Shown piece by piece: positions 1-64,000 of a stretch of 64,000 nt of DNA. Below the pieces are notes generated by a model. It saw only the letters and a list, made by a program, of their open reading frames with translations. It ran no database searches and had not been told where the DNA came from. The stretch comes from Anaerolineae bacterium. GTDB lineage: Bacteria > Chloroflexota > Anaerolineae > Anaerolineales > Villigracilaceae. The stretch lies in the NCBI GenBank assembly GCA_021324435.1, contig JAJPIZ010000045.1:1-64000 (forward strand), in the 5' to 3' direction. Position 1 is the stretch's first letter. Every line of letters starts with the position of its first letter. The position numbers and the translations under genes are program-made.

Positions 1-85
1 AACCGTTTATCGTCCCTGTTGTTCGTGCTCGAACTGATCGAGAACAAGTCCGCAGGAAAAGATACAACGAAGGCAAAGGAATAGT

Positions 86-147
86 CTCACCGCGAAGACG
101 CAAAGAACACAAAGAAAACTTGGTGCGCTCTGTGTCTTTGTGGTGAA
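86..147. repeat. Interspersed palindromic repeat, family A, copy 1
   Basis: Imperfect inverted repeat. The left arm (86-114, tcaccgcgaagacgcaaag type) pairs with the right arm (127-147, ctttgtggtga at its end). Most mismatches are G/A against T, which would be G-U pairs in RNA. Five more copies of the same design lie at 16.4, 27.9, 43.3, 50.7 and 56.3 kb. The right arm runs into the first GTG of the following gene, so the repeat forms its 5' leader. Confidence 0.8.
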
Positions 148-163
148 TCTTTGGAAAATCATT

Positions 164-871
164 ATGACCGGCACTTTTCTCAATATCGCCACCGTGCTCG
201 TCGGCGGCGCACTCGGTTTGATCTTTGGGGCGCGCGTCCCCGAACGGCTGAAGTCCACCGTCGTGGCCGGCATGGGATTATTTACCGCCGCGATGGGAAT
301 TCAAATGTTTTTGAAAACAGAAAATCCTTTGATTGTTCTGGGGTCATTATTAATCGGCGCGTTGCTTGGCGAATGGTGGAAAATCGAGGACGGTTTGCAA
401 TCCGTGGGGCAAACGCTGGAGAAGCGTTTTGCAAAATCAGATTCCGAAGACGCCTCCAGCAAATTCGTGCGCGGCTTCCTGACGGCCTCCCTGCTATTTT
501 GCGTCGGCCCGATGACCATCCTCGGCTCGATCCAGGACGGTTTGACCGGCGATTACAGTCTGCTGGCCGTCAAATCCGTGTTGGATGGATTCGCCTCACT
601 GGCTTTTGCGTCCACGCTGGGCGCAGGCGTGTTGTTCTCCACGCTGGTCATCCTCATCTATCAAGGAGGCATTAGTTTGCTGGCAGCTCAATTGAACAGC
701 ATCGTCGCCCCGTCCATGATGAACGAGATGACCGCCGCCGGAGGCGTGATTCTGATCGGGCTTGCAGTCAGCAGCTTGCTGGAGATCAAAAAGATTCGCG
801 TCGGAAATTTTCTGCCGGCGCTGGCTATGGCGCCGCTGATCGTCTGGATTTTATCGTTGATGCAGAAATAA
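164..871 (+). CDS. DUF554 family membrane protein (YdfK-like)
   Basis: About 235 residues, strongly hydrophobic, with glycine-rich membrane segments beginning at the N-terminus (GTFLNIATVLVGGALGLIFG) and the central VGPMTILGSIQDGL stretch typical of DUF554 proteins. The family is integral to the inner membrane; its function is not established. An upstream in-frame GTG at 140 lies inside the right arm of the palindromic repeat, so the ATG at 164, which starts at MTGTFLNI, is preferred. The gene stands alone and ends at a strong bidirectional terminator shared with the convergent thioredoxin-like gene. Confidence 0.8.
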   Translation: MTGTFLNIATVLVGGALGLIFGARVPERLKSTVVAGMGLFTAAMGIQMFLKTENPLIVLGSLLIGALLGEWWKIEDGLQSVGQTLEKRFAKSDSEDASSKFVRGFLTASLLFCVGPMTILGSIQDGLTGDYSLLAVKSVLDGFASLAFASTLGAGVLFSTLVILIYQGGISLLAAQLNSIVAPSMMNEMTAAGGVILIGLAVSSLLEIKKIRVGNFLPALAMAPLIVWILSLMQK

Positions 872-878
872 CTCCAAC

Positions 879-909
879 AAAAAAAGGACTTGTTGCGAGT
901 CCTTTTTTT
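879..909. terminator. Bidirectional rho-independent terminator
   Basis: Seven A, a GGACT/AGTCC stem, a seven-base loop (tgttgcg), then seven T. The A and T runs serve as U tracts in either direction. It lies between two convergent genes, the DUF554 gene ending at 871 and the thioredoxin-like gene ending at 925. Confidence 0.85.
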
Positions 910-924
910 GTTTATGTTTTGCAC

Positions 925-1701
925 TTACTTTCCGACTGCCGCGAGGGCTTTGTCCAGTTCCGTTTGAAAGGCGCTGAACGGTTGCGCTCCGTTCACAGTG
1001 GCGGTCTGCGTCTGGCCATTGACCGTGTAGGTGATCACGAAGAACGGCGTGCCCTGAATGCCTGCGGCCATGGCATCATTGAAATCCTTGGTGACTTGAT
1101 CCTTGTATTTGTTGCTCGAAAAGCAGGATTTGAACGCGTCCACATCCAGACCGATACCCTGCGCGATCAACTGCAGGCGGCGCGACGTGAACGAGCCGGC
1201 ATCTTCGCCGATGGCATTGGTGAACAACGCGTCGTGCATTTCCCAAAACTTGTTCTGATCCGCCGCGCAATATGCGGCCATCGCCGCGTTCTGCGATTCG
1301 ACTCCGCCCTGCCCGATGTTGTTGCTGACCCAGTTGCCCGCAGACCGATACGTGAACAAGACCTTGCCGGTCTTCACATACGCGTCAATGACCTGCGCCT
1401 CTGTATCCTGCCAGAAGCGTTTGCAATATGGGCACTGGAAATCAGAAAACTCGACCATTTTGACCGGCGCGTTCGGGTCGCCGGTGGAGTTGCGATCCAC
1501 CCGCGGACGCGCGTCAATCGTCGGCGCGGGCTGAACGGCCGCGACCGGTTTCAATTGCGGATATATGAAGAAAAAGGCCGCGGCGGCCACAATCAAAACG
1601 GTGCCGACGATCCAAAAGATACGGGCACGCGCTTCGTCTGCACGGCGCCTGGCGCGAATCATATCGCGTTTACTCATTCCTTCTCGATCTTTTTTGCTCA
1701 T
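925..1701 (-). CDS. Membrane-anchored DsbA-like thioredoxin-fold protein 1
   Basis: About 258 residues: a charged cytoplasmic N-terminus, one transmembrane helix (about 29-47), a linker, then a DsbA/thioredoxin-fold domain. The redox motif CPYC is at residues 90-93 in the context FSDFQCPYCKRFW. Such proteins make or isomerise disulfides, or act as thiol oxidoreductases, on the outer face of the membrane. The start MSKKDREG has GAGGTGA upstream; a longer frame reaching into the neighbouring gene lacks family similarity and crosses the terminator. It is a close paralog of the next gene upstream, with the same layout, so this is a tandem duplication. Confidence 0.85.
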   Translation of the reverse strand: MSKKDREGMSKRDMIRARRRADEARARIFWIVGTVLIVAAAAFFFIYPQLKPVAAVQPAPTIDARPRVDRNSTGDPNAPVKMVEFSDFQCPYCKRFWQDTEAQVIDAYVKTGKVLFTYRSAGNWVSNNIGQGGVESQNAAMAAYCAADQNKFWEMHDALFTNAIGEDAGSFTSRRLQLIAQGIGLDVDAFKSCFSSNKYKDQVTKDFNDAMAAGIQGTPFFVITYTVNGQTQTATVNGAQPFSAFQTELDKALAAVGK

Positions 1702-1813
1702 CTTATTCACCTCAAATATCAGTGTGCGGGGAATTTTCCCATGTTCGAGGTGTTTTGTCCAGAATTCGCAGAAGAGACTCACGCTCGATTTGGGCGCGCC
1801 CGGCCCAAGGGTC

Positions 1814-1844
1814 AAAAAAAAAGACGCGGCAGTTGCCGCGTCTT
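1814..1844 (-). terminator. Rho-independent terminator after thioredoxin-like gene 2
   Basis: An 11-base stem (aagacgcggca / tgccgcgtctt) is followed, in the leftward direction, by a run of T (the A run at 1814-1822 on the plus strand). It lies just after the stop of the gene ending at 1869 and separates the two paralogous thioredoxin-like genes into independent transcripts. Confidence 0.85.
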
Positions 1845-1868
1845 TAGTAGCATGTTTCAATTTGCGCG

Positions 1869-2657
1869 TCACTTATCCGCCGCGGCAAGAGCTTTATCAA
1901 TCTCCTGCTGGAAGACCGAGAACGGCTGGGCTCCGTCAATTGGAACAATTTGAGTCTGACCATTTGCCTTGTAGCTGATGAGGAAGTACGGCGTTCCGCG
2001 AATGCCCGCAGCGCGCGCATCCTTGAGGTCCTGATTAACCAGATCAAGATACTTGTTGCTGGAATAACACGAATTGAAAACGGTCATGTCCAGACCGATG
2101 TCTTTCGCGATGGCTTGCAGACGGCGTTTGACAAACGAAATGCCATCGGCCTCCCCGAGGACATTGGTAAACAGCGCGTCGTGCATCTCCCAGAATTTAT
2201 TTTGATCGGCGGCGCAATAGGCGGCCATCGCAGAATCGCGCGACTCGGTATCGTTTCCACCGAGTTGGCTGTTGACGTTGTCGCTGACCCAGTTGCCCGC
2301 AGACCGATACGTGAACTGGACTTTTCCGGCCTTCACATATGTTTCAATGATTTGCGGTTCGGTGTCCTGCCAAAAACGTTTGCAGAACGGACACTGGTAA
2401 TCGGAAAATTCCACCAGCTTCACCGGCGCATTGGGGTCGCCGGTGGAGTTGCGATCCACCTGTGGACGCGCATGAGGTTCGGCAGGTTGAATGGCGGCGA
2501 TTGGCTTCAGTTGCGGGTAAATCACAAAAAAGGCTACCACCACCGCAACCAGGACAATCCCCGCGATCATGAAGGCGCGTCCTTGCGCCTCCTGCTGACG
2601 ACGTCTCGCACGCATCTGCTCGCGCTTGCTCATTCCATCTCTATCGTTTTTACTCAT
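1869..2657 (-). CDS. Membrane-anchored DsbA-like thioredoxin-fold protein 2
   Basis: 262 residues with the same layout as its downstream paralog: basic N-terminus (MSKNDRDGMSKREQMRARRR), one transmembrane helix (about 28-47), then a thioredoxin-fold domain with the redox motif CPFC at 89-92 and the FTYRSAGNWVSDN stretch. Predicted extracytoplasmic thiol-disulfide oxidoreductase. AGAGGA precedes the ATG. The two copies share most of the catalytic domain and differ mainly in the linker and in an extra NSQLGGNDTE segment here. A terminator between them implies separate expression. Confidence 0.85.
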   Translation of the reverse strand: MSKNDRDGMSKREQMRARRRQQEAQGRAFMIAGIVLVAVVVAFFVIYPQLKPIAAIQPAEPHARPQVDRNSTGDPNAPVKLVEFSDYQCPFCKRFWQDTEPQIIETYVKAGKVQFTYRSAGNWVSDNVNSQLGGNDTESRDSAMAAYCAADQNKFWEMHDALFTNVLGEADGISFVKRRLQAIAKDIGLDMTVFNSCYSSNKYLDLVNQDLKDARAAGIRGTPYFLISYKANGQTQIVPIDGAQPFSVFQQEIDKALAAADK

Positions 2658-2678
2658 TGATTCCTCTCCCGAAAAAAT

Positions 2679-3518
2679 TTATTTCCTGCTTAACTGCCCA
2701 TCCATCCACTCCACCATGGTCTTCAACACTGTTGCCTTTTCAGGTTCATTATGAATTTCATGGTACAACCCATCCCAAATCTTCAATGTGCAGTTTTGCG
2801 GCACGCGGCTGGCAAACTCCTGGCTTCCCTTTGGGTAGCCCAGCATATCACCACCGCCGTGCATGATCAGCAAGGGCACTGGAAACTCGTGAGCATGCTC
2901 GAAAGTCCATGGCAGGACGGATAGCATCGTTTTTCCAAATCCCAGCGTCAGCCGGTCGTGGTTGAGCGGGTCGTCAACATAAGCCTGGACCACTTTAGGG
3001 TCACGGCTGAGGGTTTTCGGGTCGAGGCCGCTGGCAAGTGCAACGCTGGGCATCAAGGTTCCCAAAACGCGGGCCATCAGGACTTTAAACTTCTGTTCTT
3101 CCAATGCAGTGCGCAACCCGGCGGCTGTGGAAATCACGCCGACCACATCGGGCTTGCGGCGCAACGCATAGTTGAGAACTAAAATTCCTCCCAAACTATG
3201 ACCGTAGAGAAAACGGGGCAAGTTCGGGTAACGTTTCGCTGTTATTTCTATGAAACGATCAATATCCTGCATGAGGGCTTCGAATGAAGGCACGTGTCCG
3301 CGCGGACCCCCTGACTTGCCATGCCCGCGCAAGTCGAATCCGGTCAAGACATAGCCTGCCTGCGCGAAGGCTTCACCCACATGGGCATATCTGCCGGTGT
3401 GCTCGCCGAGTCCGTGAACGAGACAAACGACGGCCTTCGGCGTTTTATCCGGCTCCCAGCCGCGCAGAAAGAACTTGATTCCGTTCTTGCTCTCCCAGCC
3501 CGATTCAAATGTTTTCAT
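2679..3518 (-). CDS. Alpha/beta hydrolase, monoacylglycerol lipase-like
   Basis: 279 residues with the alpha/beta hydrolase fold. The nucleophile elbow GHSLGG places the catalytic serine at 108; the likely acid is Asp224 (GGGDML) and the base His253 (LYHEIHNE). The N-terminal VCLVHGLGEHTGRY and FDLRGHGKSGGPRG stretches match the lysophospholipase / monoacylglycerol lipase subgroup (serine aminopeptidase S33 domain), which hydrolyses acyl glycerols. No signal peptide, so cytoplasmic. It stands alone between the thioredoxin-like genes and the V4R operon; the exact substrate is not known. Confidence 0.85.
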   Translation of the reverse strand: MKTFESGWESKNGIKFFLRGWEPDKTPKAVVCLVHGLGEHTGRYAHVGEAFAQAGYVLTGFDLRGHGKSGGPRGHVPSFEALMQDIDRFIEITAKRYPNLPRFLYGHSLGGILVLNYALRRKPDVVGVISTAAGLRTALEEQKFKVLMARVLGTLMPSVALASGLDPKTLSRDPKVVQAYVDDPLNHDRLTLGFGKTMLSVLPWTFEHAHEFPVPLLIMHGGGDMLGYPKGSQEFASRVPQNCTLKIWDGLYHEIHNEPEKATVLKTMVEWMDGQLSRK

Positions 3519-3613
3519 TTCAGCCTCCTCGTGAATTCAACGCACACAAACGCGAATGAACTCTGAATTACCCAAAATCAATTTTATCGGCGTTCATCTG
3601 CGGTTAAAAAATA

Positions 3614-4240
3614 TCAATCACTCGCGGCCCCGACCTCAAAGCGGCAATACGGATCACCCTTTGCCATGCAGTGTGTTTCGATCACTTCGTGCGCCTTGCC
3701 AGTCGCCCACTGCACAGCCTCAGAGAGGGACCCAACATAAAGATGGCAAATCGGTTCGGCGCTGGAGCGGCTATGACAGATCGCGCAGGTAGATTCAAAG
3801 TACGCGATCTTGTCTCCGCTCTCCTCCACCCACGCCTCCACCTGCGAGTTGGATTTCTTCAATGCGTCCGCGGTGCTGTTCAAGATGAATTTGATGCGCT
3901 GTTTTTCCGGCAATAACTTCAACGCCACACCCGCGATGCCGAGCAGAGCGGCCTGTTCACGCACGGCATACTGAAACGAGGCGCGTCCGATACGCTTCAA
4001 CATGCCGCGCCCGCCGCGCCCGTAAAAATCTTCGATGGATTGATTCAACTTTGCATATTGCGCGGCCTGAATGCCCGGCGTCAGATCATTGGGCGGAAAG
4101 TTGCCGATAAATTTTTCCAACCCGCTCGCGCGCAGGACGGCATTCAATCCATTCTCACCCATCACTTCCTGCGCCGAGGTCAATGCCTGACGCACCAACG
4201 CGTTCACAATGACTTCATCCGGCGTATGTGTCATATTCAC
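3614..4240 (-). CDS. V4R-domain protein
   Basis: 208 residues. The C-terminal half is a V4R (4-vinyl reductase) small-molecule-binding domain with the typical Cys/His set C152, C155, H156, C165, H166, C191 and C199, ending ETHCMAKGDPYCRFEV. V4R domains occur in bacteriochlorophyll 4-vinyl reductase, in hydrocarbon-responsive regulators and in stand-alone sensors; many bind metal. The N-terminal half is helical. Its start overlaps the stop of the GNAT gene by four bases (ATGA), so it is the last gene of a three-gene coupled operon. No photosynthesis gene is nearby, so a sensor or binding role is likelier than pigment synthesis. Confidence 0.8.
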   Translation of the reverse strand: MNMTHTPDEVIVNALVRQALTSAQEVMGENGLNAVLRASGLEKFIGNFPPNDLTPGIQAAQYAKLNQSIEDFYGRGGRGMLKRIGRASFQYAVREQAALLGIAGVALKLLPEKQRIKFILNSTADALKKSNSQVEAWVEESGDKIAYFESTCAICHSRSSAEPICHLYVGSLSEAVQWATGKAHEVIETHCMAKGDPYCRFEVGAASD

Positions 4241-5115
4241 TCCACTCGATACGTATAAACGGGATACTGTTCACCAGTTCGATGAAAACCAAGTTTATGA
4301 TACAACGCGAGCGAGGCGGCATTATCCGCCTGTGTGTTGACCGAGATGCGCACGATGCCGCGCGCCTGCATTTGACAAATCAGATCACCGACCAGCGCCG
4401 CACCTACATTCTGCCCCTGCGCCTCAGGCCGGACCGCGAGGCGGGCGAGGTGCGCCCCGATGCTGTTTCCCGTCGAAATCTGATACCCGATCACGCCCGA
4501 GGCGTTTTCCGCGACCGAGGCATAGACTGCCTGCGAATAGGCTTTGCTCAACGCGCTCAATGAGTTTCGCCAGAGAGGCGCAAAAGCCGCGGCGTCCGTG
4601 TTCACCACGCGCGGCAGGTCTTCGGGTTTCATGGCGCGGATGGTGATGCTTTGGGAAGTCGCAACTTGTTTCGCGGGGTGGTCAATCCATTCGAGCAGGA
4701 CAATATGTTGAGAAAGTTTAAATCCGCTCTCGGTGAGAATCGGATCGAACCAGCGTTGCACGGAAATCGCCGCCACAATCGCGTTGCCGCGCTCTGCAAG
4801 TTCGTGCCGCGCGGCTGTCCATAATGGCAACCAGGCCTCAGGTCCGGAAAGATGCGAGGCGAACGCGAAGAGTCGAATCCATGCGATGGAATCCGGATCA
4901 GGCGGGCAAGCCAGCGCGGCCGTGATTCGTCCGCGTTCTTCCAAAATCCAATAGGGAGGATGGCCAAGCCACTCGATTGGCGCGCGCCAATCGAGGTGAC
5001 GATGAACATGCGACTCAAAGAAGGTCAAATCGGCAATTTGCTGTTGGTCAGCAAGAACCGCCGGGCGGACCCGCAGGCCGGCCCGCAGGGATGCCGAAGG
5101 ATTGACCGCGATCAT
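4237..5115 (-). CDS. GNAT-family N-acetyltransferase with repeat-derived N-terminus
   Basis: 292 residues, apparently two GNAT-like halves. The C-terminal half (about 155-292) has the acetyl-CoA loop PEAQGQNVGAAL and the ALYHKLGFHRTGE end typical of the fold. The N-terminal half (about 15-140) is degenerate. Residues 5-14 (NPSASLRAGL) are encoded by a GC-rich near-palindromic repeat, so the natural domain begins at about LRVRPA. The gene is coupled at both ends by ATGA overlaps to a TPR gene upstream and a V4R gene downstream. Substrate unknown. Confidence 0.8.
   Translation of the reverse strand: MIAVNPSASLRAGLRVRPAVLADQQQIADLTFFESHVHRHLDWRAPIEWLGHPPYWILEERGRITAALACPPDPDSIAWIRLFAFASHLSGPEAWLPLWTAARHELAERGNAIVAAISVQRWFDPILTESGFKLSQHIVLLEWIDHPAKQVATSQSITIRAMKPEDLPRVVNTDAAAFAPLWRNSLSALSKAYSQAVYASVAENASGVIGYQISTGNSIGAHLARLAVRPEAQGQNVGAALVGDLICQMQARGIVRISVNTQADNAASLALYHKLGFHRTGEQYPVYTYRVE
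5074..5103. repeat. In-frame palindromic repeat in the GNAT gene
   Basis: GC-rich near palindrome (ccgcaggccggcccgcagg core) at the very 5' end of the acetyltransferase gene. It encodes PSASLRAGL, a peptide known as the translation of a dispersed repeat in several bacteria, Chloroflexota among them. It adds about ten residues without breaking the frame. Confidence 0.6.
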
Positions 5116-5642
5116 CTTTGTACGAGGCGGAGGAGGAACTTGAGAATTCGGTCGAAGAAGGATGGCTTCTCTTTGGCTTCGAGCGAGCCAATCATCCTGA
5201 AAGCGGACTCGCCGATCTTGCCGCGCTTGAGTTTGATGCCCGCCGCAGATTTCAAGACCATGGAACGCAAATCGCCTTCGCCCGCGTCGGCGAAGATCTG
5301 CGCGGAGCGTTCATACGCGGCGACGGCCTCATCGAAACGTTTGAGGGCCTCGAGCGCCGCGGCTTGATTCCCAATTGCCATGCCCTGTCGCTTGAGGTCT
5401 TTGGCGCGCGCGAAAATTTCATCCGTGCCGAGGCAGGCAGTCAACGCTTCTCCCGCCCTGCCTGATTTAAGCAGAGCAACGCTCAGATTATTCTTCATTT
5501 CGGCGGCATTGGCTTCATCATTCAACGCGGCGTAACCTTTCGCGGCGTTTTCAAAGTCGGCGGCCGCAGATTCATAATTGCCTGATTCAAAAGCCAGTTT
5601 TCCGGTTTCAGCAAGTTGTTGGAGTTCAGATGGAGTGGGCAT
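5112..5642 (-). CDS. TPR-repeat protein
   Basis: 176 residues, alanine-rich and helical. At least three tetratricopeptide-like units are visible (around 8-41, 45-78 and 86-119), with the usual A/G/Y/A spacing as in GNYESAAADFENAAKGY and KRFDEAVAAYERSAQIF. The C-terminus (about 158-176) is an amphipathic basic helix that could touch membrane. TPR proteins act as protein-protein scaffolds. First gene of the operon with the GNAT and V4R genes (ATGA overlap with the GNAT start). No partner can be named from sequence. Confidence 0.75.
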   Translation of the reverse strand: MPTPSELQQLAETGKLAFESGNYESAAADFENAAKGYAALNDEANAAEMKNNLSVALLKSGRAGEALTACLGTDEIFARAKDLKRQGMAIGNQAAALEALKRFDEAVAAYERSAQIFADAGEGDLRSMVLKSAAGIKLKRGKIGESAFRMIGSLEAKEKPSFFDRILKFLLRLVQR

Positions 5643-5692
5643 AATAAATGTTATTCCTTTTATTCAAACCAGACCCTTCGCTGTATGACGTG

Positions 5693-6370
5693 CTAGAGCG
5701 TTATATCAAGCAGGCCTTCAGCGACGGAGCGTAACTTTTCAGTGGACATGGAACTGAGTTTCATCGCCAGTTCCAGGTAGGGACGATTGACAGGCTGGCA
5801 CACAAAGGTCTGCAATTCCTTTGGGAGTTCGAGGAATTCCCGCATGGCTTTTTGATCGGTCATCCATTGACCGATGGGACCGCTTTGATCGAAAAAGATT
5901 TCGATGCGGCTTCCGAGCGCAGTGAGCAGGGCTTCGAGTTCCGGCAGAGGGATCGGGCGTTCGCCAAGCTCATAGGCGGTGATGCGCGCACCGGGGATCC
6001 CGGTCTCGCGCGCGAGGGCTTTGATCGAAAGACTGGCATTGTTACGTTCCTGACGGAGCAGTGCGCCGATCATGCGCTGTCGCACTTCGACGAGGCGCGG
6101 CAGGTCAATCGGTTCCGTTGGCGAGGTATCGTTGGAAATGGATTCTTTGCCCCAGAAGTGGTCAATGGCAAGATGAAGATAATAAACAAGGGTTTCCAGT
6201 TCAGGGAGCGACGGGGCGCGGCGGCCTTCTTCATAGGCGCGAAAGACGCCTTTGGTCACGCCAATAGCCCTGGCGCATTCATCAACGTTTCGGCGCGCCG
6301 CCAGGCGGGCATCGCGAATCAGGACGCCTAATTTTTTTGTACGCAGGGTGATTTGTGAGCGAGTGTCCAT
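5693..6370 (-). CDS. XRE-family regulator with two helix-turn-helix domains
   Basis: 225 residues with two Cro/C1-type helix-turn-helix domains in tandem: one at about 12-68 (GVLIRDARLAARRNVDECARAIGV) and one at about 100-155 (GALLRQERNNASLSIKALARETG), each followed by the typical YE.G.R.P.LPELE end. The C-terminal helical part has no recognised effector domain. Likely a DNA-binding transcription regulator. It lies 45 bases downstream of the CpaF gene on the same strand but has its own consensus -10 box just before its start, so it may be transcribed separately. Confidence 0.8.
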   Translation of the reverse strand: MDTRSQITLRTKKLGVLIRDARLAARRNVDECARAIGVTKGVFRAYEEGRRAPSLPELETLVYYLHLAIDHFWGKESISNDTSPTEPIDLPRLVEVRQRMIGALLRQERNNASLSIKALARETGIPGARITAYELGERPIPLPELEALLTALGSRIEIFFDQSGPIGQWMTDQKAMREFLELPKELQTFVCQPVNRPYLELAMKLSSMSTEKLRSVAEGLLDITL

Positions 6371-6387
6371 GCTGGCCTCGAGAACCG

Positions 6388-6393
6388 ATTATA
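6388..6393 (-). promoter_or_regulatory. -10 box (extended) for the XRE regulator
   Basis: TATAAT on the minus strand preceded by TG one base earlier (TGCTATAAT), an extended -10 element. Its 3' end is 17 bases from the start codon at 6370, giving a leader of about 11 bases. No good -35 box is visible. Confidence 0.55.
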
Positions 6394-6415
6394 GCAGAAG
6401 AAGATGCGATACTTC

Positions 6416-7738
6416 TCAGCGCCGCTGACGGTTGGCAAGCATTTCGGCAATCGTGTTGCCGAAAATCTCTGCTCCTAATTTAAATCCTGCGGCCTCGAGG
6501 CGAGGTGAGAACAGCGGACGAATGCCGGTGGCTTTCAAGTCGCCCAGCACTTTGCCGCCTTCGGCGATTCCAGTTTGTTCAAACTTGAAGATGTCCGTCA
6601 ATACGACCGTGTCGCCTTCCATGCCTGCCACTTCAGTTACCGCGGTCACTTTGCGCGCGCCATCTTTCAGACGCGTTTGTTGCACGATCAAATCCACCGC
6701 GGATGAGATTTGCTGACGCACCACTTTGAGCGGCAGTTCCATCCCTGCCATCAACACCAGCGTTTCAAGGCGTGAGATGGCATCGCGCGGCGAGTTGGCA
6801 TGGACGGTGGTCAGCGAGCCATCATGACCGGTGTTCATGGCCTGCAACATATCGAGGGCTTCGCCGCCGCGGCATTCGCCTACTACAATGCGGTCGGGGC
6901 GCATCCGCAATGAGTTGCGGACCAGGTCGCGGATGGTCGTCTCGCCGCGGCCTTCGACGTTGCGCGGCTTGGTTTCCATGCGCAGAACGTGATCCTGCTG
7001 GAGTTGCAATTCCGCGGCGTCTTCGATGGTGATGATGCGTTCATTCTCCGGAATGAAGCCGGAGAGCACATTCAGGAGCGTTGTCTTGCCCGAACCCGTT
7101 CCGCCCGAAATGACGATGTTCAAGCGCGCCAACACGCAGGCTTTGAGGAAGTCGGCCATATTCTGAGTCAAAGAGCCATATCGAATCAGATCGGCGACCT
7201 TGAGTTTATCTTTATGAAATTTGCGGATGGTGATGGACGGCCCATCGAGCGCAACCGGAGGCACGACCGCGTTCACGCGTGAACCGTCGGGCAGGCGCGC
7301 GTCAACGGTGGGACTGTCCGGGTCCACGCGCCGGCCGAGGGGCAGAATGATGCGCTCAATGATCCGCAGAACATGCGCGTCGTCATCGAAGGTTACGTCC
7401 GTGCGCGTCAATTGTCCCTTCTTTTCGACGTACACCTTTTTCGGCCCGTTGACCATCACTTCGCTGACGTCGGGATCATCCAACAGAGGCTGAATCGGAC
7501 CATAGCCGAGCATGTCATTCAACACATCCTGAAAGATGGATTGTTCAAGATCGTCGGGGACGCGGACTGGCGCGTGTTTATAAACGCTATGGAAGTGTTG
7601 CTTGATGAACTCAGCGCGGCGGTCGAACGAGACGCCCTCACTTTCAATGCCGCGCGAGAGGCTATCTACCAAAAACTGTTTTAGTTTTGCGAGGTCCGCG
7701 GCAGAGACCCGCGAGGTATCCGAAGAAGGCTGGGTCAT
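6416..7738 (-). CDS. cpaF: CpaF/TadA-type secretion ATPase
   Basis: 440 residues, full length for the family. Walker A GGTGSGKT at 212-219, Walker B-like [13 protein letters not shown] at 282-294, and the His-box region [16 protein letters not shown]. CpaF/TadA ATPases are cytoplasmic hexamers that power Flp/Tad-type pilus assembly or related type II/IV secretion. It is the last gene of a leftward cluster that includes a CpaE-like ATPase, but the membrane platform genes (TadB, TadC), a prepilin and a prepilin peptidase are not in this window, so the machine must be completed elsewhere. Confidence 0.9.
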
Positions 7739-7743
7739 GAGAT

Positions 7744-8028
7744 CTATTCTTGCGGCTCTTTATCAGGCATGACCCACACAATCTGCGAACGCTGCACGGC
7801 AAGGAATGGAGCCGCAAAGAGAACCTTGCCATCCGGCCCAAGAATCGAGGCGTCGGTGATGGCGAGGAAAAGTTCATCGCGGTCCAATTCATCTTTCAAG
7901 CGTTCGCCGCGCCTTACGTGAACATTGCCGCTGATCAACTGAGCGGTCGTTTGAACCGCGGCATGAACCGCGACCTTGCTCACAACATCGGTAAAGAATT
8001 TTCCCTTTTCATCATATTCAATCGTCAT
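7744..8028 (-). CDS. Small conserved-type protein of unknown function
   Basis: 94 residues, soluble, mixed alpha/beta, no transmembrane segment. Five bases separate it from the CpaF gene and 12 from the CpaE-like gene, and GGAGA precedes its ATG, so it is clearly translated within the pilus-type cluster. The pattern [25 protein letters not shown] followed by a basic turn and [15 protein letters not shown] does not match a family I recognise. A regulatory or assembly accessory role is inferred from position only. Confidence 0.6.
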
Positions 8029-8040
8029 GAATGTCTCCGT

Positions 8041-9192
8041 TTAATCTGCGCGCAAATGCCGCGCCAGCGCCACCATTTGCTGGGCAGTTTCTTTTAGGAT
8101 AATCGAGGCAGTATCGTTGGGGAATTTGAATGTGAGCGGTTGATGCTGATTGTTGGCAAGGGCAAAGTTCCCGCCCAAATAAGGCACAGCGGTCTTGATC
8201 TCGATCCCGATGATTTTTTCCGCTTCCACCTTGGTCAATCCTTCAAGGCCAACAGCGCGATTCAAAATTGTATACACCGCGGTGGAATGCACGCCTTTCG
8301 ACTGCAAATAATCCCAAACGGTCTTTGTGAGGCGAACCGTGCTCAAATCTGTGCTGACGATCATGGCGATCAGATCGGCGTGTTCGATCAACGGCAGGCT
8401 GATGCGCGAGAGCGAACGTCCGAGATCAATCAATACGAAATCATATGCTTCTTTGAGAGCACGGATGATGTCACCGATTCGCCCAACTTTGAGTTCATTC
8501 CCGCGTTCGGGGTCTGGCGAGCCGGCAATCAAATGAAATTTCCAGGCCGCCATCTCGGTCAGGCTATCGCGAAAAAAATCAGGCCCTGTTTCAGTGGCCG
8601 GCAAATCGCAAATCGTGACGAGATTTTGATTGCCTTCATAGCCGACGATTTCGGCGATGGAGCCGATGGGCAGGACAAGGTCCACCACGACAACGCGGGC
8701 CTCCGGCTGGTTATGCGCGATGTTCATGGCAATGTTGGCGCACAGAGAAGATGTACCTGTCCCGCCTTTGGCGCTGAGGAAAGCAATCTGCAAGCCGCCC
8801 TCTTTGGCCGCGGCCGCGGTATTTCCGAGCAGGCGGCCCACGGTCTCAATCAGTGCAGGGACGGCCTGCGCGGTCTTGATCAGATATTCATTGAACCCCG
8901 CGTCCATGCAGGAACGCGAACGCGCGGGTTGCGCATCACTGCTCAATGCGATGAGAGGTATTTTGGATGTGCGTACATCGGAACGCAGACGGGCAGCCAG
9001 GTCTTCCCCTTTTAAGTCCGCGATGACCGGATCAACCACTATGACCTCGGGCCGGTCGCGCCAGGCAACGATCAACCCCTCTTTCCCCGAGGCGGCCTGA
9101 AGAATTTGATATCCCGCTTTCTGCAGAGCCGCCGCGACAAAGTTGCGGCTGGCTGTATCTGCATCAACGACGAGAATTTTATTCCCGGCCAT
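8041..9192 (-). CDS. cpaE: CpaE-like protein: receiver domain fused to MinD/ParA-type ATPase
   Basis: 383 residues. Residues 4-120 form a CheY-like receiver with the acceptor position at Asp54 (VVDPVIADL) and Lys107. Residues 135-383 form a MinD/ParA-type ATPase with a deviant Walker A AKGGTGTSS (141-149), in which the second signature lysine is absent, as in many CpaE/TadZ proteins. CpaE/TadZ places the pilus machine at its cellular site. It sits between the response regulator and the small protein that precedes CpaF, with TAGGAGA as ribosome-binding site. A second, separate CpaE-like gene lies at 45 kb. Confidence 0.85.
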   Translation of the reverse strand: MAGNKILVVDADTASRNFVAAALQKAGYQILQAASGKEGLIVAWRDRPEVIVVDPVIADLKGEDLAARLRSDVRTSKIPLIALSSDAQPARSRSCMDAGFNEYLIKTAQAVPALIETVGRLLGNTAAAAKEGGLQIAFLSAKGGTGTSSLCANIAMNIAHNQPEARVVVVDLVLPIGSIAEIVGYEGNQNLVTICDLPATETGPDFFRDSLTEMAAWKFHLIAGSPDPERGNELKVGRIGDIIRALKEAYDFVLIDLGRSLSRISLPLIEHADLIAMIVSTDLSTVRLTKTVWDYLQSKGVHSTAVYTILNRAVGLEGLTKVEAEKIIGIEIKTAVPYLGGNFALANNQHQPLTFKFPNDTASIILKETAQQMVALARHLRAD

Positions 9193-9200
9193 CAGGTCTC

Positions 9201-9899
9201 CTACGCTGATTCAATAGGCGGCATCAGATAGCCCAACCCTGAACGCGTGACAATGTGGTGCGGATTATGCGCGTCGTTCTCCAATTTTTGTCTCAGACGG
9301 GCAATGCTGACCCATAGAATTTCTTTATCGCCTTTATATTCAGGACCCCACACGCTGGTCAATAATTCTTCCGAGGTGAGTATCTTGCCGATGTTATGAG
9401 CAAATTGCAAAAGCAAACGATATTCGGTGGCAGAAAGCGAAACGGGCTGGTCATCTTTCCATACTTCGGCGCGGGCAAAATCTATCTTGAGGTTTTCGTG
9501 GGAGAAGAAGCGTTCCTGTCCGTGATCGGCGGGGGTCTGAGCGCGGCGCAGGACGGCGCGTACGCGCGCCAAAAGTTCGGTGGCAGAAAAAGGCTTGACG
9601 AGATAGTCATCCGCTCCGAGGTCCAGGCCTTTGACGCGGTCTTGTTCCTCGCCTTTGGCTGTCAACATGATGATCGGCACATTGGAGAATTCGCGAATGC
9701 GCTGACAGGTCCCGAAGCCGTCGAGGCGAGGCATCATCACATCCAGCAAAACGAGGTCAACGGGCTGGCCGGAAAAGACATCAATCGCTTGAAGACCGTC
9801 CGCGGCAGAGACGACCATGTAGCCTTCCGTTTTCAGGTTGGCCTCCAGCAAGCGCAGGTAGCGAGGTTCATCGTCAACGATCAAGATGCGCTTGGACAT
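9201..9899 (-). CDS. OmpR/PhoB-type response regulator
   Basis: 232 residues: receiver domain with the phospho-acceptor Asp53 (LVLLDVMMPRLDG) and Lys103 region (DYLVKPF), then a winged-helix DNA-binding domain (about 130-230) ending RLRQKLENDAHNPHHIVTRSGLGYLM. The start at MSKRILIVDD is fixed by a strong AAAGGAGGA seven bases upstream; a longer frame to 10004 lacks similarity. It lies directly downstream of two histidine kinases and upstream of the CpaE-like gene, so it probably receives phosphate from one or both and may control the pilus-type cluster. Confidence 0.92.
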   Translation of the reverse strand: MSKRILIVDDEPRYLRLLEANLKTEGYMVVSAADGLQAIDVFSGQPVDLVLLDVMMPRLDGFGTCQRIREFSNVPIIMLTAKGEEQDRVKGLDLGADDYLVKPFSATELLARVRAVLRRAQTPADHGQERFFSHENLKIDFARAEVWKDDQPVSLSATEYRLLLQFAHNIGKILTSEELLTSVWGPEYKGDKEILWVSIARLRQKLENDAHNPHHIVTRSGLGYLMPPIESA

Positions 9900-9924
9900 G
9901 ACTCCTCCTTTTGAGAAATCCGAA

Positions 9925-11115
9925 TCAAATTTTTGGATCTGCAGGCAGTTCAATGAAAAAAGTAGTGCCCTGATCCAGAATAGACTCTGCCCAAATCTTA
10001 CCATGATGCGCCAAAATTATCTGCTTGCAAATATAGAGGCCGAGGCCGGTGCCGGTGACGGTCCGCTCGCCGGGAACGCGATAAAAACGTTCGAAGACGA
10101 AAGGCAGGTAATCTTCCGGGATGCCAGGCCCGCGGTCGGAGAAGGCCACACGCAAACTTTTGGCGCCGCGACGGATGGAAATCATCAGGGGCGAGTCCGG
10201 CGCATATTTTATGGCGTTACTGAACAAATTTTCAAAGACCTGTGAAAGCCGCACGGTATCGCCGAGGATGGGGGGGACGACGTCGAAATCGAACGTCACT
10301 TTCAGGGCAGTGTGATGCGTGTGGACGCGCGTGGCTACGTCGCGAATCAGCGCGTCGAGTCGCAGAGGCTGGAATTTAAATTGCAAGGTCTTGCTCTGCA
10401 AACGCGCGGACTCCAGCATATTCTCGATCAGGTGTGTGAGGCGGTCGGCTTCATCGTCAATGATCGCCAGGAATTCGCGCTGGGTTTTTTCATCCCATTT
10501 GGTGTCTTCGCGAAGAAGACTGGTGCTGTAACCTTTGATAAAACCGAGAGGCGTGCGCAGTTCATGCGAAATAGTGGACACGAAGTCGTCCTGCAGGCGC
10601 ATCTGGCGTTGCACCGACTCGAGGTCAATGCGCGCCTCCTGCAACGCTTTCGATTCAAGCAGGGAGGCCGTAACCGCCGCAATGATCGCGGCCATGCGGA
10701 TGTGAACCGGCGAATAGTGCGGCCCGCCAAAACGGACAAAGATCAACGCGCCGCTCAAGCGGCCGGCGATGAAAAGCGGCAGTCCGACCAAAAAAGGCAG
10801 GTCAAGGCGATCTGTATCGAGGTGCGACCCCGGCTCATAGATGACCATTTCCTTTTTGTTGATGACCTCCCCCGCGAAGCCCTCGCCCCAGCTTACATCC
10901 GCTTCACCATGTTTACCGCGCCCCACCGCGCGCGCGTAGACCACATCGAGGCCGACACCGCCCGAATCGATCATATACACCGCGACGTTATCGTAAACAA
11001 ACTCCTCGCGCAAAGAAGCGAGGAGCGTATCCAGCGCGGCTTTCCAATCTGTTTTGCCATTAACATTTTGCAGGATGGAATAAACAAGGTCGAGAGTCCT
11101 GGCATCAACCGACAT
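9925..11115 (-). CDS. Sensor histidine kinase with GAF domain
   Basis: 396 residues, no transmembrane segments, so a soluble sensor. GAF domain at about 20-155, a short coiled linker, HisKA with the phospho-acceptor His184 in FVSTISHELRTPL, then a HATPase_c domain with the N box (LFSNAIKYAP), G1 (DRGPGIPEDYLPFVF) and GTGLGLYICKQI. Two bases after the stop of the second kinase gene, and followed by the OmpR-type regulator, which is its likely partner. The GAF ligand is unknown. Confidence 0.92.
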   Translation of the reverse strand: MSVDARTLDLVYSILQNVNGKTDWKAALDTLLASLREEFVYDNVAVYMIDSGGVGLDVVYARAVGRGKHGEADVSWGEGFAGEVINKKEMVIYEPGSHLDTDRLDLPFLVGLPLFIAGRLSGALIFVRFGGPHYSPVHIRMAAIIAAVTASLLESKALQEARIDLESVQRQMRLQDDFVSTISHELRTPLGFIKGYSTSLLREDTKWDEKTQREFLAIIDDEADRLTHLIENMLESARLQSKTLQFKFQPLRLDALIRDVATRVHTHHTALKVTFDFDVVPPILGDTVRLSQVFENLFSNAIKYAPDSPLMISIRRGAKSLRVAFSDRGPGIPEDYLPFVFERFYRVPGERTVTGTGLGLYICKQIILAHHGKIWAESILDQGTTFFIELPADPKI

Positions 11116-11117
11116 AA

Positions 11118-12176
11118 CTAACCCCTTTGTTTTTTCTTTTTGTCTTCCGTCACAGCCAAAAGCGGAAACTTGAACGTCGTACCGCGGCCCTCCGTTGAGT
11201 TTACATCAAGCATCGAACCGTGCGCTTCCACAATCTGCCGAACCAGTGAAAGACCCAGCCCGGTCCCGCCTGCTTTGCGCGTGGACGAACCGTCCAATTG
11301 ATGAAACGGCTCGAAGATTTCGCCGAGACGATTGGCCGGGATTCCAATGCCGGTATCTGTAATGGAGATCATCACCAGATTGGCGCCTTCTTCTTTCAGA
11401 CTCACGATCACGCGTCCACCGGATGGCGTGAACTTGACTGCGTTATCCAGAAGTTGATTCAGCACCCAGCTGATCTTTTCCGGGTCGCCCTGGACGAGGG
11501 GTACTTTTTCATCGGCCACAATGCCGACCTCCACCCCGCGCTCTTCCGCTTTTTGCAAAGCCGTCTTGACCGCCACACTCGCCAGGCGTTGAACATCAAT
11601 GGATTCCTGTTTCACACTCATCTCACCATGCGTGGCTAGTGAGAACATGATCAGGTCTTCAATCAAATTTTCCAAACGGTCTGACGCTCTCTGGCTAACT
11701 TGCATCGCATGGCGTTGTTCATCGGACAGCGGGCCAAGCGACTCGGTTACCATCAACTCAAGATAACCTTTGATGTGAGTCAATGGGGTGCGCAATTCAT
11801 GTGAAATGTTCGCTACAAAGTTGGCTTTCATCTGGCTCAACTCGGAGAGACGTTCCAAAGCCTGTTGCAATTCCGCGGTGCGTTCTTCGACACGGCGTTC
11901 CAGGTTGCGATTCGCCGCCTGCAGGGCCGAGCGCAATTGGATGATCTGTTCTGTCACGGCCTGGTCGAGCACAGGACGCTCGATCAATTTAAGGTCAAGC
12001 AAAGCCTGACCAAGCAGATAGGGCGTGCCCTGAGCCATTTGCTCTTCCTGATAAGCCAGGGCCTTTTGCAGATCCAGTTCGCTGATGTGCCCGCTACGCA
12101 CCAAAGCCTCCCCAAGTTTTGGCACAAGCATTTCAGGAGTCAATAACGGCAGTGGTTTGGTCTTCACGATCAGCAT
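11118..12176 (-). CDS. Histidine kinase with type II secretion ATPase-like N-terminal domain
   Basis: 352 residues. Residues 15-80 (LGEALVRSGHISELDLQKALAYQEEQ... LGQALLDLKLI) resemble the MshEN/GspE N-terminal domain, a module known to bind c-di-GMP or to dock in secretion ATPases. A coiled coil follows (80-115), then HisKA with His126 in FVANISHELRTPL, and HATPase_c with LLDNAVKFTP and GTGLGLSLVRQI. Soluble. First gene of the kinase-kinase-regulator-CpaE-CpaF run. GGAGA lies only one base before the ATG, so a GTG three codons downstream is an alternative start. Confidence 0.88.
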   Translation of the reverse strand: MLIVKTKPLPLLTPEMLVPKLGEALVRSGHISELDLQKALAYQEEQMAQGTPYLLGQALLDLKLIERPVLDQAVTEQIIQLRSALQAANRNLERRVEERTAELQQALERLSELSQMKANFVANISHELRTPLTHIKGYLELMVTESLGPLSDEQRHAMQVSQRASDRLENLIEDLIMFSLATHGEMSVKQESIDVQRLASVAVKTALQKAEERGVEVGIVADEKVPLVQGDPEKISWVLNQLLDNAVKFTPSGGRVIVSLKEEGANLVMISITDTGIGIPANRLGEIFEPFHQLDGSSTRKAGGTGLGLSLVRQIVEAHGSMLDVNSTEGRGTTFKFPLLAVTEDKKKKQRG

Positions 12177-12202
12177 TCTCCAAGCGAGCCAACGATTGAC
12201 TA

Positions 12203-13813
12203 TTACTCTTTATAAACCCATTCGCCGTTGACCATTGTAGCAGAAGAATAACAATCTTTCACTTCGTGCGGATCGAGAATAAACGGGTCTTTGTTCGGGA
12301 CAATAAGATCGGCGACGAAACCCGGAGCCAATTTGCCCTGACGGTTTTCCGCGTACGCCGCGTATGCCGCCCCGAGCGTAAAACCTTCGATAGCCTCCTG
12401 CAGAGTCAGGCGTTGTTCGAGATGCCAGCCATTGGGTCCGGGCGAACCGTCCGCCCGTCGACGCGTGACCGCCGCGTGGATTCCCCAGAACGGATTTGGC
12501 GATTCGACCGGTGCATCCGAGCCGAAGGCCACGTGCGCGCCCGCATCCAGTTGAGTCCGCAGGGCATACGCGAGCGAAGTACGCGCGCCCCAATATTTAT
12601 CCGCCATCAACATGTCAGACGTGGCATGGATGGGTTGCATGGAAGCCACAACATTCAACGTTGCGAGCCGCGTGACATCATCAGGATGAAGTACCTGCAC
12701 ATGTTCAATGCGGTGACGAAGATGCGGCAAGCCTTTTTCAGATTCGTATTTTCGCAATTGCTCATACGCGTTCAACACTTCGTGATTGGCGCGATCGCCA
12801 ATGGCATGAACGGTCATGCCGAGGCCCACATCTGCGGCATGACGACCATATTCAAAGAGTTGTTCGCCATCCATATTGAGAATGCCTTTGTTATCCGGCT
12901 CGCCTTCATACGCCTGGAACATAGCCGCGGTGCGCGGACCGAGCGCGCCGTCCATGAAGGCCTTGACCGATCCGATGCGAAGCCAGTCATCGCCGAAGCC
13001 GGTGCGCAGGCCAAGGTCAAATGCTTGATTGAGCAATTCGACAGGAATATTTTTCGTGACGCGCAATTTCAACTTGCCCTGCGCGTGCAATTGTTGTAAC
13101 GCCATGAACGAATCGCGGCGATCAAAATCATGCACGCCCGTCAGTCCCATCTTCCACAAAATGGGCTGAGCTTTTTCCATGGCGTGTGCGATTTCATCAA
13201 TCGTCGGCGCGGGGAGAGCCTGATGGATCAGTTCCATCGCAGATTCCAACAGGATTCCGGTCAGGGCGCCGCGCGAATCGCGTTGAAGCTGGCCATTGAC
13301 CGGGTCCGGTAAAGAGGCGGTGATGCCAGCCAGTTTCATCGCCGCGCTGTTAGCCCATCCCGCGTGCAGTGATTTGGCAGTCAGATAAACAGGATTGCTC
13401 GGCGAGATTTGATCGAGGTCCGAGGCGGTCGGCCAGTTGCCCTCACTCCCAGTCTCTCTCCGATTGGGAGAGAGAGGCCACGCGTTTTGATTCCAACCGT
13501 GACCCAAAATCCATTCACCCGCCTTTGCTTTTTCGACGCGCGCTTTCACGCGCCGCAGACATTCTTCGAGCGTGTCGGTTTCGCAATCAATCTTTTGCAA
13601 GCCAAGCGAATAATATTGAAAATGCAGATGTGCATCAGTAAGCCCGGGCAGGACAGCGCGGCCGCGCAAATCTTCCTTTTCGGCGCGATCAAATTCGCGC
13701 AGAAGTTCATCGCCGCCGACCGCGATAATTTCACCGTGATCAATGGCGATGGCTGTTGCATTTGGTCTCGATTTATCGAACGTATAAATTTTTGCGTTGT
13801 GAAGAATCTTCAT
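12203..13813 (-). CDS. Amidohydrolase, YtcJ-like, with an in-frame repeat
   Basis: 536 residues of the amidohydrolase 3 (YtcJ/exoenzyme regulatory AepA-like) family. Metal-binding HLH in LPGLTDAHLHF (residues 55-65), later HAIGDRANHEVL, RIEHVQ and the FGSDAPVESPNPF end support a metal-dependent hydrolase of the urease superfamily acting on an amide or cyclic amide. Residues about 112-125 (PLSPNRRETGSEGN) are encoded by a palindromic repeat inserted in frame after GHGWNQNAW. Its start overlaps the parB stop by four bases (ATGA), so it is co-translated with parB. Cytoplasmic; substrate not known. Confidence 0.88.
   Translation of the reverse strand: MKILHNAKIYTFDKSRPNATAIAIDHGEIIAVGGDELLREFDRAEKEDLRGRAVLPGLTDAHLHFQYYSLGLQKIDCETDTLEECLRRVKARVEKAKAGEWILGHGWNQNAWPLSPNRRETGSEGNWPTASDLDQISPSNPVYLTAKSLHAGWANSAAMKLAGITASLPDPVNGQLQRDSRGALTGILLESAMELIHQALPAPTIDEIAHAMEKAQPILWKMGLTGVHDFDRRDSFMALQQLHAQGKLKLRVTKNIPVELLNQAFDLGLRTGFGDDWLRIGSVKAFMDGALGPRTAAMFQAYEGEPDNKGILNMDGEQLFEYGRHAADVGLGMTVHAIGDRANHEVLNAYEQLRKYESEKGLPHLRHRIEHVQVLHPDDVTRLATLNVVASMQPIHATSDMLMADKYWGARTSLAYALRTQLDAGAHVAFGSDAPVESPNPFWGIHAAVTRRRADGSPGPNGWHLEQRLTLQEAIEGFTLGAAYAAYAENRQGKLAPGFVADLIVPNKDPFILDPHEVKDCYSSATMVNGEWVYKE
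13438..13480. repeat. In-frame palindromic repeat inside the amidohydrolase gene
   Basis: Hairpin ctctctcc-gattg-ggagagag flanked by the ccctcact segment of the same repeat family found at 31.86, 49.4 and 52.0 kb (CCCTCACCCC..CTCTCC type). Its length keeps the frame open and adds about 14 residues to the protein. Confidence 0.75.
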
Positions 13814-14655
13814 AACAGCTTTTCCAGGATGCCGTCCAATTCTTCATCTGAATAATAATAGATGGTGAGCGCGCCGCCCTTCTTGCCGTGTTTCAACGCG
13901 ACTTTGGTTCCGAGACTCGAACGCAGACGACGTTCAATGTCGTTCACGTTCGGACTTCGAGCGGGTTTCTTTTTCGACGCAGGTTTCTGCCCCCCAAGTT
14001 TTCGCGCCAATGCTTCGGTCTGACGGACGCTCATATCAATGTTGACGACGGTGCGCAACGCGGCTTCCTGCGCCTTCGCAGAATTCAAAGCGAGCAACGC
14101 GCGCGCGTGACCCTCGGTGATCTTGCCGTCCACCAAAGCCTGCTTCACCGCAGATGAAGCATCCAGCAGGCGAAGTGTGTTGGTCACAGCCACACGGCTT
14201 TTGCCCACACGCGATGCAACTGCTTCATGGGAAAGCCCAAACTCTTTGACGAGACTATGATACGCCTCGGCTTCTTCGATGGCGTTCAAGTCCGCGCGTT
14301 GGACGTTTTCGATTAAGGCCAGTTCGAGCAATTGCTGATCGCTTGCGTTGCGGACAACGACCGGCACGGTCCGCAACCCGGCGCGACGGGCGGCCTGCCA
14401 GCGACGTTCACCGGCGATCAGGGTGTACCTGCCTCCAGCGGCGGGCGCGACGATCAAGGGTTGGATGACACCGTGTTCGCGGATCGAGGCGACCAGTTCT
14501 TCGAGTTCGCTTTCTTTGAAGTTCTGGCGCGGCTGACGAGGATTGCGCTGAATCGAATCCAGCGCGACCTGCGCCACGCCCGCTTCGCTCACCGCGGAGG
14601 ATCCCACGGGGATGAGGGCATCGAGTCCTTTGCCGAGACCGGTACGTTGAGGCAT
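13810..14655 (-). CDS. parB: Chromosome partitioning protein ParB
   Basis: 281 residues. Starts at MPQRTGLGKGLDALIP, the classic ParB opening; upstream codons in the same frame are repeat-derived. The CTP-binding motifs GERRWQA and ENVQR are intact, followed by the helix-turn-helix for parS (LSHEAVASRVGKSRVAVTNTLR) and a basic linker before the C-terminal dimer domain (IYYYSDEELDGILEKL). ParB clamps on parS sites near the origin and works with ParA and SMC. It lies 80 bases after parA and overlaps the amidohydrolase start. Confidence 0.95.
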   Translation of the reverse strand: MPQRTGLGKGLDALIPVGSSAVSEAGVAQVALDSIQRNPRQPRQNFKESELEELVASIREHGVIQPLIVAPAAGGRYTLIAGERRWQAARRAGLRTVPVVVRNASDQQLLELALIENVQRADLNAIEEAEAYHSLVKEFGLSHEAVASRVGKSRVAVTNTLRLLDASSAVKQALVDGKITEGHARALLALNSAKAQEAALRTVVNIDMSVRQTEALARKLGGQKPASKKKPARSPNVNDIERRLRSSLGTKVALKHGKKGGALTIYYYSDEELDGILEKLL

Positions 14656-14681
14656 TATGTCTCCTTCATCGTTCCTCGTAA

Positions 14682-14723
14682 GGGCGGAGCGTTGCTCCAC
14701 CCTGGGCACAGCGGCGCTGTGCC
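14682..14723. repeat. Two adjacent hairpins in the parA-parB gap
   Basis: First hairpin ggagcgttgctcc (14685-14697), then gggcacagcggcgctgtgcc (14704-14723). The second shares its design with the hairpin at 42431-42452. They fill most of the 80 bases between parA and parB and would be in their shared mRNA. Confidence 0.7.
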
Positions 14724-14735
14724 TCTACGCGTTTA

Positions 14736-15515
14736 TCAATTATGAGCCTTCACCCCATCGCCCTTCAGCACTTCTTTCGCCAGCGCCTCGTAGGCCTGCG
14801 CGCCAGCGGAGGTCGGCGCGTAGGCCGAGATGGGAAGTCCATACGAGGGCGCTTCGGCGAGGCGAATACTGCGCGGCACGACCGATTTGAAAACCTGATT
14901 CGGAAAGTGTTTGTTGACTTCCTTCACCACATCGGTCGCAAGATTCGTTCGAGGGTCGAACATCGTCAGGATCACGCCGCGCACTTTCAGGTCCGGGAAA
15001 AGAGCCGAGCGGACGCGTTGAATCGTCTGCGTCAGTTGGCCGAGTCCCTCCAGCGCGAGATATTCGCATTGAACGGGAACCAGCACACCGTCCTTCGCGG
15101 CCACCAATCCATTGACCGTGAGAAGTCCAAGTGAAGGTGGGCAATCAATCAAAATGTAATCGTAACGCGAGGCAAGCGGATCAATGGCTTTCCTGAGGCG
15201 CGTTTCGCGCGCCAATTCTTCAACGAGTTCGACTTCCGCGCCAGCCAGCGCGGGAGAGGACGGAAGCAAGGCGAGTTTGAGGCGTTCATTCAAAAGGATG
15301 AACGGGGCGGCGGCGCTTCCGAGCAGGGCCTCATACGTGCCGCCGTTAACCAGGGATTTGTCCACGCCGAGGCAGGAGGTGGCGTTGGCCTGCGGGTCGA
15401 GGTCCACAACGAGGACGCGCTGACCGAACTGCGCCAGGTACGCGCCGAGATTGATGGCGGTGGTGGTTTTTCCCACGCCGCCTTTTTGATTGACGAGGGT
15501 ATAAATGCGGGCCAC
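14736..15515 (-). CDS. parA: Chromosome partitioning ATPase ParA
   Basis: 259 residues. Opens (M)ARIYTLVNQKGGVGKTTT, with the deviant Walker A KGGVGKTT complete, then DLDPQANAT and DCPPSLGLLTVNGL. ParA is the nucleoid-bound ATPase that moves ParB-parS complexes. The start is a GTG at 15515 with GGAGGT seven bases upstream; the G of that GTG is also the last base of the pfkB TAG stop, so translation is coupled. Longer frames upstream run through the sugar kinase gene and are not credible. Confidence 0.95.
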   Translation of the reverse strand: MARIYTLVNQKGGVGKTTTAINLGAYLAQFGQRVLVVDLDPQANATSCLGVDKSLVNGGTYEALLGSAAAPFILLNERLKLALLPSSPALAGAEVELVEELARETRLRKAIDPLASRYDYILIDCPPSLGLLTVNGLVAAKDGVLVPVQCEYLALEGLGQLTQTIQRVRSALFPDLKVRGVILTMFDPRTNLATDVVKEVNKHFPNQVFKSVVPRSIRLAEAPSYGLPISAYAPTSAGAQAYEALAKEVLKGDGVKAHN

Positions 15516-16363
15516 TAGAAAACCTCCATGAGGCATTCGTTGATTTCTTTTTGAGTAGGGATGCTCTCCAACCCCACACGCGTGACCGAGCGCGCCGCGA
15601 GTTGAGTCGCGAAGCGCGCCGCTTCCCATGGATCGTGCGTTTTGTAGAGTCGGATGAAAAACGCGGCGGCGTAAATATCGCCCGCGCCGGTCGCGTCCAC
15701 TTCTTCCAATTGCGGAGCGTGAAAGCGACGTCGGTCGCCGTTCCAATACAACACCGAGCCTGCCGGGCCTTCGGTGACCGCGAGAACGCGGGTTTGGTGC
15801 GCCATGGATTCGATCAACTCTTCATCGCCGTTTACATCGTCGCGGCTGATGACCACCGCGCCAGCCTGCGGTAAAAGAGTTTCAGCCGATTCCCATTTGC
15901 ATGGAACAACTTCTCCTGCATCATTCCAAGTTCGCATCCAGCCTTGCGGCGTGACGCCGATCATCGAAGAAGAAAAGTATTTGGGCAGTTGAGAAACCAA
16001 TTCCTGCGCCACCGGGCCGAGATGAATGATGGACGAAGTACGCCAGGCATCCGGCACGACATCAAACAAGATACGCGCGGCGGGATGATGGACAATCTGT
16101 TTTCGCGCGCCATCCAGATAAATATTTTCAAACGTCGTTGTATGTGAGGAAGGGGCGCGAACAATCGGGATGCCATCCAACGCTTGTAAAGGAGTCCGCT
16201 CACTCGCCGCCGTCACAATGCCGACGCGCAAGCCCAGCGCGTGTGCCGTCAGCGCAGAGAAAGTCGCCGTGCCGCCGAGCCGCGGGCCTTCGGATGCAAG
16301 ATCTTCGGTGACATGACCGATGACAAGATAATCCACTGGCTCGAGCGGCGCGAGGAAGGACAT
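15515..16363 (-). CDS. PfkB-family carbohydrate/nucleoside kinase
   Basis: 282 residues with the PfkB (ribokinase) fold: GGTATFSALTAHALG near the N-terminus and the catalytic signature DATGAGDIYAAAFF near the C-terminus (Asp of GAGD as base). It phosphorylates a sugar, nucleoside or related alcohol; the substrate is not evident. The start MSFLAPLEPVDYLVIG is preferred over an upstream ATG. There is no ribosome-binding site, but a perfect TATAAT ends six bases before the ATG, so the mRNA is probably leaderless. Its stop is fused to the parA start, an unusual partner for parAB. Confidence 0.82.
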   Translation of the reverse strand: MSFLAPLEPVDYLVIGHVTEDLASEGPRLGGTATFSALTAHALGLRVGIVTAASERTPLQALDGIPIVRAPSSHTTTFENIYLDGARKQIVHHPAARILFDVVPDAWRTSSIIHLGPVAQELVSQLPKYFSSSMIGVTPQGWMRTWNDAGEVVPCKWESAETLLPQAGAVVISRDDVNGDEELIESMAHQTRVLAVTEGPAGSVLYWNGDRRRFHAPQLEEVDATGAGDIYAAAFFIRLYKTHDPWEAARFATQLAARSVTRVGLESIPTQKEINECLMEVF

Positions 16364-16369
16364 GAACAA

Positions 16370-16375
16370 ATTATA
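16370..16375 (-). promoter_or_regulatory. -10 box for the pfkB-parA-parB unit
   Basis: TATAAT on the minus strand, six bases from the ATG at 16363, so transcription should start at or next to the start codon. No convincing -35 box. It lies next to a palindromic repeat and marks a break between the jag operon and the par operon. Confidence 0.6.
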
Positions 16376-16398
16376 CCGTGATAAAACGCGGTAATCTT

Positions 16399-16478
16399 TT
16401 AAACACAAAGGACACGAAGGTCACTAAGAAGAAGGCGGAATGCTCTTTCCTTTGTGCACTTTGTGCCCGTTTTGTTTA
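16399..16478. repeat. Interspersed palindromic repeat, family A, copy 2
   Basis: Left arm 16399-16428 (ttaaacacaaaggacacgaa...) and right arm 16448-16478 (...tgcccgttttgtttaa) are imperfect inverted copies. It fills the gap between jag and the pfkB start. Confidence 0.8.
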
Positions 16479-16493
16479 ATTTTTGTATGTCTT

Positions 16494-17303
16494 TTAGTCT
16501 TTTGGCAAAATCGTGATCTTGCGATGAGGCTCTTCGCCCGCGCTCTGCGTGGTCACCGCAGGATGATCGCGCAATTCCATGTGGATGATGCGGCGTTCCG
16601 CGGCAGGCATCGGCTCGAGGGTCAGTTTGCGACCAGACTTGATGACCTGTTCCGCCATGCGCCGCGCCAACTGTCGCAGTTGGCGTTCGCGGCGATCGCG
16701 GTGGCCTTCGATGTCCACGACCAGATGAATGAACTGTCCGGTCTCTTTGCCAATCATCAACGCCGCGATGTATTGAAAAGCCTCCAGCGTTTCGCCGCGC
16801 CGTCCGATCAACACACCCAGGTCGCCGCCGCGAATATCCACCATGATCGGCCTGCGGTCATCGCGGGCCTCGCCATAATGCGCGGAGACCTGCGCCTGCA
16901 TTCCCATTTGGAACAACAATTTCGAGATGACGGCTTCGGTTTTGTCGAGGATGGGATCATGCTCCACGGGCGCCGACTCCGCTTTCGGCTCAGGTTTGGC
17001 TTTTGAAACGGGAGCCGCTTCATTGTCCGGACCCGAAGCGGGCGCGGCTTTTTTTGTCTCACGCCTGGCCCTGGGTTTTTCTTCCTTCGCGGCTCCGACG
17101 GTCTTCGGTTCCGATCCCGTCGGAGGATTCACCGTCAAGCGCACGCGCACCTGACGACCGCCCAACCCAAACAAACCTTTCGTTCCTGAATCCAGCACCT
17201 CGACAGAGACCGCATCGGCGGGCAAGCCCAATTGAGCGAGTCCCTGCGCGAGCGCCTCTTCAACAGTCGGAGCAATGATTTCAAGTGTGGTTCGCTCTGC
17301 CAT
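16494..17303 (-). CDS. jag: RNA-binding protein Jag/KhpB (SpoIIIJ-associated)
   Basis: 269 residues with the three classic parts: Jag-N domain (1-52, ending GTKGLFGLGGRQ), a low-complexity K/E/P/A linker (about 60-115), a KH domain with the GxxG-type loop IGRRGETLEAF (166-176), and an R3H domain with AAERRIIHMELRDHP (235-249). Jag/KhpB binds RNA in the cytoplasm and affects envelope growth in Gram-positive bacteria. It follows yidC by 15 bases with GGGAGGT as ribosome-binding site, the usual yidC-jag pairing. Confidence 0.93.
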   Translation of the reverse strand: MAERTTLEIIAPTVEEALAQGLAQLGLPADAVSVEVLDSGTKGLFGLGGRQVRVRLTVNPPTGSEPKTVGAAKEEKPRARRETKKAAPASGPDNEAAPVSKAKPEPKAESAPVEHDPILDKTEAVISKLLFQMGMQAQVSAHYGEARDDRRPIMVDIRGGDLGVLIGRRGETLEAFQYIAALMIGKETGQFIHLVVDIEGHRDRRERQLRQLARRMAEQVIKSGRKLTLEPMPAAERRIIHMELRDHPAVTTQSAGEEPHRKITILPKD

Positions 17304-17318
17304 GCTGACCTCCCTGTT

Positions 17319-18128
17319 CTATTTTCCCTTCGATGGAGTGGGCTTACTGCCGCCCGGCAAAAGGTTGCGCCAGTTGACGCGTCCCATCATGGCGTATTGC
17401 ACGATGCCCAGCACATTGCTGGTGACAAAATAAACCGCCAACCCTGACGCGTAATTGAGCACGAGCCAGCCGAGGAACAGAGGCATGTAGAGACTCATCA
17501 TGCTGTTCATTGCCGCCGTCTGATCGTTGGGATTGCCGGCGGAGGGCGGCGGCATGGTCAGTTTGGTTTGCAGATATGTGGTCACTGCAACGATGATCGC
17601 CAAAGTGGGGAACCCATATGGAAGGAAGGAAAGCGTGAAGCCGCCGGGGAAGGGAATTCCTTCGGGGCGTCCGAGGTCCATCCATAAGAATTTACTGTTG
17701 AGCGGAATGAGCAAAGCAGAGTTCAGGAATGGATAAAGGCTGCGCGCCAATTGAAGCAGTCCCAGCGGGTTGGTTGCCAGCGCGCGGATGATGCTTTGAT
17801 ATAAACCGATGATGATCGGGAATTGAATCAACATTGGCAGACAGGAGGCAAACGGATTAATGCCGCGCTCCCGATAAATGCGCATCTGTTCCTGCGCCAG
17901 CTTCTCCCGATCCTTGGCGTATTTCTTTTGAATGTCCTGCCATTCCTTGTCATTCTGCAAATCCTGCATGACCTTGGTCGCTTTCAATTGCTGACCGTTG
18001 AGCGGCCAGGTCACGAGGCGGATCAGAATGGTAAAGAGAATGATCGCAATGCCAAAGTTATGTCCGATGGCGGTATAAATCAACACCAGCACATTGGTAA
18101 AGGGATTGATAATAAGAGTATCCCACAT
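17319..18128 (-). CDS. yidC: Membrane protein insertase YidC
   Basis: 269 residues, the short Gram-positive-like form without a large periplasmic P1 domain. The conserved groove arginine is Arg37 in ILFTILIRLVTWPLN, followed by the cytoplasmic coiled hairpin (KATKVMQDLQNDKEWQ) and the remaining membrane segments with MSLYMPLFLGWLVLNY. YidC inserts and folds membrane proteins, alone or with Sec. No lipobox is seen. Spaced 12 bases from the PQQ-repeat lipoprotein and 15 from jag. Confidence 0.95.
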   Translation of the reverse strand: MWDTLIINPFTNVLVLIYTAIGHNFGIAIILFTILIRLVTWPLNGQQLKATKVMQDLQNDKEWQDIQKKYAKDREKLAQEQMRIYRERGINPFASCLPMLIQFPIIIGLYQSIIRALATNPLGLLQLARSLYPFLNSALLIPLNSKFLWMDLGRPEGIPFPGGFTLSFLPYGFPTLAIIVAVTTYLQTKLTMPPPSAGNPNDQTAAMNSMMSLYMPLFLGWLVLNYASGLAVYFVTSNVLGIVQYAMMGRVNWRNLLPGGSKPTPSKGK

Positions 18129-18140
18129 GGTTACATCCTT

Positions 18141-19220
18141 CTATTTGCCTGTAAACTTCCAGAGAATGCTTCCGGATTGGCTGTTCAGAGCCACGAGCAG
18201 AAAATCCGTGTTCATCGGCGTGACGAGAATCTTATCACCCGCCAGAACAGGCGTCGAATAAATCTTGCCGCCGATCGTGGTTCCGTTCGGCCACAGTGGC
18301 GTCCCGTTGCGGTCATAAGCAAAGCCTGTGCCAGACTCGGTTACAACAAAGACACCGTCTCCGAGCACGAGAGGACTTCCCGTGATCGGACCGTCCGGTT
18401 GAATATCCGGCCAGGCATTTTTGCCGTTCGGTGCGCCAAAGGAATAAACGTCTCCGTTGATGTCCGCGGTATAAACAGTATCGCCTTCCACCGCGGGCGC
18501 GCCCCACACCCAGCCTTTGGTGTCCGCCGTCCAGCGGATTTGACCGTCCGCGGCGTTCAGCGCCGTCAACTTATTTTGGAATGAGCCCACGTAAAGTGTC
18601 GAGCCGTCCGTGCTCAACGCGGGAGAATCAGGCACTGATCCGCCAACATCGGTCTTCCACGCGATCTGTCGAGTCTGCGGGTCCACCGCATAGACGAAAT
18701 GATCAAGCGAGGTCACAAAAATCAATTTTCCATTCGTGACCGGCGCGCCCCACAAAGAATGGCTGATATGCAACGACCACAACTTCTCGCCCGTGCTGAG
18801 TTTGAGAACGTACAACGTCCCGTCATTGTTGGGGGCATAAATCGCGTCGCCGATGACTAATGGTGAGGCAAAGAAGTGGTCCTCAGCCTTGAAGGGCGCG
18901 GCCCATTTCTCTTTGCCTGTGGCCAGATCAAGACTGTACAAACCATGATCATTCCCCGCACTGCCAACCAGCAATTGTCCATCCGGTGTGATGACCGGCG
19001 CGGAATAGAAAATCTGCCCCGCGCTCTTTTCGGGATATTGCCAAACTTTGGCGCCATCGCTCAGACGAATTGCATAAACCAGCGAGCCATCCGCCAGATA
19101 CGCGTTGTTCGCATCGGCGCTGAGGCCCGGCCAACTCGCTCCGCGCCCGCCGGACGTGGCGCAGGCGCTCAACAAAACCGCACCCAGTAATACAAAAGTG
19201 ATTATCGTCAAACGTTTCAT
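18141..19220 (-). CDS. PQQ-like beta-propeller lipoprotein
   Basis: 359 residues. Signal peptide with lipobox LLSAC (Cys20), then a beta-propeller of PQQ/BamB-like repeats, each with a Trp-containing blade (GAKVWQY, GKEKWAA, GEKLWSL, RQIAWKT, GQIRWTA, GSILWKF). Predicted to be anchored to the outer face of the membrane. BamB helps outer-membrane protein assembly in diderms; no Bam context is seen here. Its position between yidD and yidC, 18 and 12 bases away, is unusual and suggests a role in membrane or secreted protein maturation. Confidence 0.85.
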   Translation of the reverse strand: MKRLTIITFVLLGAVLLSACATSGGRGASWPGLSADANNAYLADGSLVYAIRLSDGAKVWQYPEKSAGQIFYSAPVITPDGQLLVGSAGNDHGLYSLDLATGKEKWAAPFKAEDHFFASPLVIGDAIYAPNNDGTLYVLKLSTGEKLWSLHISHSLWGAPVTNGKLIFVTSLDHFVYAVDPQTRQIAWKTDVGGSVPDSPALSTDGSTLYVGSFQNKLTALNAADGQIRWTADTKGWVWGAPAVEGDTVYTADINGDVYSFGAPNGKNAWPDIQPDGPITGSPLVLGDGVFVVTESGTGFAYDRNGTPLWPNGTTIGGKIYSTPVLAGDKILVTPMNTDFLLVALNSQSGSILWKFTGK

Positions 19221-19238
19221 CTGAAAAATTCCAACTCC

Positions 19239-19532
19239 TTACGGAACGGGGTCATAGCCCCCGGGATTGAACGGATTACAACGAAGCACGCGCCAGGCCG
19301 CCATGGCAGAGCCTTTTAGCGCGCCGTATTTATAAATGGCCTGATACCCATAATGGGAACAGGATGGATAAAACCGGCACGTCCCTTCGGGCAAAGAAGG
19401 CGAGACCGTTTTTTGATACAAACGAATCAATCCCAACAATGGGATGCGCGCCCAGTTACGCGGCGTGCGCGGCAAGTCCCGCAGACGCGGTTCATTGGGA
19501 TATTCATGCGGCAGATAAAATTCAGATTGCAT
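19239..19532 (-). CDS. yidD: Membrane protein insertion efficiency factor YidD
   Basis: 97 residues. Core [14 protein letters not shown] followed by [39 protein letters not shown], the near-invariant YidD signature with its three cysteines. It is a small amphipathic membrane-associated protein that aids YidC-dependent insertion. The N-terminus carries about 25 extra residues rich in proline and arginine. Its start lies 11 bases inside the end of rnpA, a common arrangement. Confidence 0.94.
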
Positions 19533-19872
19533 TCGAGGGAGAGATTAATTCTGCGCGTTGTAAAACAGTCAGCAGGGCTTGGCGGATTTCGGCCAACGTA
19601 GAAGATGCAAGCGCGGGGCGGGCAATCAGGATCAGGTCCCAGCCTGATGCGAGAGAGGGGATTAAACCCCGCATCGCTTCGCGCAGTAGACGTTTGGCCC
19701 GATTCCGTTTCACAGCCGTTCCCACCGTTCGACCGGCGGCCACACCCACGCGCACTTTCGATTCACCATTCTTCTGCATGACCAGCACAACAAGCGGGTG
19801 GGAAACCGATTTGCCGAATCGCCGCACCCGCTTGAAATCTTCCGACCGGGTCAGGCGAAATTTGCTCTGCAC
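19522..19872 (-). CDS. rnpA: Ribonuclease P protein component
   Basis: 116 residues. Contains [15 protein letters not shown] at the N-terminus and the RNase P signature [18 protein letters not shown]. The protein supports the catalytic RNA in removing 5' leaders from pre-tRNA. The start is a GTG with CGAGG upstream. It follows rpmH by 52 bases and overlaps yidD, so these are read from the rpmH promoter. Confidence 0.95.
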
Positions 19873-19924
19873 CCGCGCCTCGTTTGAACGTAAAAATTGC
19901 GTACCTTGCCGTCACGCGTCTGAT

Positions 19925-20095
19925 TTACCAGCGAGTCCGCTTGACGTGTTCGTTGGACTTCGTGGTCAGTTTGTAGCGGCCGCGCAGGCGGCGGCGTTTA
20001 AGCACGGCGCGTCCATCCGCGGTGGCCATGCGGGCGCGGAAGCCATGCACGCGCACGCGGCGGCGAATCTTCGGTTGATATGTTCGCTTGGTCAT
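19925..20095 (-). CDS. rpmH: Ribosomal protein bL34
   Basis: 56 residues read directly from the sequence: [19 protein letters not shown], then [20 protein letters not shown], ending VKRTRW. This is the standard bL34 pattern, slightly longer than the usual 44-47 residues because of the C-terminal [16 protein letters not shown]. First gene of the rpmH-rnpA-yidD-lipoprotein-yidC-jag unit, with a clear promoter upstream. In most bacteria dnaA lies upstream of rpmH; here a TrkA gene does. Confidence 0.95.
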
Positions 20096-20178
20096 GATCT
20101 ACGTTCCTCACTTACTGATGATAATTGCAAGTCCCAAAACCATTTTGGGAACCGGCTTTCAAATTGGAGAAGCACGGT

Positions 20179-20208
20179 ATTATACCGTAAAGATTCCGAT
20201 TCGGTCAA
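20179..20208 (-). promoter_or_regulatory. Sigma-70 type promoter of the rpmH operon
   Basis: On the minus strand, TTGACC (20203-20208), an 18-base spacer and TATAAT (20179-20184). Start site expected near 20172, leaving a leader of about 77 bases that contains a small hairpin (cccaaaa-ccat-tttggg type). The -35 box overlaps the last codons of the upstream TrkA gene. Confidence 0.8.
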
Positions 20209-20921
20209 TTTCGGGCCGATGGCTCGGCTTTTTTCTTCGTTTCACGCGTGGGGTAGATCGGGTGCGCCAGCAATGCAGACAGCTTTTGTGCGCCCTCCGG
20301 GCTGGCCACCGCGATGATTTCATCGTCGGCTTTTAGCGTACTGTCGCCGCGCGGCAGAGTCATCTTTCCATCCCGGATGATGGCCGCGATCAGGCAATGT
20401 TCAGCCAAACCCAAATCCTTGAGTTGGATGCCGATGCCCTTGGCCCCAGGCGCGACCTTCTCCTCCACCACCGAGTAACGCCCGCGCCGAATCTTGAACA
20501 GAGTCATCATGTCGCCGAGCGACATCTCCTCCTGAATGAGATGCGCCAGCACATCAGCTTGATTCAAAGCCACATCCACCTTGAATTTCTCATCGAAAAG
20601 CCAGGCGTTGTTCGGATTGTTGACGCGCGCAATCGTGCGCGGCACATCGAACATCGTCTTGCCCACAAAACACAAAGCCAGGTTGGTTGAGTCATCGCTG
20701 GTCACAGCCGCCAGCACGTGCGCTTCGCGCAGGCCCGCCTGCTCGAGGATGCTGGGGTCAACAGGATTCCCTTCGTAAATCACCTCGGTCGGAAGTTCCT
20801 GATGCAAATGCGCCAGTACTGCTCGGCGGTTTTCGATCAACCGAACTTTATAGCCCTGATTGATCAACAAGTTTGCAAGTCGCGCGCCCGTCCGTCCGCC
20901 GCCGGTAATCAATACAAACAT
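20205..20921 (-). CDS. TrkA/RCK-type potassium channel regulator 2
   Basis: 238 residues. TrkA-N Rossmann domain with the dinucleotide loop GGGRTGARLANLL at the N-terminus and acidic end of beta 2 (IENRR), then a TrkA-C (RCK-C) domain at about 140-220 (LKDLGLAEHCLIAAIIRDGK, PRGDSTLKADDEIIAV). Such proteins bind NAD(H)/ATP and gate K+ transporters at the membrane. One base separates it from a second TrkA gene, and both follow two KimA-like permeases. The C-terminus ends in a lysine-rich tail. Confidence 0.88.
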   Translation of the reverse strand: MFVLITGGGRTGARLANLLINQGYKVRLIENRRAVLAHLHQELPTEVIYEGNPVDPSILEQAGLREAHVLAAVTSDDSTNLALCFVGKTMFDVPRTIARVNNPNNAWLFDEKFKVDVALNQADVLAHLIQEEMSLGDMMTLFKIRRGRYSVVEEKVAPGAKGIGIQLKDLGLAEHCLIAAIIRDGKMTLPRGDSTLKADDEIIAVASPEGAQKLSALLAHPIYPTRETKKKAEPSARN

Positions 20922-20922
20922 G

Positions 20923-21588
20923 TCAGCTCTCCTTTACGCTTTCCATCAGACGCGACGTCAACGCCCCGATGCCCTCGAACGTGGAACTGACATCGAGCAC
21001 ATCGCCCGTCTTCAATTCGGTGCCCGCTTCCGGCAGGGACGAACGGCCGGCCCTCGTTAAAGCGACCGGGTAGCACTGTGCGAGCGACTTCAGCAATTCG
21101 CCAAGCGTGCGCCCATTCCACGTCTCGGGGATGATCACTTCGTAGACCTCCACTTCCCCGTTGCCTGCCGAGTAAACCATCTTCTGCGATGGATTGGTCA
21201 ATAACTCCTCCACACGCTGGGCGCCCCAAAACGTAGAGCCAACCATTTGCAGGCCGAACGCTTCAATCAATGGGCGAAGGGTTGGATCATAGTTGCGAGC
21301 CACAACGGTCGGCACATGATAAAACGTTCGAGCCGTGTGCGCGACAACCGCGTTCAACGTGTCTGAGTTGGTGACAGCCGCCAGGCCGTTGGCCTCCTTG
21401 ATACCCGCGCGCTCAAGCACGTTCTCGGCCAGCCCCTCGCCCTCGAGGGTGCGTCCCCGGAAATCAGGGTGCAACCGATTGAAGGCTTCGCGGTTGCTGT
21501 CTACGATCACGATCTGATGTCCGCTTTTGAACATGTGGTAGGCGAGTTCCGCGCCGACGCGTCCACATCCAACAATAATGAATTGCAT
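20923..21588 (-). CDS. TrkA/RCK-type potassium channel regulator 1
   Basis: 221 residues. TrkA-N with VGCGRVGAELAYHMF and VDSNREAFNRL, then TrkA-C (about 135-210) with ETWNGRTLGELLKSLAQCYPVA and LKTGDVLDVSS. Its pairing with a second RCK protein recalls CglK/KtrA-type regulators that work as heteromers or with different channels. It lies four bases downstream of the first KimA-like permease, so the two are translated together. Confidence 0.88.
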   Translation of the reverse strand: MQFIIVGCGRVGAELAYHMFKSGHQIVIVDSNREAFNRLHPDFRGRTLEGEGLAENVLERAGIKEANGLAAVTNSDTLNAVVAHTARTFYHVPTVVARNYDPTLRPLIEAFGLQMVGSTFWGAQRVEELLTNPSQKMVYSAGNGEVEVYEVIIPETWNGRTLGELLKSLAQCYPVALTRAGRSSLPEAGTELKTGDVLDVSSTFEGIGALTSRLMESVKES

Positions 21589-21592
21589 GAGA

Positions 21593-23554
21593 TTACTCCT
21601 TCTTCTTTCCGTCCGTTACATGATAGGGCACGTCGGTAACGACGACCCCGGCTTTCGCTAATAATTCGGCGCGCAGCACTTCTGCTGTGCGCATGTGCAG
21701 GGCATTGTGCCAGGGTTTGGAGGGAATGAACTCCGGCACAACGACCGTGATTGTTTCGTTAGGCTGGCGATGATCAATAATATCTTCCAGATATTTTAAC
21801 AACGGTTCGACAAACAGTCGAAACGGCGAATCGAGAATGACCAGCCGCGTCCCCTCGCCCCAGGTGATCCATTTCTTCTGCACCTTTTCGGTCTCGCGCG
21901 CGTCAATCGAGACGTGGACAGCGGTCACATCATCCGAAAGCAGGCGCGCATATCGCAGAGCCTCAAGCGTTCCCTGATGCACCCCGCTGACCGGCATGAT
22001 CACGCGATGACGAGTCTGCCGCGCCGGAAGACCGCAAAAATCTTCCAGCGAGAGGCTCCTGGCAAGATTATGATAATGACGATGAATGGAGAAAAAAATC
22101 GTGACGAGCAGGGGCGTAAGGATCAAAACAATCCAGGCGCCTTCGCGGAACTTGGTGACCGCGAAGACGACCATCACGATGGCAGTGCATAACGAGCCAA
22201 ACCCATTCACGAACATCTTGAACTGCCAGTTGTTCTCGTAACGCAACACAGAACCCGGCTCAACGATTTCCTGGCCCTCTTTTAAATGTCCGATCTTCCA
22301 CCAGCGGCGCGCCATGCCTGCCTGTGAAAGTGTAAAGGAAAGGAACACGCCAATTGCATACAGCGGGATAAGACGCGTCACGCTGGCCTTGAAGATGACG
22401 ATCAACGCGGAAGCGATGATCGAAAGTGTGATGATCCCATTTGAATAAACGAGACGGCTACCGCGCCAGGTCAATTGCCGCGGTAGAAATCCATCACCTG
22501 CGTGAAGCGCGCCGAGGCGCGGAAAATCTGCAAAGGCCGTGTTGGCCGCCATGATCAGGATGACCGTGGTCGCCCAAATGGTTGCCATATAAAGCAGGCC
22601 GCGGCCGTCAAAGACTGTACGCGCCAACTGCGAGATGATGGTCTCCTGCTCGGAGAAGACTCCGCCAATTCGTCCGGTGAGATACGAAATGGCGAGAAAC
22701 AGCGAGCCGAGAATCACCGACATCCAAATCAACGTGATGCCTGCGTTTCGACTGCGCGGTTCCTTGAACGCAGTGATGCCGTTGGAGATGGCCTCCACGC
22801 CTGTGAGTGCGGTCGTCCCGTTTGAAAAAGCGTGAAGTATCAGGAATGGCGTGATCGCGCCCACAGTCTGAATGACAGTGAGCTCGGGCGGATCAACGAC
22901 TTTGCCCAGCGAGCCGGTCAGATAGCGGAATAGTCCGAACCCAACCGTGGCAAACATCATAATCACGAAGAAATAAGTGGGGATAGCAAACATCGCGCCG
23001 GATTCTTTTACGCCGCGCAAGTTGATCAGCATAATCAATAACACCGCGCCGACGGCGATCTCCACGCGATACGGAAATAGGTTTGGATACGCTGAAATGA
23101 TCTGTGCCACGCCGGATGAAACGGAAACCGCAACCGTCAGGATGTAATCTGTGAGCAACGCCGCGCCCGCGGTTTGCGCGGGGAGTTCGCCGAGGTTATC
23201 GCGCGCCACAATGTATGCGCCGCCGCCGCCCGGATAGGCATGGATGGTTTGTTGATAGGAAATGGTCACGACCGCCAACAGCGCAACGATTGCGAGAGAA
23301 ATCGGAAAAACATATCCAAAAGCAATAGTGCCTGCCGCGGCCAGCACGCCGAGGATTTCCTGCGTGGCATAGGCGGTGGATGATAACGCGTCCGAGGCGA
23401 AGACCGCCAGACCAATCATCTTGCCGATGGTTTGATGCGGAGCATCCGCGGTCATCAGCGGGCGGCCAATGAGCCAATGGCTGAGGGCGCGCGGCGGATG
23501 ATAATCGCTCTCCCGGCGCATGATTTCCATTTGATTGTGCTCGGAACTAAACAT
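21593..23554 (-). CDS. APC-family permease, KimA-like (potassium uptake candidate) 1
   Basis: 653 residues. About twelve membrane segments of the APC superfamily, with the hallmark HQTIGKMIGLAVFASDALSSTAYATQEIL near the N-terminus, which matches the SSDALSSxAY signature of KimA-type K+/H+ symporters. A cytosolic domain of about 150 residues follows (HRVIMPVSGVHQGTLEALRYARLL), UspA-like in pattern. The start at MFSSEHNQ has GGAAAG upstream. A TATAAT on the same strand (23618-23623) precedes it. It is closely similar to the adjacent upstream permease and is followed by two RCK proteins. Confidence 0.85.
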   Translation of the reverse strand: MFSSEHNQMEIMRRESDYHPPRALSHWLIGRPLMTADAPHQTIGKMIGLAVFASDALSSTAYATQEILGVLAAAGTIAFGYVFPISLAIVALLAVVTISYQQTIHAYPGGGGAYIVARDNLGELPAQTAGAALLTDYILTVAVSVSSGVAQIISAYPNLFPYRVEIAVGAVLLIMLINLRGVKESGAMFAIPTYFFVIMMFATVGFGLFRYLTGSLGKVVDPPELTVIQTVGAITPFLILHAFSNGTTALTGVEAISNGITAFKEPRSRNAGITLIWMSVILGSLFLAISYLTGRIGGVFSEQETIISQLARTVFDGRGLLYMATIWATTVILIMAANTAFADFPRLGALHAGDGFLPRQLTWRGSRLVYSNGIITLSIIASALIVIFKASVTRLIPLYAIGVFLSFTLSQAGMARRWWKIGHLKEGQEIVEPGSVLRYENNWQFKMFVNGFGSLCTAIVMVVFAVTKFREGAWIVLILTPLLVTIFFSIHRHYHNLARSLSLEDFCGLPARQTRHRVIMPVSGVHQGTLEALRYARLLSDDVTAVHVSIDARETEKVQKKWITWGEGTRLVILDSPFRLFVEPLLKYLEDIIDHRQPNETITVVVPEFIPSKPWHNALHMRTAEVLRAELLAKAGVVVTDVPYHVTDGKKKE

Positions 23555-23649
23555 GGGCTTTTCTTTCCACTTACAAAAAGACACCCCCGCCCGCGTTGAC
23601 AGGCGAGGAGCGAGGAAATTATATTACAAATCCCTTTTCGCGGAAGTCG

Positions 23650-25596
23650 TCATGGAATTTGGTAAGGCACATCCGTAATGACCACGCCCGGTTTGGTAAG
23701 CAGTTCTCGGCGGAGCATGTCCGCTGTGCGCATGTGCAGAGCGTTGAAAACCTGTTTGGTTGGAATAAACTGAGGCACCACAATCGTGACCGTCTCGTTG
23801 GGCTGTCGGGTGGCAATGATCTCTTCAACGTAGCCCAGCAAAGGTTCCAGAAAGAGGCGGTAGGGAGAATCCAGGATGACGAGGCGCGTCCCGCCTCCCC
23901 ATTTATCCCATTTGGATTGCACCTTTTCCGTCTCCGCCTGATCGGTGGAAACATGGACCGCCGTGACGTCGTCGGACAACATGCGCGCGTAGCGCAGAGC
24001 CGCCAGCGTTCCCTGATGGACACTGCTGATCGGGACGATCACGCGATGACGTCCCAGATAAGGAGGCGGCTCACCGTAGTTCTCGAGGGAGAGGCGCTGG
24101 GCCACATTGGAATAATGACGATGGATTAAACCAAACAAACCGATGAGCACGGGAATCAGAATAAGAATGATCCAGGCTCCATCGCGAAATTTGGTGATGG
24201 CAAACACGAACATGACGATGGCCGTGCAAACAGAGCCAAAACCGTTCACCAGCATTTTGTGTTGCCAATCTTTTTCGTAGCGGAGAGTCGAGCCGCGTTC
24301 CTGAATCTTCACGCCTTCAGGCAGATGCCCAATCTTCCACCAGCGACGCGCCATGCCTGCCTGCGACAAGGTAAATGAAAGAAAAACACCGATGGCATAA
24401 AGCGGAATCAGGCGCGTCACGCTGGCCTGAAAGTTGATGATGAGAAGCGAAGCAATCACTGCCAGTGTGACAATGCCGTACGAGTACACGAGGCGACTGC
24501 CGCGATAGGTCAACTGACGCGGCAGGAATCCATCTTTGGCAACCAGCGCGCTCAAGCGCGGAAAATCCGCAAAGGCTGTGTTGGCCGCCAGGATCAGGAT
24601 GACAGTGGTGGCTGCAATCGCCGCCAGGTACAGCAGGTCTCGTCCTGCAAAGACGGTACGCACCAATTGAGAGATGACCGTTTCTGTTTCGGAAGGAACA
24701 GCGCCGATGACCTTGGTCAGAAAAGAGATGCCAAGAAATAGCGAGCCGAGGATGAAGGCCATCCAAATCAAAGTAATTCCAGCATTGCGACTGCGGGGTT
24801 CTTTGAACGCGGTGATGCCATTCGAGATGGCTTCGATCCCGGTCAGCGCGGCGGTGCCGGACGAGAAAGCGTGTAACAGCAAAAACGGCGTGACGGAGCC
24901 GACAGACTCGCTCAGCGATTCAAGCGACGGCGGATCAACGACCGTGCCCAGCGTTCCGAGAAAATAACGGATAATTCCAAACCCGATTGTGCCGTACATC
25001 ATGAGGATAAAGAAATAAGTCGGGATAGCAAAAGCCACGCCGGATTCTTTCACGCCGCGCAAGTTCACCAGCATGATAAACACCACACAGGCGACGGCGA
25101 TCACAACGCGATACGGGAAGAGATTTTCATACGCCGAAACGATCTGCGCCACACCGGACGAAACCGAAACGGATACAGTCAAAATGTAATCAGTGAGGAG
25201 AGCCGCCGCCGCGGACAGCGCCGGAAGTTCACCGAGATTATCGCGCGCCACAATGTATGCGCCGCCGCCATCGGGGTAGGCGTGAATCGTCTGTTCGTAC
25301 GAAAGCGCCACAATTGCCAGTAGAACGACAATGGCGAGGGAGATCGGAAAAACGTAGCCGAACGCGATCGTCCCCGCCGCGGCCAGGATGACCAGAATCT
25401 CCTGCGTGGCATACGCGGTGGACGAGAGCGCGTCCGAGGCAAAGACCGCCAGGCCGATGGCTTTGCCGATGGTTTGATGCGGCGCATCCGCGGTCGTCAG
25501 CGGGCGGCCGATCAGAAAATGGCCGAAACTGCGCGGCGGAGTGTATTCCGCTGTGCGATGAATGTAGGGGGAGTTCTTGTTGTCAGGAGTCAACAT
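23650..25596 (-). CDS. APC-family permease, KimA-like (potassium uptake candidate) 2
   Basis: 648 residues, paralog of the next gene with the same layout: N-terminal HQTIGKAIGLAVFASDALSSTAYATQEIL, about twelve membrane segments, and a C-terminal cytosolic UspA-like domain (HRVIVPISSVHQGTLAALRYARML, then ETVTIVVPQFIPT). The proton/potassium assignment is inferred from KimA similarity and from the RCK genes downstream; amino-acid transport remains possible. First gene of the block; no clear ribosome-binding site before its ATG, but a -10 box lies about 35 bases upstream. Confidence 0.83.
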   Translation of the reverse strand: MLTPDNKNSPYIHRTAEYTPPRSFGHFLIGRPLTTADAPHQTIGKAIGLAVFASDALSSTAYATQEILVILAAAGTIAFGYVFPISLAIVVLLAIVALSYEQTIHAYPDGGGAYIVARDNLGELPALSAAAALLTDYILTVSVSVSSGVAQIVSAYENLFPYRVVIAVACVVFIMLVNLRGVKESGVAFAIPTYFFILMMYGTIGFGIIRYFLGTLGTVVDPPSLESLSESVGSVTPFLLLHAFSSGTAALTGIEAISNGITAFKEPRSRNAGITLIWMAFILGSLFLGISFLTKVIGAVPSETETVISQLVRTVFAGRDLLYLAAIAATTVILILAANTAFADFPRLSALVAKDGFLPRQLTYRGSRLVYSYGIVTLAVIASLLIINFQASVTRLIPLYAIGVFLSFTLSQAGMARRWWKIGHLPEGVKIQERGSTLRYEKDWQHKMLVNGFGSVCTAIVMFVFAITKFRDGAWIILILIPVLIGLFGLIHRHYSNVAQRLSLENYGEPPPYLGRHRVIVPISSVHQGTLAALRYARMLSDDVTAVHVSTDQAETEKVQSKWDKWGGGTRLVILDSPYRLFLEPLLGYVEEIIATRQPNETVTIVVPQFIPTKQVFNALHMRTADMLRRELLTKPGVVITDVPYQIP

Positions 25597-25606
25597 AATG
25601 GCAGGA

Positions 25607-25630
25607 AGCCTCCGCCACTGGCGAAGGCGG
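25607..25630. repeat. Short hairpin in the leader of the KimA-like gene
   Basis: gcctccgcc-act-ggcgaaggc: a nine-base stem with one mismatch and a three-base loop, just upstream of the permease start. Either a repeat fragment or a leader structure; no riboswitch-like length is available. Confidence 0.55.
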
Positions 25631-25636
25631 ATTATA
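25631..25636 (-). promoter_or_regulatory. -10 box for the KimA-like operon
   Basis: TATAAT on the minus strand, 34 bases before the permease ATG. It overlaps the stop codon of a possible small gene upstream. No clear -35 box. Confidence 0.45.
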
Positions 25637-25766
25637 TACTACTTCGCTTAAGCCGATGGACCTTCTGTGGATTGTGCGAGAGGCCCATCAACAGGAACGA
25701 GATGACCCACCCGGCCAGCGTTGGGAAAATGCGAAGACCCGCCAAAAGTGTGAAGAGAAAAGACAT
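25632..25766 (-). CDS. Possible small membrane protein, 44 residues
   Basis: An open frame from ATG 25766: MSFLFTLLAGLRIF, then a hydrophobic stretch with PTLAGWVISFLLMGLS, then a basic tail (HNPQKVHRLKRSSI). That is one or two short membrane segments with positive-inside charge at the C-terminus. A perfect TATAAT (25779-25784) lies 12 bases upstream, giving a leader of about six bases. It occupies most of the otherwise empty 207-base gap between the KimA-like gene and the acyltransferase. No family recognised. Confidence 0.4.
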   Translation of the reverse strand: MSFLFTLLAGLRIFPTLAGWVISFLLMGLSHNPQKVHRLKRSSI

Positions 25767-25778
25767 GCGCGCACTTCG

Positions 25779-25784
25779 ATTATA
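25779..25784 (-). promoter_or_regulatory. -10 box before the 44-residue membrane protein
   Basis: TATAAT on the minus strand, ending 12 bases before the ATG at 25766. No good -35 box; it may also serve the KimA-like gene downstream. Confidence 0.45.
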
Positions 25785-25803
25785 GCCGAACCCACTTCAC
25801 AGG

Positions 25804-26541
25804 TTATCGCTGTAACGGACTTACAACTTGATAAGCACCGCGATATTCCGGCGGAAGCAGACTTGCCAATACCTGCATGATCTGAAGAGTTCCATCACGT
25901 ATCTTATCCAGACTGTCAGCGGCCTCCGTTAAATGAAACGGCTGACCAACTGTCAATGTGATTCGCGGTCGCCGTAAACGACGCAGGCTTGCATAAACAC
26001 GATTGTTCTCCGTCCCAGTCAAGGCAATGGGAACTATGGGCACGTTGGCTTTCATCGCCAAATACGCCGCGCCCGCGCCGCCTTCTTCGAGGCCGCGGGT
26101 TAACGTGTAGCGTCCCTCCGGCGCGATGGCGATCATGCGGCCTTCACCGAAGCCATCCAGCGCGCAACGAATCGCGCGGCGGTCGGGCTGGCCGCGATGA
26201 AGCCAGATGACTCCGTACCAGTCCATCAACGTTCCGAGAATCGGAAAACCATGCAGTTCGATCTTGCCCAAGCCGTCCAACGCGGTCGGAAGCGCGGCGA
26301 GCAGAAGCGCGATGTCCGTGTCGCCGAGGTGATTGATGACGATCAAGGCCGGGCCTTTGCGCGGAAAATGCTCGAGGCCGCGCATCTCTGCTTTCGTCAG
26401 GAGCCGGATCAAGGTCCGCGCGAGGAGGCGGGCGAAGCCGCGAAAGAGTCGCCGCGCAAAGTGGAGTCGCGGCAGGCGCGTCAAATCCGGGCGCCAAATG
26501 TTCGTGATCGGTTTAGGCGGGTTCGATGGCAGAGTCGGCAT
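25804..26541 (-). CDS. PlsC-family acyltransferase 2
   Basis: 245 residues of the PlsC / LPLAT family. Catalytic HX4D motif at His71-Asp76 (INHLGDTDIALL) and the substrate loop IAPEGRYTLTRG. These membrane-associated enzymes acylate lysophosphatidate (1-acyl-glycerol-3-phosphate) or related acceptors in phospholipid synthesis. Its start lies 29 bases inside the end of the preceding acyltransferase gene. Second of two tandem PlsC genes behind cmk; the paralogs are divergent, so different acceptors are possible. Confidence 0.87.
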   Translation of the reverse strand: MPTLPSNPPKPITNIWRPDLTRLPRLHFARRLFRGFARLLARTLIRLLTKAEMRGLEHFPRKGPALIVINHLGDTDIALLLAALPTALDGLGKIELHGFPILGTLMDWYGVIWLHRGQPDRRAIRCALDGFGEGRMIAIAPEGRYTLTRGLEEGGAGAAYLAMKANVPIVPIALTGTENNRVYASLRRLRRPRITLTVGQPFHLTEAADSLDKIRDGTLQIMQVLASLLPPEYRGAYQVVSPLQR

Positions 26542-27205
26542 ACACGCCGCGATATTCGGGAGGCAAAAGTCCGGCGATATGTTGCATGACTAAATCCGCA
26601 TTGCGCTGACGCGCCGCGCGTCGTTCTTCGCCGCGGCCTTCAATCGGCGGAAGCGTGATGGGTTGGCCCACGCGCATTTCAAGCAACGGACGCTTTCCTT
26701 TTAGACCGTTCTTCAAAAAATCATCGGTGGTGCCGACGATGCCGATGGGAATGACCGGCACGCGCGCTTCATCGAGGATGTATCCAACGCCGGGCTTGGC
26801 GCGCCGCATGGCCGTGACGTGGGAGCGTCCGCCTTCGGGCGCGATCATCAGGCGATAACCGGAGCGCAGGATCGCCAGCATCTTTTCGATCAACGCGCGA
26901 TCATATTCGCCGCGATGCACCGGAATGGTTTCATACAATTTGAGCAGTTCGCCTTGAATCGGTTTGTCGAACACGTCCACCGCGCCGATGGCTTCCAGCA
27001 TTTCAGGCCAGAAACATAGAATCAACGGCGGGTCGTAAATGGAAACATGATTGGCCGCTACAACATACGATGTGCCGCGCGGAATGTTTTCGAGTCCGGT
27101 GACTTTGACGCGCCCCAAAATATGAAATAGAAAACGAACAACGGTTCTCAAAACGGCGCGCCGCACGCGCAGAGCAAAGGAAACATGATATTCCTTTTTA
27201 CTCAC
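26513..27205 (-). CDS. plsC: PlsC-family acyltransferase 1
   Basis: 230 residues with the HX4D motif at His53-Asp58 (AANHVSIYDPPLI) and IAPEGGRSHVTAM. Predicted 1-acyl-sn-glycerol-3-phosphate acyltransferase at the inner membrane. The start is a GTG that overlaps the end of cmk by eight bases; GGAGG in the cmk tail is placed four bases before it. The cmk-plsC coupling is common in bacteria and supports this as the housekeeping copy. Confidence 0.88.
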   Translation of the reverse strand: MSKKEYHVSFALRVRRAVLRTVVRFLFHILGRVKVTGLENIPRGTSYVVAANHVSIYDPPLILCFWPEMLEAIGAVDVFDKPIQGELLKLYETIPVHRGEYDRALIEKMLAILRSGYRLMIAPEGGRSHVTAMRRAKPGVGYILDEARVPVIPIGIVGTTDDFLKNGLKGKRPLLEMRVGQPITLPPIEGRGEERRAARQRNADLVMQHIAGLLPPEYRGVYADSAIEPA

Positions 27206-27878
27206 ACAGCCTCCGCACCTGCTCGAAGACTTCGTCCGCGCTGAGTTTATCCGAGTCGATCACCACCGCATCGTCCGCGACTTTGAGCGGCGCAACATCC
27301 CGCGTCGAATCAATGTAATCGCGCTCGCGAACCTTCGAGAGAATCTCGTCGTAATCGGAGGCCGCGCCGCGCGACCGATTCTCCTCGTGACGGCGGCGGG
27401 CGCGTTCGTGCGCCGAGGCATCCAGATAGATTTTCAAATCCGCTTCGGGCAAAACGACCGTGCCGATGTCGCGTCCCACCATCACCACTTTGCCGCGCTG
27501 ACCGATGCGCCGTTGCTGTTCGCTCATCGCATGACGCACACCGGGATAGGCGGCCACGACGGAAACGTTCGCGTCCACCTCGGGGCGGCGCGTTTCCCAG
27601 GTGATGTCGCGACCTTCGACGATCACGTCACAAGCCCGCCCGTCCGGTTTGGAGGCGGGCAATACATCAATTTGCGTTGTCTCGGCCAGCATAGTTACTG
27701 CGGCTTCATCGCGCAAGTCCATGCCGCGTTGAAGCGCGAGCCAGGTCACAGCGCGATACATCACACCTGTGTCGAAAAATAAATAGCCCAGTGCGTCGGC
27801 CAGCCGCCGTCCGAGCGTGGATTTGCCCGACGCCGCCGGGCCGTCAATTGCGATGATGGATGGGGGATTGTTTGTCAT
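27198..27878 (-). CDS. cmk: Cytidylate kinase
   Basis: 226 residues. P-loop GPAASGKS at 13-20, then LGYLFFDTGVMYRAVTW and the NMP-binding region with GRDITWETRRPEVDANVS and GRDIGTVVLPEADLKIYLDAS. It converts CMP/dCMP to the diphosphates in the cytoplasm. No ribosome-binding site is obvious; a TATAAT ends 12 bases before the ATG, so the leader is about six bases. First gene of the cmk-plsC-plsC operon. Confidence 0.94.
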   Translation of the reverse strand: MTNNPPSIIAIDGPAASGKSTLGRRLADALGYLFFDTGVMYRAVTWLALQRGMDLRDEAAVTMLAETTQIDVLPASKPDGRACDVIVEGRDITWETRRPEVDANVSVVAAYPGVRHAMSEQQRRIGQRGKVVMVGRDIGTVVLPEADLKIYLDASAHERARRRHEENRSRGAASDYDEILSKVRERDYIDSTRDVAPLKVADDAVVIDSDKLSADEVFEQVRRLCE

Positions 27879-27890
27879 GGTGTCACGCCG

Positions 27891-27896
27891 ATTATA
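27891..27896 (-). promoter_or_regulatory. -10 box for the cmk operon
   Basis: TATAAT on the minus strand, 12 bases before the cmk ATG; expected leader about six bases. A palindromic repeat lies just upstream. Confidence 0.55.
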
Positions 27897-27921
27897 CAGG
27901 ATGGAAAGAGGAACGCACTTG

Positions 27922-27984
27922 GACCGCTAACGACGCGAAGTTCGCCAAGAAAAATCTTCGCGCTCTTTGCGTTCTTAGCGGTGA
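27922..27984. repeat. Interspersed palindromic repeat, family A, copy 3
   Basis: Left arm 27922-27950 (gaccgctaacgacgcgaagt...) and right arm 27956-27984 (...gttcttagcggtga) pair imperfectly. It sits between the divergent cmk and DMT-transporter promoters. Confidence 0.8.
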
Positions 27985-28065
27985 ATCGCTCTGTGATCTC
28001 ATGTAAGAACGGCTTCGCACATCCGTTCTATGTTACAATCACCTCACTTTGCCAAGGAGAATGAC

Positions 28066-28965
28066 TTGAAACCCAAACACTGGCTCGTCTTTATTCTGCT
28101 GGGAGCAATCTGGAGTTCATCGTTTATGTGGATCAAGATCGCAGTGCAGGAAGTCGGCCCGATCACATTGGTCGCATTCCGCGTCCTGTTCGGACTTTTA
28201 TTCGGTCTCGCGGTCATCTTGATCCAACGCCCGCTGTTGCCGCGCGACTTAAAAAGCTGGATGCCTGTCCTCATTTTAGGAATCAGCAACGTAGCGATTC
28301 CGTTCTTCCTCATCTCATGGGGAGAAAAGTCAATTGACTCCGCCGTCGCTTCCATCCTCGATGCGACCGTGCCGCTGTTTACCATCCTTGCCGCGCACTA
28401 CTTGTTGCGCGATGACAAAATGACGGTCCCGAAAGTAGCGGGGCTGTTAATCGGCTTTGCAGGCGTGGTCGTATTGATGAGCAAAGACATCGGCGCGTCG
28501 ACAAGTTCCGTTCTCGGACAATTGGCGGTGGTGCTGGCCTCCGTGTTTTACGCGGGCAGTTCGATCTATGCGCGCAAAACGACCGAAGACGCGCCCAGCA
28601 TCATGCGCAGCGCCGGCCCTCTCATTTCATCCACGGCGGTAATGTGGCTGGCGACTGTTCTGGTCGAACAGCCAGTCAAGATTCCACAACTACCCATCAC
28701 CTGGATCGCTTTGGTGTGGCTCGGCGTGCTCGGCTCGGGGCTGGCGTTCGTCATGGCATACTATCTGATTCATGAAATCGGCCCGACGCGTACCACCATG
28801 GTCACATATCTTTTCCCGTTAGGCGGCGTTCTCCTCGGTGTGCTCTTCCTCCATGAACAACTCTCCTGGCAATTGCTGGCGGGAGGCGCGTTGATCGTTG
28901 GCAGTCTCGTCGTTGCCAATATGCAATCAAAGTCCACCTCAACAGAGACTCTCTCCGCCGACTGA
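28066..28965 (+). CDS. EamA/DMT-family transporter
   Basis: About 300 residues with ten hydrophobic segments in two EamA repeats (LLGAIWSSSFMWIKIAV at the start; LVWLGVLGSGLAFVMAYYLI and LFPLGGVLLGVLFLHE in the second half). Drug/metabolite transporter superfamily, probably exporting a metabolite. The favoured start is a TTG at 28066, six bases after AAGGAGA; the ATG at 28030 has no ribosome-binding site and would add twelve polar residues. Era follows 21 bases downstream. Confidence 0.85.
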   Translation: MKPKHWLVFILLGAIWSSSFMWIKIAVQEVGPITLVAFRVLFGLLFGLAVILIQRPLLPRDLKSWMPVLILGISNVAIPFFLISWGEKSIDSAVASILDATVPLFTILAAHYLLRDDKMTVPKVAGLLIGFAGVVVLMSKDIGASTSSVLGQLAVVLASVFYAGSSIYARKTTEDAPSIMRSAGPLISSTAVMWLATVLVEQPVKIPQLPITWIALVWLGVLGSGLAFVMAYYLIHEIGPTRTTMVTYLFPLGGVLLGVLFLHEQLSWQLLAGGALIVGSLVVANMQSKSTSTETLSAD

Positions 28966-28986
28966 TTCACCGGTCACTTCTCACTG

Positions 28987-29892
28987 ATGACTGAATTCCG
29001 TTCAGGTTTTATCGCCATCGTCGGGCGGCCCAACGCGGGCAAGTCCACACTGGTCAATGCACTGCTGGGTCAAAAAGTCGCGGCGGTCTCGCCCCGCCCG
29101 CAGACCACGCGCCGACGTCAACTCGGCATTCTCACGCGCGCCGATGCGCAACTCATTTTTGTGGACACGCCCGGCATCCACAATCCGCGCCACAAACTCG
29201 GCGAATATTTAAATCAAGAAGCGGAAGAAGCTCTCGATGGCGTGGATGTGATTCTCTACATGGTGGACGTATCCACCAAACCGACCGAAGACGACACCCG
29301 CATCGCCTCCCTGCTCGAAGACCTCCCGCGTCGGACTCCGCTCGTGCTGGCCGCCAACAAAATTGACCTGATCCCTGCTGAGGCCTTGACTCCGCGTCTC
29401 GCCGCGTATCAGGCTTTGGTCAAGCGCGAAGCGAAGACGATTGCCATCTCCGCCTCGCGCGGCGACGGTCTCAGCGAATTGGTCAACCTGCTGACTTCAC
29501 TTTGTCCCATCCGCCCGCCCGAATATGAAGAAGACCAAATCACGGATTTATACGAACGCGAGATCGCGGCGGACTTGATCCGCGAGGCCGCATTGTTGAA
29601 ACTACGCGATGAAGTGCCGCATAGCATCGCCGTGCGCGTGGACGAATTCAAGGAGCGCGATAATGGCATGGTCTACATCGCGGCTACAATCTTCGTCGAA
29701 CGCGATTCGCAAAAAGGAATTGTCATCGGCGAAGGCGGAAAGATGCTGAAGGCCATTGGGAGCGCGGCGCGTAAAGAGATTGAGTCCATGGGCGGACACA
29801 AGGCGTTCCTCGAACTGCGCGTCAAGGTGGAAAAAGACTGGCGCAATAACGAGAATGTGTTGAAACGATTGGGATACAAAATCAAACGATAG
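28987..29892 (+). CDS. era: GTPase Era
   Basis: 301 residues. G1 GRPNAGKST (13-21), switch region PQTTRRRQLG, G3 DTPGIHNP, G4 NKIDLIP, then the C-terminal KH domain with GEGGKMLKAIGSAARKEIE. Era binds the 3' end of 16S rRNA and acts in 30S assembly. All signatures are intact and the length is normal. Probably co-transcribed with the upstream DMT transporter. Confidence 0.96.
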   Translation: MTEFRSGFIAIVGRPNAGKSTLVNALLGQKVAAVSPRPQTTRRRQLGILTRADAQLIFVDTPGIHNPRHKLGEYLNQEAEEALDGVDVILYMVDVSTKPTEDDTRIASLLEDLPRRTPLVLAANKIDLIPAEALTPRLAAYQALVKREAKTIAISASRGDGLSELVNLLTSLCPIRPPEYEEDQITDLYEREIAADLIREAALLKLRDEVPHSIAVRVDEFKERDNGMVYIAATIFVERDSQKGIVIGEGGKMLKAIGSAARKEIESMGGHKAFLELRVKVEKDWRNNENVLKRLGYKIKR

Positions 29893-29910
29893 GCGCACGA
29901 TACCCCGCAC

Positions 29911-30789
29911 CTACGATTTCTGTAACGGTTTGAATCCTTCCCCCAGCGCCTCGTGCGCCTGACCGATCACAATGAACGCCTGATCGTCAATTTCACGCAC
30001 AATCGCCTTGAGTTGCGACACCTCGGCGCGCGTGATGACGCAATACAACACAGGGCGGTCCTCGCCGGTGAACGCGCCCGTCCCCTGCAAAATCGTCACG
30101 CCGCGTTCCAGTTCATCCAGCACGCGTTGAGAGACCTGGTCCGCCTTTGAGGTGATAATCAACGCCGTGCGGACTGTCCCCGCTCCTTCGAGAGTTGTTT
30201 CTGAAACAATCCCGCTCACGTACAAAGTAATAATTGCATACAATGCCTGCTTCCAACCGAAGACAAACCCCGCGGCTAGAATGACCGCCGAATCAACCAT
30301 CAAATAACTTTGCGTCATCGGGATGCCTCGATAATGATTGAGGATGCGCGCCAGGATGTCCGAGCCGCCGCTGGTGCCGCGCGCTCGATAGACCAAGCCA
30401 TAGCCCACGCCGCTGATCACCGCGCCGTACAGCGAATTGAGGAAGATGTCATCGGTGATACCGTTGGCTGGAAAAATGTTGAGGCGCGGAAGCAAATCGG
30501 TGACGAGGGAATAAATCACAATCGCCAGCGCAGTACGAAGCGCGAAGCGCCGCCCCCCGAGGAAACGCCAGCCAAGCAGAAACAACGGAATGTTTCCGAT
30601 CAACACCATCAGGCCAATCGGCCAGTGAGTGTAATGATTGATGAGTTGCGAAATCCCGCTCACGCCGCCGCTGGCGAGATTCGCGGGGACGAGAAACAGA
30701 CGCAATGCGACAGCCTGAATCGCCGCGCCGAGCACGATCAATAGATAATCGAGGAATTGGGGCAGGAGGCGTTTTGCAGAATTCATCAT
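29911..30789 (-). CDS. YitT-family membrane protein (DUF161 / DUF2179)
   Basis: 292 residues. About five to six N-terminal membrane segments (LLIVLGAAIQAVALRLFLVPA, GLVYRARGTSGGSDILARIL) followed by a cytosolic DUF2179 domain (about 205-290, GVTILQGTGAFTGEDRPVLYCVITRAEVSQLK). The family is widespread and its function is unsettled. Convergent with era, 18 bases away. Two adjacent ATG codons; either may start translation. Confidence 0.88.
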   Translation of the reverse strand: MMNSAKRLLPQFLDYLLIVLGAAIQAVALRLFLVPANLASGGVSGISQLINHYTHWPIGLMVLIGNIPLFLLGWRFLGGRRFALRTALAIVIYSLVTDLLPRLNIFPANGITDDIFLNSLYGAVISGVGYGLVYRARGTSGGSDILARILNHYRGIPMTQSYLMVDSAVILAAGFVFGWKQALYAIITLYVSGIVSETTLEGAGTVRTALIITSKADQVSQRVLDELERGVTILQGTGAFTGEDRPVLYCVITRAEVSQLKAIVREIDDQAFIVIGQAHEALGEGFKPLQKS

Positions 30790-30797
30790 AATCTCAC

Positions 30798-30926
30798 ATC
30801 ATTGCGAGCGAAGCGAAGCAGTCTCGTTGAATTTGGCAATGATTCATAAAGATGAGATTGCTTCGTCGGGTCGGGTTTCGATACACCGCTTCGCGGCTAC
30901 TCAACCAGCGACCCTCCTCGCAACGA
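30798..30926. repeat. Composite palindromic repeat
   Basis: Outer arms cattgcgag (30800-30808) and ctcgcaacg (30917-30925). Inside are aagcgaagcagtctc and its partner gagattgcttcg, and a second nested hairpin ccgcttcgcggc near 30887-30898. It combines two repeat types (an ATTGCGAGCGAAGC type and a GAGTAGCCGCGAAGCGG type) and fills the gap between two divergently spaced genes. Confidence 0.65.
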
Positions 30927-30928
30927 CA

Positions 30929-31816
30929 TCAATCCATCAAATTCACGCCTGCCAGTTTTTCGATCACACCGACCACCGCAGAGTTATCCAACTCGCCCAT
31001 GCCCAATTGAATCATCTGCTCGAAGAATTTGGTATGTTCACCTGCTGATGAAAGCGGCATTCCAACTTCGCGCGCGGTCTCCATGACAATTTTCAAATCC
31101 TTCAATTGCATACGCGCCTTGAAGCCCGGGTTGCGATTGCCCGCGAACAAGCGCGGCGGCTTCACATCCAAAGTCCAGCATTGCGCCGCGCCGGCTTTGA
31201 TCGCGTTCACCACTTTCTGCGGATCAACGCCTGCCTTGCGCGCAAAGATCAGTAGTTCACCCATCGCCACCATCTGCGCCGCAACCATGATCTGATTAGC
31301 CGCCTTCGCGACTTGGCCCGCGCCGGGTCCGCCCACGTGTGTGACTGTCTTGCCCATCGCCATGAACACCGGCATGACCTTTTCCAACGCGGATGCCTCG
31401 CCGCCGACCATGATGGTCAGTGTGCCGTTCTTCGCACCGATGTCTCCGCCGGAAACGGGCGCGTCCAGCGACAACACACCTTTGGCTGATAGTTTTTCGG
31501 CGATCTTGCGCGCCGAAGCCGGTTTGATCGTGGAGTTATCAACGAAGATCAGCCCTTCATGCGCTCCCTCGATGATTCCGTTTTTTCCCAAAGCTACGAG
31601 CTCTACATCGGGAGAATCGGGAAGATTGGTGAATGCTACATCTACTTGTTTTGCAACTTCCGCCGGAGAGTTCGCGGCAGTCGCGCCTTCCGCGACGAGT
31701 TCATCCACTGCGGCGCGCGAGCGATTATGCACTACGAGAGGGAATCCCGCTTTGAGGATGTTGCGGGCAATGGACTTGCCCATCAGTCCGAGGCCGATGT
31801 ATCCGACTTTGAGCAT
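30929..31816 (-). CDS. NAD(P)-dependent beta-hydroxyacid dehydrogenase
   Basis: 295 residues. N-terminal Rossmann motif GYIGLGLMGKSIARNIL, substrate-binding DAPVSGGDIGAKNGTLTIMVGG, and catalytic lysine in GPGAGQVAKAANQIMVA. This matches the 3-hydroxyisobutyrate / tartronate-semialdehyde / succinic-semialdehyde reductase family. Cytoplasmic and tetrameric in known members. CAAGGAG precedes the ATG. No pathway neighbour, so the substrate stays open. Confidence 0.9.
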   Translation of the reverse strand: MLKVGYIGLGLMGKSIARNILKAGFPLVVHNRSRAAVDELVAEGATAANSPAEVAKQVDVAFTNLPDSPDVELVALGKNGIIEGAHEGLIFVDNSTIKPASARKIAEKLSAKGVLSLDAPVSGGDIGAKNGTLTIMVGGEASALEKVMPVFMAMGKTVTHVGGPGAGQVAKAANQIMVAAQMVAMGELLIFARKAGVDPQKVVNAIKAGAAQCWTLDVKPPRLFAGNRNPGFKARMQLKDLKIVMETAREVGMPLSSAGEHTKFFEQMIQLGMGELDNSAVVGVIEKLAGVNLMD

Positions 31817-31858
31817 GAGATGACTCCTTGGAAAAGGTTAAAAGGATTATACCAATCC

Positions 31859-31897
31859 GCCCTCACCCCTAACCCCTCTCCAAAAATGGGCGAGGAG
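31859..31897. repeat. CCCTCACCCCTAACCCCTCTCC-type palindromic repeat fragment
   Basis: gccctcacccctaacccctctcc followed by a loop and gggcgaggag. Same family as the repeats at 13.4, 49.4 and 52.0 kb. Confidence 0.65.
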
Positions 31898-31904
31898 AAT
31901 CCAA

Positions 31905-31941
31905 AAACGAAGAACCGGCCTCTTTAGCGGAAGCCGGTTCA
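31905..31941 (-). terminator. Terminator after the SIMPL lipoprotein gene
   Basis: Eight-base stem gaaccggc/gccggttc (31913-31920, 31934-31941), followed on the minus strand by a T-rich stretch (TTCGTTTTT). It lies 20 bases past the stop codon at 31961. Confidence 0.7.
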
Positions 31942-31960
31942 GGGTCAAAGAAAGAAGCGG

Positions 31961-32689
31961 TTATTTAATCTCGTAGGTGATATTGACCGTGACGGTCAGA
32001 GTCAATTGACCGGGAGTCACAGGCACAGAGGCCGCGGCCGCCACTCCACCACCACCCTTGCCATATGTATCAACGTACGGCGTCGGGATGCTGTTGTAGA
32101 AACTGATGTTTTGCACATCGCCAAGTGAGACACTGGCCGCGGCGGCTAGTTCCTGCGCTTGAGCGGTGGCATCTTTCACGGCCGCATCGCGCGCCTGTTT
32201 GAGGGCGTCGGTCTTGTCGGCCACATCGAACTGAATGCTGTTGATGCTGTTCGCTCCGGCCTTGACCGTGGCGTCAAGCATGTCGCCGAGCTGATCCAGT
32301 TTGCGGACCTTCACGTACACGGTGTTATCTACGACATAGGTCGTGCCAATCTTCTCGCCGGTTTGCGGATCGTATTGCGTGTTCGGCCAGATGCTGAAGT
32401 TGGTGGTTTGAATATCTTTCGCATCCACGCCGGCTTTCTTCAATGCATCAACCACTTGCTGAGTCTGGGCGTTGTTCTCGGCCACGGCATCTGCGGCAGT
32501 ATCCTTTTCTGTGTGGACGCCGATGTTGATGTAAGCGATGTCGGGCGTCAGGTTAACCATGCCGGTGCCGGTCACGATCATCGTGCGCTGAGGCGGGGCG
32601 GGGTTGGCAACGAGGGTCGTCGGGCCGCAAGCGCTCAAAGCCACAGCCGCTAATACAACGATGGATAAAATAAGTGAAGTTCGTTTCAT
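31961..32689 (-). CDS. SIMPL-domain (DUF541) lipoprotein
   Basis: 242 residues. Signal peptide with lipobox VALSAC (Cys20), then a SIMPL/DUF541 domain: MIVTGTGMVNLTPDIAYINIGVHTEKDTAADAV, then VVDALKKAGVDAKDIQTTNFSIWP, ending in LTLTVTVNITYEIK. Known members are exported or lipid-anchored oligomers, such as the oxidative-stress protein YggE. AAAGGAGAT precedes the ATG. Transcribed divergently from the NurA operon. Confidence 0.88.
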   Translation of the reverse strand: MKRTSLILSIVVLAAVALSACGPTTLVANPAPPQRTMIVTGTGMVNLTPDIAYINIGVHTEKDTAADAVAENNAQTQQVVDALKKAGVDAKDIQTTNFSIWPNTQYDPQTGEKIGTTYVVDNTVYVKVRKLDQLGDMLDATVKAGANSINSIQFDVADKTDALKQARDAAVKDATAQAQELAAAASVSLGDVQNISFYNSIPTPYVDTYGKGGGGVAAAASVPVTPGQLTLTVTVNITYEIK

Positions 32690-32767
32690 GGAAATCTCCT
32701 TTGTAAGTTGTCTATTTCAAGACGAAGCGGTAAAAGAAAAGTTCCCGCAAAGAACAGCGGACTTCCC

Positions 32768-32796
32768 TTGTATTTTAGCCGATTTGACGCTACAAT
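32768..32796 (+). promoter_or_regulatory. Sigma-70 type promoter of the nurA operon
   Basis: TTGTAT (32768-32773), 17-base spacer, TACAAT (32791-32796). The expected start near 32803 leaves a leader of about 82 bases that holds a palindromic repeat ending right before the nurA ribosome-binding region. Confidence 0.65.
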
Positions 32797-32818
32797 TTTG
32801 CACAAATGTTCTAAAAGG

Positions 32819-32876
32819 GATGTGTCACTCGGAGCCGCAAAAAACGAGACCCTTCGCTTCGCTCAGAGCGACATGT
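32819..32876. repeat. Palindromic repeat in the nurA leader
   Basis: tgtcactcggagc on the left and its inverted partner gctcagagcgaca on the right, with a nested cgagaccc / cttcgcttcg segment. This is the TGTC(A/G)CTC(T/G)GAGCGAAGCGAAGGGTCTC repeat type seen in many genomes. It sits inside the predicted 5' leader. Confidence 0.6.
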
Positions 32877-32884
32877 TGAGAGAT

Positions 32885-34060
32885 ATGCCAATAAACTACC
32901 AGCAAATCTACGTTCGCATCAAAGAGATCGGCCAAGGCGCGCAGGAGCGGAAAAAGACGCTCGAGGAGAGACGGAAGAAAGCGCGCGAGCTCTTGGGCGC
33001 CTACGCGTCCGAATTGGATGCTCTACGCGCCAAAGTGGATTCCGCCAAACAGGTCGACGCGAACCTCAGATGCGCTCTTCCGGTAAGTGAGCCGCTCGCT
33101 TCATCCTACCCGCCGCCGGCCTCCGTTAAAGAAGCGACCCTGATCGCCGCGGACGGCTCGCAGATTGTTCCGAGCCGGCATGATGCAATCCAGTATTATG
33201 TAATCAATGTAGGCGCAATTGCCATGCAGATTGGTTCGGGCAATACACCAGAGGTATTTACCGAAACACAACTTCGCGTGCTTGATGAATTTGATGACAC
33301 CTTCTTCAGCGATAGCCAGATCGCGCTACAACGCGATGTCGCCGAACGAAAGAGTCTTTTAGAAATTTCCAAAAAATACTCTGGGACAATCATCTCTCTC
33401 ACTGAGGGGCAACTGGAACTTTGGGGCGCGGTTGATCCTGAAAACGCCAGAGACTTCGAGAAAAACTTGCAAGATTATCTTGATGTGTTGAAAGAGTTGG
33501 AAAAACGAAAAGCAATTACATCAGGATATGTGGATAAGCCAGGTGCAAACTGGGTAACGCGTTTGCTGGAGATAGCCACTATCTCAAAAAACGAACTGAA
33601 TAACTTGAGGAAATATCGTCCTTTGCTCGGAGTAACAGACTTATGGCTCTTTAGTCAGGTACTAGGTGAGCATGAAAGGTCTGCTATCTTTAAACTTCAG
33701 GCTAAATCGGCAGAAAAATACACCGATTCGCTTTCGATACATTTTTTCTACATAAATGTAGGCGACAAGAAAAAGCCGAAGATTGCCAGGGTTGATATTC
33801 CATTGTGGGTAGCAAGTGACAAAGTAACATTAGATAATTTGCATGGTGTATTGATTGAACAGTCCAAAATAATGGCTAACGAGCCTTTCCCCTACTTGCT
33901 ACACAGAGCTCACGAGATAGCTGTCGTGACCCATCGAGAAAAAGAAGAAATTGATCGAATGCTTACACTTGCAATTAGAAACAGTGGTGGTGAGATTGGA
34001 GAAATTTCCGGTAAACAGTCAGCTAAAAACTTGCCGGGCAAGACGAGGTACAAACCATGA
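32885..34060 (+). CDS. nurA: DNA repair nuclease NurA
   Basis: 391 residues. A basic, coiled-coil-rich N-terminus (about 10-60) precedes the NurA domain. The metal-binding aspartate of motif I is Asp90 in LIAADGSQI; motif SLTEGQLELW is at 171-180, TSGYVDKPGANW at 212-223, and the conserved FPYLLHRAHEIAVV at 335-348. NurA is a 5'-3' exonuclease/endonuclease that partners HerA in DNA end resection and, in some loci, phage defence. The start MPINYQQIYVRI is chosen because upstream codons are repeat-derived. It overlaps the next gene by four bases. Confidence 0.85.
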   Translation: MPINYQQIYVRIKEIGQGAQERKKTLEERRKKARELLGAYASELDALRAKVDSAKQVDANLRCALPVSEPLASSYPPPASVKEATLIAADGSQIVPSRHDAIQYYVINVGAIAMQIGSGNTPEVFTETQLRVLDEFDDTFFSDSQIALQRDVAERKSLLEISKKYSGTIISLTEGQLELWGAVDPENARDFEKNLQDYLDVLKELEKRKAITSGYVDKPGANWVTRLLEIATISKNELNNLRKYRPLLGVTDLWLFSQVLGEHERSAIFKLQAKSAEKYTDSLSIHFFYINVGDKKKPKIARVDIPLWVASDKVTLDNLHGVLIEQSKIMANEPFPYLLHRAHEIAVVTHREKEEIDRMLTLAIRNSGGEIGEISGKQSAKNLPGKTRYKP

Positions 34061-34662
34061 CTCAATCAATCGAAATCGGACGGTTACTGCGCGCAGGCAC
34101 AACGGGCTTCATCGCCGGATGCCGCGTCAATCAACTGAATGCGCCTGCCTTCGGCGCATTGGTACGCGCACCGCTGAGCGAAGGCTACCAGGTATATGGT
34201 TTGATTCACGACATTCACATTGATGATGACGGGCTCGTGCGTCAACTCGTCACCGCGGATAATGTCAGCGAGGAAGTGATGAAGGACAACCGCGAGCGGC
34301 GCATCGTGCCGGTGGAGATGTCCGTGTTAACGGTTGGTTATGAACAGGACGGAAAAATATATCACCTGCTTCCGCCGCGTCCGCCGCTTAGTCTGGATGT
34401 GATTTATTTATGCGATGACAAAGACTTGGTGAAATTCACAAGTGCTGGCAGATTTGGTTACTTCCGGCACATCCTGCAAAACGAGGATATTCCCATCGGC
34501 GAGGTTTTGGCGGCTCATGTTCAACAGGTGAGCAAGGCATATGGCAAGAACGCTGAACGCTGGAAGGAAGAAGCCATGCAGGAATTGATCACATTACTTA
34601 GAGATGATTATCCGACTCTGATATCCGTATTGGGGTCGCTGAGTGAAATCGCCCATGGCTAA
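34057..34662 (+). CDS. Putative stand-alone HAS-barrel protein of the NurA-HerA operon
   Basis: 201 residues. Its N-terminal ~60 residues resemble the HAS barrel at the N-terminus of the HerA encoded downstream: GYQVYGLIHDIHIDDD here against NYQFYGLVTDLQLGATD there, in the same position after a strand-turn-strand. The rest is helical (LAAHVQQVSKAYGKNAERWKEE). No catalytic motif. HAS barrels assemble rings and form interfaces in HerA and ATP synthase. Coupled to nurA by an ATGA overlap. Family otherwise unrecognised; an adaptor between NurA and HerA is inferred. Confidence 0.6.
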   Translation: MTQSIEIGRLLRAGTTGFIAGCRVNQLNAPAFGALVRAPLSEGYQVYGLIHDIHIDDDGLVRQLVTADNVSEEVMKDNRERRIVPVEMSVLTVGYEQDGKIYHLLPPRPPLSLDVIYLCDDKDLVKFTSAGRFGYFRHILQNEDIPIGEVLAAHVQQVSKAYGKNAERWKEEAMQELITLLRDDYPTLISVLGSLSEIAHG

Positions 34663-36070
34663 ACAAAAGCATTTCTGGGGTTCGCTCTCTATCCTGCTAT
34701 TTAGCATCCTCGGACTAGGAGGTCTAGCCTATCTCGGCAGTTACACACGCTTCATGGCCGACGACTATTGCTCCGCTTATTATGCCCAGCACTTCGGCCT
34801 TCTACGTTCGATTTGGTACTGGTACATCAACTGGAGCGGACGTTACACTGCCTTTGCGTTCGACTGGCTGGTGTTGGTTCAGACTCTCGGGCCCTATGGC
34901 GCGCATCTCTTCCCACCGCTGGCAATCGGGACATGGACAATAGCCAACGTGGTCGCTATTTATCTTAGCCTTAAACGCCTCTCGCTCTCCTCCTCGACTT
35001 GGAGCTTGGCCGCTATGCTAGGAACCTCTTTCACGTTGATGGCTATCGTGCTCAGCCCTGATATTGCCCAGTCCTTTTTCTGGCTGAATGGGGTGCGTTC
35101 GTATTCATTACCACTGGTCATTGCAAGCATTTGTGTCTGCCTCTTCCAGGGGATTGTCCCGCGCTTGAGACCAGAGAAAGCCGTTTGGTGGCTGTGCGCT
35201 CTTGCTATTTTACTCACCTTCTTCAACGGTGGTTTCAGCGAGACATATGCTGTAATGCAATTAATGCTACTTGCTTTTCTGGTTTGCCTGCACTGGCTAT
35301 ATGGTGGCAGGAAATCTGACGCGGTCGCGAAAATTCTTGCCTCTGCATCTCTAGGTGCGCTGGCTTCCGTGATTATCATGATCCTCGCGCCAGGCAATGC
35401 TGTTCGCCAACTGACTGCTCCACCTCCGCCAAGTCTCTTCCAGTGGATGGAAATTTCAGCTGAATCGTATCAGTCCTTTCTGCAGAACCTTTTGTTGACT
35501 CCGCAAAAGATCAGCGCAATGGCAGGTGCGTTATTGGCCAGCATATGGGCTGGAATCGGGCATGAGGGACAAATTAATTTGAAACGCTGGTCCATCCCTG
35601 TACAGGTGCTCGGTGGCATATTCCTGTCATTTATTTGCATTCTTCCTTCTGTCTATGGATATGTTGAAGCGCCGCCGCCGCGCACACTGAGCATTGCTGT
35701 CTTTGCTCTGACAGCATTATGGATGAATGCAAGTTTTCTAATTGGTGGTTGGTTGGGGAAATACGTTCGTTTTAAGTCAAAGTTGCAAACGGGGCTGCTT
35801 GTCTTAGCCAGTCTGAGCATCGCGCTAGCGTCAGTGTTGACTTTATCTTATGTGCATCAAAACCAAGACGCATATATCGCCTTTGCGCAAAAATGGGATA
35901 TCACCGATGCGCAGATCCTTCAAGCGCGTGCTCAGCATCTTCAATCTGTAACAATCCCCAGTATGGACAACTGGGCCATGGTCGAACGTCCAAGCGACAA
36001 TCAAAAGTTTTGGGCCACCAAATGTTATTCGCAATACTACGGCATCCAGGTCTTTGGTCCACCATATTGA
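34655..36070 (+). CDS. DUF6056-like polytopic membrane protein
   Basis: About 471 residues with ten or more hydrophobic segments. The N-terminal loop YTRFMADDYCSAYYAQHFG, with its acidic DDYC, is typical of DUF6056 and recalls GT-C-type glycosyltransferase or O-antigen-type membrane enzymes, in which an acidic pair in the first loop is catalytic. Function unproven. The ATG at 34655 lies inside the last codons of the HAS-barrel gene; a GTG at 34643 is the alternative. It looks AT-richer than its operon neighbours. It sits between the HAS-barrel gene and herA, an unexpected place. Confidence 0.65.
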   Translation: MAKQKHFWGSLSILLFSILGLGGLAYLGSYTRFMADDYCSAYYAQHFGLLRSIWYWYINWSGRYTAFAFDWLVLVQTLGPYGAHLFPPLAIGTWTIANVVAIYLSLKRLSLSSSTWSLAAMLGTSFTLMAIVLSPDIAQSFFWLNGVRSYSLPLVIASICVCLFQGIVPRLRPEKAVWWLCALAILLTFFNGGFSETYAVMQLMLLAFLVCLHWLYGGRKSDAVAKILASASLGALASVIIMILAPGNAVRQLTAPPPPSLFQWMEISAESYQSFLQNLLLTPQKISAMAGALLASIWAGIGHEGQINLKRWSIPVQVLGGIFLSFICILPSVYGYVEAPPPRTLSIAVFALTALWMNASFLIGGWLGKYVRFKSKLQTGLLVLASLSIALASVLTLSYVHQNQDAYIAFAQKWDITDAQILQARAQHLQSVTIPSMDNWAMVERPSDNQKFWATKCYSQYYGIQVFGPPY

Positions 36071-36091
36071 TATACAGCTATGGAGAATAGT

Positions 36092-37777
36092 ATGGTTGAA
36101 ATCAATCATCAAATCGGCTATCTCGTCGGCGGCGGGCTGAAGGAATCGTTCAACGTGCGGCTGACAGTTGATCCGCTCACGGTGCAGGAGGGCGCGTTCG
36201 TGGTCATCGAGAGCGGAAATTACCAGTTCTACGGCCTCGTCACGGACCTGCAACTCGGCGCGACGGATCCGCGTTTTGCGGACGAGCAATCGGAAACACG
36301 TCTGCCGCCCGCGCTGGCGAAGGCTTTGCACGGACAGACGCTGTACACCAATCTCGAAGTCCTGCCCGCGTTGATGTTGGAGCGCGGACCGGAGCCGGGC
36401 TCGCGTGAATATGATCAGTGGTTGAAAAACTTAAATGGTCAGCAGCCGCGGCCGGGTCCGGTAAAGACCGTGCCGCCGCATCATGCCGCGGTGCGCATGG
36501 CAGGCGAAGGCGACATCGCCGAGATCTTCGGCAAGGCGGGCGAGGGCGGCAACTTCGTCATCGGTAAAACTCGCGAACAAGGACATCCGGTTTGTATTGA
36601 TTTGGAAAAGTTCGTCCAACGATCATCGGGAATTTTCGGCGCGACCGGAACGGGCAAATCGTTTTTGACGCGCGTCGTGCTGGCCGGGTTGATGCACTAC
36701 AACAAGGCGTCGGTGCTGGTGTTCGACATGCACAACGAATATGGGTACGACGACACGGCCTCCGACACGGGCCTGCGCGTGACGGGCTTGAAGACCAAGT
36801 TTGCCTCGAAGGTGCGCGTGGTGGGACTGGGCCCCGGCGCGAAAATCCGCGGCTCGGCCCCGGACTTCAACCTTGAGATCGCGGAAAGTGACATTACTAC
36901 ATCTGACATCGAACTGCTGACGCGCGAACTCGATTTGAAAGAGACGACTGCCACGACGCTCGACGCGTTGTGGAACTCGTTCAAGCGTGATTGGTTCAGC
37001 GAATTCAAGAACATGACTCAGGAACAAATCACGACCGAGGAGGGCAAGCGAGTCCCGGCGAATGGAAGTGTGGCCGCATGGGCCAACGCCAATGGCGTCA
37101 ACATAATGGCTGCCGAGGCTTTGCACAACAAACTGCGGCGGCTGTTCAACAAGGAATACATCGTCGCCAAGCCCGCCGCGGACTCAATCAAGGAAATCAT
37201 CAGCGCCCTCGAGAACGGACAGCATATCGTGCTCTCGTTCGGCGAATTCGAGACCGACCTGGATTATCTGCTGGTTTCCAATTTGCTGACGCGGCGTATC
37301 CGCGAAGCCTGGGAGAAGAAGACCAACGCGTTTAGAACATCGGGCAAAGAGGAGCCGCGCCAACTGGTGATCGTGATCGAGGAGGCACACAAACTGTTGA
37401 ACCGCGAGATGGCCGCGCAGACCACCTTCGCCACCATCGCGCGAGAGTTACGCAAATATTACGTGACCCTGCTGGTCATTGACCAGCGCCCGTCGCAAAT
37501 CTATGATGAGGTCATGTCGCAACTCGGCACGCGCATCTCCGGCTGGCTGGGTGACGAAGATGACATCCATGCCGTGCTTTCGGGGCTGGCAGGCCGCGAG
37601 GCTCTGCGCGGCATGTTGGCACGCCTGCAACCCAAGGAAGAAGTATTGCTGTTGGGCTGGGGCGTGCCGATGCCACTGCCGGTTAAGTCGCGCAGGTATG
37701 ACGATGAGTTCTGGAAGGACTTGCTTGGAGCGGGGAAGAGGAGCAAAGAACAGAACTTGAAGGAGTTGGGATTTTGA
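36092..37777 (+). CDS. herA: HerA-type DNA translocase/helicase
   Basis: About 561 residues. N-terminal HAS barrel (about 5-60), then a FtsK/HerA-like ATPase core with Walker A GATGTGKS (183-190), VLVFDMHNEYGYD just after, Walker B LVIVIEEAHKLL, and the terminal DQRPSQIYDEVMSQLGTRISGWLGDEDD sensor/arginine-finger region. Hexameric HerA pumps DNA into NurA for resection. The ATG at 36092 has TGGAGAA at good spacing; an ATG at 36080 is less suited. Same operon as nurA, 21 bases after the DUF6056-like gene. Confidence 0.9.
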   Translation: MVEINHQIGYLVGGGLKESFNVRLTVDPLTVQEGAFVVIESGNYQFYGLVTDLQLGATDPRFADEQSETRLPPALAKALHGQTLYTNLEVLPALMLERGPEPGSREYDQWLKNLNGQQPRPGPVKTVPPHHAAVRMAGEGDIAEIFGKAGEGGNFVIGKTREQGHPVCIDLEKFVQRSSGIFGATGTGKSFLTRVVLAGLMHYNKASVLVFDMHNEYGYDDTASDTGLRVTGLKTKFASKVRVVGLGPGAKIRGSAPDFNLEIAESDITTSDIELLTRELDLKETTATTLDALWNSFKRDWFSEFKNMTQEQITTEEGKRVPANGSVAAWANANGVNIMAAEALHNKLRRLFNKEYIVAKPAADSIKEIISALENGQHIVLSFGEFETDLDYLLVSNLLTRRIREAWEKKTNAFRTSGKEEPRQLVIVIEEAHKLLNREMAAQTTFATIARELRKYYVTLLVIDQRPSQIYDEVMSQLGTRISGWLGDEDDIHAVLSGLAGREALRGMLARLQPKEEVLLLGWGVPMPLPVKSRRYDDEFWKDLLGAGKRSKEQNLKELGF

Positions 37778-37913
37778 AATGAATGGGATATTTAAGTGAT
37801 TCGTAAAATCTGTTACCCCGCGGCGCTAAAGCACGAGCGCGAGGTGAAGTTCTTCAAGCGCCGGTAAAGACCTCACCCCGCTCACTTGGAAGAGCACCAG
37901 GTACAAGTTGCGG

Positions 37914-37943
37914 CCCTCTCCTTTTCGGAGAGGGTTTTGTTTT
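37914..37943 (+). terminator. Rho-independent terminator after herA
   Basis: Eight-base perfect stem ccctctcc/ggagaggg, loop ttttc, tail ttttgtttt. The stem appears to derive from the same repeat family as that at 31.86 kb (cctcaccccgctcact lies just upstream). The gap 37778-37981 otherwise holds nothing gene-like. Confidence 0.75.
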
Positions 37944-37981
37944 GAAAATCAAGTATCATCCATAAAAACGAAAGGAAACTC

Positions 37982-38419
37982 ATGGAATCCATTCTGCTCA
38001 TCATTTTGATTGGTCTCGCGGGCGGTGTGGCGGTGGGGTTGCAAAGTCCGCTGGCGAGCATGATTAGTCAGCGGCTGGGAACGTTGGAGAGTGTGTTCAT
38101 CGTCCACATCGGCGGAGCAATCGTGGCCTTGATTCCGCTTTTGATGTATGGCGGCGGGAAACTGGGCCAATGGCGGAATGTCCCGTGGTACGCGCTGGGC
38201 GCGGGCGTGTTCGGTCTGATTGTGATCGGCGCGATCAGTTACATGATTCCGCGCGTCGGCGTTGCCGCTTCCATCACGACCATCGTGGCGGGGCAGTTGT
38301 TGGTTGGCACGCTTCTTGATCACTTCGGTTTGTTGGGCGCGGCTGAAAGATTGTTGGACCCGACACGCGTCATTGGCTTGATTGTGGTGCTGGTCGGCGT
38401 ATGGCTGACGGTGAAATAA
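37982..38419 (+). CDS. DMT-family transporter, YdcZ/DUF606 type
   Basis: 145 residues, five hydrophobic segments: LLIILIGLAGGVAVGLQSPL, FIVHIGGAIVALIPLL, the GAISYMIPRVGVAASIT stretch and VIGLIVVLVGVWLTVK at the end. This is the half-size DUF606 (YdcZ) family, single-repeat relatives of DMT transporters that act as dimers. Substrate unknown. AAAGGAA precedes the ATG. Confidence 0.88.
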   Translation: MESILLIILIGLAGGVAVGLQSPLASMISQRLGTLESVFIVHIGGAIVALIPLLMYGGGKLGQWRNVPWYALGAGVFGLIVIGAISYMIPRVGVAASITTIVAGQLLVGTLLDHFGLLGAAERLLDPTRVIGLIVVLVGVWLTVK

Positions 38420-38427
38420 GGGCAGTG

Positions 38428-38433
38428 TATAAT
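38428..38433 (+). promoter_or_regulatory. -10 box before the 97-residue unknown gene
   Basis: TATAAT ending six bases before the ATG at 38440, so the message should start at or beside the start codon. No matching -35 box. It lies just after the DUF606 stop codon. Confidence 0.55.
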
Positions 38434-38439
38434 CAAATC

Positions 38440-38733
38440 ATGGATGCAAGACAATACCTGCCTTACGTCTGGGATTATGACCTTGACCAGGATCAATTTC
38501 TTGAAATTCTCAATGGCCGCCGCGTACTGGGACGGCTCAATCAGGATTGGGCCGTGCGCCGCCTGATCGAATATGCCTCTTATGAAGAAATTATCCACAT
38601 GATTGGCTTCAAACGGCTAGTCCAAAACTGGCCGCGCTGGCGGGGGCGAATCCGCTCGAAAAGCCGCGTGCGCGGCTTTGATTTTCTGGTCAAATGGCTT
38701 CCTGAAAAACATCCCGGATTATTGCGTGGTTAA
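38440..38733 (+). CDS. Small protein resembling DUF6922
   Basis: 97 residues: LPYVWDYDLDQDQFLEILNGRRVLGRLNQDWAVRRLIEYASYEEII followed by a basic tail (RWRGRIRSKSRVRG). The WDYD opening, the RLxxDWAVRRLIEYA helix and the single-domain size recall the DUF6922 family, often seen beside toxin-antitoxin-like nucleotidyltransferases, but no such partner is present. A TATAAT six bases upstream and no ribosome-binding site suggest a leaderless transcript. Function unknown. Confidence 0.6.
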   Translation: MDARQYLPYVWDYDLDQDQFLEILNGRRVLGRLNQDWAVRRLIEYASYEEIIHMIGFKRLVQNWPRWRGRIRSKSRVRGFDFLVKWLPEKHPGLLRG

Positions 38734-38825
38734 ATCAACGCACAAGGCTTATGACATAGTAAACCAACGGACGCGGTTCAGCATCCATTTTGATTTATCA
38801 GCACCGGTTGCGTTTCTACCTTCGA

Positions 38826-39884
38826 TTATCCAACAATCTCCTTGTCGTCCTTCCGCCCTCGCTCTTCCAGCCATTTTAAGAAGTAGTAACTGACGATGCC
38901 AAGCACCACCAGCCCAGCGATGAAAGCCGGGTATGCAATTCGCCAGTTGGACGCGCCGGTCATCATCGTCCACTCAGACATGCCGCCGATTCCTGCCAGA
39001 AGCGTGAGCGGCATGAAGATGGTCGTGATGAAGGTCAATCGTCTGACGGTCGAATTCATTTCGTTGGCAAAGCGCGTCATACGGTTGTTGATTATGGAGA
39101 GATACATCTCCACCAGACTTGTGACGATCTCGCGGAAGGTTTCGGTCAACTCAAAGGACTTGGCGAGATGATCATAGATGTCGCGATATGGGAAGATGAC
39201 ACTTTCTCCAATGAACGGACAATCCTTGCGGCAGATCTTCACCAGAATCTCGCGCTCATGAAAGAGACTCTTGCGAAGCGCCAGCAAATCGCGGCGCAGG
39301 TGCAATAGAGAGACCGGGCTGAACCCGGATACGTCCGCCAGCATCTTTTCTTCGGCGGCGTCCAGTTCATCCTCGAGGGCCTCGATGGCCAGGAACTTCC
39401 GATCCACAATCCGGTCAAGGATGACGTGCATGAGAAAAGCCGGTCCGGGCCGGACCTCTTCAAGGTCGAGATCCAACATGCGTTCCACACTTCCGAACGG
39501 ACGCGCCCCATCCGCTTCCCCGCTGCTAACGGTCACCAGAAAATTCCTGCCGATGAAAAAATCCACCTCGCCGATGGTTAGCTGCTTTTCCGAATAACGG
39601 AAACTATTGAAGAGCACAAACGTATTGGTTGGAAAATCCTCGATCTTGGGAATCTGATTCTCATCCGTGCAATCTTCAATCGCCAGTGGGTGCAGACCCA
39701 ACGGCTCGACCAGCAGGGTAAGTTCCTGCTTGAGCCTGCGGTCTCTCTCCGGCGACGAGCGGACAAAATCCAGCCAAATAAAACCGCCGTCGTTGGCCGC
39801 GGACAGAGCCGCGGGAATCGTCGGCAGGCGCGCGGGCTTCCCCGCCTGGGTGATGTGATAAAAGCACGATTCTGATTCCGTCAT
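38826..39884 (-). CDS. corA: CorA-family metal ion transporter with GMS in place of GMN
   Basis: 352 residues. Large N-terminal cytosolic domain with long helices (about 1-275), then two C-terminal membrane helices (about 285-307 and 318-338) and a charged tail (EERGRKDDKEIVG), the CorA plan. The selectivity-loop signature, normally GMN, reads GIGGMSEW (Ser303). CorA proteins conduct Mg2+ and related cations as pentamers; the change may alter selectivity. A strong AAGGAGGT precedes the ATG. It stands alone. Confidence 0.86.
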   Translation of the reverse strand: MTESESCFYHITQAGKPARLPTIPAALSAANDGGFIWLDFVRSSPERDRRLKQELTLLVEPLGLHPLAIEDCTDENQIPKIEDFPTNTFVLFNSFRYSEKQLTIGEVDFFIGRNFLVTVSSGEADGARPFGSVERMLDLDLEEVRPGPAFLMHVILDRIVDRKFLAIEALEDELDAAEEKMLADVSGFSPVSLLHLRRDLLALRKSLFHEREILVKICRKDCPFIGESVIFPYRDIYDHLAKSFELTETFREIVTSLVEMYLSIINNRMTRFANEMNSTVRRLTFITTIFMPLTLLAGIGGMSEWTMMTGASNWRIAYPAFIAGLVVLGIVSYYFLKWLEERGRKDDKEIVG

Positions 39885-39993
39885 GGTGACCTCCTTGCAT
39901 CAAATTCATCACGATTCTAATGCGACTTTCAGCACAGCAGAAAATGTTTTCTCGCGCATCAAATCTCGCTTCGCTGATGGTATCATAACCACG

Positions 39994-39999
39994 TATAAT
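39994..39999 (+). promoter_or_regulatory. -10 box for the PolX-like gene
   Basis: TATAAT 18 bases before the ATG at 40018, with AGAGGTG (40006-40012) between as ribosome-binding site. Leader of about 12 bases. Confidence 0.5.
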
Positions 40000-40017
40000 T
40001 TCCTTTAGAGGTGCCCC

Positions 40018-41748
40018 ATGAATAACCGCGAACTGGCCGATACTTTTACCCTCATCGCCGATCTGCTGGAAATCAAAGGCGAGATTATTTACAAAACCCT
40101 TGCCTATCGCAAAGCCGCGGAAAACCTCGCCGGGCTGGGCCGCGACGTAAACGAATATTGGAAAGAGGGAAAACTGCGCGACATCCCCGGCGTGGGGGAA
40201 GCCATCGCTGAAAAAATAGATGAACTGCTCCGCACGGGCAAACTCGAATTTCTGGAAAAACTCAAAAAGGAGGTGCCGCCGAGTCTCGCTGAGTGGTTGA
40301 AAGTGCCAGGTCTCGGACCGAAGAAGGTCGGCCTGATTTGGAAGACTCTTCACATCACGACTCTCGCGCAACTGGAAGCGGCCGCCAAAAAAGGAAAACT
40401 GCGCGACCTGCCCGGCATGGGCGCCAAATCAGAATCAGCGATTCTCGCGGGACTGGAATCCTTGTCGCGCCGTTCAGGCCGCATTCCACTCGGACGCGCC
40501 TGGCCGCTCGCGCAGGAGATCATCGCGCAACTCAAAAAGGTGAAGGGAGTCGTCGCCGCAGAACCCGCTGGAAGTCTAAGAAGGATGCGTTCGACCATCG
40601 GCGACCTCGACATTCTGGTCGCGGCCAAAGATTCCAAGCCGGTCATGGAAGCCTTCACGAAGTTGCCGGGCGTTGTGCGCGTGCTGGGCAAAGGCGAGAC
40701 GAAGTCATCCATTGAATTTGGCGACGGCGTGCGCGCGCAGGTCTGGGTTCATCCGCCGGAAGAGTTCGGCACCGCACTGCAATATGCGACCGGGTCGAAA
40801 GATCACAACGTGCAGTTGCGGCAAATGGCGCTCGACAAAGGCTTGTCGCTCTCGGATCATTCATTTGAAAAAACAAACGGCAAAGGTGAAATCCTTTGCT
40901 CGACCGAAGAAGAAGTTTATAAAACCCTCGGCCTGCCATGGATTCCGCCCGAACTGCGCGAAGACCGAGGCGAGGTGCAGGCCGCCAAGCAAAACAAACT
41001 TCCCAAGTTGATCGAAGTCAAAGATATCAAAGCCGATTTACAAGTCCATTCCACATGGAGCGACGGAAAATTATCCATGCTCGAGATGGCGCAGGCCGAG
41101 GCCAGGCGCGGCATCAAAGTCGTTGCATTCACTGATCACTCGCAAAGTCTCGGTGTCACAGGCGGCCTCAGCATGGGCGATCACAAGAAGCAGGCCGCTG
41201 AGATCAAGAAGGCGCAGGACAAACTCGGCGACAGCATTTTGATTTTGCACGCCACCGAGGTCGAGATCAAAGCCGACGGCACGCTGGATTATCCCGATAA
41301 ATTTTTGGCGGGCCTCGATCTCGTGCTGGCTTCACTGCACACTTCATTGCGACAGCCGCGTGAGAAAGTCACGGAGCGCGTCATTAACGCCATTCGCAAT
41401 CCACATGTGGACATCATCGGACATCCAACCGGACGACTGCTGATGCCGGATCGCGAAGGCGCGGACCTGGACATGGACGCGGTGCTCAAGGCCGCGGCGG
41501 AGACGGGCGTGGCGTTGGAGATCAACGCACATCCCGCCCGCCTCGATCTGGACGATGTGTATGCCCGCCGCGCAAAGGAAATGGGAATCCCGATCAGCAT
41601 CAACACCGACGCGCACTCCGAGGCCGATCTCGATATGCTGTTCTACGGCGTGGCAATCGCCCGCCGCGCCTGGCTGACCAAGGAAGATGTGATCAATTGC
41701 TGGTCAACGGATAAGTTGTTGAGGTGGTTGAAGAAGCGTGGGAAATGA
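40018..41748 (+). CDS. polX: DNA polymerase X family protein with PHP domain (polymerase site altered)
   Basis: 576 residues: helix-hairpin-helix 8-kDa domain (DIPGVGEAIAEKI, LKVPGLGPKKVG, LRDLPGMGAKSES), nucleotidyltransferase palm with GSLRRMRSTIGDLDIL giving Asp196 and Asp198, then a PHP domain from DLQVHSTWSDGK (His344) through FTDHSQ and INTDAHSEADL. The third palm carboxylate expected before VHPPEEFGTALQYATGS is Gln241 (VRAQVWV instead of the usual VDLRV). PHP PolX proteins repair gaps and have 3'-5' exonuclease; here synthesis may be lost. Overlaps the next gene by four bases. Confidence 0.9.
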   Translation: MNNRELADTFTLIADLLEIKGEIIYKTLAYRKAAENLAGLGRDVNEYWKEGKLRDIPGVGEAIAEKIDELLRTGKLEFLEKLKKEVPPSLAEWLKVPGLGPKKVGLIWKTLHITTLAQLEAAAKKGKLRDLPGMGAKSESAILAGLESLSRRSGRIPLGRAWPLAQEIIAQLKKVKGVVAAEPAGSLRRMRSTIGDLDILVAAKDSKPVMEAFTKLPGVVRVLGKGETKSSIEFGDGVRAQVWVHPPEEFGTALQYATGSKDHNVQLRQMALDKGLSLSDHSFEKTNGKGEILCSTEEEVYKTLGLPWIPPELREDRGEVQAAKQNKLPKLIEVKDIKADLQVHSTWSDGKLSMLEMAQAEARRGIKVVAFTDHSQSLGVTGGLSMGDHKKQAAEIKKAQDKLGDSILILHATEVEIKADGTLDYPDKFLAGLDLVLASLHTSLRQPREKVTERVINAIRNPHVDIIGHPTGRLLMPDREGADLDMDAVLKAAAETGVALEINAHPARLDLDDVYARRAKEMGIPISINTDAHSEADLDMLFYGVAIARRAWLTKEDVINCWSTDKLLRWLKKRGK

Positions 41749-41939
41749 ACAACAAAGACCGACGGCTTGCTCTGCTCATCAGCGGTGTTGCCGATACGTT
41801 GATCGGCACGGCTTTCTTGCTTGCTGGCTTGGGCTTCGTTCCCGTCAAGATTGGCATCCCATCCATCATAATCATTTTGATTGGTGGGATTATGCTCGTT
41901 GCCGGCACAACAGTAGCCGTTTACACCTTATCGCGCTGA
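41745..41939 (+). CDS. Small two-helix membrane protein
   Basis: 64 residues: MNNKDRRLALLISGVADTLI, then two hydrophobic helices (about 8-29 and 36-58) ending AVYTLSR. Its ATG overlaps the polX stop (ATGA), so translation is coupled to it. No recognised family; likely an inner-membrane protein of unknown role. Confidence 0.65.
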   Translation: MNNKDRRLALLISGVADTLIGTAFLLAGLGFVPVKIGIPSIIIILIGGIMLVAGTTVAVYTLSR

Positions 41940-41949
41940 GAGGAATGAA

Positions 41950-42420
41950 ATGACCGCCCTCAAATCTCTTTTGTTCTTTATTTTTGTCCCTGTCTTATTA
42001 CTGGGTTTTATTCCATCTTACATCGCCTCCACCAATACTTCGCTTCTCGACATTGGAGTCTTTCGTTATCTGGCTCTTCCATTCTGGCTGGTCGGCGCGG
42101 CGGGTATGGCATGGTGCTTCTGGGATTTCACGTTTAAAGGAAAAGGCACGCCCGCGCCGATTGACCCACCGAAAGAGTTGGTGATTAGCGGATTGTATCG
42201 TTATGTCCGTAACCCGATGTATATGAGCGGAGTGATCGCTTTGCTCGGCTGGCTGATTTGGTCGCCATCGCTATCGCTGATACTTGCATCTCTTTCGTTT
42301 TTTGTTGCGGCGCATTTGTTCGTGACGCTGTACGAAGAACCGCATCTGAGAAAAACATTTGGCGCGGCATATGAAGAATATTGGAGGTCCGTGCCGCGTT
42401 GGGTTCCCAGATTAAAATAA
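41950..42420 (+). CDS. Isoprenylcysteine carboxyl methyltransferase-like membrane protein
   Basis: 156 residues, four hydrophobic segments. The C-terminal half has the ICMT/PEMT-type SAM-binding signature LVISGLYRYVRNPMYMSGV and later YEEPHLRKTFGAAYEEYWRSVPRW. Such integral membrane methyltransferases act on lipids or isoprenoid-linked substrates; the bacterial substrate is usually unknown. AGAGGA precedes the ATG. Third gene of the polX-small membrane-ICMT run. Confidence 0.85.
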   Translation: MTALKSLLFFIFVPVLLLGFIPSYIASTNTSLLDIGVFRYLALPFWLVGAAGMAWCFWDFTFKGKGTPAPIDPPKELVISGLYRYVRNPMYMSGVIALLGWLIWSPSLSLILASLSFFVAAHLFVTLYEEPHLRKTFGAAYEEYWRSVPRWVPRLK

Positions 42421-42430
42421 GATCACAGTA

Positions 42431-42452
42431 GGGCACAGCGACGTTGTGCCCC
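42431..42452. repeat. gggcacagcg hairpin repeat
   Basis: gggcacagcg / acgttgtgcccc, an inverted repeat of about ten bases without a real loop. The same design occurs in the parA-parB gap (14704-14723). It lies just before the DUF1232 gene. Confidence 0.65.
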
Positions 42453-42459
42453 CAAATAT

Positions 42460-42852
42460 ATGTTGGATAAATTTAAATCCCGCGCCCGCGCATTGAAACA
42501 AGAGTCGCTGACGCTTTATTTTGCTCTTCGCGATCCGCGCACGCCGTGGTATGCGCGTGCATTTGTTGCGGTAGTCGTCGCGTATGCGCTCAGCCCGATT
42601 GATTTGATCCCGGATTTTGTTCCGGTGTTGGGTTATCTCGATGATTTGATCATCGTCCCCGCGGGGATCGCGCTGGCATTGAAATTGATTCCGCCTCAGG
42701 TGATGGCGGAGGCGCGTGTAACGGCGGCCAGCCAGAGGGCGGAAAGACGCGTCGGATTCATCGGCGCGGGAATCATTGCCTTAATCTGGATATTGACTAT
42801 AATAAGCGCCCTCGCATTATTCATCCGCTTATTATTCAGGGAGAAAATATGA
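42460..42852 (+). CDS. YkvA-like DUF1232 protein
   Basis: 130 residues. Contains the DUF1232 core [32 protein letters not shown] followed by a hydrophobic stretch, then a C-terminal membrane helix (about 100-125, [20 protein letters not shown]). Membrane-associated, function unknown. The stop overlaps the start of the following acetyltransferase gene (ATGA). Confidence 0.85.
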
Positions 42853-43307
42853 CCCTCGATGTCCATCCCACCATTATCCGTCCGGCCTCCAGTTCAGACC
42901 AGACGGAGTGGCTGAGAATGCGTCACCTTCTGTGGCCGGAGGTCGAACTGGAGGACCTGCGGTGTGAAATGGAGAGGATACTCGAAGACAGGATGACACC
43001 GGTCTTCGTGATGGAACGCCTAGATGGCGGCCTGGGTGGGTTCATTGAGGCCGGCACCCGTAAATATGCCGATGGCTGTTCAACCACGCCCGTTGGCTAT
43101 ATCGAGGGCTGGTACGTGGACGAGGATCTGCGCGGCCAAGGCGTGGGCAGGATGCTGATCCACGCGGCGGAAGACTGGGCGCGCGGGCAGGGACTGCGGG
43201 AGATGGCGTCGGACACCTGGCTGGACAATGAAGTCAGTATTGCGGCGCATATGAGGATGGGATACGAGGAAGTAGAACGGCTGATCCATTTTGCAAAGAC
43301 TTTATAA
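42849..43307 (+). CDS. AAC(6')-like GNAT acetyltransferase
   Basis: 152 residues. Acetyl-CoA loop [14 protein letters not shown], preceded by VGYIEGWYV and followed by [14 protein letters not shown] and [21 protein letters not shown]. This LDNExSIxAHxxMGYEE ending is typical of the chromosomal aminoglycoside 6'-N-acetyltransferase group. It acetylates an amine in the cytoplasm; whether aminoglycosides are substrates cannot be told from sequence. Co-translated with the DUF1232 gene. Confidence 0.82.
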
Positions 43308-43337
43308 TTTTCGAGCTCTCCAATTTTCAAGCAAGAA

Positions 43338-43435
43338 CACCAAACACGAAGGCCACAAAGTACACAAAGGAAGAACCGTCGCGACCATTTTCCGGGCTTT
43401 TCCCTTCGTGTCCGTAGTGTCCTTTGCGTTTAAAG
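43338..43435. repeat. Interspersed palindromic repeat, family A, copy 4
   Basis: Left arm 43338-43370 (caccaaacacgaaggccaca...) and right arm 43401-43435 (...gtcctttgcgtttaaag), separated by 30 bases. It fills the gap after the acetyltransferase gene. Confidence 0.8.
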
Positions 43436-43460
43436 ACTGAGGACAAAAAGCGAATATGCC

Positions 43461-44006
43461 ATGAGAAAATTGGTTCTAGCCCTGCTCGCATTGACGCTGG
43501 CATCCTGCGGCGGGCCTGTCGCTTCCACCGAGACACGGGAGGTCGCAATGACCCTGTCTGTTTCCAGTTCAGCCTTTGCCGCCGGGCAGTCCATCCCGGC
43601 CAAGTATTCCTGCAAAGGCCAAAACATCTCACCTGCGCTGGCGTGGACCAACGCGCCTGCCGGGACTAAATCCTTTGCGCTGATCATGGATGACCCCGAT
43701 GCGCCGATGGGAACCTGGGTGCATTGGGTGGTTTTCAACATCCCTGCCACCACAAGCAATTTACCGGAAGCCGTCATGGCCGGAGCGCAACTTGCGGACG
43801 GAAGTTTGCAGGGGAAGAATTCGTCCGGTAAGCAGGGCTACGACGGACCATGCCCGCCTTCAGGCACACATCGCTATTTCTTCAAACTCTACGCGCTCGA
43901 CACCTCGCTCAATCTTTCCTCCGACTCCGGCAAGGAGCAATTGCTCAAGGCTATGCAGGGGCATATCCTCGCACAGGGAGAATTGATGGGGACATTCAGC
44001 AAATAA
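43461..44006 (+). CDS. YbhB/YbcL-type PEBP lipoprotein
   Basis: 181 residues. Signal peptide and lipobox LTLASC (Cys16), then the phosphatidylethanolamine-binding protein fold of the YbhB/YbcL (Raf kinase inhibitor-like) group: IPAKYSCKGQNISPALAW, FALIMDDPDAPMGTWVHWVVFNIP, and GYDGPCPPSGTHRYFFKLYALD. The bacterial group binds an unknown ligand, probably an anion, outside the membrane. The next gene starts one base after its stop. Confidence 0.9.
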   Translation: MRKLVLALLALTLASCGGPVASTETREVAMTLSVSSSAFAAGQSIPAKYSCKGQNISPALAWTNAPAGTKSFALIMDDPDAPMGTWVHWVVFNIPATTSNLPEAVMAGAQLADGSLQGKNSSGKQGYDGPCPPSGTHRYFFKLYALDTSLNLSSDSGKEQLLKAMQGHILAQGELMGTFSK

Positions 44007-44007
44007 A

Positions 44008-44907
44008 ATGACAAAATATATCGGCGAAATTGCAGGCATCGCCACGTCGGTCTGCTTTGCAGCAAATGCGGTGTTCATTACGCGCGCCGGGCAGAAAGTC
44101 GGCTCGGTCATCTCGAACCGCACGCGCGTTGTCTTTGCGTTGATCTACCTCATCATCCTCAACATCATCTTCTTCCAACAGCCTCTGCCGTTCACTGCCA
44201 CGTCAGATCGCTGGACCTGGCTGGCGCTTTCCGGCGTGATCGGCCTGGCACTCGGCGACGCATTTCTCTTTCAATCCTATCTCCTGGTCGGGCCGCGGCT
44301 GGGAATGTTGCTCTTGAGTCTATCCACTGTGATCGGCATGTTCGAGGCGTGGATCTTCCTCGGCGAATCTCTCGGCTTGATTCAAATCATTGGCATCGCG
44401 CTGACATTGGGAGGCATTATCTGGGTTGCGATGGAACAAGGCAACGGGAATGGACAGGCCCCGCATCATGCCGCCCTGGGAGTTTTGTTCGGCATTCTAT
44501 CGGCTGTGTGCCAGGCGACGGGACTCGTCTTTTCAAAGCAGGGCTTGTACGGAAATTTCTCTCCGATTCAAGGAAATTCGATCCGCATGTTCGCCGCAGC
44601 CTTGTCACTTTGGCTGATCGCCGCATTGCAAAAAGAAGCAGGGACGACCATCCAGACTCTGAAAGCCAATCCGTCCGCCCTCAAACAACTTGCCATCGCC
44701 GCCTTCATCGGACCGGTGCTGGGCGTATCATCGTCTCTGCTGGCCATCCAGCATACTCAAATTGGGATCGCCAGCGTGCTCACTTCGCTCGCGCCAGTCT
44801 TCATGCTTCCGGTCAGCCATTACATTTTCAAGGAACGCCTCGGCTGGCAGGCCATTGTCGGCACGCTTCTGGCGATGGCAGGCGTGACGATTCTGTTTTT
44901 GAGTTAG
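44008..44907 (+). CDS. EamA/DMT-family transporter
   Basis: 299 residues, ten hydrophobic segments in two EamA halves: WLALSGVIGLALGDAFLFQS with LLLSLSTVIGMFEAWIFLGE in the first, and GPVLGVSSSLLAIQHTQIGIAS with LPVSHYIFKERLGWQAIVGT in the second. Predicted metabolite exporter of the inner membrane. Begins immediately after the PEBP gene; its ribosome-binding site would be in that gene's last codons. Confidence 0.88.
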   Translation: MTKYIGEIAGIATSVCFAANAVFITRAGQKVGSVISNRTRVVFALIYLIILNIIFFQQPLPFTATSDRWTWLALSGVIGLALGDAFLFQSYLLVGPRLGMLLLSLSTVIGMFEAWIFLGESLGLIQIIGIALTLGGIIWVAMEQGNGNGQAPHHAALGVLFGILSAVCQATGLVFSKQGLYGNFSPIQGNSIRMFAAALSLWLIAALQKEAGTTIQTLKANPSALKQLAIAAFIGPVLGVSSSLLAIQHTQIGIASVLTSLAPVFMLPVSHYIFKERLGWQAIVGTLLAMAGVTILFLS

Positions 44908-44963
44908 ACCCGAATCAATGGTTTGATCATCAAACTGCAAGGTCAAGAAAAGAAGCCTAAAAC

Positions 44964-44969
44964 TATAAT
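44964..44969 (+). promoter_or_regulatory. Possible -10 box for the CpaE-like gene
   Basis: TATAAT about 58 bases before the ATG at 45028; no clear -35. A GGAGG lies seven bases before the ATG, so this gene has an ordinary leader. Confidence 0.35.
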
Positions 44970-45027
44970 AACTATGCAGGCTCACAGCCTATAAGATTCC
45001 CGCTCTGCGATTACAACGGAGGCTCTC

Positions 45028-46245
45028 ATGAGTAAACGAATCCTCGTCGTTGACGATGATGACATGATGCGCAAGATGACGTCCACAATCTTGGCGCGGC
45101 ATGAGTTCGAAGTGCTCACTGCCTCCAATGGACGCGAGGCGCTGGCGAGTCTCTCCACCAACAAACCCGATCTCATTCTTCTGGATGTAATGATGCCGGA
45201 GATGGACGGATACGAAACCTGCAAACAGATACGCGCCAACCCGCCGACTGCCGCCATCCCGATTCTGATGCTTACCGCGCTGGCTTCCATTGAACAAAAG
45301 GTCAAGGGTTTTGAAGCGGGCGCGGATGATTATTTGGCCAAGCCATTCGAAAGCGAAGAACTGGTGGCGCGCGTCAATGTGCTATTGCGGCGCAGTGAGA
45401 TAAAGTCCCTTCCCTCTCCCGCCGCGCCCAGCGAGAGGCGCGAGATGGCGCGCACCATCGCGGTCTTTTCTTTGCGCGGCGGTGCAGGCGTGACTACTAC
45501 CGCCGTCAATTTAGCAGGCGGATTGGCCGCGCTGTGGGGGCAACCGGTCGCGCTGGTGGACATGGTCATGATCGCCGGGCAAACCGCGTTGTTCCTCAAT
45601 CAATCCCTCCGCAACACCTGGGCCGATTTAGCCCAACTCAATCAAATAGACACGGACGCAGTGCTGTCCGCCTTACTGCGGCATGACGCCAATGTCTTCA
45701 CACTGGCGTCGCCGCGTCGCCCCGAACAGAGCGAATTGGTCACGCCGGAGAAAACGGCAAAGGTTCTGGATATTCTGCGCTCGCAGTTTCAGTATGTTGT
45801 GCTCGACATGCCCCACGATCTCAGCGAGCGATCCCTGCAGGCCCTCGACCGCGCGGATGCCATCCTCTTGATCGCTCAGCCGGAGATCGCCTCCGTGCGC
45901 GCCGCCAGCATGGCTTTGGAAATCTTTGAAGCGCTCGAATATAACGAAAAGAAAATCCATCTCATCGTCAATTGGACATTCCCGCGCATGGGATTAGCGC
46001 AGGCCGATATTGAAAAATTCATCAACAGCAAAGTGGATTTGGTCCTGCCTTGCGCTGAAGATGATTTCGTGCAGGCTCTTAACTATGGCAAGCCGCCGGT
46101 CATCAACGCGCCCGAAGGTCCGCTCTCTGCGGTCTTTGAAGACATGGCGCTTGTGCTCAGCAAAGAAGAGCATCGCAAAACGCGGCCCCAGAATCCAACT
46201 CCTGCCTGGCTGCGCGTGGCAGAGCGAATGCGGAAGAAGAAATAG
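45028..46245 (+). CDS. Receiver plus CpaE/TadZ-like ATPase-fold protein
   Basis: 405 residues. Receiver domain (3-120) complete with Asp53 (LILLDVMMPEMDG), the Thr of LMLTALAS and Lys105 (DYLAKPF). The second half (about 140-380) is a MinD/ParA fold, but the Walker A reads LRGGAGVTTTA, so both signature lysines are replaced, as in TadZ-like proteins. VVLDMPHDLSERSLQAL supplies the later strand. Likely a localisation factor switched by phosphorylation. It is far from the CpaF cluster and has no kinase beside it. Confidence 0.83.
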   Translation: MSKRILVVDDDDMMRKMTSTILARHEFEVLTASNGREALASLSTNKPDLILLDVMMPEMDGYETCKQIRANPPTAAIPILMLTALASIEQKVKGFEAGADDYLAKPFESEELVARVNVLLRRSEIKSLPSPAAPSERREMARTIAVFSLRGGAGVTTTAVNLAGGLAALWGQPVALVDMVMIAGQTALFLNQSLRNTWADLAQLNQIDTDAVLSALLRHDANVFTLASPRRPEQSELVTPEKTAKVLDILRSQFQYVVLDMPHDLSERSLQALDRADAILLIAQPEIASVRAASMALEIFEALEYNEKKIHLIVNWTFPRMGLAQADIEKFINSKVDLVLPCAEDDFVQALNYGKPPVINAPEGPLSAVFEDMALVLSKEEHRKTRPQNPTPAWLRVAERMRKKK

Positions 46246-46250
46246 ACGCG

Positions 46251-46285
46251 AACGTGACAGTCACTTTCAAAGTGACTGTCACGTT
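46251..46285. terminator. Long perfect palindrome after the CpaE-like gene
   Basis: A 17-base arm aacgtgacagtcacttt, one central base and the exact inverted arm. It lies between the stop at 46245 and the coaBC promoter. There is no T tract, so it may be a terminator, a repeat or a binding site. The TGACAGTCA core is shared with the terminator at 61388-61426. Confidence 0.7.
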
Positions 46286-46302
46286 GTTAAATGCACAGGA
46301 AG

Positions 46303-46308
46303 TATAAT
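46303..46308 (+). promoter_or_regulatory. -10 box for coaBC
   Basis: TATAAT ending eight bases before the ATG at 46317. No ribosome-binding site fits between, so the transcript is leaderless or nearly so. Confidence 0.55.
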
Positions 46309-46316
46309 CAACCGTT

Positions 46317-47528
46317 ATGAGCAATTTGCAAGACAAGCACATCGTGCTCGGTATCACCGGCTCCATCGCGGCTTTCAAGGGCGCAGACCTCGCGTCCAAG
46401 TTGACACAGCTCGGCGCGCAAGTGGATGTGATTCTCACATCCGCCGCGGAAAAATTCATTACGCCGCTCACGCTGCAATCGGTCATGGGCCATCACGCAT
46501 ACACCGAGTCTGATCTATGGGGCGGAGAAGCGCATGTGCTTCACGTCGGTCTTGCCAAAAGCGCGGACCTGCTTGTCATCACGCCATGCACCGCCAACAC
46601 AATTGCCAAGCTCGCGCATGGCGAGGCCGATAATTTGCTGACCATCACCGCGCTGGCGGCGCGCTGTCCGTTGTTGATTGCGCCCGCCATGGACGGCGGC
46701 ATGTTTGAGCACCCGGCCACACAGGAGAATCTTGCTAAACTCAAAGAGCGCGGCGCATATATCGCGGGGCCTGCCGAGGGACATCTTGCGTCGGGGCTTT
46801 CAGGCGTGGGACGTTTACTCGAAGTGCCGGACTTGATCGGTCACATTCGCTTCGTGCTCGGACGCCGCGGGCGGCTCGCCGATAAAAAAGTTGTGGTCTC
46901 CGCCGGCGGGACTCAGGAACCTCTCGACCCCGTCCGTGTTCTCACCAACAAGTCTTCCGGCAAACAGGGATACGCGCTGGCTCAATCTGCAATTGACTTG
47001 GGCGCGGAAGTAACTCTGATTACCACACCCACGTCATTGACTGCACCCATCGGCGCGAATGTCGTCCATGTTCAAACAGCGAGTCAAATGCTGGAAGCGG
47101 TGTTGAAGGAATCCGCGGACGCCGATGCGTTGGTCATGGCCGCGGCAGTGGCGGATTTCCGACCGAAGCGGGCCGCGGGAAACAAGATGAAGAAACGGGA
47201 TGGAATTCCGCAGATCGAACTCGAAACCACAGAAGACATTCTCGAAGCGGTGGCCGCTCAAAGGTCGAGAATGAAGCGGCCATGTGTCACCGTCGGCTTC
47301 GCGGCTGAGTCGCGCGATCTCATCCAAAACGCGGGCGAGAAACTCAAATCAAAAAATCTCGACCTCATCGTTGCCAACGATATTTCCGCAAAGGACGCAG
47401 GGTTTGGGGCGGAGACGAATCGAGTGACGTTATTATTCTCAAGCGGGAAACAAGAATCTTTGCCGTTGATGAGCAAGGTTGATGTGGCAGATGCCATTAT
47501 CGAACGCGTCGCGGCGCTATTGGAGTAA
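46317..47528 (+). CDS. coaBC: Phosphopantothenoylcysteine decarboxylase/synthase
   Basis: 403 residues. N-terminal flavoprotein half (CoaC) with LGITGSIAAFKGADLASKL and His76 (HVLHVGLAKSAD); C-terminal half (CoaB) with VVVSAGGTQEPLDPVRVLTN, KSSGKQGYALAQ and VGFAAES. It makes 4'-phosphopantetheine for coenzyme A. In the CoaC half the PxMNxxMW motif reads PAMDGGMF (Asp126) and the LACGE cysteine is Ser159 (HLASGLSG), two changes at active-site positions. The phosphoesterase gene follows three bases later. Confidence 0.93.
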   Translation: MSNLQDKHIVLGITGSIAAFKGADLASKLTQLGAQVDVILTSAAEKFITPLTLQSVMGHHAYTESDLWGGEAHVLHVGLAKSADLLVITPCTANTIAKLAHGEADNLLTITALAARCPLLIAPAMDGGMFEHPATQENLAKLKERGAYIAGPAEGHLASGLSGVGRLLEVPDLIGHIRFVLGRRGRLADKKVVVSAGGTQEPLDPVRVLTNKSSGKQGYALAQSAIDLGAEVTLITTPTSLTAPIGANVVHVQTASQMLEAVLKESADADALVMAAAVADFRPKRAAGNKMKKRDGIPQIELETTEDILEAVAAQRSRMKRPCVTVGFAAESRDLIQNAGEKLKSKNLDLIVANDISAKDAGFGAETNRVTLLFSSGKQESLPLMSKVDVADAIIERVAALLE

Positions 47529-47531
47529 TTC

Positions 47532-48263
47532 ATGCGCGTTTTGGTTTTTTCGGACATTCATGCAAACTATACAGCATTGGAGGCCGTGCTCGACGACGCC
47601 GGAACGGTGGACGAGTGTTGGTGCCTCGGCGATTTGGTCGGCTATGGCCCAGACCCGAACGCGGTGGTCGAACAAATTCGCGAACTGCCGCACCTGACGT
47701 GTCTGCTCGGCAATCACGATGTAGCGGTAATCGGCGACATGGCGCTGGAGGCGTTCAACGGCGACGCGCGCCGTTCGTTGATGTGGACGGAAAGGGTGCT
47801 GACCGCAGACAACATGGATTTTCTGCGCGCCCTGCCACAACACGCCAAAGTGCGCGGCGACGTGACGCTGGCTCACGGAAGTCCGCGCGACCCTGTGTGG
47901 GAATATGTGTTGAACACGCTTTCAGCGCGCCTGAATTTTGATCACTTCGCCACGCCGTATTGTTTCGTGGGTCATTCGCACATTCAGTGCATGTTCCACA
48001 TGAACGAGCAGGCGGACCGCGTCACGATGGAAGTGGTGAGGGCGGGCGAGCCAATGATGTTGACGCCGCGCACGATTTTGAATCCCGGCTCGGTGGGCCA
48101 GCCTCGCGACCGCGACTCGCGCGCCGCGTACGCCATCTACGATACTCACGCCTGCGTGTGGGAAGCGCGCCGCGTGGAATACAATGTGGCTGAAGTGCAG
48201 AAGCGCATCCGTGAGGCGGGTCTGCCGGAGAAACATGCGGCGAGATTGGGCGAGGGGTGGTAG
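47532..48263 (+). CDS. Calcineurin-like metallophosphoesterase (YfcE/DUF2 type)
   Basis: 243 residues. Metal-binding motifs in order: FSDIHANYTALEAVL, CLGDLVGYGPDPNAVVE, LLGNHDVAVIGD, TLAHGSPRDPVWEYV and FVGHSHIQCMF, ending with LNPGSVGQPRDRDSRAAYAIYD. This is the bacterial phosphodiesterase group related to YfcE/MJ0936. Cytoplasmic, two-metal hydrolase; substrate not known. Possibly co-transcribed with coaBC (three-base gap). Confidence 0.92.
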   Translation: MRVLVFSDIHANYTALEAVLDDAGTVDECWCLGDLVGYGPDPNAVVEQIRELPHLTCLLGNHDVAVIGDMALEAFNGDARRSLMWTERVLTADNMDFLRALPQHAKVRGDVTLAHGSPRDPVWEYVLNTLSARLNFDHFATPYCFVGHSHIQCMFHMNEQADRVTMEVVRAGEPMMLTPRTILNPGSVGQPRDRDSRAAYAIYDTHACVWEARRVEYNVAEVQKRIREAGLPEKHAARLGEGW

Positions 48264-48266
48264 TTT

Positions 48267-48289
48267 AGTGAGCAGTAGTCAGTGAGCAG
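48267..48289. repeat. Short direct repeat
   Basis: agtgagcagta occurs twice, separated by gtc, just after the phosphoesterase stop codon. A fragment of a simple dispersed repeat; no gene disturbed. Confidence 0.6.
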
Positions 48290-48331
48290 TATACAGCGGG
48301 AGTGAATAGCAAGCGGAGGATAAATAAGCCA

Positions 48332-48359
48332 GGAACTTTTACCGGTGGGTTTCGTCTGA
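48332..48359 (+). promoter_or_regulatory. ECF (RpoE-type) sigma factor promoter candidate
   Basis: GGAACTT (48332-48338), a 16-base spacer, then TCTGA (48355-48359), preceded by CG to give CGTCTGA. This is the classic ECF/RpoE pattern. Expected start near 48366, leaving a leader of about 34 bases with AAGGAGG before the ATG at 48400. No -10 TATAAT is present for this gene. Confidence 0.55.
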
Positions 48360-48399
48360 AAAACAAATCAACTTGCATTCGTTCATGAAGGAGGACGAA

Positions 48400-49389
48400 A
48401 TGAAGAAGAGCGTTCTCGTCGTTGTCAGCATTGTTGTTGTGGCAGTATTGATTCTCGCTGTGGGCCTGAGGGCGAGTAATCGTATGCTTTTGCGAGTCGA
48501 ATCGCCTGCCGCGTATCCAGGCATGGGAGGAGGCATGGCTCCACGAGAATCATTTGGCGTGCCTGCGCCGACCATGGCTCCAGCATACGACGCGGTCAAG
48601 GGCGCGGAATTTTCGCCTGTCAGCGCGAACAGCGCCAACCCCGGCGGTGACCGTTTGGTCATCCAAAATGCGGATTTGACCATCGTGGTCAAAGATGTAA
48701 AAGGCCGCGTGCAGGATATTCAGGTCATGGCAAAACAAATGGGCGGATTTGTCGTGTCAGTCAACGTGTATCAGACGTATGCCAGAAACGGCACGCAAGT
48801 GCCGCAGGCAGTAATCGTCTTCCGCGTGCCCGCGGAACAATTGGACGCGGCATTGGATCAGGTCAAGAAAGATGCGGTGGATGTCCAGAACGAAACGCGC
48901 TCGGGACAGGATGTCACCAGTCAGTATGTTGATTTGCAATCTCAACTGACAGCCAAAGAGGCCACCGAAGCGCAACTGCTCAAAATCATGCAAAGCGCCG
49001 AGAAGACCGAAGACGTACTGGCCGTGTACACACAACTGCAACAGATTCAGACTGAGATTCAGGTGTTGAAAGGACAGATCAAATATTACGAAGAGTCCGC
49101 CGCGCTCTCCGCTGTGAGCGTAAACATCATCGCCGAAGAGACCATTCAACCGATTGAGGTCGGCCCGTGGAAACCGCAAGGCGTGGCGCGCGATGCCATC
49201 CAAAACCTGATTGATTTTTGGAAAGGCTTCGTGGAATGGATGATCAACTTCTTCCTGTTCACACTGCCCGCGCTCATCACCATTGCCATCCCTCTGTTCC
49301 TCGTTTACCTGCTCGGTCGTTGGCTGATCCGCAAATTCTGGAAACCGAAAGTAACAGCCGTCGTGGAAGAACCGAAGAAGAAAAAGTAG
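48400..49389 (+). CDS. DUF4349-domain membrane protein
   Basis: About 329 residues. N-terminal membrane anchor (about 3-25), a Pro/Gly/Met-rich linker, then the DUF4349 domain: LVIQNADLTIVVKDVKGRVQDI, AVIVFRVPAEQLDAALDQVKK, SGQDVTSQYVDLQSQLTAKEATE with a coiled coil (about 170-225), SAALSAVSVNIIAEE, and a C-terminal membrane helix (about 285-310) with a basic tail. DUF4349 proteins often sit near anti-sigma or envelope-stress genes. Start MKKSVLV is fixed by AAGGAGG five bases upstream. An ECF-type promoter precedes it. Confidence 0.85.
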   Translation: MKKSVLVVVSIVVVAVLILAVGLRASNRMLLRVESPAAYPGMGGGMAPRESFGVPAPTMAPAYDAVKGAEFSPVSANSANPGGDRLVIQNADLTIVVKDVKGRVQDIQVMAKQMGGFVVSVNVYQTYARNGTQVPQAVIVFRVPAEQLDAALDQVKKDAVDVQNETRSGQDVTSQYVDLQSQLTAKEATEAQLLKIMQSAEKTEDVLAVYTQLQQIQTEIQVLKGQIKYYEESAALSAVSVNIIAEETIQPIEVGPWKPQGVARDAIQNLIDFWKGFVEWMINFFLFTLPALITIAIPLFLVYLLGRWLIRKFWKPKVTAVVEEPKKKK

Positions 49390-49416
49390 ACACTGCCCTC
49401 GCTCTTCCCCACCCTG

Positions 49417-49458
49417 CCTCCCCTTCCCTCTCCCAACATTGGGAGTGGGAAGGGGAGG
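49417..49458. repeat. Long hairpin of the CCCTCTCCC repeat family
   Basis: 18-base arms cctccccttccctctccc and gggagtgggaaggggagg with one mismatch and an aacatt loop. Flanking g/c-rich segments up to 49500 (ggtggaggggataggtgagg) belong to the same repeat. It fills the gap between the DUF4349 gene and rsmG. Confidence 0.8.
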
Positions 49459-49510
49459 CGTCGCGACCCAAAGGGGAGTGCGGTGGAGGGGATAGGTGAG
49501 GGAGATGGTT

Positions 49511-49516
49511 TATAAT
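49511..49516 (+). promoter_or_regulatory. -10 box for rsmG
   Basis: TATAAT ending eight bases before the ATG at 49525. No ribosome-binding site in between, so a leaderless or near-leaderless start. Confidence 0.55.
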
Positions 49517-49524
49517 TTTTTCAC

Positions 49525-50235
49525 ATGGACAAACTCGCTCGCAACGCGCATGAACTTTTTCACATCCAACTCACCGGGCGGCAAATGGAGGCGCTCGTCA
49601 CGTACGAACGTGAACTTCTCGATTGGAATCAAAAATTTAATCTGACGGCCATCCGCGACGCGGAGTCGATCCGCACCAAACATTTTCTGGATTCATTTTC
49701 CTGTGTGCTGGCCTGGGGGACGAACCCTCCGCATCGTCTCATTGACGTGGGAACGGGCGCGGGTTTCCCGGGCCTGCCTCTCAAGATTTACTATCCCTCG
49801 TTAAAACTGACACTGGTCGAGTCGGTGGGCAAGAAAGCCATGTTCTGCGAACACATCGTCCGCTTGTTGCGCCTCGAAAACGTGGAAGTGCTCAAAGCCC
49901 GCGCCGAAGATGTGGGACAAATGAAAGAACATCGCGAGAAATACGACTGGGCTGTGGCGCGCGCCGTGGCCGACATGAAAGTGCTGGCCGAATATCTTTT
50001 GCCCCTGCTCAAAATCGGCGGAACGATGCTGGCACAAAAAGGCGAAAGCGGACCCGCCGAGGCGCAGGCCGCTGAGAGGGCCATCAAATTATTGGGCGGG
50101 AAATTGCGGCAGGTGATTCCCGTCCATTTGCCGGGTGTAGCGGATGACCGCTATTTAGTATTAGTGGATAAATGCGCGGCCACGCCGCCGAAATATCCGC
50201 GCAAGGCAGGCACGCCGATGAAACAGCCGTTGTAG
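49525..50235 (+). CDS. rsmG: 16S rRNA (guanine-N7) methyltransferase RsmG
   Basis: 236 residues. SAM-binding DVGTGAGFPGLPL (74-86), preceded by LLDWNQKFNLTAI and IRTKHFLDSFS, and followed by LVESVGKKAMF and WAVARAVADMKVLAEY. It methylates G527 of 16S rRNA. Normally this gene lies between mnmG and parA near the origin; here it stands alone, about 30 kb from parAB. Confidence 0.95.
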   Translation: MDKLARNAHELFHIQLTGRQMEALVTYERELLDWNQKFNLTAIRDAESIRTKHFLDSFSCVLAWGTNPPHRLIDVGTGAGFPGLPLKIYYPSLKLTLVESVGKKAMFCEHIVRLLRLENVEVLKARAEDVGQMKEHREKYDWAVARAVADMKVLAEYLLPLLKIGGTMLAQKGESGPAEAQAAERAIKLLGGKLRQVIPVHLPGVADDRYLVLVDKCAATPPKYPRKAGTPMKQPL

Positions 50236-50256
50236 GCAAGTCTTACAAGTGGGGGT

Positions 50257-50337
50257 GTTGTAAAAGTCCAACAGGCCGTTAAATAAAAAGACTAGTTGGA
50301 CTTTTTGATTTATCGGACTATTTAGACTTTTAACAAC
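50257..50337. terminator. Nested hairpins between convergent rsmG and cupin genes
   Basis: Inner stem aaaagtccaac / gttggactttt (50262-50272, 50295-50305) followed by T residues, and outer arms gttgtaaaagtcc / agacttttaacaac (50257-50269, 50324-50337). It can act as a terminator in both directions and overlaps the cupin stop codon. Confidence 0.65.
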
Positions 50338-50695
50338 TCGCCTCATCCACAATTGTGATCTTGTCTTCCTTGTTGGGGATAATGCACAAAAACTCGAACG
50401 GCTCTTCGCCTGAATTCTGATACGAATGGATCGCGCCTTCGGGGATGAAGACCACATCACCGGCTTTGACGTGATACGTCTCGTTACCAATGGTGATCGT
50501 AGCCTGTCCGCGCAGAACATATTGCTCGTGCTCGACGGTGTTGGTGTGGCGCGGCATACCTCCGCCCTTTTGCATGGAAAATTTCCGCAGGGCGAAGTTT
50601 GGGCCTTCTTTGGAAGAGATCAAAACCTGAATGGTCGTGTCCTTGCCCGCGGCCACATTCTTGGCTTCTACATCGGTTGAATGTTTGACTGGCAT
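50330..50695 (-). CDS. Cupin-domain protein
   Basis: 121 residues. Single cupin: metal-binding HTNTVEHEQYVLRGQATITIG (motif 1, with two His and Glu) and PEGAIHSYQNSGEEPFEFLCI (motif 2, His). Such small cupins bind a metal and a small ligand and may be isomerases, dioxygenases or ligand binders; no specific role is evident. Start MPVKHSTDVEAK has AAGGAGAT upstream; an ATG five codons earlier overlaps that site and is less likely. The C-terminus ends in Cys. Confidence 0.85.
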   Translation of the reverse strand: MPVKHSTDVEAKNVAAGKDTTIQVLISSKEGPNFALRKFSMQKGGGMPRHTNTVEHEQYVLRGQATITIGNETYHVKAGDVVFIPEGAIHSYQNSGEEPFEFLCIIPNKEDKITIVDEASC

Positions 50696-50714
50696 TTCTA
50701 TCTCCTTCAATTCT

Positions 50715-50787
50715 CTAACCGCGAAGGCCGCTAAGACCGCAAAGTTTTTCTTTTGCCTTAGTGCCCTTCGTGTCCTTCGTGGTTAAG
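50715..50787. repeat. Interspersed palindromic repeat, family A, copy 5
   Basis: Left arm 50715-50744 (ctaaccgcgaaggccgctaa...) and right arm 50754-50787 (...gtccttcgtggttaag). It lies between the cupin start and the recF stop, overlapping the last recF codons at 50783. Confidence 0.8.
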
Positions 50788-52003
50788 TTTTTTTCACATT
50801 ACCATCCTCTACCTTCCACACTTCGGCCTTCTCCACAAACTCCGCGGGGAACATGTGCTCATCGGTGGCAGTGAACAACACCTGCTCGCTTTCGCCTGCA
50901 TATTTTAGTAGATCCGCGCGGCGCTGTAAATCGAGCTCGGCCATCACCTCATCCAGCAAAATCACCGGCCACTCGCCCGTGCGTTCCTTCATCCAATTTA
51001 CCTCGGCCAGTTTCAACGCGAGCAACGTCGTCCGCACCTGGCCGCGCGAACCGTAATCGCCCAGGTCAATGCCATTGGCGAGGAAGCGTAACTCGTCGCG
51101 GTGCGGACCGATGGTGGTCACGCCGCGCGCGATCTCCTCGGAGCGGATCTCTTTGAGCCGCGACAAAAAGCCCTTGCGGATGCCGTCCGTTTTCAGGGCG
51201 GAACGATCCGTGTCCGTCGTCAGCCTCATGCCGATCTGCCCGTTTGGAGTCGGAAGCGGATCATACGCAGGCTCATAGTTCAATCGCAAGACTTCTTTGC
51301 CGTGAGTCAATTCGCGATGGACGCGCGCCGCGAGACGTTCGATCTGCTGGACGGCTTCGATGCGCCACTGAATGATCTGCGCGCCGAGCCGAGCCAGCGT
51401 TTCGTCCCAGACCTCAAGCTGGTCGCCACCCTGAGCCTGTCGAAGGGCACCACTACTTTCGCTCAACGCCTTGAGCAATGCGTTGCGCTGACTGAGCGCC
51501 TGGTTGTAATCGCTCAGCACGCCTGCATACGCCGGGACGGCTTGCGCCAGCGCGAGATTCAAATAACGACGACGTTCCTCAGGGCCGTCTTCAATGATGG
51601 CCGACATCTGCGGCACAAAGATGACTGCGTTGAAGTGGCCGATGACCTCATTGATCTGTTTCTTCACGCCATCCAGCAAAACTTCTTTACGAAGTCGCTG
51701 ACCGTTGACGCCGGTTGGCTCAAGAATTAATCGCGCTTCAAGTTTGTGTTTCTTCTTGCCGCGTTCATATTCCGCGACAAGCCGCGCAACAGCCAAAGAA
51801 TTTTTCGCTTCAACAAAATTCACCAACTGACGGTCTGTGTTGGTTTGAAACGATGTGAACGAGGCCAGGAAATAAATGGCTTCGAGAATGCCGGTCTTGC
51901 CTTGCGCATTGCTTCCCACCAGCAAAACAACCCGCCGGGGTATGTCGAGGTCCAGGCGGGCAAAGTTGCGAAAGTTGGTGAGGGAGAGGTGTTTGATGTG
52001 CAT
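50783..52003 (-). CDS. recF: DNA replication and repair protein RecF
   Basis: 406 residues. Opens MHIKHLSLTNFRNFARLDLD, Walker A GSNAQGKTG (30-38), ABC-type signature region YGSRGQVRTTLLALKLAEV and Walker B WPVILLDEVMAELD. RecF loads RecA with RecO/RecR at gapped DNA. Residues about 183-193 (SSGALRQAQGG) come from a dispersed repeat inserted in frame in the coiled-coil arm. The gene is not next to dnaA/dnaN as in many bacteria. The C-terminal codons run into a palindromic repeat. Confidence 0.93.
   Translation of the reverse strand: MHIKHLSLTNFRNFARLDLDIPRRVVLLVGSNAQGKTGILEAIYFLASFTSFQTNTDRQLVNFVEAKNSLAVARLVAEYERGKKKHKLEARLILEPTGVNGQRLRKEVLLDGVKKQINEVIGHFNAVIFVPQMSAIIEDGPEERRRYLNLALAQAVPAYAGVLSDYNQALSQRNALLKALSESSGALRQAQGGDQLEVWDETLARLGAQIIQWRIEAVQQIERLAARVHRELTHGKEVLRLNYEPAYDPLPTPNGQIGMRLTTDTDRSALKTDGIRKGFLSRLKEIRSEEIARGVTTIGPHRDELRFLANGIDLGDYGSRGQVRTTLLALKLAEVNWMKERTGEWPVILLDEVMAELDLQRRADLLKYAGESEQVLFTATDEHMFPAEFVEKAEVWKVEDGNVKKT
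51429..51448. repeat. In-frame dispersed repeat inside recF
   Basis: ccctgagcctgtcgaagggc, an inverted-repeat core (cccttcgacaggctcaggg type) known from many genomes as the source of LRQAQG peptides. It lies in frame in recF, in the coiled-coil region between the two ATPase lobes. Confidence 0.75.
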
Positions 52004-52007
52004 GTTC

Positions 52008-52046
52008 TTCCCCTCCCCAAAAAGGGGGAGGGACTAGGGGTGAGGG
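52008..52046. repeat. CCCTCTCCC-type hairpin repeat upstream of recF
   Basis: cccctcccc / gggggaggg stem with an aaaaa loop, followed by ctaggggtgaggg. Same family as the repeats at 31.86 and 49.4 kb. It fills the 46-base gap between recF and the GNAT gene. Confidence 0.75.
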
Positions 52047-52049
52047 TCT

Positions 52050-52529
52050 TTACAAAAGCATTTCCAATTCAATCTCATCGCGCAACGGGATACCGTTCTC
52101 GCCAACCAGCGCGATGCTCGGCTTGATCTTGCGCGACTCGTTGACCGCGCCGCGGTGAATTGCGGAAATCTCAAAGCCGCGTTTTTGATAAAAGCCTAGC
52201 GCGCGCAGATTGTCATTGGTGGTGATCAGGAACAGACGTTTGCATCCTTTTGCCCGCGCTGCTTCAATGACCTTTTCGATCAAGGCTGTGCCGATGCCTT
52301 TATCTTCGCGCAGGCTGTCGAGCGAAACGATTTCACAGCCCTCGTCTGAGTGGGCCAGAGTGATCAGTCCTATGATCTCTCCGCCCTCCCAGGCAAGAAA
52401 TCCATCCAGCAGATCGGGATGATAGACAACGCCGTGAGCAACGACGAATTCATCCCCCCAGCGGTCCTTCCAGAACTTACGCACGCGCGGCAAATCCTCG
52501 CGCGCCAGGGGGCGGATATTGATCGTCAC
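52050..52529 (-). CDS. GNAT-family N-acetyltransferase
   Basis: 159 residues. IRPLAREDLPRVRKFWKDRWGDEFVV opening, acetyl-CoA loop LREDKGIGTALIEKV, and ITTNDNLRALGFYQKRGFEISAIHRGAV. A single-domain acetyltransferase, substrate unknown. Its ATG overlaps the def stop (ATGA), so it is translated with peptide deformylase and may act on a protein or metabolite linked to translation; this is only positional. Confidence 0.87.
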   Translation of the reverse strand: MTINIRPLAREDLPRVRKFWKDRWGDEFVVAHGVVYHPDLLDGFLAWEGGEIIGLITLAHSDEGCEIVSLDSLREDKGIGTALIEKVIEAARAKGCKRLFLITTNDNLRALGFYQKRGFEISAIHRGAVNESRKIKPSIALVGENGIPLRDEIELEMLL

Positions 52530-53050
52530 ACCATTTCTTCTTCCTCATCGGCCTGCGGCTTCCAAACTCTGACAGCGCGATCAGGATAGAGGACTCCATC
52601 CAGATGGTCAATCTCATGCTGGAAGATGCGCGCCAGCCAGCCCTCCGCCTTGACTTTGGTGGGCTGACCGCGGCGATTCAGACCTTTGACTTGTATTTTG
52701 GAGAAGCGTTCCACCTCTCCGACCAAAGCGGGGATGGAAAGACAACCTTCCACGCCCAGTTCCTTTTCTTCGGAGGTCTTCACGATCTCCGGGTTAATCA
52801 GCACATACAGTTTCTTCGGTCCTTCGACGATCTCGCCGTTCTCATCCTCCGTGTCTTCCCCGTATTCAACCACGATCAAACGTTCCGAAATTCCCACCTG
52901 CGGCGCGGCCAGGCCAACACCGGGAGCCTCGCGCATCGTTTCAATCATGTCATCAATTAGAGTTTGCAAGTCTTTGTTGAAGGTTTTAATCGGACGAGCT
53001 TTGCGTCTCAACACGGGATCAGGAAGGGTGATGATAGTTCTACGTGTCAT
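52526..53050 (-). CDS. def: Peptide deformylase
   Basis: 174 residues with all three motifs: GVGLAAPQVG (44-53), EGCLS (101-105) and HEIDH (145-149), supplying the metal ligands Cys103, His145 and His149 and the catalytic Glu146. It removes formyl from nascent chains. An acidic insertion (EDTEDENGEIVEGP, about 66-79) is present, as in several type 1B/2-like forms. GAGGAACC precedes the ATG. Confidence 0.95.
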   Translation of the reverse strand: MTRRTIITLPDPVLRRKARPIKTFNKDLQTLIDDMIETMREAPGVGLAAPQVGISERLIVVEYGEDTEDENGEIVEGPKKLYVLINPEIVKTSEEKELGVEGCLSIPALVGEVERFSKIQVKGLNRRGQPTKVKAEGWLARIFQHEIDHLDGVLYPDRAVRVWKPQADEEEEMV

Positions 53051-53076
53051 AGGTTCCTCGAAAATGTCCCCGCATT

Positions 53077-54771
53077 TTACCCGCTTTTCGTCTCGTTTTC
53101 GGGATGATCCAGTTCGCTTTCGATCTCCTGAATGTTTTCATGGTAACTGGCAAGCCAGTCCGCCATGCGTTCACGTTCCGCTGCGGCGCGTCCCTCCTCC
53201 TGTTTGTTTTTGCGCGCGATCCGCCGGTTATCAATATCCTGCTGAACCGCGGCGGGATTATAAACGTCCTCGAACGCCAGTTTGGAACCACCAACGGTGA
53301 TGTACACCGTTCCATAATTGAAGATGTGGCCGATGATGCCCAATCTCTCCGAGGCCGTGGCTAAAATATTTTCGAGCGGCGCGGCCTTCCGCTCCTCGGT
53401 TCCGAACGGCTTCTTATCTATATCAATGATCTGATCTTCCGTTACTAAAAATATGTCATTGCTCCAATCGAGATATTGATAAATTAATCTCCAGAGCGGA
53501 TAGAAAAATGCCAGGAACAAAAGCAGGAAGAGAATATCCACGTTTGTCATGCCGGAGCGAAACCACGCGTAGGCGCGCAGTCCCATACCGAGCACGAAGA
53601 ACAGACACACCAGCGCGGGGAGCCAGATGTTCTTGATCAGCACAAAGATGTGTTTGCGGTAAGTGATCGTATCTCCGGCCTCGAAGCGGACCCTAAAAAT
53701 CTTGGAATTCGCGAAAAGTTTTGCAACGAGGATGGCCCCTAAACCGGGTTTATAGAGACGCGGGACCGATACCTTCTCCGTTTGGGTGGCAGACTTGACC
53801 GCTATTTTTTCAGTGAGACCCAGTTTCTTTCGTATCGCATCGCGCATGGCCTCTTTCTCTTGCGCAGAAGCGACATGCTTACTGCGACTCCATTGCTCCT
53901 CCACCATGTGCGAGGCCTGATACGGATGAGCGACGTGGTTAAATGGAATCTTCCCTACAAATGTGCGCACCACAACATTTCCATAATCCAACATGCGCCC
54001 CACCAAATCGGTTTCAACTCCCACAGAAAGCACGGTGCTCAACGGCGCTTCCTGCCGGCTGTCGTAAATTCCCACCACCTTCTCCAGCCAGATCACGCGC
54101 TGGTTGGTCACAATATAATAATCATTGCCCCAGTCAATGCCGCGCCAGATTGCCCAAAGGACCATGAGAACAAAGAAGAGAATGCCGCCGCCGCTGGTGA
54201 TCCATGAATTGACCAAAACGCCCCACGCGGTCACTCCCATGGCGGCAATGCACAAAATAATGGGCAAGGCCAGCGCGTCGATCAACAAGGTGTAGTGTTT
54301 GCGCGCCAGAAAATAAATCACCTCGTCCGGCCTCAGCCACTTAAAACGAAGTTGTCTCGCCAGTCTGCGGCTGGCAATCGAAATTTCAAATCCTGCCCTC
54401 AAACGCGGGAAGCGTCTGATCAATTCATTGAATTCCTTGCGAGAGATGAAGAACAAAAATGTTTTTTCCGCCGCCCGTATGGTCGCCGAGCGCTTCCGAT
54501 TGATGAAGAGCGCCTCTTCGCCAAAATAATCACCGTTCACCAGCGAGGCCAGTTCCACGGTCTCGTTACGGCGCATCTGTGTGATGGTTACCTTGCCCTG
54601 ATAAATAATGTAAAAGCGATCCGCCGCCGAGCCTTCCTTGAATATCTCTTTTCCCTCCTCAAACACGACCTCCTCCAACTTTTCAGCAATGGGAACCAAC
54701 TCTTCATCCTTCAAGTCACGGAAGAGGTGAATTCGACGAAGGTAAGCAACGCGGGCGGGGGTTGAAATCAC
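53077..54771 (-). CDS. Membrane protein with cyclic-nucleotide-binding and bacterial PH domains
   Basis: 564 residues. N-terminal cNMP-binding domain (about 12-125: FRDLKDEELVPIAEKLEEVVFEEGKEIFKEG, YYIIYQGKV, GDYFGEEALF). Then two membrane blocks, each followed by a bPH2/YdbS-like domain: WGNDYYIVTNQRVIWLEKVVGIYDSRQEAPL, and LDWSNDIFLVTEDQIIDIDKKPFGTEERKAAPLENI. A charged tail ends it. It likely senses a ligand at the membrane; the family role is unknown. GTG start with a TAGAAT -10 box six bases upstream, so leaderless is likely. Confidence 0.82.
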   Translation of the reverse strand: MISTPARVAYLRRIHLFRDLKDEELVPIAEKLEEVVFEEGKEIFKEGSAADRFYIIYQGKVTITQMRRNETVELASLVNGDYFGEEALFINRKRSATIRAAEKTFLFFISRKEFNELIRRFPRLRAGFEISIASRRLARQLRFKWLRPDEVIYFLARKHYTLLIDALALPIILCIAAMGVTAWGVLVNSWITSGGGILFFVLMVLWAIWRGIDWGNDYYIVTNQRVIWLEKVVGIYDSRQEAPLSTVLSVGVETDLVGRMLDYGNVVVRTFVGKIPFNHVAHPYQASHMVEEQWSRSKHVASAQEKEAMRDAIRKKLGLTEKIAVKSATQTEKVSVPRLYKPGLGAILVAKLFANSKIFRVRFEAGDTITYRKHIFVLIKNIWLPALVCLFFVLGMGLRAYAWFRSGMTNVDILFLLLFLAFFYPLWRLIYQYLDWSNDIFLVTEDQIIDIDKKPFGTEERKAAPLENILATASERLGIIGHIFNYGTVYITVGGSKLAFEDVYNPAAVQQDIDNRRIARKNKQEEGRAAAERERMADWLASYHENIQEIESELDHPENETKSG

Positions 54772-54775
54772 GAGA

Positions 54776-55309
54776 TTATTCTACTGCTTCGCGCACGATG
54801 GCGCAACCATAGGCTGGAGTCTCTGTCAGTGGAGGAAAATGACCATTCAGCAGGGACTCCACCGCCTCGTCCAGAAAGAAGCGTGCCGGCTTCCGTTGAC
54901 GGAACGTGACATCATCCACTGCGCCGCGATAGCGCAGGATTCCGTCGCGGTCCATCACAAAGACGTGCGGTGTGGTCTGCGCCTCGAACAAATCCGCGAC
55001 GACGTGCTCCGCATCTCTCAGGACGATGGGCAGGCGCCGCGCTTTAGCGGCCTTTGCCAAACTTTGAATGGACTCGTTTCGATTCGCGGCGACCGACAGC
55101 AAAGCCACATCTTCGCGCCATCGCATGACCATCGCCATCAGCGCGTGATCGGCGCGCTCCGAATGCGGGCACTCGCACGACCAAAAATTGACGATGACGA
55201 TCTTGCCGCGATAATCGCTCAAATGATGAAGATTGCCATCGAGGTCGGGTAATTCAAAATCAGGTATGGGTTCATTGATTTGCACAATGAAATTATATCG
55301 TGACGCCAT
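54776..55309 (-). CDS. Redoxin/TlpA-like thiol protein with a C-x-C-P motif
   Basis: About 177 residues of the AhpC/TSA-redoxin fold: INEPIPDFELPDLDGNLHHLSDYRGKIVIVNFWSCECPHSE, ending with VFVMDRDGILRYRGAVDDVT. The site reads CECP (Cys45, Cys47) rather than the usual WCxxC, so a single-cysteine or non-classical redox chemistry is possible. No signal peptide, cytoplasmic. The start MASRYNF is preferred; more upstream codons are not like the family. The downstream cNMP gene begins four bases after its stop. Confidence 0.82.
   Translation of the reverse strand: MASRYNFIVQINEPIPDFELPDLDGNLHHLSDYRGKIVIVNFWSCECPHSERADHALMAMVMRWREDVALLSVAANRNESIQSLAKAAKARRLPIVLRDAEHVVADLFEAQTTPHVFVMDRDGILRYRGAVDDVTFRQRKPARFFLDEAVESLLNGHFPPLTETPAYGCAIVREAVE
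54778..54783 (-). promoter_or_regulatory. -10-like box for the cNMP/PH gene
   Basis: TAGAAT on the minus strand, six bases before the GTG start at 54771. It lies in the last codons of the upstream redoxin gene. Confidence 0.4.
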
Positions 55310-55311
55310 GA

Positions 55312-55317
55312 TAAAAT
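55312..55317 (+). promoter_or_regulatory. -10-like box for the flippase-like gene
   Basis: TAAAAT ending seven bases before the ATG at 55325, with no ribosome-binding site between. Located in the 15-base gap between divergent genes. Confidence 0.4.
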
Positions 55318-55324
55318 CTTCCTC

Positions 55325-56347
55325 ATGCTCAAAAAACAAAGCACTTTGAAAAAATGGCAGTTCTGGCTTGGTGTTTTGATCAGCGTCGTATTCATTTGGC
55401 TGGCCCTGCGCGGCCTGCGTTTGAATCAATTCTGGGACGTAGTTCGGCGCGCAAACTACTGGTGGCTTTTGCCCGGTATTGCTGTGTACTTTGTCGCCGT
55501 ATGGGCGCGGGCGTGGAGGTGGCATTACCTGCTCGGCCCAATCAAAAAGATTCCGACCAACTCCATGTTTCCGATCACGGCCATTGGCTACATGGGTAAC
55601 AATGTATACCCGGCGCGCGCCGGTGAAGTGCTGCGTGCCGTGGTCTTGAAGCGCAAAGAAGGCGTCTCGGTCTCCGCTTCACTGGCGACCATCATCATCG
55701 AACGAATCTTCGACGGCGTGGTGATGCTGGCCTTTATTTTTGTGAATCTTCCCGAACTTGCAAAATTGACTAACGGCTCCGGCTTTGTCGGCAACATTCA
55801 ACAAGTGGCCGTGATTGGCACGGGTGTGTTCACCGGCGCGCTGGTCATCTTTTTGGCGGCGGCCATGTTCCCGCAATGGACAATCAAGGTTGGTCAGTGG
55901 TTCATTGACCACTTGACGCCGGCGCGTTTTCGGCAGGGAACAAGCGAATTGATGCACAAATTCCTCGATGGGCTGGCCTCCCTGCGTTCACCGTTAAACA
56001 TATTGATGGTATTTGTTACTTCGGTTGTCATCTGGCTGTTGGAGACCGGCAAATATTGGTTTGTGATGCACGCCTTCAATTTCAACGTCTCGTTCTTCGC
56101 CTTGATGTTGATGAACGGCATCGTGAATCTGGCTACGTCCATTCCCTCTGCGCCGGGCTACATCGGCACGTTCGACGCGCCGGGCATCGCGGTGCTCACC
56201 GCGTACGGCGTGGATCAGGCCATTGCGGCTGGCTACACATTGACTCTGCACGTCGCCCTGTGGTTGCCCATCACCCTGCTGGGCGCGTATTTCCTGACGC
56301 GTGAAGGAATCCACTGGAGCGATTCGCTCCGCGAGGAAACCGCTTAA
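55325..56347 (+). CDS. Lysylphosphatidylglycerol synthase transmembrane-region / AglD-like flippase family
   Basis: 340 residues, about eight hydrophobic segments. Hallmarks of the UPF0104/LPG-synthase TM family: ARAWRWHYLLGPIKKIP, IGYMGNNVYPARAGEVLRAVVLKRKEGVSVSASLATIIIERIFDG and the later SIPSAPGYIGTFDAPG. Members are lipid transferases or flippase-like proteins. Followed by an FAD-dependent oxidoreductase in the same direction, separated by a palindromic repeat, suggesting a joint role in lipid or glycan modification. Confidence 0.85.
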   Translation: MLKKQSTLKKWQFWLGVLISVVFIWLALRGLRLNQFWDVVRRANYWWLLPGIAVYFVAVWARAWRWHYLLGPIKKIPTNSMFPITAIGYMGNNVYPARAGEVLRAVVLKRKEGVSVSASLATIIIERIFDGVVMLAFIFVNLPELAKLTNGSGFVGNIQQVAVIGTGVFTGALVIFLAAAMFPQWTIKVGQWFIDHLTPARFRQGTSELMHKFLDGLASLRSPLNILMVFVTSVVIWLLETGKYWFVMHAFNFNVSFFALMLMNGIVNLATSIPSAPGYIGTFDAPGIAVLTAYGVDQAIAAGYTLTLHVALWLPITLLGAYFLTREGIHWSDSLREETA

Positions 56348-56412
56348 ACACAAAGGACACGACGGACTCAAAGGAAGAAAACTTCGTGCCCTTTGTGTCC
56401 GTTGCGTTTAGA
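56344..56412. repeat. Interspersed palindromic repeat, family A, copy 6
   Basis: Left arm 56344-56374 (ttaaacacaaaggacacgac...) overlaps the stop codon of the flippase-like gene; right arm 56383-56412 (cttcgtgccctttgtgtccg...). Closest in sequence to copies 2 and 4. Confidence 0.8.
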
Positions 56413-56423
56413 ATGGGAGAATA

Positions 56424-57719
56424 ATGAAAATCGCGATCATCGGCGCGGGGTTTGGCGGCATGGCCGCCGCGTATGACCTGTGCAACGCCGGACATGATGT
56501 AGTCATATTTGAATCTGCCGATTCCGTTGGCGGGCTGGCCAGCGGTTTCAAAGAGCCGCATTGGGATTGGTCGGTGGAAAAGTTCTATCACCACTGGTTT
56601 CAATCCGACAAATCCATGCTGGGCCTGATTCACGAATTGGGCTGGGACGACAAAGTTCTCTTCCCGCGTCCGCTGACGGTCATGTATCACAATGGAAAGT
56701 TCTATCCATTCGACTCGATTCTCAAGGCGCTTCTTTTTCCAGGACTGGGATTCGGACTCAACAAAATCCGCTTTGGCTTCGTCGGACTCTTTCTCCGTTT
56801 AACCAACAACTGGAAAGTCCTCGAAAAGTATACCGCCCATGAATGGATGCAAAAATATGCCGGGCGCGAAGTCTATCAAAAGATGTGGGAGCCATTGCTG
56901 ATCGGCAAATTCGGTCCGTACTACAAACAGGTCAACATGGCGTGGATGTGGGCGCGTATCAAAGCGCGCACGACGCGTCTCGGCACGTTCGAGGGAGGCT
57001 TTCAAAAATTCGCGGATATGTTCGCGGGAAAACTCAGAGAGCAGGGAGTAGAGATCAGATTAGGAGCGAGCGTCAAGTCTATTAAACGGGGGCCGGAGAA
57101 AGGTCTTGTGATTGAGGCGGAAAAGAAAGAAACTTTCGACAAGGTGCTCGTCACCACATCGCCAAGCCTGATGGCAAAGTTATGCTCCGACCTTCCAGAA
57201 AATTATCTCAAAGGCTTGCTCGAATTGAAATCCATGGGCGCGGTGGTCATGGTGTTGTCGCTTACGCGGCAACTTTCGGAGCAGGGTTATTACTGGTTCA
57301 ATTTGCCGAAGGAGGCGGGCTATCCATTTTTGGCATTGGTGGAGCATACAAACTTCGTGCCGCCTGAACATTTCGGCGGCGATCACATCGTGTACGCGGG
57401 CGATTATCTGGAAGCAGGCCACGAATACTTTTCGGCGAGCGACGAGCAGTTGCTGGAACGATTCGCGCCCGCTTTCAAGAAATTCAATCCCGCTTTTGAA
57501 AGGGACTGGGTGAAAAAGGTTTGGGTATTCAAAACGAATTATGCCCAGCCCGTGCCGCTGGTGAATCATTCAAAGAACATTCCTGCGCTTCAAACGCCCA
57601 TCGAGGGATTGTATTTTGCTTCGATGAGTCAGGTCTATCCATGGGACCGCGGCACGAATTTTGCGGTAGAGATTGGCCGCCGCGCGGCGAGGATGATGTT
57701 AGCGGATGCGGCCCAGTGA
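56424..57719 (+). CDS. NAD(P)/FAD-dependent oxidoreductase (protoporphyrinogen oxidase-like)
   Basis: 431 residues. FAD-binding IIGAGFGGMAAAYDLCNAGHD (loop GAGFGG at 7-12) with VIFESADSVGGLASGF, middle region WDWSVEKFYHHWFQSDKSM, and C-terminal VYPWDRGTNFAVEIGRRAARMM closing the FAD site. This is the amine oxidase / protoporphyrinogen oxidase / UDP-galactopyranose mutase-like superfamily. Substrate not clear; the flippase-like gene upstream suggests an isoprenoid, lipid or sugar substrate. The last 21 bases overlap the convergent gene. Confidence 0.87.
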   Translation: MKIAIIGAGFGGMAAAYDLCNAGHDVVIFESADSVGGLASGFKEPHWDWSVEKFYHHWFQSDKSMLGLIHELGWDDKVLFPRPLTVMYHNGKFYPFDSILKALLFPGLGFGLNKIRFGFVGLFLRLTNNWKVLEKYTAHEWMQKYAGREVYQKMWEPLLIGKFGPYYKQVNMAWMWARIKARTTRLGTFEGGFQKFADMFAGKLREQGVEIRLGASVKSIKRGPEKGLVIEAEKKETFDKVLVTTSPSLMAKLCSDLPENYLKGLLELKSMGAVVMVLSLTRQLSEQGYYWFNLPKEAGYPFLALVEHTNFVPPEHFGGDHIVYAGDYLEAGHEYFSASDEQLLERFAPAFKKFNPAFERDWVKKVWVFKTNYAQPVPLVNHSKNIPALQTPIEGLYFASMSQVYPWDRGTNFAVEIGRRAARMMLADAAQ

Positions 57720-58070
57720 ACCAAATAGAAGTTGAAGGAGTTCGAGCAGGCCGACCAGCAAAATAATCAGGCCAATGATCAGCCGAAACTCGGCCAGCGC
57801 GTGGCCCAATCGTCCAAGCGAAGGACCGATGGAGGGAATGGATCGCAACGCGCTGACCGCAAGGACAAGCCCAGCCAGAATCAACAGAATGCCGTCCAGG
57901 CTGAGCAGTTCGAGGACGCCAAGCACAATGGCGACGACTCCGATCACAACATCGAATGCGCTCAACCAGCCCGCGAACTTCTCGAGCGATGGGCCGACTC
58001 CGGGGATTTTGCGGAGGGCCCCGCTGAGTAAAACCAGCCCCGCCAGAATGGAAACAACAATGGTCAGCAT
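57699..58070 (-). CDS. Membrane protein with internal duplication
   Basis: 123 residues, four hydrophobic helices in two repeats. Repeat 1 is ILAGLVLLSGALRKIPGVGP with a following LEVL end; repeat 2 is ILAGLVLAVSALRSIPSIGP. Each ends in a VLGVLELL or LVGLLELL helix. The repeats are clearly homologous. It converges with the oxidoreductase gene and overlaps its end by 21 bases. No named family recognised. The next lipoprotein gene upstream ends two bases away. Confidence 0.75.
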   Translation of the reverse strand: MLTIVVSILAGLVLLSGALRKIPGVGPSLEKFAGWLSAFDVVIGVVAIVLGVLELLSLDGILLILAGLVLAVSALRSIPSIGPSLGRLGHALAEFRLIIGLIILLVGLLELLQLLFGSLGRIR

Positions 58071-58072
58071 GT

Positions 58073-58603
58073 TTATTTGATGGCGGCCAGGATCAGTTGA
58101 GCAAGGGCTTTACATCCGTCTTCTCTCGGCACATCCCCGAAAGCAACCACGAAGGCGACATTCTCATTTACTTTCACCCATAACTGGCGGGCGTCCGCGC
58201 CGTTGTTGAAATAAGCCGCCTGTCCCAGGCCGCCTATGTCAGTGCTGTTATAGAGAGGCTGGGTGTTGTAAGCATCAAGATGCGTAAACACAACATAGCC
58301 GAAATGCGCTTCTCCATCTGAGTCGCTGGCGGCCTCATACCAACATCCGCTGGAACCTGTCGTGTCGTAATAATCAAAGCGTTCAGGCGGCTTGGATAAA
58401 CTGCGTCCCATGACTGCCTCGATGTCTTCTTGCGGGATGGCTTTGCAAACATCCATCTGGGTGAGGTCACCACCCAGCGTAATCGGCGCGATGGGAATAG
58501 TCGGTTGTTTTGGGGCGGAGACAGTGCTCGAGATTCCGCAAGCCAGCGGAACAATCAGAGCAATGAAGAGAAAGAGGGATTTCAGAACGCGATTCGCGGT
58601 CAT
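58073..58603 (-). CDS. Putative lipoprotein, DUF3558-like
   Basis: About 176 residues. Signal peptide with lipobox VPLAC, then MDVCKAIPQEDIEAVMGRSLSKPP and SGCWYEAASDSDG, a C..ip..dv..vlG...SGCxY pattern like DUF3558 lipoproteins, ending with EDGCKALAQLILAAIK. The ATG at 58603 has AAAGGA six bases upstream; the ATG two codons earlier would leave no spacing. Surface-exposed by prediction, function unknown. Next to another lipoprotein gene on the same strand. Confidence 0.72.
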   Translation of the reverse strand: MTANRVLKSLFLFIALIVPLACGISSTVSAPKQPTIPIAPITLGGDLTQMDVCKAIPQEDIEAVMGRSLSKPPERFDYYDTTGSSGCWYEAASDSDGEAHFGYVVFTHLDAYNTQPLYNSTDIGGLGQAAYFNNGADARQLWVKVNENVAFVVAFGDVPREDGCKALAQLILAAIK

Positions 58604-58624
58604 AGTCATTCCTTTATATTACGT

Positions 58625-59161
58625 TTACGGAGTAGGAGTGCCCTCCACCCCTTCGGCGCGCAGGAAGAAAACGCTGGTTTCTTTCTTTTGCTCATCGGTG
58701 GCGGCAATGATAATCAAGCCAACGGACTTGCCTGCATCTTGTTTGGTGAAACTGCATAAGACGCCGTTCTCACTCATGGGCATACAGGCCGCTTCCGCTT
58801 GTTCCCATCCATAGCCGGTCATGCGATCCGGGGTGTAGAAGGCCTGAACATCAGCCGGCGTTTTGCCGCTCAGGTTAAAGGCCACCCAGTCCCAATGGCC
58901 GGCGTCTGAGCCGTTGTTGAGACCTCGCATCATTGCATCCATAATTGGGCTTGCCAGCGCCTTGAGCCAGGCCGGCATATCAATTGCCTCAGAGTTTCCC
59001 ATACCGTCCATGGGAGGCACATCGCTCCAAAGGCTGGAGACGGCAGTCATGTTGGTGTTGCCGCCTGTGGCCTGGTTGACGGCGGTATCCAGCAGGCCGC
59101 AGGCCAGAGAGGAGAGTACAACCAGAGCCATCCATACGATAAAACGATTTTTGGTGTTCAT
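58625..59161 (-). CDS. Putative lipoprotein of unknown function
   Basis: About 178 residues. Signal peptide with lipobox LSSLAC, then a loop rich in Gly/Asn/Thr, a hydrophobic stretch (AWLKALASPIMDAMMRGL), DWVAFNLSGKTPADVQAFYTPDRMTGYGWEQAE and LIIIAATDEQKKETSVFFLRAEG. Starts at MNTKNRFIVW with GGAGG upstream. The compact stress-like fold pattern near TPADVQAFYT (as in DUF4019-type exported proteins) is suggestive only. Twenty-one bases separate it from the next lipoprotein gene, so they are probably one operon. Confidence 0.7.
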   Translation of the reverse strand: MNTKNRFIVWMALVVLSSLACGLLDTAVNQATGGNTNMTAVSSLWSDVPPMDGMGNSEAIDMPAWLKALASPIMDAMMRGLNNGSDAGHWDWVAFNLSGKTPADVQAFYTPDRMTGYGWEQAEAACMPMSENGVLCSFTKQDAGKSVGLIIIAATDEQKKETSVFFLRAEGVEGTPTP

Positions 59162-59479
59162 GATTTGGTCCTCCAACAGTAAATCCGAGAAGATGTTTTA
59201 TGGTAACTCGAAAACAATATATATCAATGCCGCTGCTCTTTCAAGTGGGACATACATCCTAGAGCCGTTATAACAAAGCAGACATGGGGACCTGTAGAGG
59301 TTCCATGTCTGCCGGGGAGGAGAATGTCGGCTTGTCCGAGTCTTATGATCGTATTATGACTCAGCAAGATGACGCGAGGCGCGCAGAAGAGAACAGGGAA
59401 CGGGAAGTCGCGACGAAAAACAGGATGGCAATAGATACACTGCTCACAAAGCGTTTGCTCTTCACCGCTCACACCTCGA
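59162..59479. other. Intergenic stretch of about 318 bases
   Basis: Apart from a 16/15-base hairpin at 59278-59312, I see no gene I can support. A 74-codon frame on the plus strand and an 82-codon frame on the minus strand exist, but their compositions look like noise (very charged on plus, Cys/His-scattered on minus) and neither has a ribosome-binding site. A small RNA is possible. Confidence 0.5.
59278..59312. repeat. Strong hairpin in the lipoprotein-VIT1 gap
   Basis: gcagacatggggacct (59278-59293), loop gtag, aggttccatgtctgc (59298-59312): about 14 of 15 paired positions. No T tract follows, so not a classical terminator. Confidence 0.65.
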
Positions 59480-60175
59480 CTATTTATCTATCAGCCACGC
59501 AATTGTGAACGCGGCGCTGGCGGCTAGTCCGCCGATGAGCATGGTCTGGAACGCGGCCAAAAGCGGACGCGTGCCTGTGAAACTTCCCTTGATGTAACCG
59601 AATACGCCCAGCGCAAGCAACGTCACACTCACGGAATAAGGCATGGCCTGCGTGGCATGTGGAATGAAAAAATACGGGGAGAGAGGAATGAACCCGCCGG
59701 CGATGTAGGAAAAAGCAATCGTGGCCGCGCTGGTCACGGCACGCGCGGGATGCGGTTCTTCCAATCCCAGTTCGAAGCGCATCATAAAGTCCACCCAGTC
59801 TTTGGGGCGTTTCATCAAAGCCTGGATAACGGGTTTGCTTTCTTTTTTCGTTAGGCCGTATGAGGTCAGGATTTCTTCGGTTTCACGAATCTCGAAATCT
59901 TTTTTGGTGACGATCTCATCTTCTTCGCGGAGACGTTCGTTCTCGAAATGCTCGGCGTCCGAGCGGGCGGCAAGATAACCACCGAGTCCCATGGCGATGG
60001 AACCAGCCGCAATCTCTGCCAGTCCAGCCAGGACAACTACATTGCTGTTCGCGACCGCTGAAAGTCCCGCGGCGAGCGCAAAGGGGACGGTCAGGCCGTC
60101 GGACATGCCGATCACGATATCGCGCACGGTTTCTGAAGCCGTAAAATGTTTTTCGATGTGAGGGGTCTGTGGCAT
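59480..60175 (-). CDS. VIT1/CCC1-family transporter
   Basis: 231 residues. Opens near ASETVRDIVIGMSDGLTVPFALAAGL, the VIT1/CCC1 signature with an acidic residue in the first helix, then IAAGSIAMGLGGYLAARSDAEHFENERLREEDEI, a cytosolic acidic region, and three more membrane segments. The family moves Fe2+/Mn2+ across membranes. Start MPQTPHIEKHF has CAGGAGA upstream. Own promoter upstream. No iron regulator beside it. Confidence 0.88.
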   Translation of the reverse strand: MPQTPHIEKHFTASETVRDIVIGMSDGLTVPFALAAGLSAVANSNVVVLAGLAEIAAGSIAMGLGGYLAARSDAEHFENERLREEDEIVTKKDFEIRETEEILTSYGLTKKESKPVIQALMKRPKDWVDFMMRFELGLEEPHPARAVTSAATIAFSYIAGGFIPLSPYFFIPHATQAMPYSVSVTLLALGVFGYIKGSFTGTRPLLAAFQTMLIGGLAASAAFTIAWLIDK

Positions 60176-60201
60176 ATGTCTCTCCTGAATCAGTTTCATG
60201 G

Positions 60202-60230
60202 AGTATAGACAGAAACATGACAAAATACAA
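60202..60230 (-). promoter_or_regulatory. Sigma-70 type promoter of the VIT1-like gene
   Basis: On the minus strand TTGTAT (60225-60230), 17-base spacer, TATACT (60202-60207). Start near 60195, about 20 bases before the ATG. Confidence 0.6.
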
Positions 60231-60305
60231 CCCCACCCAATGAATTTCTTCTTAATTAGATTTTGTTTCTACGCAAATACTTATTTAATTCTATGAAAAC
60301 CTACA

Positions 60306-60334
60306 TTGACCCGTAACACGGCGAGGCGCAGAAT
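60306..60334 (+). promoter_or_regulatory. Promoter of the small membrane gene
   Basis: TTGACC (60306-60311), 17-base spacer, CAGAAT (60329-60334). Start near 60341, leader of about 24 bases. Confidence 0.5.
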
Positions 60335-60364
60335 CATGACAAACGAAAAGCTGGCGAGGATAAC

Positions 60365-60523
60365 ATGCCCAACGGAAATCGCATGATCAACAAATCGCAC
60401 ATACCGGAGAACTCAACATTCTTTGAGAAGATCGTTCCGGCATTATTGATTTTCATGGGAGTTCTGACCGTTGTGTTGATTTTGTTCGCGGCGGGCGTCT
60501 TGCTCGGAATTGTACATTTTTGA
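60365..60523 (+). CDS. Small single-helix membrane protein, 52 residues
   Basis: Starts MPNGNRMINKSHIPEN, then a long hydrophobic helix (about 24-50: IVPALLIFMGVLTVVLILF, AAGVLLGIV) and ends HF. GAGGA six bases before the ATG and a promoter upstream support a real gene. A further 31 bases lead to the next gene on the same strand. No family recognised; perhaps an accessory to the neighbouring membrane protein. Confidence 0.6.
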   Translation: MPNGNRMINKSHIPENSTFFEKIVPALLIFMGVLTVVLILFAAGVLLGIVHF

Positions 60524-60554
60524 TTCATTTCACCAAAAAGGAGAATTATTCAAT

Positions 60555-61370
60555 ATGTCCATCAATCAAGTTCTGCCATTTGTTTCCACAGCCATCATGG
60601 GTTACTTCACGGTCTGGGTGCTACAGCGCTATGCCGTTCGCCGCGCGCCGCAGTTTTTGTTCTGGGGCATTGGTCTGGCGATGTTCGCGGCAGGGAGTTT
60701 TGCGGAAGCCTTCCTTTCGCTGGCATGGAATCCATGGGTCTTCTTCGTCTGGTACCTGTTCGGCGCGGCGCTGAACGCGGCATGGATCGGACACGGCACG
60801 CTCTATCTCCTCGTTCGCAAGCGCTGGGTACATGCCGTAACCGGCGTTCTGATCGTCGGCAGTCTCTTTGCGGGCTACTTGATGTTGCAAGCGATGCCGA
60901 AACTCGATGCTGCATCGTTCACAACCTCCAAACCGGTGAGCGAACAATATGGTACAAAAGTGTTGAAAGACGGAGAGACCGCTCCCGCGGGTGCACAGAC
61001 CGCCACGACGACCTATCGCGGAAAAGAAGTGACGGTTGTACGCGGCTTGTTGCCACTCGGCACACCCGTCCGCCTGACAACTCCATTCTTCAACATTTAC
61101 GGTTTGCTCACGCTGGTCGGCGGCGCAATCTACTCCGCCTACTTGTTCTGGCGCAAACGCGTCATGCCCAACCGTGTGATCGGAAACGTGCTGATTGCGG
61201 CTGGCGCGTTATTCATCGGCTCGGCCAGCACGCTGACTCGCCTCGGATATGGACAATTCCTTTATCTGGGCGAATTGCTCTCGGCCATCCTGATGTTCGC
61301 CGGTTTCCGCTTCGCCGCCCGACCTCAGCCGGACGAGGTCCCTCAGGCCATCGCGGCGCCTGCCGATTAA
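60555..61370 (+). CDS. Polytopic membrane protein of unknown function
   Basis: 271 residues, seven hydrophobic segments: VSTAIMGYFTVWVLQRYA, FLFWGIGLAMFAAGSFAEAFL, FVWYLFGAALNAAWIGHG, VTGVLIVGSLFAGYLML, then a soluble loop of about 60 residues, then IYGLLTLVGGAIYSAYLFW and two more. AAGGAGAAT precedes the ATG at 60555; a start 15 codons earlier has no such site. No family recognised; topology recalls 7TM receptor-like or carotenoid/phytochrome-related membrane modules but I cannot support that. Ends at a strong terminator. Confidence 0.7.
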   Translation: MSINQVLPFVSTAIMGYFTVWVLQRYAVRRAPQFLFWGIGLAMFAAGSFAEAFLSLAWNPWVFFVWYLFGAALNAAWIGHGTLYLLVRKRWVHAVTGVLIVGSLFAGYLMLQAMPKLDAASFTTSKPVSEQYGTKVLKDGETAPAGAQTATTTYRGKEVTVVRGLLPLGTPVRLTTPFFNIYGLLTLVGGAIYSAYLFWRKRVMPNRVIGNVLIAAGALFIGSASTLTRLGYGQFLYLGELLSAILMFAGFRFAARPQPDEVPQAIAAPAD

Positions 61371-61387
61371 TCCTCATCCACCCAAAC

Positions 61388-61426
61388 AAAAATGACAGTC
61401 ATCCTGCAAGATGACTGTCATTTTTT
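61388..61426. terminator. Strong bidirectional terminator
   Basis: aaaaatgacagtcat(c) / (g)atgactgtcattttt: about 15-base stem, seven-base loop, T run following and A run preceding. It ends the 7TM-type gene. Its core resembles that of the palindrome at 46251-46285. Confidence 0.85.
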
Positions 61427-61520
61427 ATCTCCTCGCAATGCCTTCCAATACGTGTAAAATGGAAACACAAAATTCGTCAACGCCGCGACTGCGGCGTTCT
61501 CATACACAAGGAGAATTCCC

Positions 61521-61949
61521 ATGTATCACACCATCATTATCGTCGGCAACCTCGGCAAGGACCCCGAGATGCGTTACACGCCCTCGGGTCAGGCTGTGAC
61601 CTCGTTCTCGGTGGCATCGAATCGCAAATACACCGCGTCGAACGGCGAACAGGTCAATGAAACCATCTGGTTTCGAGTTTCTGCCTGGGGCAAACAGGCC
61701 GAGATCTGCAATCAGTACCTCAAGAAAGGCTCCAAAGTTTTGATCGAAGGCCGTCTAACTCCGGACAAATCAACCGGCGGTCCGCGTATTTGGCAAAAGC
61801 AGGATGGCTCCTCCGGCGCTTCATTTGAAGTCACTGCCGGAACGGTCCGTTTTCTCAGCGCACGCGGCGAAGGCGACAGCGGTGGAGGCGGCATGGCAGA
61901 TACAGGCGACATGGCCACTGCGCCCGCCGAGGATGATATTCCATTCTAA
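61521..61949 (+). CDS. ssb: Single-stranded DNA-binding protein
   Basis: 142 residues. OB fold opening MYHTIIIVGNLGKDPEMRYTPSG, then FSVASNRKY, ETIWFRVSAWGKQAEIC and YLKKGSKVLIEGRLTPD; a Gly-rich linker and the acidic tip EDDIPF that recruits repair and replication partners. Tetrameric cytoplasmic protein. AAGGAGAA precedes the ATG. Followed by DUF3467 and translin genes. Confidence 0.95.
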   Translation: MYHTIIIVGNLGKDPEMRYTPSGQAVTSFSVASNRKYTASNGEQVNETIWFRVSAWGKQAEICNQYLKKGSKVLIEGRLTPDKSTGGPRIWQKQDGSSGASFEVTAGTVRFLSARGEGDSGGGGMADTGDMATAPAEDDIPF

Positions 61950-61961
61950 ATGGATGGCTCA

Positions 61962-62010
61962 ACAGGTCTAACAGTTTTGCTCGCTACAACCTGTTAGGCC
62001 TGTCCATTTT
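61962..62010. terminator. Hairpin after ssb
   Basis: acaggtctaacag..tt (61962-61975) and aacctgttaggcctgt (61988-62003), followed by ccatttta. Possible terminator between ssb and the DUF3467 gene, although the T run is short. Confidence 0.6.
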
Positions 62011-62028
62011 ACAAACTGCGAGACACCC

Positions 62029-62361
62029 ATGGCAACTCCACAAAAAGTATCCGGCCCAATCCTCGAAGTCCCTGAGAATCTTGAAATCTCATACTCAAAC
62101 CTGGCGCGCATCTCTCACTCGCCCGCCGACATCATCATAGATTTCGCTCATCTGCTTCCCGCGGAAATGAAAGCAGTGGTGAAAGCGCGCGTCCTGATGT
62201 CCCCCCTTTCGGCAAAATTGTTGCTGCGCGCGCTGACCGAAAATCTGGCGCGTTATGAAGCCGCTTTCGGAGAGATTAGTGTGCCCACCAACTCCTCGCT
62301 GGCCGAGAATCTCTTCCGCCCTCATCAGCCGCCGGAAAACGACAAGCAGAACATAAAATAA
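62029..62361 (+). CDS. DUF3467 protein
   Basis: 110 residues. Core LEISYSNLARISHSPADIIIDFAHLLP, AVVKARVLMSPLSAKLLLRALTENLARYEAAFGEI matches DUF3467, a short family of unknown function seen in many bacteria and archaea. The YSNLxRISHSPxxxxxDF signature is clear. The translin gene starts one base after its stop, so the two are tightly coupled. Confidence 0.85.
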   Translation: MATPQKVSGPILEVPENLEISYSNLARISHSPADIIIDFAHLLPAEMKAVVKARVLMSPLSAKLLLRALTENLARYEAAFGEISVPTNSSLAENLFRPHQPPENDKQNIK

Positions 62362-62362
62362 T

Positions 62363-63052
62363 ATGCACAAACTTGAAAATCTCGCGGACCAAATCCGACG
62401 CGATTTCGATGCGCGCACCACTGCGCGCGACCGTGCGCTTGCTCAAGCCCGTCAGTTGACGCGCGCCTGTTCGCTTGCGATTCGCGCCGTCCATCGCGAC
62501 GAAGCCGATGTGATGAATGGGCATCTGACCGAGGCGCGCAAACTGTCGGCATCGTTGAAGGCCGATCTCATCGAGCACCCCGATCTTTTTTACGCGGGAT
62601 ACACACAGGATGCGTTGAAGGAATTCGTGGAAGCCAATGTGACCTGCGCCTTGATTCAAAATCAGGCCCTGCCTACGCCCGAAGAATTGGGCGTGACGAG
62701 CTTCACCTTCTTAAACGGCCTTGCCGAAGTAGTTGGAGAATTGCGGCGCAGAACTCTGGACATTTTGCGTCACGGATATTCGCAGGAAGCGGAGCGCCTG
62801 CTGGGCATCATGGATGATATTTATTCCGTGCTGGTGACAATGGATTATCCCGACGCGATCACCAACGGTCTGCGGCGTCAGACCGATCTGGCGCGCGGCA
62901 TCATCGAGAAGACGCGCGGCGACATCACGTTCAGTCTGCGCGGCGAGCATCTCGAACAAGCCATCAGCCGTTTGAGCGCTCAATTAAACGGCGGCCACAC
63001 CGAGGTCCCGAAAAGAGACGGACACTCCACCCCATCCGATGCTGAAGAATAA
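62363..63052 (+). CDS. Translin-family protein
   Basis: 229 residues, all helical. DQIRRDFDARTTARDRALAQARQLTRACSLAIRAVHR, FVEANVTCALIQNQ and GLAEVVGELRRRTLDILRHG, and DDIYSVLVTMDYPDAITNGLRRQTDLARGIIEKTRGDI are the translin signature blocks, the acidic FVEAN-type positions being those that build the RNase site in TRAX. Translin/TRAX form octamers that bind single-stranded DNA/RNA and cut RNA. Bacterial copies are little studied. Tightly coupled to DUF3467, close to ssb. Confidence 0.85.
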   Translation: MHKLENLADQIRRDFDARTTARDRALAQARQLTRACSLAIRAVHRDEADVMNGHLTEARKLSASLKADLIEHPDLFYAGYTQDALKEFVEANVTCALIQNQALPTPEELGVTSFTFLNGLAEVVGELRRRTLDILRHGYSQEAERLLGIMDDIYSVLVTMDYPDAITNGLRRQTDLARGIIEKTRGDITFSLRGEHLEQAISRLSAQLNGGHTEVPKRDGHSTPSDAEE

Positions 63053-63055
63053 GTT

Positions 63056-63676
63056 ATGGCAAAAGCAGGGAAACGCTACTCACTTGTAATTTACACGCGC
63101 ATGATGGATCGCTGGTGGCCGGTCATTTTCTTTATCGGCCTGGCGTTGTTCGCACTGGCATGGCCGTTTTACAGCGACCTTTATGCGCGCCTCACCGAGC
63201 CGTGGCGCTGGATGACATTGGCAGGATTGGGCGCAATCGTCGTCTTCATTTCTTTGATTATGCTGGTCATGCGAAAGAGCGCATACGTTCAGCCGTTCAG
63301 CGATCATCTGCGGCTGGCAACGCCTTTCCTGCGCATGAACATTTCGTATCGCCGCATCCGGCGCACGGCCACCGCCAGCATGTCCGCGTTGTTTCCACCC
63401 AAAAGTTTGAGAGGACTGAAGCGCGACATCATCGAGCCGCTGGCCTCGATGACTGCTGTGATCGTCGAGTTGAATGCCATGCCGATGTCGGCTTCTGTTT
63501 TGCGTTTCTTTTTATCGCCGTTCTTCTTCAAAGACCGGACGCCGCATCTGGTGCTACTCGTTCAAAACTGGATGGCCTTCAGCACGGAGCTCGAAAGTAT
63601 GCGCGTGGGCGGAACCCAGCCATCCGCGCAACATCAAACGAATCAATCCATCTTGTCGCGCCTTCCAAGGAAATGA
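63056..63676 (+). CDS. Membrane protein of unknown function
   Basis: 206 residues. Two membrane helices (about 20-40 and 53-72) with a basic N-terminus, then a soluble C-terminal region with hydrophobic strands (DHLRLATPFLRMNISYRRIRRT, HLVLLVQNWMAFSTELESM), which resembles a PH-like fold in pattern. No named family recognised. Three bases after the translin gene, and its stop overlaps the next start by four bases (ATGA), so it belongs to the same operon. Confidence 0.7.
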   Translation: MAKAGKRYSLVIYTRMMDRWWPVIFFIGLALFALAWPFYSDLYARLTEPWRWMTLAGLGAIVVFISLIMLVMRKSAYVQPFSDHLRLATPFLRMNISYRRIRRTATASMSALFPPKSLRGLKRDIIEPLASMTAVIVELNAMPMSASVLRFFLSPFFFKDRTPHLVLLVQNWMAFSTELESMRVGGTQPSAQHQTNQSILSRLPRK

Positions 63677-64000
63677 ATATTTATTTTGCCTGTTCGATCA
63701 CAGGCGGACGCGAGTTCGAACGCGTCTATCAGGACCTGATCGCGGCTCTGCTTGCGGACGGTCACGAGGTGCCGACGGCTCACCTTGCGCAACCCAGCGC
63801 GGTCACGGAAGAAGCCGCTATTTCGCCGCGCGAAGTCTACGAACGCGATGTGAACTGGATTCGCAATGCAGACGCGTTGATCGCGGAGGTCAGCGTCCCG
63901 TCGCACGGAGTCGGGTTCGAGATTGCATTTGCCTTGAACGCGGGAAAGCCGGTCTTATGTCTTTGCCAGGAGGGGAGGAAACTCTCAAAGATGATCAGCG
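63673..64000 (+). CDS. Nucleoside 2-deoxyribosyltransferase-like protein, 3' end outside window
   Basis: Partial, at least 109 residues visible. MNIYFACSITGGREFERVYQDLI opening, ISPREVYERDVNWIRNADALIAEVSVPSHGVGFEIAFALNAGKPVL: the DNPH1/NDT pattern with the catalytic Glu likely in GVGFEIAFA. Family members cleave or transfer the deoxyribose of (deoxy)nucleoside monophosphates. The start overlaps the upstream stop (ATGA). The gene continues past the window edge. Confidence 0.87.
   Translation, partial: MNIYFACSITGGREFERVYQDLIAALLADGHEVPTAHLAQPSAVTEEAAISPREVYERDVNWIRNADALIAEVSVPSHGVGFEIAFALNAGKPVLCLCQEGRKLSKMIS

Follow-up and report, generated by a model that had tools for sequence, protein, structure and literature searches.

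HerA, a hexameric ring, pumps double-stranded DNA to a NurA dimer, which cuts it. In the window analysed here (the whole 64,000-nucleotide stretch of DNA from an Anaerolineae bacterium), the genes of such a pair are separated by two further genes, which raises the question of whether the locus encodes a two-protein repair machine, a complex of all four products, or a core of intermediate size. Consistently with the original prediction, nurA, a 201-residue gene (hereafter P2), a DUF6056-like gene and herA were confirmed as four consecutive genes on the + strand, with the following features.

nurA, 32885..34060, + strand: NurA-family nuclease from an apparently mosaic gene (PF09376, E 5e-15; AlphaFold model); start placed by the alignment of relatives
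P2, 34057..34662, + strand: 201 aa, stand-alone protein of predicted HAS-barrel fold, conserved third gene of the operon
DUF6056 gene, 34655..36070, + strand: multi-pass membrane protein, probable passenger (PF19528, E 1e-19)
herA, 36080..37777, + strand: DNA translocase of the HerA/FtsK type that carries a HAS-barrel of its own besides a DUF87 core (E 6e-31); solved HerA relatives
Terminator-like hairpin, 37912..37936, + strand: downstream of herA, 10 pairs and then a T-rich tail, a consensus match only (terminator-like sites in the region: 7, versus 5.5 in shuffles)

The proposed coupling of nurA to P2 held, the nurA stop and the P2 start sharing the ATGA at 34057-34060, as did that of P2 to the DUF6056 gene, which overlaps it by 8 nt when read from ATG 34655 (an alternative start is GTG 34643). 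The 21 nt claimed before herA fits its second ATG (36092), but the first possible ATG (36080) lies 9 nt past the DUF6056 stop. The nurA start, formerly placed at 32768, was corrected: the frame is open from TTG 32708 and the likely start is ATG 32885, from which the gene encodes MPINYQQ, a motif at or near the start of most aligned relatives. The single promoter that had been proposed was not recovered, since the scan of 32600-38000 gave three promoter-like sites (shuffle mean 4.5) and none upstream of nurA, a result that is not proof of absence.

The two outer genes encode a NurA-HerA nuclease-translocase by domain content and by their linkage and co-occurrence. NurA exceeds the PF09376 cut-off, and its model (pLDDT 89.8) matches a Thermococcus kodakarensis HerA-NurA chain (9x1m, Z 20.8) and Sulfolobus NurA (2ygk, Z 20.7), with D94-G-S, D155, E158, D256 and H290 (numbered from ATG 32873) conserved across both NurA types described below; we take D94, D155, E158, D256 and H290 to be the catalytic residues. 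HerA combines a DUF87 ATPase core (108.8 bits, above cut-off) with a HAS-barrel (21.0 bits, E 4e-4, below the cut-off of 25.2).

P2 had been described as HAS-barrel-like, and this stood for the fold, although the sequence score of the window protein is weak (PF09378, 15.9 bits, E 0.014; cut-off 25.2). The predicted structure (pLDDT 83.7, pTM 0.80) returned only HerA-family chains in the 24 top rows of a fold search (Z 12.9-10.7; rmsd 2.4-4.7 across 99-139 residues), F1-ATPase barrels coming next, and a distant relative (L239) exceeds the PF09378 cut-off with 40.1 bits; PF09378 gave no match for the relative L282 or for the remote homologues L300, L297 and L302-L304. Between sequence profiles, P2 matched HerA's own barrel weakly (probability 55, E 1e-4), and the remote homologues matched that barrel more weakly still (4.1); thus, the kinship of P2 to the HerA barrel rests on the predicted fold. 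Beyond the barrel, P2 carries a conserved helical C-terminal part.

In the genomes surveyed, which include metagenome assemblies, many of them fragmented, P2 was present in 83 of 100 members of the family (full-length matches of 52-86% identity) and in 84 of 251 Chloroflexota genomes (counts limited to Chloroflexota; a separate genome scan covered the best 80 of 164). A herA match accompanied it in all 84 and a nurA match in 83. The original prediction was right in seeing more here than a repair pair of two genes, and the small HAS-barrel-like gene behaves as a conserved partner. Ten of 13 herA genomes that were initially P2-negative yielded P2 with a wider profile in the stretches fetched; the three HerA genomes left with no detected P2 were G117, G194 (where the contig stops at herA) and G312. 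A NurA domain occurred with neither this HerA nor P2 in 60 of the 251 genomes, and nurA, P2 and herA were all absent from one genome of the window's genus (G042, 98% complete). The order nurA-P2-herA on one strand was found at 90 of 117 distinct family loci; among the other 27, herA was absent downstream in 21 (less than 2 kb of sequence being left in 10 of them and 2.5-7.4 kb, with no herA on that strand, in 11) and nurA upstream in seven, one locus lacking both. Gaps above 250 nt separated nurA from P2 in 22 of 110 loci, versus 62 of 96 for P2 and herA. At 60 distant P2 loci, nurA lay within 2 kb upstream in 44 and herA within 300 nt downstream in 34; herA was outside the P2 stretch in 23, and all 23 of these genomes carry it elsewhere. 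In one genome (G222) the herA found elsewhere is in pieces with stop codons. The core of the operon is three genes, nurA, P2 and herA, which tend to stay together across Chloroflexota.

A remote homologue of P2 occupies the equivalent place in two genomes with another NurA-HerA class, and one lies between nurA and herA on three haloarchaeal plasmids, where it is annotated 'hypothetical protein' and the gene order runs from metallophosphoesterase and SMC-family ATPase genes to nurA, the P2-like gene and a HerA-type ATPase gene. The profile match of the remote homologue to P2 had a probability of 95.8 and an E of 7.5e-9 (nineteen controls, at most 1.1), and L300 as query matched four haloarchaeal plasmids. 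With the window P2 as query there was no match among 50,697 phage or 72,556 plasmid records, and none of eight pattern matches in a viral-contig scan was confirmed. NurA was seen with neither HerA nor a middle gene in L301 (G175), a third stretch with another class of NurA.

Compared with known systems, the window shares its two enzymes with the Deinococcus radiodurans NurA-HerA end resection complex, whose chains match both the NurA model (7f6d, Z 13.8) and P2 (7wrx, 11.5; 7wrw, 11.4; 7f6d, 11.3). The excerpted account of that complex describes a 6:2 two-protein assembly in which the HerA HAS-barrels bind NurA, and it mentions no separate HAS-barrel protein (PMC9960219). The nurA-hepA genes of Thermus are likewise a bacterial NurA-HerA pair; as far as the excerpt goes, in strains with a complete nurA the nurA stop overlaps the hepA start, hence there is no middle gene (PMC5448004), so P2 is not required by every HerA-NurA. 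For the Mre11-Rad50-HerA-NurA operon of Sulfolobus and Thermococcus, the partial texts on thermophilic archaea mention no middle HAS-barrel gene; unlike that operon, the window has no mre11-rad50 among its annotated neighbours. TdpAB chains match P2 (8wfd_D, Z 11.1) and the NurA model (8wfd_G, Z 17.3), which NurA structures fit better. TdpA is presumably HerA-like and TdpB NurA-like, and we know of no third HAS-barrel gene in TdpAB. Anti-phage systems with SIR2 or DUF4297 combine a hexameric HerA with a partner that is a nuclease or an NADase, the partner in the window being NurA, and P2 finds some of its best fold matches in the HerA chains of these systems. The window HerA was rejected as an anti-phage HerA by NCBIfam (71.6 versus a cut-off of 800 bits, and 60.3 versus 850). 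PADLOC (2023) matched 17 models to HerA, mostly HerA but also mad8, DndH and a type II restriction enzyme; NurA, P2 and the DUF6056 protein matched none. For AddAB, considered as another resection machine, AddA exceeded its cut-off in none of 15 genomes, although G004 and G008 hold frames the size of AddA (1215 and 1145 aa) that match less well. Titles and abstract openings in the literature yielded no separate HAS-barrel protein accompanying NurA-HerA; the early papers defining HerA and the HAS-barrel may mention the middle gene. P2 is most likely a so far undescribed NurA-HerA partner.

The DUF6056 protein belongs to PF19528 (70.9 bits, cut-off 27). Searching genomes for the four-gene order did not support the membrane gene as a fourth partner in a complex of four: it stands between P2 and herA in five of 96 distinct family loci with P2 and herA in order (the window, L032, L034, L069 and L180), and a profile of these five rows found it in none of 60 distant Chloroflexota stretches. 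Pfam DUF6056 matches occurred in 59 of 100 family genomes and, among the places listed, only the window's was at the nurA-herA locus, a search that undercounts, missing the copies at L032, L034 and L069. The P2-herA interval is an insertion hotspot that holds PD-(D/E)XK genes, methyltransferases, GT87 proteins and others (the count keeps the longest of overlapping frames and misses some genes). A relationship of DUF6056 to the GT87 cargo was dismissed (five-row versus six-row profiles, no match, probability 0.3), and we do not claim a glycosyltransferase. PF13366 matches in G041 (a PF13366-like frame at L084) and G018 (L081) lie in the interval, outside the 26 loci counted, and L084 also has a DUF6056-like frame (27%) about 1.1 kb upstream of nurA on the opposite strand. 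According to the original prediction, the membrane gene would be a passenger if the other three genes occurred elsewhere without it and it was present only here; the trio does occur without it, but the gene is not unique to the window. We consider it a probable passenger between P2 and herA.

The nurA gene itself is composite. It divides into two parts, with an approximate border because the step was located with 20-residue windows.

Resident part of nurA, 32885..33157, + strand: helical module at the N-terminus plus the first strand, reaching approximately the ADGSQ motif
Putatively exchanged part of nurA, 33158..34060, + strand: type A nuclease domain, 77-78% to type A genes of other genera

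The resident part is closest to the same-genus L032 (85%), and the exchanged part shares with L032 42-58% per 50-residue window; GC3 changes from 0.70 (codons 32873 to 33169) to 0.42 in the nuclease part. Residues 1-95 of NurA follow P2 and HerA, and the nuclease domain is of a divergent type. Type A forms a single clade in the nuclease-domain tree (support 100) but not for P2+HerA, where one type A clade was rejected (p-AU 3.4e-6), and at least five changes are forced on both the P2+HerA tree and the N-module tree (89 columns); these trees used 50 of 102 typed loci and eight of 19 type A loci, with short searches and long-branch warnings. The step recurs at about the same place in separate pairs (window/L032, L060/L057, L177/L166 and L047/L111). 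NurA type was not linked to cargo (six cargo families gave Fisher p values of 0.34 to 1, and the presence of any insert gave 0.36), and no NurA domain exchange was found in the titles and abstract openings of the literature. Judged from its sequence, the window nurA is a recombinant of two nurA types.

Two alternatives to these readings appear improbable. That the four genes form one complex, perhaps membrane-tethered with the DUF6056 protein as anchor, would agree with their shared strand, short gaps and overlaps, with the five loci that carry DUF6056-like genes here, including L069 (33%) and L180 (42%) from outside the genus, and with the frame upstream of nurA at L084. We nevertheless regard it as extremely unlikely, because DUF6056 is missing from the interval in 91 of 96 family loci and was not seen in the 60 distant stretches, because the interval accepts many unrelated genes, and because between the window and L032 the DUF6056 proteins are only 61% identical, versus 93% for HerA and 86% for P2. 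The nurA mosaic could also reflect misassembly or an uneven evolutionary rate rather than exchange, given that most sequences are metagenome-assembled, that the trees carry long-branch warnings, and that in the N-module, too, type A genes resemble one another somewhat more (0.653 versus 0.538). Against this, separate genomes with different partners show the step at a similar position, GC3 drops by at least 0.15 across it in six of 19 type A genes versus one of 83 others, and the single-clade topology is rejected at the p-AU given above, which leaves this explanation very unlikely.

A regulatory role of P2 deserves more weight but is still rather unlikely. P2 would then be a NurA regulator or assembly factor, its barrel mimicking the docking surface of HerA and keeping NurA idle until HerA displaces it. 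The tighter linkage of P2 to nurA than to herA, which often survives where herA sits elsewhere, and the binding of NurA by HerA HAS-barrels, as excerpted (PMC9960219), favour such a role, but P2 has its conserved helical part besides the barrel, and its co-occurrence with this HerA is at least as strict as with NurA. We think it probable, instead, that the locus is a three-gene NurA-P2-HerA operon into which a passenger membrane gene was inserted and in which the NurA nuclease domain was exchanged between lineages. In this operon P2 would be a separate protein with the predicted fold by which HerA holds NurA, most likely placed where NurA and HerA meet, as a partner in assembly or gating, and tied more closely to NurA than to HerA. 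NurA would consist of an adaptor and a cassette, the N-terminal helical module travelling with P2 and HerA and the nuclease domain being exchanged through recombination close to the conserved DGS motif. That the catalytic domain has been replaced repeatedly suggests that it is under selection; that phage inhibitors are the cause is a guess. Possible, if somewhat doubtful, is the broader proposal that P2 is an obligate third subunit, as yet without a name, of a large HerA-NurA branch, spanning Chloroflexota and haloarchaeal plasmids, that serves as an immune nuclease as well as a repair enzyme. Lineages would then repeatedly swap its catalytic cassette at a junction close to the active-site motif and so evade inhibitors from phages or plasmids, keeping the docking module, P2 and HerA in place.

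Work on HerA-NurA treats it as a machine of two proteins, and its function, the resection of DNA ends or the destruction of invading DNA, is disputed; a 2026 paper, in its excerpted part, argues that resection may not be a function of the Thermococcus complex (PMC12977600). Because this branch carries a conserved HAS-barrel gene between nurA and herA, reconstitutions from NurA and HerA alone may miss a part. Replacement of the catalytic half several times within one family is unexpected for a purely housekeeping enzyme, and the repeated swap of the nuclease domain alone offers a testable handle on the dispute between resection and defence.

The window corresponds to contig C39, from a draft genome of 3.1 Mb that is 97% complete. 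As originally predicted, nurA, a 201-residue gene (P2), a DUF6056 gene and herA lie together on the + strand, nurA and P2 being coupled through an ATGA common to the end of one and the start of the other; P2 and the DUF6056 gene overlap by 8 nt. At its first ATG, herA starts 9 nt after the DUF6056 gene, and the predicted 21 nt reaches to the second ATG. nurA had been taken to start at 32768 behind one promoter; ATG 32885 is the most likely start, and a scan gave no promoter-like site upstream of nurA. Features of the locus were:

32852-32866, directly upstream of nurA: CTTCGCTTCGCTCAG (found once in the window and never in shuffles)
34057-34662, + strand: P2
37912-37936, 3' of herA: terminator-like hairpin

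CTTCGCTTCGCTCAG resembles what we take to be a repeat of related genomes, and may be the origin of an extra open frame before nurA.

P2 was present in 83 of 100 genomes of the window's family (Villigracilaceae). Neighbourhoods from 80 same-family genomes, 80 public contigs (the best 80 of 164) and the window gave 161 loci, reduced to 117 distinct ones by removal of 44 copies (exact 200-nt match inside P2). nurA, P2 and herA stood in this order on one strand in 90/117; among the other 27, 21 had no herA downstream (10 with <2 kb of sequence left, 11 with 2.5-7.4 kb) and seven no nurA upstream, one locus lacking both. One locus (L093) carried herA upstream of P2 on the opposite strand, and in same-genus genome G004 herA (84%) was on a separate contig (C4, stretch L299) from nurA and P2. 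P2, NurA and HerA were all absent from searches of another same-genus genome, G042 (98% complete). The nurA-P2 interval exceeded 250 nt in only 22/110 loci; the P2-herA interval, measurable in 96, was ≤250 nt in 34, 250-1000 nt in 32 and longer in 30.

Across 251 Chloroflexota genomes (completeness filter 85%), 84 carried P2. HerA (E 1e-30 or better) matched in 97, including all 84, and NurA in 154, including 83 of the 84, in agreement with the predicted role of the small HAS-barrel-like gene as a partner. A wider P2 profile found P2 in 10 of the 13 HerA genomes first scored without it, in stretches around herA or nurA; among the other three, NurA was not found either in two (G117, G312), and the G194 contig stops at herA, nurA lying on another contig outside the stretch examined. 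At 60 distant P2 loci, outside the family set, nurA was ≤2 kb upstream in 44, and herA was ≤300 nt downstream in 34, further away in three (406, 951 and 1807 nt) and missing from the stretch in 23; HerA was found elsewhere in each of these 23 genomes, one copy (G222) being in pieces with stop codons. P2 is thus a core third gene of the NurA-HerA locus. Since the order is tight in distant families, the interrupted P2-herA state in the window's family is suggested to be the later one.

The AlphaFold model of P2 (pLDDT 83.7, pTM 0.80) consists of a beta-barrel and a helical C-terminal segment. HerA-family chains took the 24 best places in the structural comparison (Z 12.9 to 10.7); the next were F1-ATPase barrels (Z 10.4 and less). 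Window P2 fell under the Pfam HAS-barrel cut-off, one Chloroflexota relative (L239) exceeded it and another (L282) gave no match. Moreover, two Chloroflexota genomes with another NurA-HerA class (G238, G216; stretches L300, L297) had a ~200-residue gene between nurA and herA; the stretch from a third (G175) showed neither HerA nor a middle gene. The G238 gene had relatives on four haloarchaeal plasmids, of which three (L302, L303, L305) carried, in this order, a metallophosphoesterase, an SMC-family ATPase, nurA, a P2-like "hypothetical protein" and a HerA-type ATPase; the fourth record ends before the nurA position is visible. As single proteins, two of these matched the P2 profile at probability 67 and 53, and a profile of six remote middle proteins matched it over 169 columns (probability 95.8, E 7.5e-9); nineteen controls (12 unrelated alignments, two reversed and five column-shuffled P2) reached ≤1.1. 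None of the five remote proteins scanned matched Pfam HAS-barrel. A homologous middle gene therefore extends beyond Chloroflexota, but Thermus lacks one (PMC5448004).

The contents of the P2-herA interval varied between genomes.

Genes in the P2-herA interval (96 loci; named by scanning a single member of each group against Pfam)
PF13366 PD-(D/E)XK genes: at least 26 loci
N6/N4 methyltransferases: 10
23S rRNA intervening-sequence proteins: 7
GT87 membrane proteins: 6
DUF6056: 5
Metallophosphoesterases: 4
Uracil-DNA-glycosylase-like genes: 3

When mapped on a 50-locus P2+HerA tree, the PF13366 gene (10 loci) needed 9 changes, any insert >250 nt (29 loci) 12 and DUF6056 (3 loci) two, so insert gain or loss is recurrent. 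PF13366 is much more frequent at this one interval than random placement would give, as 18 chosen family genomes held 72 matches, four per genome, some being fragments. PF13366 (GxxExxY) genes here (L040, L044, L120 and others) were flanked by inverted repeats like AACCACRAAGGRCACRAAGG: 22 of 28 had at least two short-motif copies in one orientation ≤160 nt upstream, and 21 had at least two downstream in the other; at least two copies also occurred without the gene in 7 of 34 tight intervals. Gene and repeats together look like a small mobile element. With up to three mismatches, AACCACRAAGGRCACRAAGG matched the window six times (16401, 43342, 43351, 50765, 56346, 56390; shuffle mean 0.03). 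Four intervals (L094, L098, L102, L103) held a DNA methyltransferase accompanied by at least one of the following: a gene judged Dam-like by eye, one resembling uracil-DNA glycosylase, and one that had no match in Pfam and could be a restriction enzyme. Five nurA-P2 intervals (L044, L045, L082, L143, L166) held an inserted family of ~241 residues, for whose representative Pfam gave no match.

The predicted role of the DUF6056 gene as a fourth, membrane partner is not supported: the gene occurs in the five intervals listed, and a profile of these copies found none in the 60 distant stretches. DUF6056 matched in 59/100 family genomes and, among places listed, only the window's copy was at the nurA-herA locus, in a search that did not recover the L032, L034 and L069 operon copies. 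Against a passenger, the membrane gene sits at the same place in five loci, two of them outside the window's genus (identities of 33% and 42%), and L084 has a 27% relative on the opposite strand, upstream of its nurA. On balance, it looks like a passenger, an ordinary part of the locus.

The window nurA itself is, judged from its sequence, a recombinant. GC3 falls from 0.70 (codons 32873-33169) to 0.42 in the rest, other measured window genes having 0.54-0.74. NurA residues 1-100 are nearest to same-genus L032 (85%), and residues 101-395 to other genera (78% L060, 77% L047 and L040), with identity to L032 down to 42-58% in windows of 50 residues. A step in about the same position, close to the ADGSQ motif where the NurA domain begins, recurred in L060 vs L057 (95-100% in the first 80 residues, 15-70% beyond), L177 vs L166 (85-100%, then 30-65%) and L047 vs L111 (75-95%, then 30-75%). 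The window's nuclease-domain type (type A) comprised 19 of 102 full-length nurA genes, and GC3 drops ≥0.15 across the junction were found in 6/19 of these vs 1/83 others. In short-search trees with long-branch warnings, of the 50 loci in which HerA, P2 and NurA were all full-length (another 52 typed loci being unusable, 8/19 type A remaining), type A was one clade on the nuclease-domain tree (support 100) and needed six changes, at least five forced by well-supported branches, on both the P2+HerA tree and that of the N-terminal helical N-module (89 columns, poorly resolved); type A as one clade on P2+HerA was rejected (p-AU 3.4e-6). These patterns suggest that the nuclease domain of NurA has been exchanged repeatedly, which is not ordinary. 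Both nuclease types look active, since conserved acidic and histidine positions are the same in both and the window NurA model best fits NurA structures (Z 20.8 and 20.7).

In this family, HerA pumps DNA through its barrel ring towards a dimer of NurA. P2, predicted to form the same barrel, would sit at or near the HerA-NurA junction, with a closer link to NurA than to HerA, and the N-module may be an adaptor that stays with P2 and HerA, the nuclease being the exchangeable part. The HAS-barrel of HerA is described as holding NurA (PMC9960219), and the extended N-terminal region of Deinococcus NurA as having a part in dimerisation and control (PMC12977600). Conversely, the four NurA loops reported to contact HerA in Deinococcus (PMC9960219) probably lie within what would be the exchanged part, so that an exchanged domain must still fit HerA; as a guess, a force such as phage inhibitors may drive the exchange. 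Our literature search found no description of a conserved HAS-barrel partner of NurA-HerA. What is not ordinary here is this conserved partner, together with the apparently recurrent replacement of NurA's nuclease domain; the DUF6056 gene is ordinary.
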